7,939 bases of DNA from an uncultured Flammeovirgaceae bacterium (GTDB taxonomy: Bacteria; Bacteroidota; Bacteroidia; Cytophagales; Cyclobacteriaceae). Numbering within the stretch: the first letter of the stretch is position 1; every line of letters starts with the position of its first letter. The notes beneath the pieces are model-generated. The model did no database searches and had not been told where the DNA came from. It worked only from the letters and a program-made list of their open reading frames with translations. The DNA is taken from NCBI GenBank assembly GCA_946886805.1, contig CAMPJM010000170.1:1-7939 (forward strand), written 5' to 3'. Shown here in pieces: positions 1 to 7,939 of this stretch. The position numbers and the translations under genes were made by a program.

Positions 1-106
1 CTTTTCCCTCAGCATAAGTCAGGTCATCATCCGTTAAATCTGCATATTGCTGCTTCAGTTTACCTTTAATTACGTTCCAGTTTCCTTTAATTCTTAGATC
101 ATCCAT
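1..106 (-). CDS. CsbD-like stress protein, N-terminal part (cut by window edge)
   Basis: Reading the minus strand from an ATG at 106-104 gives 35 codons that run off the window start. The peptide opens [20 protein letters not shown] and continues with a TDDDL segment and an EGK at the edge. This is the pattern of CsbD-family small proteins (I/KGNW..IKGK.K..., LTDDDL...EGK), which are usually 55-75 residues long. The family is named after a Bacillus subtilis general-stress gene. Members are hydrophilic and helical, and their molecular role is not known. About half of the gene is missing here. No Shine-Dalgarno sequence or clear -33/-7 promoter could be picked out upstream, and the TTCAGA operator described elsewhere in this window is absent. 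The family call is fairly secure from the N-terminal signature alone; expression under stress is only inferred from the family. Confidence 0.8.
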
Positions 107-361
107 TTTTGATATAAATTAGTGAATTTTAAATTGTTTATTATTAAACTAAAGGGATTGTATAATTGTTTAAAATTGGATATTGTTTGAAGACATTGTT
201 TGAAATCGTTCTGGTTTTTGATTTTATATTAGGCGATTGATATAGGGACCTTAAGGACATTTATAATGTGATCATATTGCACGCTTTCTTCTTTATGTCC
301 GCACGGGCTTTTTATACATCTGGATGAATTCTTTTGCCCCCCTAACGTGTGCTTTCTAAGC
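107..361. other. intergenic region with short repeats, no gene seen
   Basis: This AT-rich stretch separates the CsbD-like gene from the 3' end of the HD-domain gene (both on the minus strand). It holds three spaced copies of ATTGTTTRAA on the plus strand (165-174, 182-191, 195-204; the last two are 13 bp apart). It also holds a near-palindrome at 265-278 (AATGTGATCATATT, one mismatched pair). No open frame in it resembles a protein. It must contain the promoter of the CsbD-like gene and possibly the end of the HD transcript, but no convincing hairpin with a T-tract was found for the latter. Confidence 0.5.
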
Positions 362-1024
362 TTAATTAATTTCAGCTACTATTTTCTGTATATTGGCTTG
401 CTTACCTTTTTCCATCACCTCTTTACCATATCTAGTGTAATAGCGATGGTTTGACAGAAATTTTAGATTAAATTCCCACCATTCGTTATCGGTATAAAAC
501 TTTTGAAAAACCAACTCCCATTCCTTCCTAAGTTTGTTCAGCGTTTCAAAATAATCAGCAGTTGACAAATGGAAGGTGTCTGCATCACAAATAATCCATT
601 CTGCACATTTAGAGGGAATTACTCCATTTCTTGTAGCCTCAATACATTCGAAAACATCTTTAATTGTTGAATTATCAGCATTGTAGCCTAATAGAAAATC
701 CTTAGCATACTTTTGGCTTACTTCCTCATGATTTTGATATTGCTGAATATATCCGACATCATGAAACCATGCTGAAATCAATAAAGCTTCTTCTTCTTCT
801 ATATTGCTGATTCCTTCCATTTTAGCTATACGCTGGCTGGCATTTACCACATTTTGTGTGTGTTCCAAAGAGTGAAAATGTAATTCTGGAGATAACATTT
901 TTTTCAAAAGAGGTTTCACGTAATCCTGTGTGGCTTGCAAAAGATTTCTTTTCATTTGTATCATTTGATATCTATCCTTATCTTCTACCTTATGCATGAC
1001 TTGAGAAATATTTTTTATTTTCAT
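362..1024 (-). CDS. stand-alone HD-domain metal-dependent phosphohydrolase
   Basis: The 220-residue soluble protein carries the HD-superfamily metal ligands in order: His55 in SLEHTQNVV, His88-Asp89 in AWFHDVGY, and Asp147 in CDAD. HD enzymes hydrolyse phosphate esters of nucleotides or nucleotide second messengers; the substrate here cannot be told. The order of segments (an LHFHSLEHT-type opening, AWFHDVGY, NHEE, CDADTFHL, then LRKEWE and NLKFLSNHRYYT near the C-terminus) resembles, from memory, the N-terminal HD domain of Bacteroidota proteins annotated as Pycsar-system effectors. Those carry a membrane-spanning domain after it. Here the protein stops after the HD domain and has no hydrophobic segment. 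The ATG at 1024 is kept because a perfect -7 box lies 21 bp upstream; internal Met10, Met21 and Met24 also precede the conserved region. It is transcribed divergently from the response regulator and has a copy of the TTCAGA tandem motif in its promoter, so control by that regulator is likely. Confidence 0.85.
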   Translation of the reverse strand: MKIKNISQVMHKVEDKDRYQMIQMKRNLLQATQDYVKPLLKKMLSPELHFHSLEHTQNVVNASQRIAKMEGISNIEEEEALLISAWFHDVGYIQQYQNHEEVSQKYAKDFLLGYNADNSTIKDVFECIEATRNGVIPSKCAEWIICDADTFHLSTADYFETLNKLRKEWELVFQKFYTDNEWWEFNLKFLSNHRYYTRYGKEVMEKGKQANIQKIVAEIN

Positions 1025-1045
1025 GGATGCCTACTCTATTCAATG

Positions 1046-1053
1046 CAAAAGTA
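1046..1053 (-). promoter_or_regulatory. -7 promoter element of the HD-domain gene
   Basis: On the minus strand this reads TACTTTTG, a perfect match to the Bacteroidota -7 consensus TAnnTTTG. It lies 21 bp before the HD gene ATG. No good -33 TTTG/TTG is seen at the usual spacing. Instead the TTCAGA tandem repeat ends 9 bp upstream, the arrangement expected if a response regulator bound there stands in for -33 recognition. The motif is seen directly; promoter activity is inferred. Confidence 0.6.
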
Positions 1054-1062
1054 AAGCTGAAA

Positions 1063-1079
1063 TCTGAAGAGATTCTGAA
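1063..1079 (-). promoter_or_regulatory. tandem TTCAGA operator (copy 1), HD gene promoter
   Basis: In minus-strand orientation the site is TTCAGA-N5-TTCAGA with both halves exact (1079-1074 and 1068-1063), an 11-bp period. OmpR/PhoB-family regulators typically bind such one-helical-turn direct repeats. The downstream half ends 9 bp before the TAnnTTTG box of the HD gene, overlapping where a -33 element would be, so activation is the likelier outcome. The binding protein is inferred to be the response regulator encoded 150 bp away. Confidence 0.6.
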
Positions 1080-1169
1080 TTACTTATGTTGAAATGGCTC
1101 CCCAAAAAGATCCGGCTTTTTTAATATTTTATAGTGATAATGAAGTTGTTATTGTAAATTGACTTTATC

Positions 1170-1186
1170 TTCAGACTTAATTCAGA
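1170..1186 (+). promoter_or_regulatory. tandem TTCAGA operator (copy 2), response regulator promoter
   Basis: The plus strand reads TTCAGA-N5-TTCAGA with both halves exact (1170-1175, 1181-1186), period 11 bp. It faces away from copy 1, so each points toward its own gene. With the same N9 spacing as copy 1, the -7 position would be 1196-1203, TTTCTTTA, only a partial match to TAnnTTTG. The site lies 45 bp before the preferred response-regulator ATG, which suggests autoregulation; whether positive or negative cannot be told. Confidence 0.55.
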
Positions 1187-1231
1187 ATCTATCGGTTTCT
1201 TTACCATATGTTGTCCTTAATAGATAATTTG

Positions 1232-1906
1232 ATGAAAATTTTAATTATTGAAGATGAAAATCAACTTTCAGAAAGTATATTAGCATACCTTGAGAAGGAA
1301 AAATATGTATGTGAGACAGCCTCTGATTTTAGAGAGGCGCAAGAAAAAATAGGGAGTTACCAATATGATTGCATCCTGTTAGATATTACCCTCCCAGACG
1401 GGAGTGGACTTACCCTGCTAGAACAACTAAAAAGCGAAAACAAGCTTGATGGGGTAATTATAATCTCTGCTAAAAATTCTTTGGATGATCGAATAGAGGG
1501 TCTTAATTTAGGCGCAGATGATTATTTGCCGAAGCCTTTTCATCTTTCTGAGCTGGGAGCCAGGATTGCTGCCATTATTCGAAGAAAACAGTTCCAGGGA
1601 GCCAATAAAATAATGATGAAAGAATTGTCTATCGATGTCAACTTAAGAAAAGTTTCAGTTTTTAGTGAAGAAGTTTCGCTTACCCGTAAAGAGTTTGATT
1701 TACTCCTTTTTCTAATTTCAAATAAAAACCGGCTAGTTTCTAAAAATGCCATTGCAGAGCATTTGTCAGGGGACGATGCAGATATGTTTGATAATTATGA
1801 TTTTATCTATGCTCACATGAAAAATATGAAGAAAAAGCTGATGGAAGCCGGTTGTGCAGATTACTTTAAAACTATTTATGGATTAGGCTATAAATTTGAA
1901 GCATAA
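1232..1906 (+). CDS. OmpR/PhoB-family response regulator
   Basis: This is a two-domain transcription factor of 224 residues, the usual length for the family. The N-terminal receiver domain (about 1-118) shows the acidic pair Glu7-Asp8 in MKILIIEDE, the phospho-acceptor Asp51 in LLDITLPDGSG, Ser79 and Lys101 in the LPKPF loop. The C-terminal winged helix (about 128-223) has SLTRKEFDLLLFL, the recognition-helix region ending in HMKNMKKKL, and the closing YGLGYKF hairpin. The frame is open from an ATG at 1208, but the ATG at 1232 is preferred because receiver domains begin almost exactly with MKILIIEDE and the eight extra residues have no family counterpart. The stop codon overlaps the kinase start by one base. 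Tandem TTCAGA sites at its own promoter and at three others in this window are the natural candidates for its binding sites; that link is inferred. Confidence 0.95.
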   Translation: MKILIIEDENQLSESILAYLEKEKYVCETASDFREAQEKIGSYQYDCILLDITLPDGSGLTLLEQLKSENKLDGVIIISAKNSLDDRIEGLNLGADDYLPKPFHLSELGARIAAIIRRKQFQGANKIMMKELSIDVNLRKVSVFSEEVSLTRKEFDLLLFLISNKNRLVSKNAIAEHLSGDDADMFDNYDFIYAHMKNMKKKLMEAGCADYFKTIYGLGYKFEA

Positions 1907-3171
1907 TGAATAGATTATTACACAGGACGCTTCTAAATTTTATTGTTTATTCATCGCTTATTGTCATAGTTAGTATTCCCCTTTTCTATTTCGTCATCAA
2001 GAAAATGTTTCACGATGAGATGGATGAATTTTTTATGCTTCGCAAATCAGAACTGGAAAGGAACAAAGAATACCTGAAGACTGATGAGGCCATAAGGCTT
2101 TATGGGATTTTAGATACGGATATTGTTTTGACACCTTCAAAAGAAATTGCACAAATAGATTCCTTTTATTCGATAGATTATTATGATTCACTGAGTGGTG
2201 AAATGAACCCTTACCGTGAATATCTGACCGGGATTGAAATAAACAATAAACCATACAAACTCATCATCAGGGAATCTCTGGTAGGAAACGACGAGCTGAT
2301 AAAAGGTATACTTACAGTGCAAGGAATATTTTTAGCTTTTTTATTAATAGGGCTAATTGTAATCAATCAGCGACAATCCAGAAAATTGTGGAAGCCGTTT
2401 TACAATACATTGGACAAGCTACAACACTATCAGTTGGATAAAGGTGAGCCCCTGAACTTAGCTGAAACCAACATTATAGAATTTGATGACCTGAACAAGG
2501 AAATCAACCAGCTCATTAAAAAAAATTACCAAATCTACCTGAACCAAAAAGAGTTTACTCAAAATGCTTCTCATGAGCTGCAAACCCCACTTGCCATATT
2601 TCAGTCTAAAGTGGAATTACTCATGCAGACCCAGCCTCTTTCAGAGGAACAGGCAGGCATTATTCAAAACATTGCTTCTGCTACTGGCAGGTTGTCAAGG
2701 TTGAACAGGAATTTGTTATTGCTTTCAAAAATTGAAAACAATCAATTTCTTCAAAAAGAGCCTATCGATCTAAAAGAAGAAGCAGAATCGGTTATAATGC
2801 AATTTGAAGAAAATATAAATAAAAAAAAGGTAACCTTTCAAATTGAGATTAAATCACCTGTTGCCTTACTTGCTAATCGAATTTTGATAGAAATATTGAT
2901 AAGAAACTTGGTTTCCAATGCAATACGATACAGTTGTCCGGAGGGTGAAATAAATATATTAATAAGAGAAAATACCCTTATTATCGAGAATACGGGTGCT
3001 GCTCCTTTGGAAGAACCTGAAAAAATATTTGACAGGTTCTACCGATCACACAGTGAATCAGAAGGGAGTGGACTTGGTCTTGCCATTGTAAAAAATATTT
3101 GTGATACTTCCGGATGGGAAATTACCTACTCCCCAAAAGATAATATACATTCCTTTTTAGTTCGATTCTAA
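1906..3171 (+). CDS. membrane sensor histidine kinase, partner of the response regulator
   Basis: The kinase has 421 residues. Transmembrane segments lie at about 13-31 and 139-155 and enclose a roughly 105-residue extracytoplasmic sensor region rich in Tyr and acidic residues, which I do not recognise as a named domain. After a linker come the dimerisation/phosphoacceptor helix with His223 in ASHELQTPLA, the N box Asn334/Asn338 in RNLVSNAIRYS, an F-box FDRFYR at 375-380 and the glycine-rich G2 box GSGLGLAIV at 387-395. The G1 box reads ENTG rather than the textbook DxGxG; from memory this is common in the RprX-like kinases of Bacteroidota, so the protein is probably active. Its ATG overlaps the last base of the regulator stop codon (TAATG), so the two are translationally coupled and form a cognate pair. 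It acts at the inner membrane; the signal is unknown. Confidence 0.95.
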   Translation: MNRLLHRTLLNFIVYSSLIVIVSIPLFYFVIKKMFHDEMDEFFMLRKSELERNKEYLKTDEAIRLYGILDTDIVLTPSKEIAQIDSFYSIDYYDSLSGEMNPYREYLTGIEINNKPYKLIIRESLVGNDELIKGILTVQGIFLAFLLIGLIVINQRQSRKLWKPFYNTLDKLQHYQLDKGEPLNLAETNIIEFDDLNKEINQLIKKNYQIYLNQKEFTQNASHELQTPLAIFQSKVELLMQTQPLSEEQAGIIQNIASATGRLSRLNRNLLLLSKIENNQFLQKEPIDLKEEAESVIMQFEENINKKKVTFQIEIKSPVALLANRILIEILIRNLVSNAIRYSCPEGEINILIRENTLIIENTGAAPLEEPEKIFDRFYRSHSESEGSGLGLAIVKNICDTSGWEITYSPKDNIHSFLVRF

Positions 3172-3173
3172 AA

Positions 3174-3190
3174 TTCAGAATTCCTACAGA
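3174..3190 (+). promoter_or_regulatory. tandem TTCAGA operator (copy 3), cmoA promoter
   Basis: Two bases after the kinase stop codon the sequence reads TTCAGA-N5-TACAGA (3174-3179, 3185-3190), one mismatch from the exact copies and the same 11-bp period. Nine bases further is CTCCTTTG (3200-3207), which keeps the TTTG of the -7 consensus at exactly the position seen in copy 1. The leader from there to the cmoA GTG is 78 nt and contains an imperfect hairpin (AAGAG at 3218-3222 with CTCTT at 3234-3238) without a T-tract. The site suggests that cmoA has its own regulator-dependent promoter rather than relying only on read-through from the kinase. Confidence 0.5.
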
Positions 3191-3285
3191 TTCTTTTAAC
3201 TCCTTTGTGATTAAATAAGAGTAGACTTTCTCCTCTTTAATAAATTTCTATTGAGTAAATATTTGAAAAAATAAAAAATAGACAA

Positions 3286-4026
3286 GTGGTTGAAGAAAAT
3301 AAAGTTGACAAAGTTTTTAAGGAGGAAATGAAAAAGGCTGCTGACTTCAAATTCAGTTCTAAAGTTGCCAGTGTTTTTGACGATATGGTCAGCCGTTCGG
3401 TACCATTTTATGGAGAAATCCAAAGAATGGTTTCCGAGTTAGCTGCAGACCATGCACAAGAGGGAACAAATGTATACGACTTAGGCTGCTCTACCGGCAC
3501 TACCATGATCGGGATGGATAGCTCTATTCAAGCCAATATTCGGTTTGTGGGGGTAGATGATTCCGCAGACATGCTCGCCAAATGTGATTCAAAATTGAAA
3601 GAAGCAGGCGTGACCAGACCCTATGAATTACAAGTAGCAGATTTACATCAGGATGTGCAAATAGAAAACGCCTCTGTAGTTGTATTATGTCTTACACTAC
3701 AGTTTATCCGACCTATTTATCGTGAGCAATTACTAAAAAAAATTGTAAATGGTCTGGTACCTAATGGGGCACTCATCCTTGTAGAAAAGATTCTCACCGA
3801 GAATAGCGAATTCAACCGGGATTTTATAAAGTACTACTATAACTACAAACGCAGAAACCAATACAGTGAGATGGAAATTTCCCAAAAAAGAGAAGCACTG
3901 GAAAATATTCTTGTTCCTTATAAGCTCAATGAAAATGTACACATGCTTCGGCAGGTAGGACTTTTTCATTGTGAAACGTTTTTTAAGTGGTTCAATTTTT
4001 CTGGTGTTATCGCAATAAAGAAATAA
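3286..4026 (+). CDS. cmoA: CmoA-type carboxy-S-adenosylmethionine synthase
   Basis: The protein has 246 residues, almost exactly the length of E. coli CmoA (247), and aligns along its whole length from memory: RSVPFY, VYDLGCS, VGVDDS, IENASVVVLCLTLQF, GLVPNGALILVEK, YSEMEISQKR and FKWFNFSG all have close counterparts. CmoA turns SAM plus prephenate into carboxy-SAM (Cx-SAM), normally used by CmoB to make the 5-oxyacetic acid of tRNA wobble uridine. Cofactor contacts kept are Tyr42, Gly67-Cys68-Ser69, Asp91, Asp119 and Arg202 (E. coli Arg199, which contacts the added carboxylate). The residue matching E. coli Asn132 is Cys135. The GTG at 3286 is chosen because homology begins before the next Met (residue 15) and no ATG exists upstream in the open frame. 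The stop codon directly abuts the next gene. No cmoB is in the window. A related Cx-SAM- or SAM-using methyltransferase remains possible. Confidence 0.87.
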   Translation: MVEENKVDKVFKEEMKKAADFKFSSKVASVFDDMVSRSVPFYGEIQRMVSELAADHAQEGTNVYDLGCSTGTTMIGMDSSIQANIRFVGVDDSADMLAKCDSKLKEAGVTRPYELQVADLHQDVQIENASVVVLCLTLQFIRPIYREQLLKKIVNGLVPNGALILVEKILTENSEFNRDFIKYYYNYKRRNQYSEMEISQKREALENILVPYKLNENVHMLRQVGLFHCETFFKWFNFSGVIAIKK

Positions 4027-4752
4027 ATGATCTCTATCGGTAACTTCTTTTTTAAGTATAGAAATTTTCTCTTCATTTTCCTGTACTTGTGTTTGTTTAT
4101 TCCTTCACCTGCCCTTTTCAATAGCGCTTTGTTTGGTGAAAACTACTATTGGTGGCCTATTATAATTGGACTAATAATAACCATATCGGGCCAACTAATA
4201 CGGGGAGCAACAATAGGATTAGCTTATATAGTACGGGGTGGAAAGGATAAGAAAGTGTATGCAGAGCACCTGGTAACAGAGGGTATCTTTAATCATTGCA
4301 GGAACCCTTTATATGTTGGGAATGTGCTGATGCTGGTGGGAGTGGGAATTTTATCAAACTCATTATTATACGTTGCAGTGTTCATTCCTCTTTTCCTATT
4401 TATATATCAAACCATTGTTCTGGCTGAAGAGAATTTTCTTCGTAAAAAATTCGGAGAAGCCTTTGAAGCTTACTGTGACCGCGTTAGCCGTTGGATGATC
4501 AATCTAAACGGGATTCAGAAGACATTTAAAGAAATGAATTTCAACGCCAAACGCTGGATACTGAAGGAATATAATACCCAGTTTGTATGGTTGGCAGGTA
4601 TTACGTTGATTTTACTTATAAAATATCCCCAAATTACAGATCATGACATGCCGTTACGCAATACACTTATTACTGTTATAATTTTGATTCTGGGGTTTAT
4701 TTATTTAGGTGTCCGGTATATGAAAAAATCAAAAAAATGGAAAGCGGATTAG
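4027..4752 (+). CDS. isoprenylcysteine methyltransferase-like membrane protein
   Basis: This is an integral membrane protein of 241 residues. Hydrophobic segments lie at about 12-32, 42-63, 98-130 (probably two helices), 184-198 and 211-228. The catalytic core of the ICMT/phospholipid-methyltransferase superfamily is recognisable: LVTEGIFNHCRNPLYVGN at 82-99 (family pattern GxYxxxRHPxYxG, with Asn in place of His) and EENFLRKKFGEAFEAYCDRVSRW at 134-156 (EExxLxxxFGxxYxxYxxxVxR). Such enzymes methylate carboxyl, amine or thiol groups of membrane-embedded substrates using SAM bound near these motifs. The C-terminal two-helix extension after residue 180 is beyond the core. The ATG follows the cmoA stop with no gap, so translation is coupled and a shared pathway is likely. 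The substrate cannot be told; a membrane lipid is the plainest guess. Confidence 0.85.
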   Translation: MISIGNFFFKYRNFLFIFLYLCLFIPSPALFNSALFGENYYWWPIIIGLIITISGQLIRGATIGLAYIVRGGKDKKVYAEHLVTEGIFNHCRNPLYVGNVLMLVGVGILSNSLLYVAVFIPLFLFIYQTIVLAEENFLRKKFGEAFEAYCDRVSRWMINLNGIQKTFKEMNFNAKRWILKEYNTQFVWLAGITLILLIKYPQITDHDMPLRNTLITVIILILGFIYLGVRYMKKSKKWKAD

Positions 4753-4768
4753 ATATTAGACAATAAAT

Positions 4769-4966
4769 ATGTGGTGGGCATTTGCATTATTATCGACTTT
4801 TTTGCTGCATTGACAGTCATATTTGCAAAAATCGGTGTAAAAGGGTATTGATCCTGGTTTGGCAACAGCCATAAGCACTATTATTGTTCTTTTTGTATCG
4901 TGGGGAATAGTAATAGCCAAAGGATCATTCTCTTTGCATTGCTACTTGATCAAAACTTGGTTTATT
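4769..4966 (+). pseudogene. EamA/DMT-family transporter remnant, two frameshifts, 3' truncated
   Basis: Three reading-frame pieces join into the start of a small (about 140-residue) EamA-family membrane transporter. The ATG at 4769 opens MWWAFALLST. One base is then missing in the T-run at 4798-4803 and the frame continues as AALTVIFAKIGVKG. One extra base near 4843-4845 (GGG) restores the first frame, which reads GIDPGLATAISTIIVLF and on through SWGIVIAKGSF to a KTWFI block near 4952-4966. These pieces match, from memory, the N-terminal half of such transporters in order and without gaps. After the KTW block the similarity ends, though the frame stays open to 5011, so the second half is deleted or degraded. 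Both frameshifts lie in homopolymers, so a sequencing error could explain them, but not the missing half. Confidence 0.75.
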
Positions 4967-5014
4967 AAAACTATTTTTTTCATTGATTTCTTTAATTTAG
5001 ACCTAAGCTAAATT

Positions 5015-5905
5015 ATGATTATTAGGTATATCTATTCAGTATCGGTTTTAATTGCCATCAGTGTTCAAACATTGGCTGCACAGCAACAACAACAACAACA
5101 ACAAGAATTTACCGATAGTATTGCGGGCTCGTCGCTTTATCAAACACAGCTATACCCATCTGAACCTGATCCTCCACCGGTCTTTGAATTCAGTGTTAAA
5201 AGGGATTTAAGTTTACTAGTTGGGGGGGCAGGGCTGGCGGTTGTGGGACAACTGATTAAAAGCAATATTGCACCGCTTACAGAGGCACAAATACTTGCCC
5301 TGGATCCCAGAGACATCAACAGTTTTGATAGAGCGGCAACGAGACAGTACCGTACTTCTGATGCGAATTTGAGTAATTATTTGTTAGCAGCGAGTGTAGT
5401 TTCACCACTTTCTGTATTGGCTTCCCGCTCCGTTAGAAGAGAGGTTATGCCTATACTTGTTATGTACCTCGAAACAGGTGCACTGGCTGGTGGTATCACC
5501 AACTTGTCTAAAGGCATTTTCAAACGGAAAAGACCCTATGTTTACAATCCAAATGTACCAATGGAGGAAAAGATGGATATAAATGCAAGACAATCTTTTT
5601 TTTCAGGGCATGTAGCCAACTCTGCTGCATTTCTTTTTCTAACAGCCTTTATGGTAAATCGTTACGCTGATAGACCGGCATGGAAATGGGTAGCCTGGTC
5701 AAGTGCTGTTGTTGTTCCAGGCACTATCGCATACTGGAGGTATAGCTCAGGCAAACATTTTCCGACGGATGTGTTGGTGGGATATCTCATTGGTGCTGGT
5801 TCCGGTTTGTTGATACCCGCACTACACAATGGTGAATTACCAAAGGATATCTCCTACAATTTGCAACCTCTATCAAATGGAGTGATGCTGACTATTACCT
5901 TTTAA
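5015..5905 (+). CDS. secreted PAP2-superfamily phosphatase
   Basis: The 296-residue protein starts with a signal peptide (MIIRYIYSVSVLIAISVQTLAA), followed by eight glutamines at 23-30. The three PAP2 motifs are present: KGIFKRKRP (KX6RP; Lys166, Arg173-Pro174), SFFSGH at 194-199 (PSGH motif with Phe for Pro, catalytic His199) and Arg242-X5-His248-X3-Asp252 in WRYSSGKHFPTD. Helical hydrophobic segments lie at about 66-83, 121-137, 145-162, 202-214, 225-240 and 254-270. Family members remove phosphate from lipid phosphates, undecaprenyl pyrophosphate or small phosphate esters; here the active site would face the periplasm. The last residues (NGVMLTITF) end in an aromatic-terminated beta-strand, seen in several Bacteroidota PAP2 proteins. 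No TTCAGA operator precedes it. It follows the transporter remnant by about 50 bp and was probably not part of the upstream operon. Confidence 0.9.
   Translation: MIIRYIYSVSVLIAISVQTLAAQQQQQQQQEFTDSIAGSSLYQTQLYPSEPDPPPVFEFSVKRDLSLLVGGAGLAVVGQLIKSNIAPLTEAQILALDPRDINSFDRAATRQYRTSDANLSNYLLAASVVSPLSVLASRSVRREVMPILVMYLETGALAGGITNLSKGIFKRKRPYVYNPNVPMEEKMDINARQSFFSGHVANSAAFLFLTAFMVNRYADRPAWKWVAWSSAVVVPGTIAYWRYSSGKHFPTDVLVGYLIGAGSGLLIPALHNGELPKDISYNLQPLSNGVMLTITF
5081..5104 (+). repeat. CAG(CAA)7 trinucleotide microsatellite in PAP2 gene
   Basis: One CAG followed by seven CAA codons encodes eight glutamines immediately after the predicted signal peptide. Because the unit is three bases, slippage would change the length of the glutamine run without breaking the frame. 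The run sits next to the probable signal-peptidase site, so its length could influence export or cleavage; that is inference. Confidence 0.85.
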
Positions 5906-6248
5906 TTAATTAGATAAATAAGCTGAAGCCGAACCTATCAGGATTCTCAGAAAGGCCGATAGTAATGTCCATGTCGCTGTAAACACAAGTGCAGGCAATT
6001 GCTCTATGAACCCAAAGTGATGCTGTAATTTTTTCATGTATAATAATGATTGTCAGTCCAGTTAATGCAAAGCACAAACGACGAGCAGGCACCATCAACA
6101 TATGATGTATTTCGGATATTAAAAGTGGTGAAGAAAAAATTATCATGGAATCGACCCGGGTGCTAAAGGAATGTCCATGATGATACTGTCTTGCAAATAT
6201 GGACACTTCAGGATTTCTTCAGAATTGATCGGGAACTTGCTTCAAAAA
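5906..6248. other. 343-bp gap without a recognisable gene
   Basis: Between the PAP2 stop and the preferred lipoprotein start lies sequence with no gene I recognise. The minus strand is open for 98 codons (6206 down to 5910) with mixed hydrophobic and charged composition, but the product resembles nothing I know and hydrophobic stretches continue in the other minus frames too. It may be a decayed membrane-protein gene or chance. The plus-strand part just before 6249 holds operator copy 4. No terminator hairpin with a T-tract was found after the PAP2 gene. Confidence 0.5.
6207..6223 (+). promoter_or_regulatory. tandem TTCAGA operator (copy 4), lipoprotein gene promoter
   Basis: The sequence TTCAGG-N5-TTCAGA (6207-6212, 6218-6223) has the same 11-bp period and one mismatch from the exact copies. 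It ends 25 bp before the preferred lipoprotein ATG at 6249. A CTTG at 6236-6239 sits one base short of the -7 TTTG position seen in copies 1 and 3; transcription from there would start almost at the ATG. The site is only outside coding sequence if translation starts at 6249 rather than at the ATG at 6171. Confidence 0.45.
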
Positions 6249-7199
6249 ATGTATATTCGATATATTACCTTATCTATTGCTTTTCTAGCTTGTCAATTTT
6301 TGACAAGTTGCAATAATACAGATGTTTTACCACGGGAAGATATTCAAATAAAGAAAACGGAATATCTTACAAAAAACGTTGTGCTGGTCGTTATAGATGG
6401 TCCGCGTTTTACGGAAACATGGGGTGATATCAATAAAAAATACATTCCAAAATTCACCGAACACTTAGCCCCCAAAGGTATTGTCTATAATAATTTTATT
6501 AATGGCGGAACCACAAATACTAATTCGGGCCATGCTGCCATCACAACAGGTTTCTATCAGGATGTAAACAATACTGGAGAAGAATACCCTACCTACCCTT
6601 CCATTTTTCAGGTATATCTTAATCAAACCAAGAACTCTCCAGATAAAGCATTCGTGATCACGGGGAAAAGTAAATTGAATGTATTAACTGACTGCACAGA
6701 TCCGCCTTGGAGAGGAAAATTCAATCCATCTTTTGATACCCAGGACAGAAGCGATTTGAAAACATTTGAAAGAGCCATTGAGATTTTTAATGCTCATCAA
6801 CCGAACTTAGCACTGGTACACTTTAAGGGACCGGACAAGTACGGCCATCAGGGGAATTGGGATAAATATATTCAAAGTATCCAAGAGACAGATTCCCTTT
6901 TGCTGAAACTATGGGAGTTTTTGCAAAACGACACAAAATATAAGGGCAGTACAACACTTATAATGACAAATGACCATGGCAGGCATTCCGACCATGTGGC
7001 CACAGGTTTTAAAGGACATGGAGATGGTTGTGAAGGATGCCGGCATATCAACTTTTTCGCCATTGGCCCAGACTTTAAACAAGGGTTTGTTCACAATCAG
7101 AAAAGGGGGCAGGTAGATATCTCACCTACTATAGCAGAGTTAATGGGCTTTACTATGCCCAAAGCAACCGGTAACGTCATGATTGAATTGTTTCAATAA
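6249..7199 (+). CDS. alkaline-phosphatase-superfamily phosphodiesterase-like lipoprotein
   Basis: Starting at the ATG at 6249 gives a 316-residue lipoprotein: a short hydrophobic signal, lipobox Leu18-Thr-Ser-Cys21, then a mature domain beginning NNTD. The frame is open from an ATG at 6171, but that would put 26 mostly polar residues before the signal peptide, so 6249 is preferred. The two-metal active site of the nucleotide pyrophosphatase/phosphodiesterase branch is complete: Asp50 in LVVIDG, nucleophile Thr91 in NTNSGHAAITTG, Asp196 and His200 in GPDKYGHQG, Asp242-His243 in TNDHGRH and His257 in KGHGDGCEGC. It should cleave phosphate mono- or diesters at the cell surface or periplasm; the substrate is unknown. 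A Cys261-X2-Cys264 pair directly after the last metal ligand is unusual and could be a disulphide. The barrel gene follows after 11 bp, so the two are probably cotranscribed. Operator copy 4 lies just upstream. Confidence 0.88.
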   Translation: MYIRYITLSIAFLACQFLTSCNNTDVLPREDIQIKKTEYLTKNVVLVVIDGPRFTETWGDINKKYIPKFTEHLAPKGIVYNNFINGGTTNTNSGHAAITTGFYQDVNNTGEEYPTYPSIFQVYLNQTKNSPDKAFVITGKSKLNVLTDCTDPPWRGKFNPSFDTQDRSDLKTFERAIEIFNAHQPNLALVHFKGPDKYGHQGNWDKYIQSIQETDSLLLKLWEFLQNDTKYKGSTTLIMTNDHGRHSDHVATGFKGHGDGCEGCRHINFFAIGPDFKQGFVHNQKRGQVDISPTIAELMGFTMPKATGNVMIELFQ

Positions 7200-7210
7200 A
7201 AACTGATAAA

Positions 7211-7843
7211 ATGAAAATTATACTTGTACTCTTTTTTGTAATGTCAACGTTTTTTGTTAACGCGCAAGACAGTAGCTCAAAAAAGTTCCACCAATTTGGA
7301 TTGTCCACTTCAGGGTTGGTTTATGAAAAATCATATAAAATTATTTTGTCACCCTATTGGGAGGTAAGAAAAAAATCCCATTCTTTTTCTGCCGGGCCCA
7401 CAATTCTACTAAGTTCAGAATTTGATGCAAGTGACAGAAAGTACCCTAAGCTTTCCGGGCTTCAAGGAAGTTATAAATACTACCCATTTCATGCATCGAA
7501 AAGGTTGGACTTTTTCTTTCATACTACTTTAAATCTTCAACGGATAGTGGATGAATGGGAGGCCAACCATTGGGACGCTAACTATTCTAAATATGAAAAT
7601 TTTGGATACAAGAATACCGAACTTATCATAAATCCACTTGTCGGTTATGGCATAAAGGTAAATTTGTTCAAAAACATAGCTCTACGTCATAGCATAGGTG
7701 CTGGGTACTTCTTTTCCTTCATAGATGGGGATGAATTTGATAATCCAGGTGATTTAGAAGTGGACTTTGACTATCGACCTTATGGGGGACAAGGTATAAG
7801 TTTGGAAGTAAAGTTGGGAATGGTATATACGTTAAATCATTGA
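7211..7843 (+). CDS. small outer-membrane beta-barrel-like protein, function unknown
   Basis: The 210-residue protein has a clear signal peptide (MKIILVLFFVMSTFFVNA, cleaved before Gln19). The mature part is built of alternating hydrophobic/polar strands with many aromatic residues: FHQFGLSTSGLVYE, KIILSPYWEV, SFSAGPTILLSS, GLQGSYKYYPF, LDFFFHTTLNLQ, ELIINPLVGYGIKVNL, HSIGAGYFFSF, and a final GISLEVKLGMVYTLNH. That is the look of an eight-to-ten-strand outer-membrane barrel, though it does not end in the classic aromatic residue. I do not recognise a named family. It starts 11 bp after the lipoprotein stop and is probably its operon partner, which suggests that the phosphodiesterase and the barrel act together at the outer membrane. 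That role is inferred from position only. Confidence 0.75.
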   Translation: MKIILVLFFVMSTFFVNAQDSSSKKFHQFGLSTSGLVYEKSYKIILSPYWEVRKKSHSFSAGPTILLSSEFDASDRKYPKLSGLQGSYKYYPFHASKRLDFFFHTTLNLQRIVDEWEANHWDANYSKYENFGYKNTELIINPLVGYGIKVNLFKNIALRHSIGAGYFFSFIDGDEFDNPGDLEVDFDYRPYGGQGISLEVKLGMVYTLNH

Positions 7844-7873
7844 AGATTCGAAACACTTTAATGGTTATTTTTT
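7838..7873 (+). terminator. possible Rho-independent terminator after the barrel gene
   Basis: CATTGAAG (7838-7845) can pair with CTTTAATG (7856-7863), eight pairs including one G-U, with a 10-nt loop. GGTTATTTTTT follows. The stem is AU-rich and overlaps the stop codon, so it is weak, but its place at the end of the lipoprotein/barrel pair fits. Confidence 0.35.
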
Positions 7874-7907
7874 AGGAAGTTTTTTGAATTTAGTCTGATC
7901 AAATAAA

Positions 7908-7939
7908 ATGGAGAAAATAAAGAAATTTAACCTATACAC
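7908..7939 (+). CDS. possible start of another gene, cut by window edge
   Basis: An ATG at 7908, preceded by an A-rich AAATAAA, opens a frame MEKIKKFNLY that runs off the window. Ten codons are too few to recognise a product. It is listed because the position (65 bp after the previous stop, beyond a possible terminator) and the A-rich pre-start region fit a Bacteroidota gene start. Confidence 0.3.
   Translation, partial: MEKIKKFNLY

Follow-up and report, generated by a model that had tools for sequence, protein, structure and literature searches.

A TTCAGA-N5-TTCAGA direct repeat as the predicted operator of an OmpR-family response regulator in Bacteroidota

The window analyzed here, a stretch of 7,939 nucleotides from an uncultured Flammeovirgaceae bacterium, carries four copies of a direct repeat, TTCAGA-N5-TTCAGA, which judging from its sequence, positions and distribution among relatives is very likely an operator for the response regulator whose gene spans 1232-1906. 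The predicted operator is of a previously known kind, the direct repeat of the OmpR family: OmpR/PhoB-family proteins usually bind direct repeats as tandem dimers, and the traits of such operators, i.e., an 11-base period, gene-ward orientation and a position upstream of the promoter, were found here as a spacer of 5 bases, a strand bias and an associated -7 element. We propose that two head-to-tail half-sites with the consensus TTCARA, 11 bases or one helical turn apart, would bind a dimer of the phosphorylated regulator, through which the regulator would control two operons, its own and the one that follows its kinase gene, from positions that are common to many relatives in the phylum. The box recurs beside many related regulators in Bacteroidota and could help to predict the targets of this large and little-studied regulator family; combined with its fixed promoter register, it would allow regulons to be predicted from sequence, in gut and oral Bacteroidales among others, and would provide a simple test for each predicted target. 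No earlier report of the motif was found in the open-access literature, where most subscription journals are missing.

The motif scan of the window located exact copies at 1063-1079 (minus strand) and 1170-1186 (plus strand) and copies with one mismatch at 3174-3190 and 6207-6223 (both plus strand). These four copies with at most one mismatch compare with a mean of 0.10 and a maximum of 1 in 200 dinucleotide shuffles of the window, none of which contained four, confirming the claim of the initial annotation that the motif occurs beyond chance. With at most two mismatches, 7 copies were found as compared to a mean of 1.31, and 0/200 shuffles reached 7. The two-mismatch matches at 1643, 4514 and 7883 are probably chance occurrences and were discarded, as they lie outside the 14 best profile scores of the window; a minus-strand profile match at 4513 (10.4 bits) overlaps the one at 4514 in the opposite reading direction. 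When a profile built from related loci, with the window excluded, was applied, the top four matches in the window were the four sites at 19-24 bits, followed by the next match at 12 bits. Each site is oriented toward the gene downstream (Table 1), and all four are intergenic given the starts 1232 for the regulator, 3328 for cmoA and 6249 for the lipoprotein, for which the chance probability is about 0.001 with an intergenic share of the window of 18%. The earlier statement that no copy lies inside a gene holds with these preferred starts: an alternative ATG at 6171 would place the 6207 site within the lipoprotein frame, and the start at 6249 was preferred because a typical lipoprotein signal, MYIRYITLSIAFLACQFLTSC, begins there.

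Table 1. Predicted boxes, promoter element and genes in the window.
Feature	Position	Strand	Basis
HD-domain protein, putative phosphohydrolase	362..1024	-	Open reading frame; Pfam PF01966 28 bits, cut-off 22
-7 element TACTTTTG of HD gene	1046..1053	-	Exact TAnnTTTG, offset 7 from Box 1
Box 1 TTCAGAATCTCTTCAGATT, toward HD gene	1061..1079	-	Exact motif; 23.7 bits, top score of the window
Box 2 TTCAGACTTAATTCAGAAT, before regulator gene	1170..1188	+	Exact motif; 19.1 bits; position conserved in relatives
OmpR-family response regulator	1232..1906	+	Response_reg and Trans_reg_C above cut-off; recognition helix of the clade
Sensor histidine kinase, PorY family	1906..3171	+	NF052314 450 bits, cut-off 350
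Box 3 TTCAGAATTCCTACAGATT, directly after kinase stop codon, before cmoA	3174..3192	+	One mismatch; 20.8 bits
cmoA, carboxy-SAM synthase	3328..4026	+	TIGR00740 256 bits, cut-off 193 (score obtained on the frame from 3286)
Membrane methyltransferase, PEMT type, LmtA-like	4027..4752	+	PF04191 above cut-off; TIGR04571 90 bits
PAP2 phosphatase	5015..5905	+	PF01569 71 bits
Box 4 TTCAGGATTTCTTCAGAAT, before lipoprotein gene	6207..6225	+	One mismatch; 22.6 bits
Alkaline-phosphatase-superfamily lipoprotein	6249..7199	+	PF00884/PF01663/PF01676 above cut-off
Putative outer-membrane barrel	7211..7843	+	Open reading frame; barrel suggested by the initial annotation

The window regulator was recognized as an OmpR/PhoB-family response regulator by PF00072 (93.9 bits) and PF00486 (57.7 bits), both above cut-off, and scored below the cut-offs of the PmrA (BasR) equivalog NF007928 (171.9 bits, cut-off 330) and of the Bacteroidota PhoB model NF053854 (153.7 bits, cut-off 270). 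It carries the recognition helix of an 85-member clade: [IVL]-Y-x-[HQ]-x-KN was present in 84/84 clade members and in 0/12 outgroup members, the latter all displaying N-[FY]-[IV]-D-x-H-x-KN (12/12). With the subfamily model NF052314 of the PorY family (cut-off 350), six of six further clade kinases reached 384-486 bits, the kinase of the outgroup locus L025 245 bits. The related-locus set comprised 54 loci, from which the regions upstream of the regulator and behind the kinase were taken. Unseeded EM on 106 regions, with the window excluded, recovered TTCAAAATTTCTTCAGAATTGA, and seeded EM yielded a log-likelihood ratio of 312 as compared to 86 ± 12 in 20 shuffled sets. In a test of all hexamers across the 54 loci, TTCAAA- and TTCAGA-type repeats were exceptional at spacer 5 only, where they occurred with at most one mismatch upstream of the regulator (7 and 6 loci) and behind the kinase (8 and 6 loci); the same test with two mismatches was uninformative, the commonest AT-rich words then appearing in 9 to 15 loci with other spacers as well.

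The link between the box and the encoded regulator, proposed earlier from the window, is borne out by its conservation: in many relatives the box is kept at two positions, before the regulator gene and directly behind the kinase gene, and it follows the regulator clade. The seeded model of clade B matched 13/47 regions of clade A (shuffled 0.6, opposite strand 3) and 14/42 regions of clade C (shuffled 0.4, opposite strand 0), as compared to 0/23 regions of the outgroup clade. Among 59 Bacteroidales regions, two of which had served as training regions of the profile, 32 scored at least 14 bits by the EM profile, against 0.26 in shuffled sequences and 2 on the opposite strand. Counting against the operator reading, a site of at least 13 bits was present in only 83/164 related regions. 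Among the relatives found, the nearest have 70% of the window regulator in common, which is too distant for a close alignment of the four sites; the near relatives L127 and L128 possess local multi-box clusters comparable to that of the window.

In 57 of these 83 related sites, TAnnTTTG, the Bacteroidota -7 element that we take to be that of the housekeeping sigma factor of the phylum, lies at a fixed distance of 7 bases downstream of the box. This spacing suggests direct promoter activation: as the box precedes TAnnTTTG by 7 bases in most box-bearing relatives, the bound dimer would lie over the position of the -33 element and would probably recruit RNA polymerase directly. In the window, Box 1 alone is followed at the fixed offset by a good -7 element; the sequences so placed behind Box 2, Box 3 and Box 4 have two, two and three mismatches, which was counted against the operator reading, and an exact TAnnTTTG alone is not rare there (12 as compared to 11.1 expected). 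The fixed 7-base spacing would also fit a promoter class of an alternative sigma factor formed by box and -7 element together, behind which the regulator gene simply happens to lie. We consider this very unlikely: the -7 element is presumably the housekeeping one, near-identical half-sites one helical turn apart suit a dimeric regulator and not a sigma factor, and the box tracks one regulator clade while sparing the outgroup regions. The regulator might instead repress from the box, which covers the -33 region, and HaeR of Porphyromonas gingivalis is described in the available part of its report as activator or repressor depending on the promoter (PMC5706477); nevertheless, repression appears unlikely here, as an exactly maintained spacing to the -7 element would be typical of activators replacing the -33/-35 contact, whereas repression should need no register.

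The regulator family is widespread. Relatives of the regulator were detected in 100/241 genomes of one order at the E-value limit applied, and the strict box was present in 35/100 regulator-bearing genomes as compared to 14/141 others (Fisher p 2e-6), a test inflated by the tendency of regulator-bearing genomes to be larger. In Bacteroidales, 79/247 genomes had a regulator match at a looser E-value limit that admits paralogues. The strict Bacteroidales version of the box gave 8 matches vs. 0 in the 247 genomes; only 4/8 genomes with the strict box were among the 79, which was counted against, and in the genome G369 the strict site and a regulator match (46% identity) are about 110 bases apart. 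The view of the motif as a mark of promoters stood only in part when the bare exact motif was searched in eight genomes: 14 matches were found as compared to 2 for the reversed pattern, and 9/14 lay inside open reading frames as called, one of which (L082) is probably ahead of the true start. The bare motif was accordingly rejected as a genome-wide marker. Those in-frame matches, and the fact that TTCAGA and TTCAAA are common words, are what would be expected of chance repeats in AT-rich DNA, an explanation that is hardly tenable given the shuffles of the window and a motif that is conserved, strand-biased and bound to one clade.

Among the targets predicted in the window, the regulator gene itself, for which Box 2 would imply autoregulation, and the position behind the kinase, conserved among relatives for Box 3, are best supported. 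The HD gene, divergent from the regulator gene, is very probably controlled by the regulator, its promoter having the perfect layout, and the lipoprotein-barrel operon less certainly; both targets are inferred from site quality alone. The barrel gene, whose product had no match in Pfam or NCBIfam, probably shares an operon with the lipoprotein gene. The local regulon of the initial annotation was upheld in part: the box belongs to the encoded regulator according to conserved positions, clade tracking and the clusters of L127 and L128, and conservation failed to support the cmoA/methyltransferase and lipoprotein sites, an outcome that the initial annotation had itself listed as a refutation. 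In the fetched flanks, 11/11 close cmoA/methyltransferase homologues elsewhere had no box, and 14/15 lipoprotein-phosphatase homologues had none upstream, the sole match (L212) being weak (12.3 bits) and 117 bases before the gene. Because these homologues lack the box, both targets would be lineage-specific or unproven. This also bears on the possibility that the box belongs to the regulator and its action in this genome is confined to Box 2 and Box 3, with Box 1 and Box 4 fortuitous or another protein's, which would agree with conservation at the regulator-upstream and post-kinase positions alone and with the lack of a box, or its weakness, before the phosphatase homologues. We regard it as distinctly unlikely: the two best-scoring matches of the window are Box 1 and Box 4, both intergenic and gene-ward, Box 1 is followed by an exact -7 element at the usual 7 bases, and the near relatives possess comparable clusters. 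For the system as a whole, a role in envelope-lipid remodelling is proposed. The PAP2 phosphatase gene has no box directly upstream, none of the 14 best profile matches of the window lying within 4753-5014, and a PADLOC scan of three proteins found nothing.

In the Bacteroidales loci, the box stands before the regulator and/or a PepSY_like gene of PF11396, presumably the family formerly named DUF2874, and a PepSY_like gene lies behind the kinase in four of them (L016, L017, L018, and L021). This is akin to the neighbourhood of HaeSR of P. gingivalis (PGN_0752/0753; PG0719/PG0720), which appears to be the nearest studied system on the gene order given in papers: in the parts available, the regulator adjoins the kinase, and PG0718 and the DUF2874 lipoprotein PG0717 belong to the same conserved neighbourhood. 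Unlike in HaeSR, the window kinase is followed by cmoA, no PepSY gene adjoins the window regulator, and the latter falls into a different subclade from the Bacteroidales regulators with PepSY genes. According to the accessible text of a report that also gave HaeR ChIP-seq data, EMSA showed binding of HaeR to the promoter of its own gene (PMC3764172). No consensus for HaeR is stated in the passages available, and a footprint on the asSuGR promoter, at -365 to -314 upstream of PG0106, is described by its position alone (PMC8757827). For this best-studied presumed member of the family, the accessible text names targets and no operator word. A second likeness is to PorX/PorY: the window kinase passes the NCBIfam cut-off of the PorY family, and its adjacent partner is an OmpR-type regulator with a Trans_reg_C DNA-binding domain, whereas PorX is a PglZ-domain regulator encoded away from PorY. 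No type IX secretion genes were recognized in the window by Pfam or NCBIfam. The boxes of PhoB and PhoP are likewise direct repeats one helical turn apart, but with a different word.

The PmrA/BasR box of enterobacteria, where the system is encoded by the pmrCAB operon, is a hexamer-N5-hexamer direct repeat with an 11-base period; the window box has the same layout and period with another half-site sequence, and BasR was among the best solved-structure matches. The effector genes are only partly like those of the PmrA/BasR system. CmoA is recognized in the window by its TIGR00740 score and by conservation of the residue aligned with E. coli Arg199 (alignment to chain 4gek, numbering offset derived by hand), the role of which is described in PMC3663124, as far as its text was available; the methyltransferase scored below the cut-off of 325 for the LmtA lipid A 1-phosphate methyltransferase (TIGR04571). 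As a speculative and rather improbable extension, the system might correspond in Bacteroidota to PmrAB, with a regulator family that spans the phylum, shares one operator word and, in this lineage, would switch on the remodelling of membrane-lipid phosphates; the cmoA-methyltransferase pair behind Box 3 would use carboxy-SAM to make a membrane lipid that is carboxymethylated instead of methylated. In L126, L127, and L128, a sulfatase-family gene immediately precedes the regulator and kinase genes, an order resembling that of pmrC before pmrAB.

The direct repeat TTCAGA-N5-TTCAGA is very probably the operator of the encoded OmpR-family response regulator, as judged from its placement and its conservation. 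The initial annotation had noted two exact and two one-mismatch copies, none within a gene, and this was borne out when the preferred starts were taken: 200 shuffled windows held on average 0.10 copies with at most one mismatch and never four, each of the four boxes is oriented towards the gene it precedes, and the chance of four out of four being intergenic is about 0.001. A profile trained on related loci without the window gave its four highest scores, both strands considered, to the four boxes (23.7, 22.6, 20.8, and 19.1 bits), the fifth-best match being located within the kinase gene (12.4 bits), and four scores at or above that of the fourth box were found in 0 of 200 shuffled windows.

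Boxes and genes of the window, in order of position
Feature	Position	Strand	Remark
HD protein gene		minus	first gene
-7 element of Box 1	1046-1053	minus	TACTTTTG, exact
Box 1	1063-1079	minus	exact; before HD gene
Box 2	1170-1186		exact; before regulator gene
OmpR-type response regulator	1232-1906	plus	
PorY-family histidine kinase	1906-3171		
Box 3	3174-3190		one mismatch; before cmoA
cmoA			in 3328-4752 pair
PEMT/LmtA-like membrane methyltransferase	4027-4752		in 3328-4752 pair
PAP2 phosphatase			
Box 4	6207-6223		one mismatch; before lipoprotein gene
Alkaline-phosphatase-superfamily lipoprotein			
Putative barrel			last gene

Regulator relatives were taken from a scan of a genome collection (best 80 loci, 30 to 62% identity) and from 241 genomes of the order of the L014 genome (Ekhidna; up to 70% identity). 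For a set of 54 loci sharing 48% identity or more, the window left out, the regions with a direct repeat were counted for every hexamer. With a spacer of 5 and no more than one mismatch, the most frequent words included CAAAAT (10 loci), TTCAAA (7), and TTCAGA (6) upstream of the regulator and TTCAAA (8), TCAAAA (6), and TTCAGA (6) behind the kinase, and these include phases of one single repeat; with spacers of 3, 4, 6, and 7 no word exceeded 5 of these loci, TTCAGA reaching 0 to 2. Unseeded expectation maximization over 53 regions upstream of the regulator and 53 behind the kinase converged on TTCAAAATTTCTTCAGAATTGA, each of the best eight of 60 random starts giving a phase of one motif, and the log-likelihood ratio of the seeded model was 312 as compared to 86 (s.d. 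12, largest 114) in 20 shuffled sets with dinucleotides approximately kept. Recovery of the motif from 106 regions without the window and without a seed shows that it is conserved in related loci.

In Bacteroidales, 32 of 59 regions (30 loci) contained a box of at least 14 bits, with two of the 59 (L146, same genome as L015) also used in training and some loci forming near-identical pairs; shuffled regions gave a mean of 0.26 (largest 2) and the opposite strand 2. In a tree of 97 regulators, the window regulator falls within a clade of 85, the remaining 12 forming the outgroup. When a model was seeded with the motif and a single subclade served for training, the box was found at 10 bits or more in the other two: 26/75 B and 15/42 C regions when trained on A, 13/47 A and 14/42 C regions when trained on B, and 20/47 A and 39/75 B regions when trained on C. 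Shuffled regions gave means of 0.4 to 3.6 and the opposite strand 0 to 4 hits, and each of the three models found the box in none of the 23 outgroup regions. The recognition helix divides along the same line: all 84 clade members counted read [IVL]-Y-x-[HQ]-x-KN, and all 12 outgroup members N-[FY]-[IV]-D-x-H-x-KN. The motif is real and conserved, and very probably an operator of a known regulator class; it is not universal, a site of at least 13 bits being present in 83 of 164 non-outgroup regions.

TAnnTTTG, which we take to be the consensus of the Bacteroidota -7 element, occurred with at most one mismatch exactly 7 bases downstream of the 19-base box in 57 of 83 sites chosen without use of the downstream letters (by clade 12/21, 37/44, and 8/18; means of 0.3, 0.6, and 0.3 with these letters shuffled). 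From this spacing the box would reach from about -38 to -20 and so cover the -33 element, as a class II activator site should. Of the four boxes of the window, Box 1 alone has an exact -7 element at this offset, Boxes 2, 3, and 4 showing 2, 2, and 3 mismatches. Box 1 is likely to be active, and activity of Box 4 is somewhat favored. Within the literature searched, neither the word of the box nor its promoter layout had a precedent.

Around close regulator relatives (20 fetched regions, 0.90 ORF by the calls), 40 of 45 profile matches of at least 14 bits were intergenic, part of them from training regions, and 37 of the 40 ran in the direction of the regulator. The bare exact motif was discarded as a poor genome-wide marker, 9 of its 14 matches being within ORFs as called. 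The strict box TTCARAWTNNCTTCARAWT matched 64 times in the 241 genomes versus 7 times for the reversed pattern, and occurred in 35 of the 100 genomes that carry a relative of the regulator (E at most 1e-60) versus 14 of 141 others, a difference inflated because regulator-bearing genomes tend to be larger. At least 12 of the 64, judged by eye, are no more than 3 kb away from a match to the regulator. Among 30 fetched strict-match loci, 20 sites were outside ORF calls and 6 had the -7 element at the fixed offset (at most one mismatch), so many may be chance matches or may not belong to promoters of this type. At L021, two identical one-mismatch boxes (12454 and 13024, 570 bases apart) are located within one 1139-aa ORF, presumably as an internal protein repeat.

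L127 and L128, which are near kin of the window, both carry four intergenic boxes, one ahead of each of four units: an operon of sulfatase-family gene, regulator, and kinase, a TonB-receptor unit, a PepSY_like gene, and a PAP2 gene (the gene families were tested in L127). This indicates that a local multi-promoter regulon of the kind proposed in the initial annotation recurs with other genes. Elsewhere, the box was found upstream of PepSY_like (PF11396) genes behind the kinase in Bacteroidales and of a TonB-type receptor gene in L014. In the near kin L126, L127, and L128, the gene immediately ahead of the regulator-kinase pair encodes a sulfatase-family protein of 637-644 aa and is itself preceded by a box, an order similar to that of pmrCAB; in L127 and L128 this protein matched LtaS/phosphoglycerol transferase models weakly, below the cut-off. 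L125 has a 640-aa ORF at the same place, and no box reaching 14 bits precedes it. Behind the L126 kinase, a box (9733-9752) doubles as the inverted repeat TTCAGAATGAATTCAGAAT, scoring 20.5 bits on one strand and 15.2 bits on the other.

By layout, the nearest studied system is HaeSR of Porphyromonas gingivalis, to which the window system may be related. HaeR binds its own promoter and has ChIP-seq sites before 57 genes (PMC3764172), and the PG0717-PG0720 neighbors are reported to be conserved in Bacteroidales (PMC3772042); no HaeR consensus word was found in the portions of the HaeR literature consulted, including section 20 of PMC8757827. All seven clade kinases tested, including that of the window, exceeded the NF052314 'PorY family' cut-off, and their genes adjoin a regulator of the same OmpR-type clade. 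The model also covers kinases beside OmpR-type regulators, so its name over-reaches and is no proof of a role in type IX secretion.

The proposed control of cmoA with the methyltransferase and of the lipoprotein was not supported by conservation of the sites. Homologues of the methyltransferase were present at 64-78% identity in 11 of 241 genomes (L183-L193), with five more at 31-39%; cmoA adjoined in 11/11 of the close ones, and the flanks fetched for these held no box of at least 12 bits. Among 15 homologues of the lipoprotein phosphatase, 14 were without an upstream box and the remaining one, L212, had a weak box 117 bases upstream (12.3 bits); a 14.0-bit match in L202 lies within a neighboring ORF. 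These targets are therefore either lineage-specific or wrong.

No CmoB passed the cut-off (TIGR00452, 275) in 13 genomes, including the 11 with the cmoA pair, although all 13 gave lower matches (best 74 bits); all 14 control genomes gave matches, one passing. Together with the cmoA linkage and the retained Arg199 position of the window CmoA, this suggests that the methyltransferase may be a carboxy-SAM-dependent membrane carboxymethyltransferase. In phage, CmoX provides a precedent for a CmoA partner other than CmoB (PMC12783734). The five distant LmtA-like genes (L194-L198) had no cmoA in their fetched flanks. Residues R70, H90, R155, R176, K180, R211, K233, and K234 of the methyltransferase, candidates for a carboxylate-binding residue, are invariant in the 12 cmoA-linked sequences and different or missing in most of the five unlinked ones.
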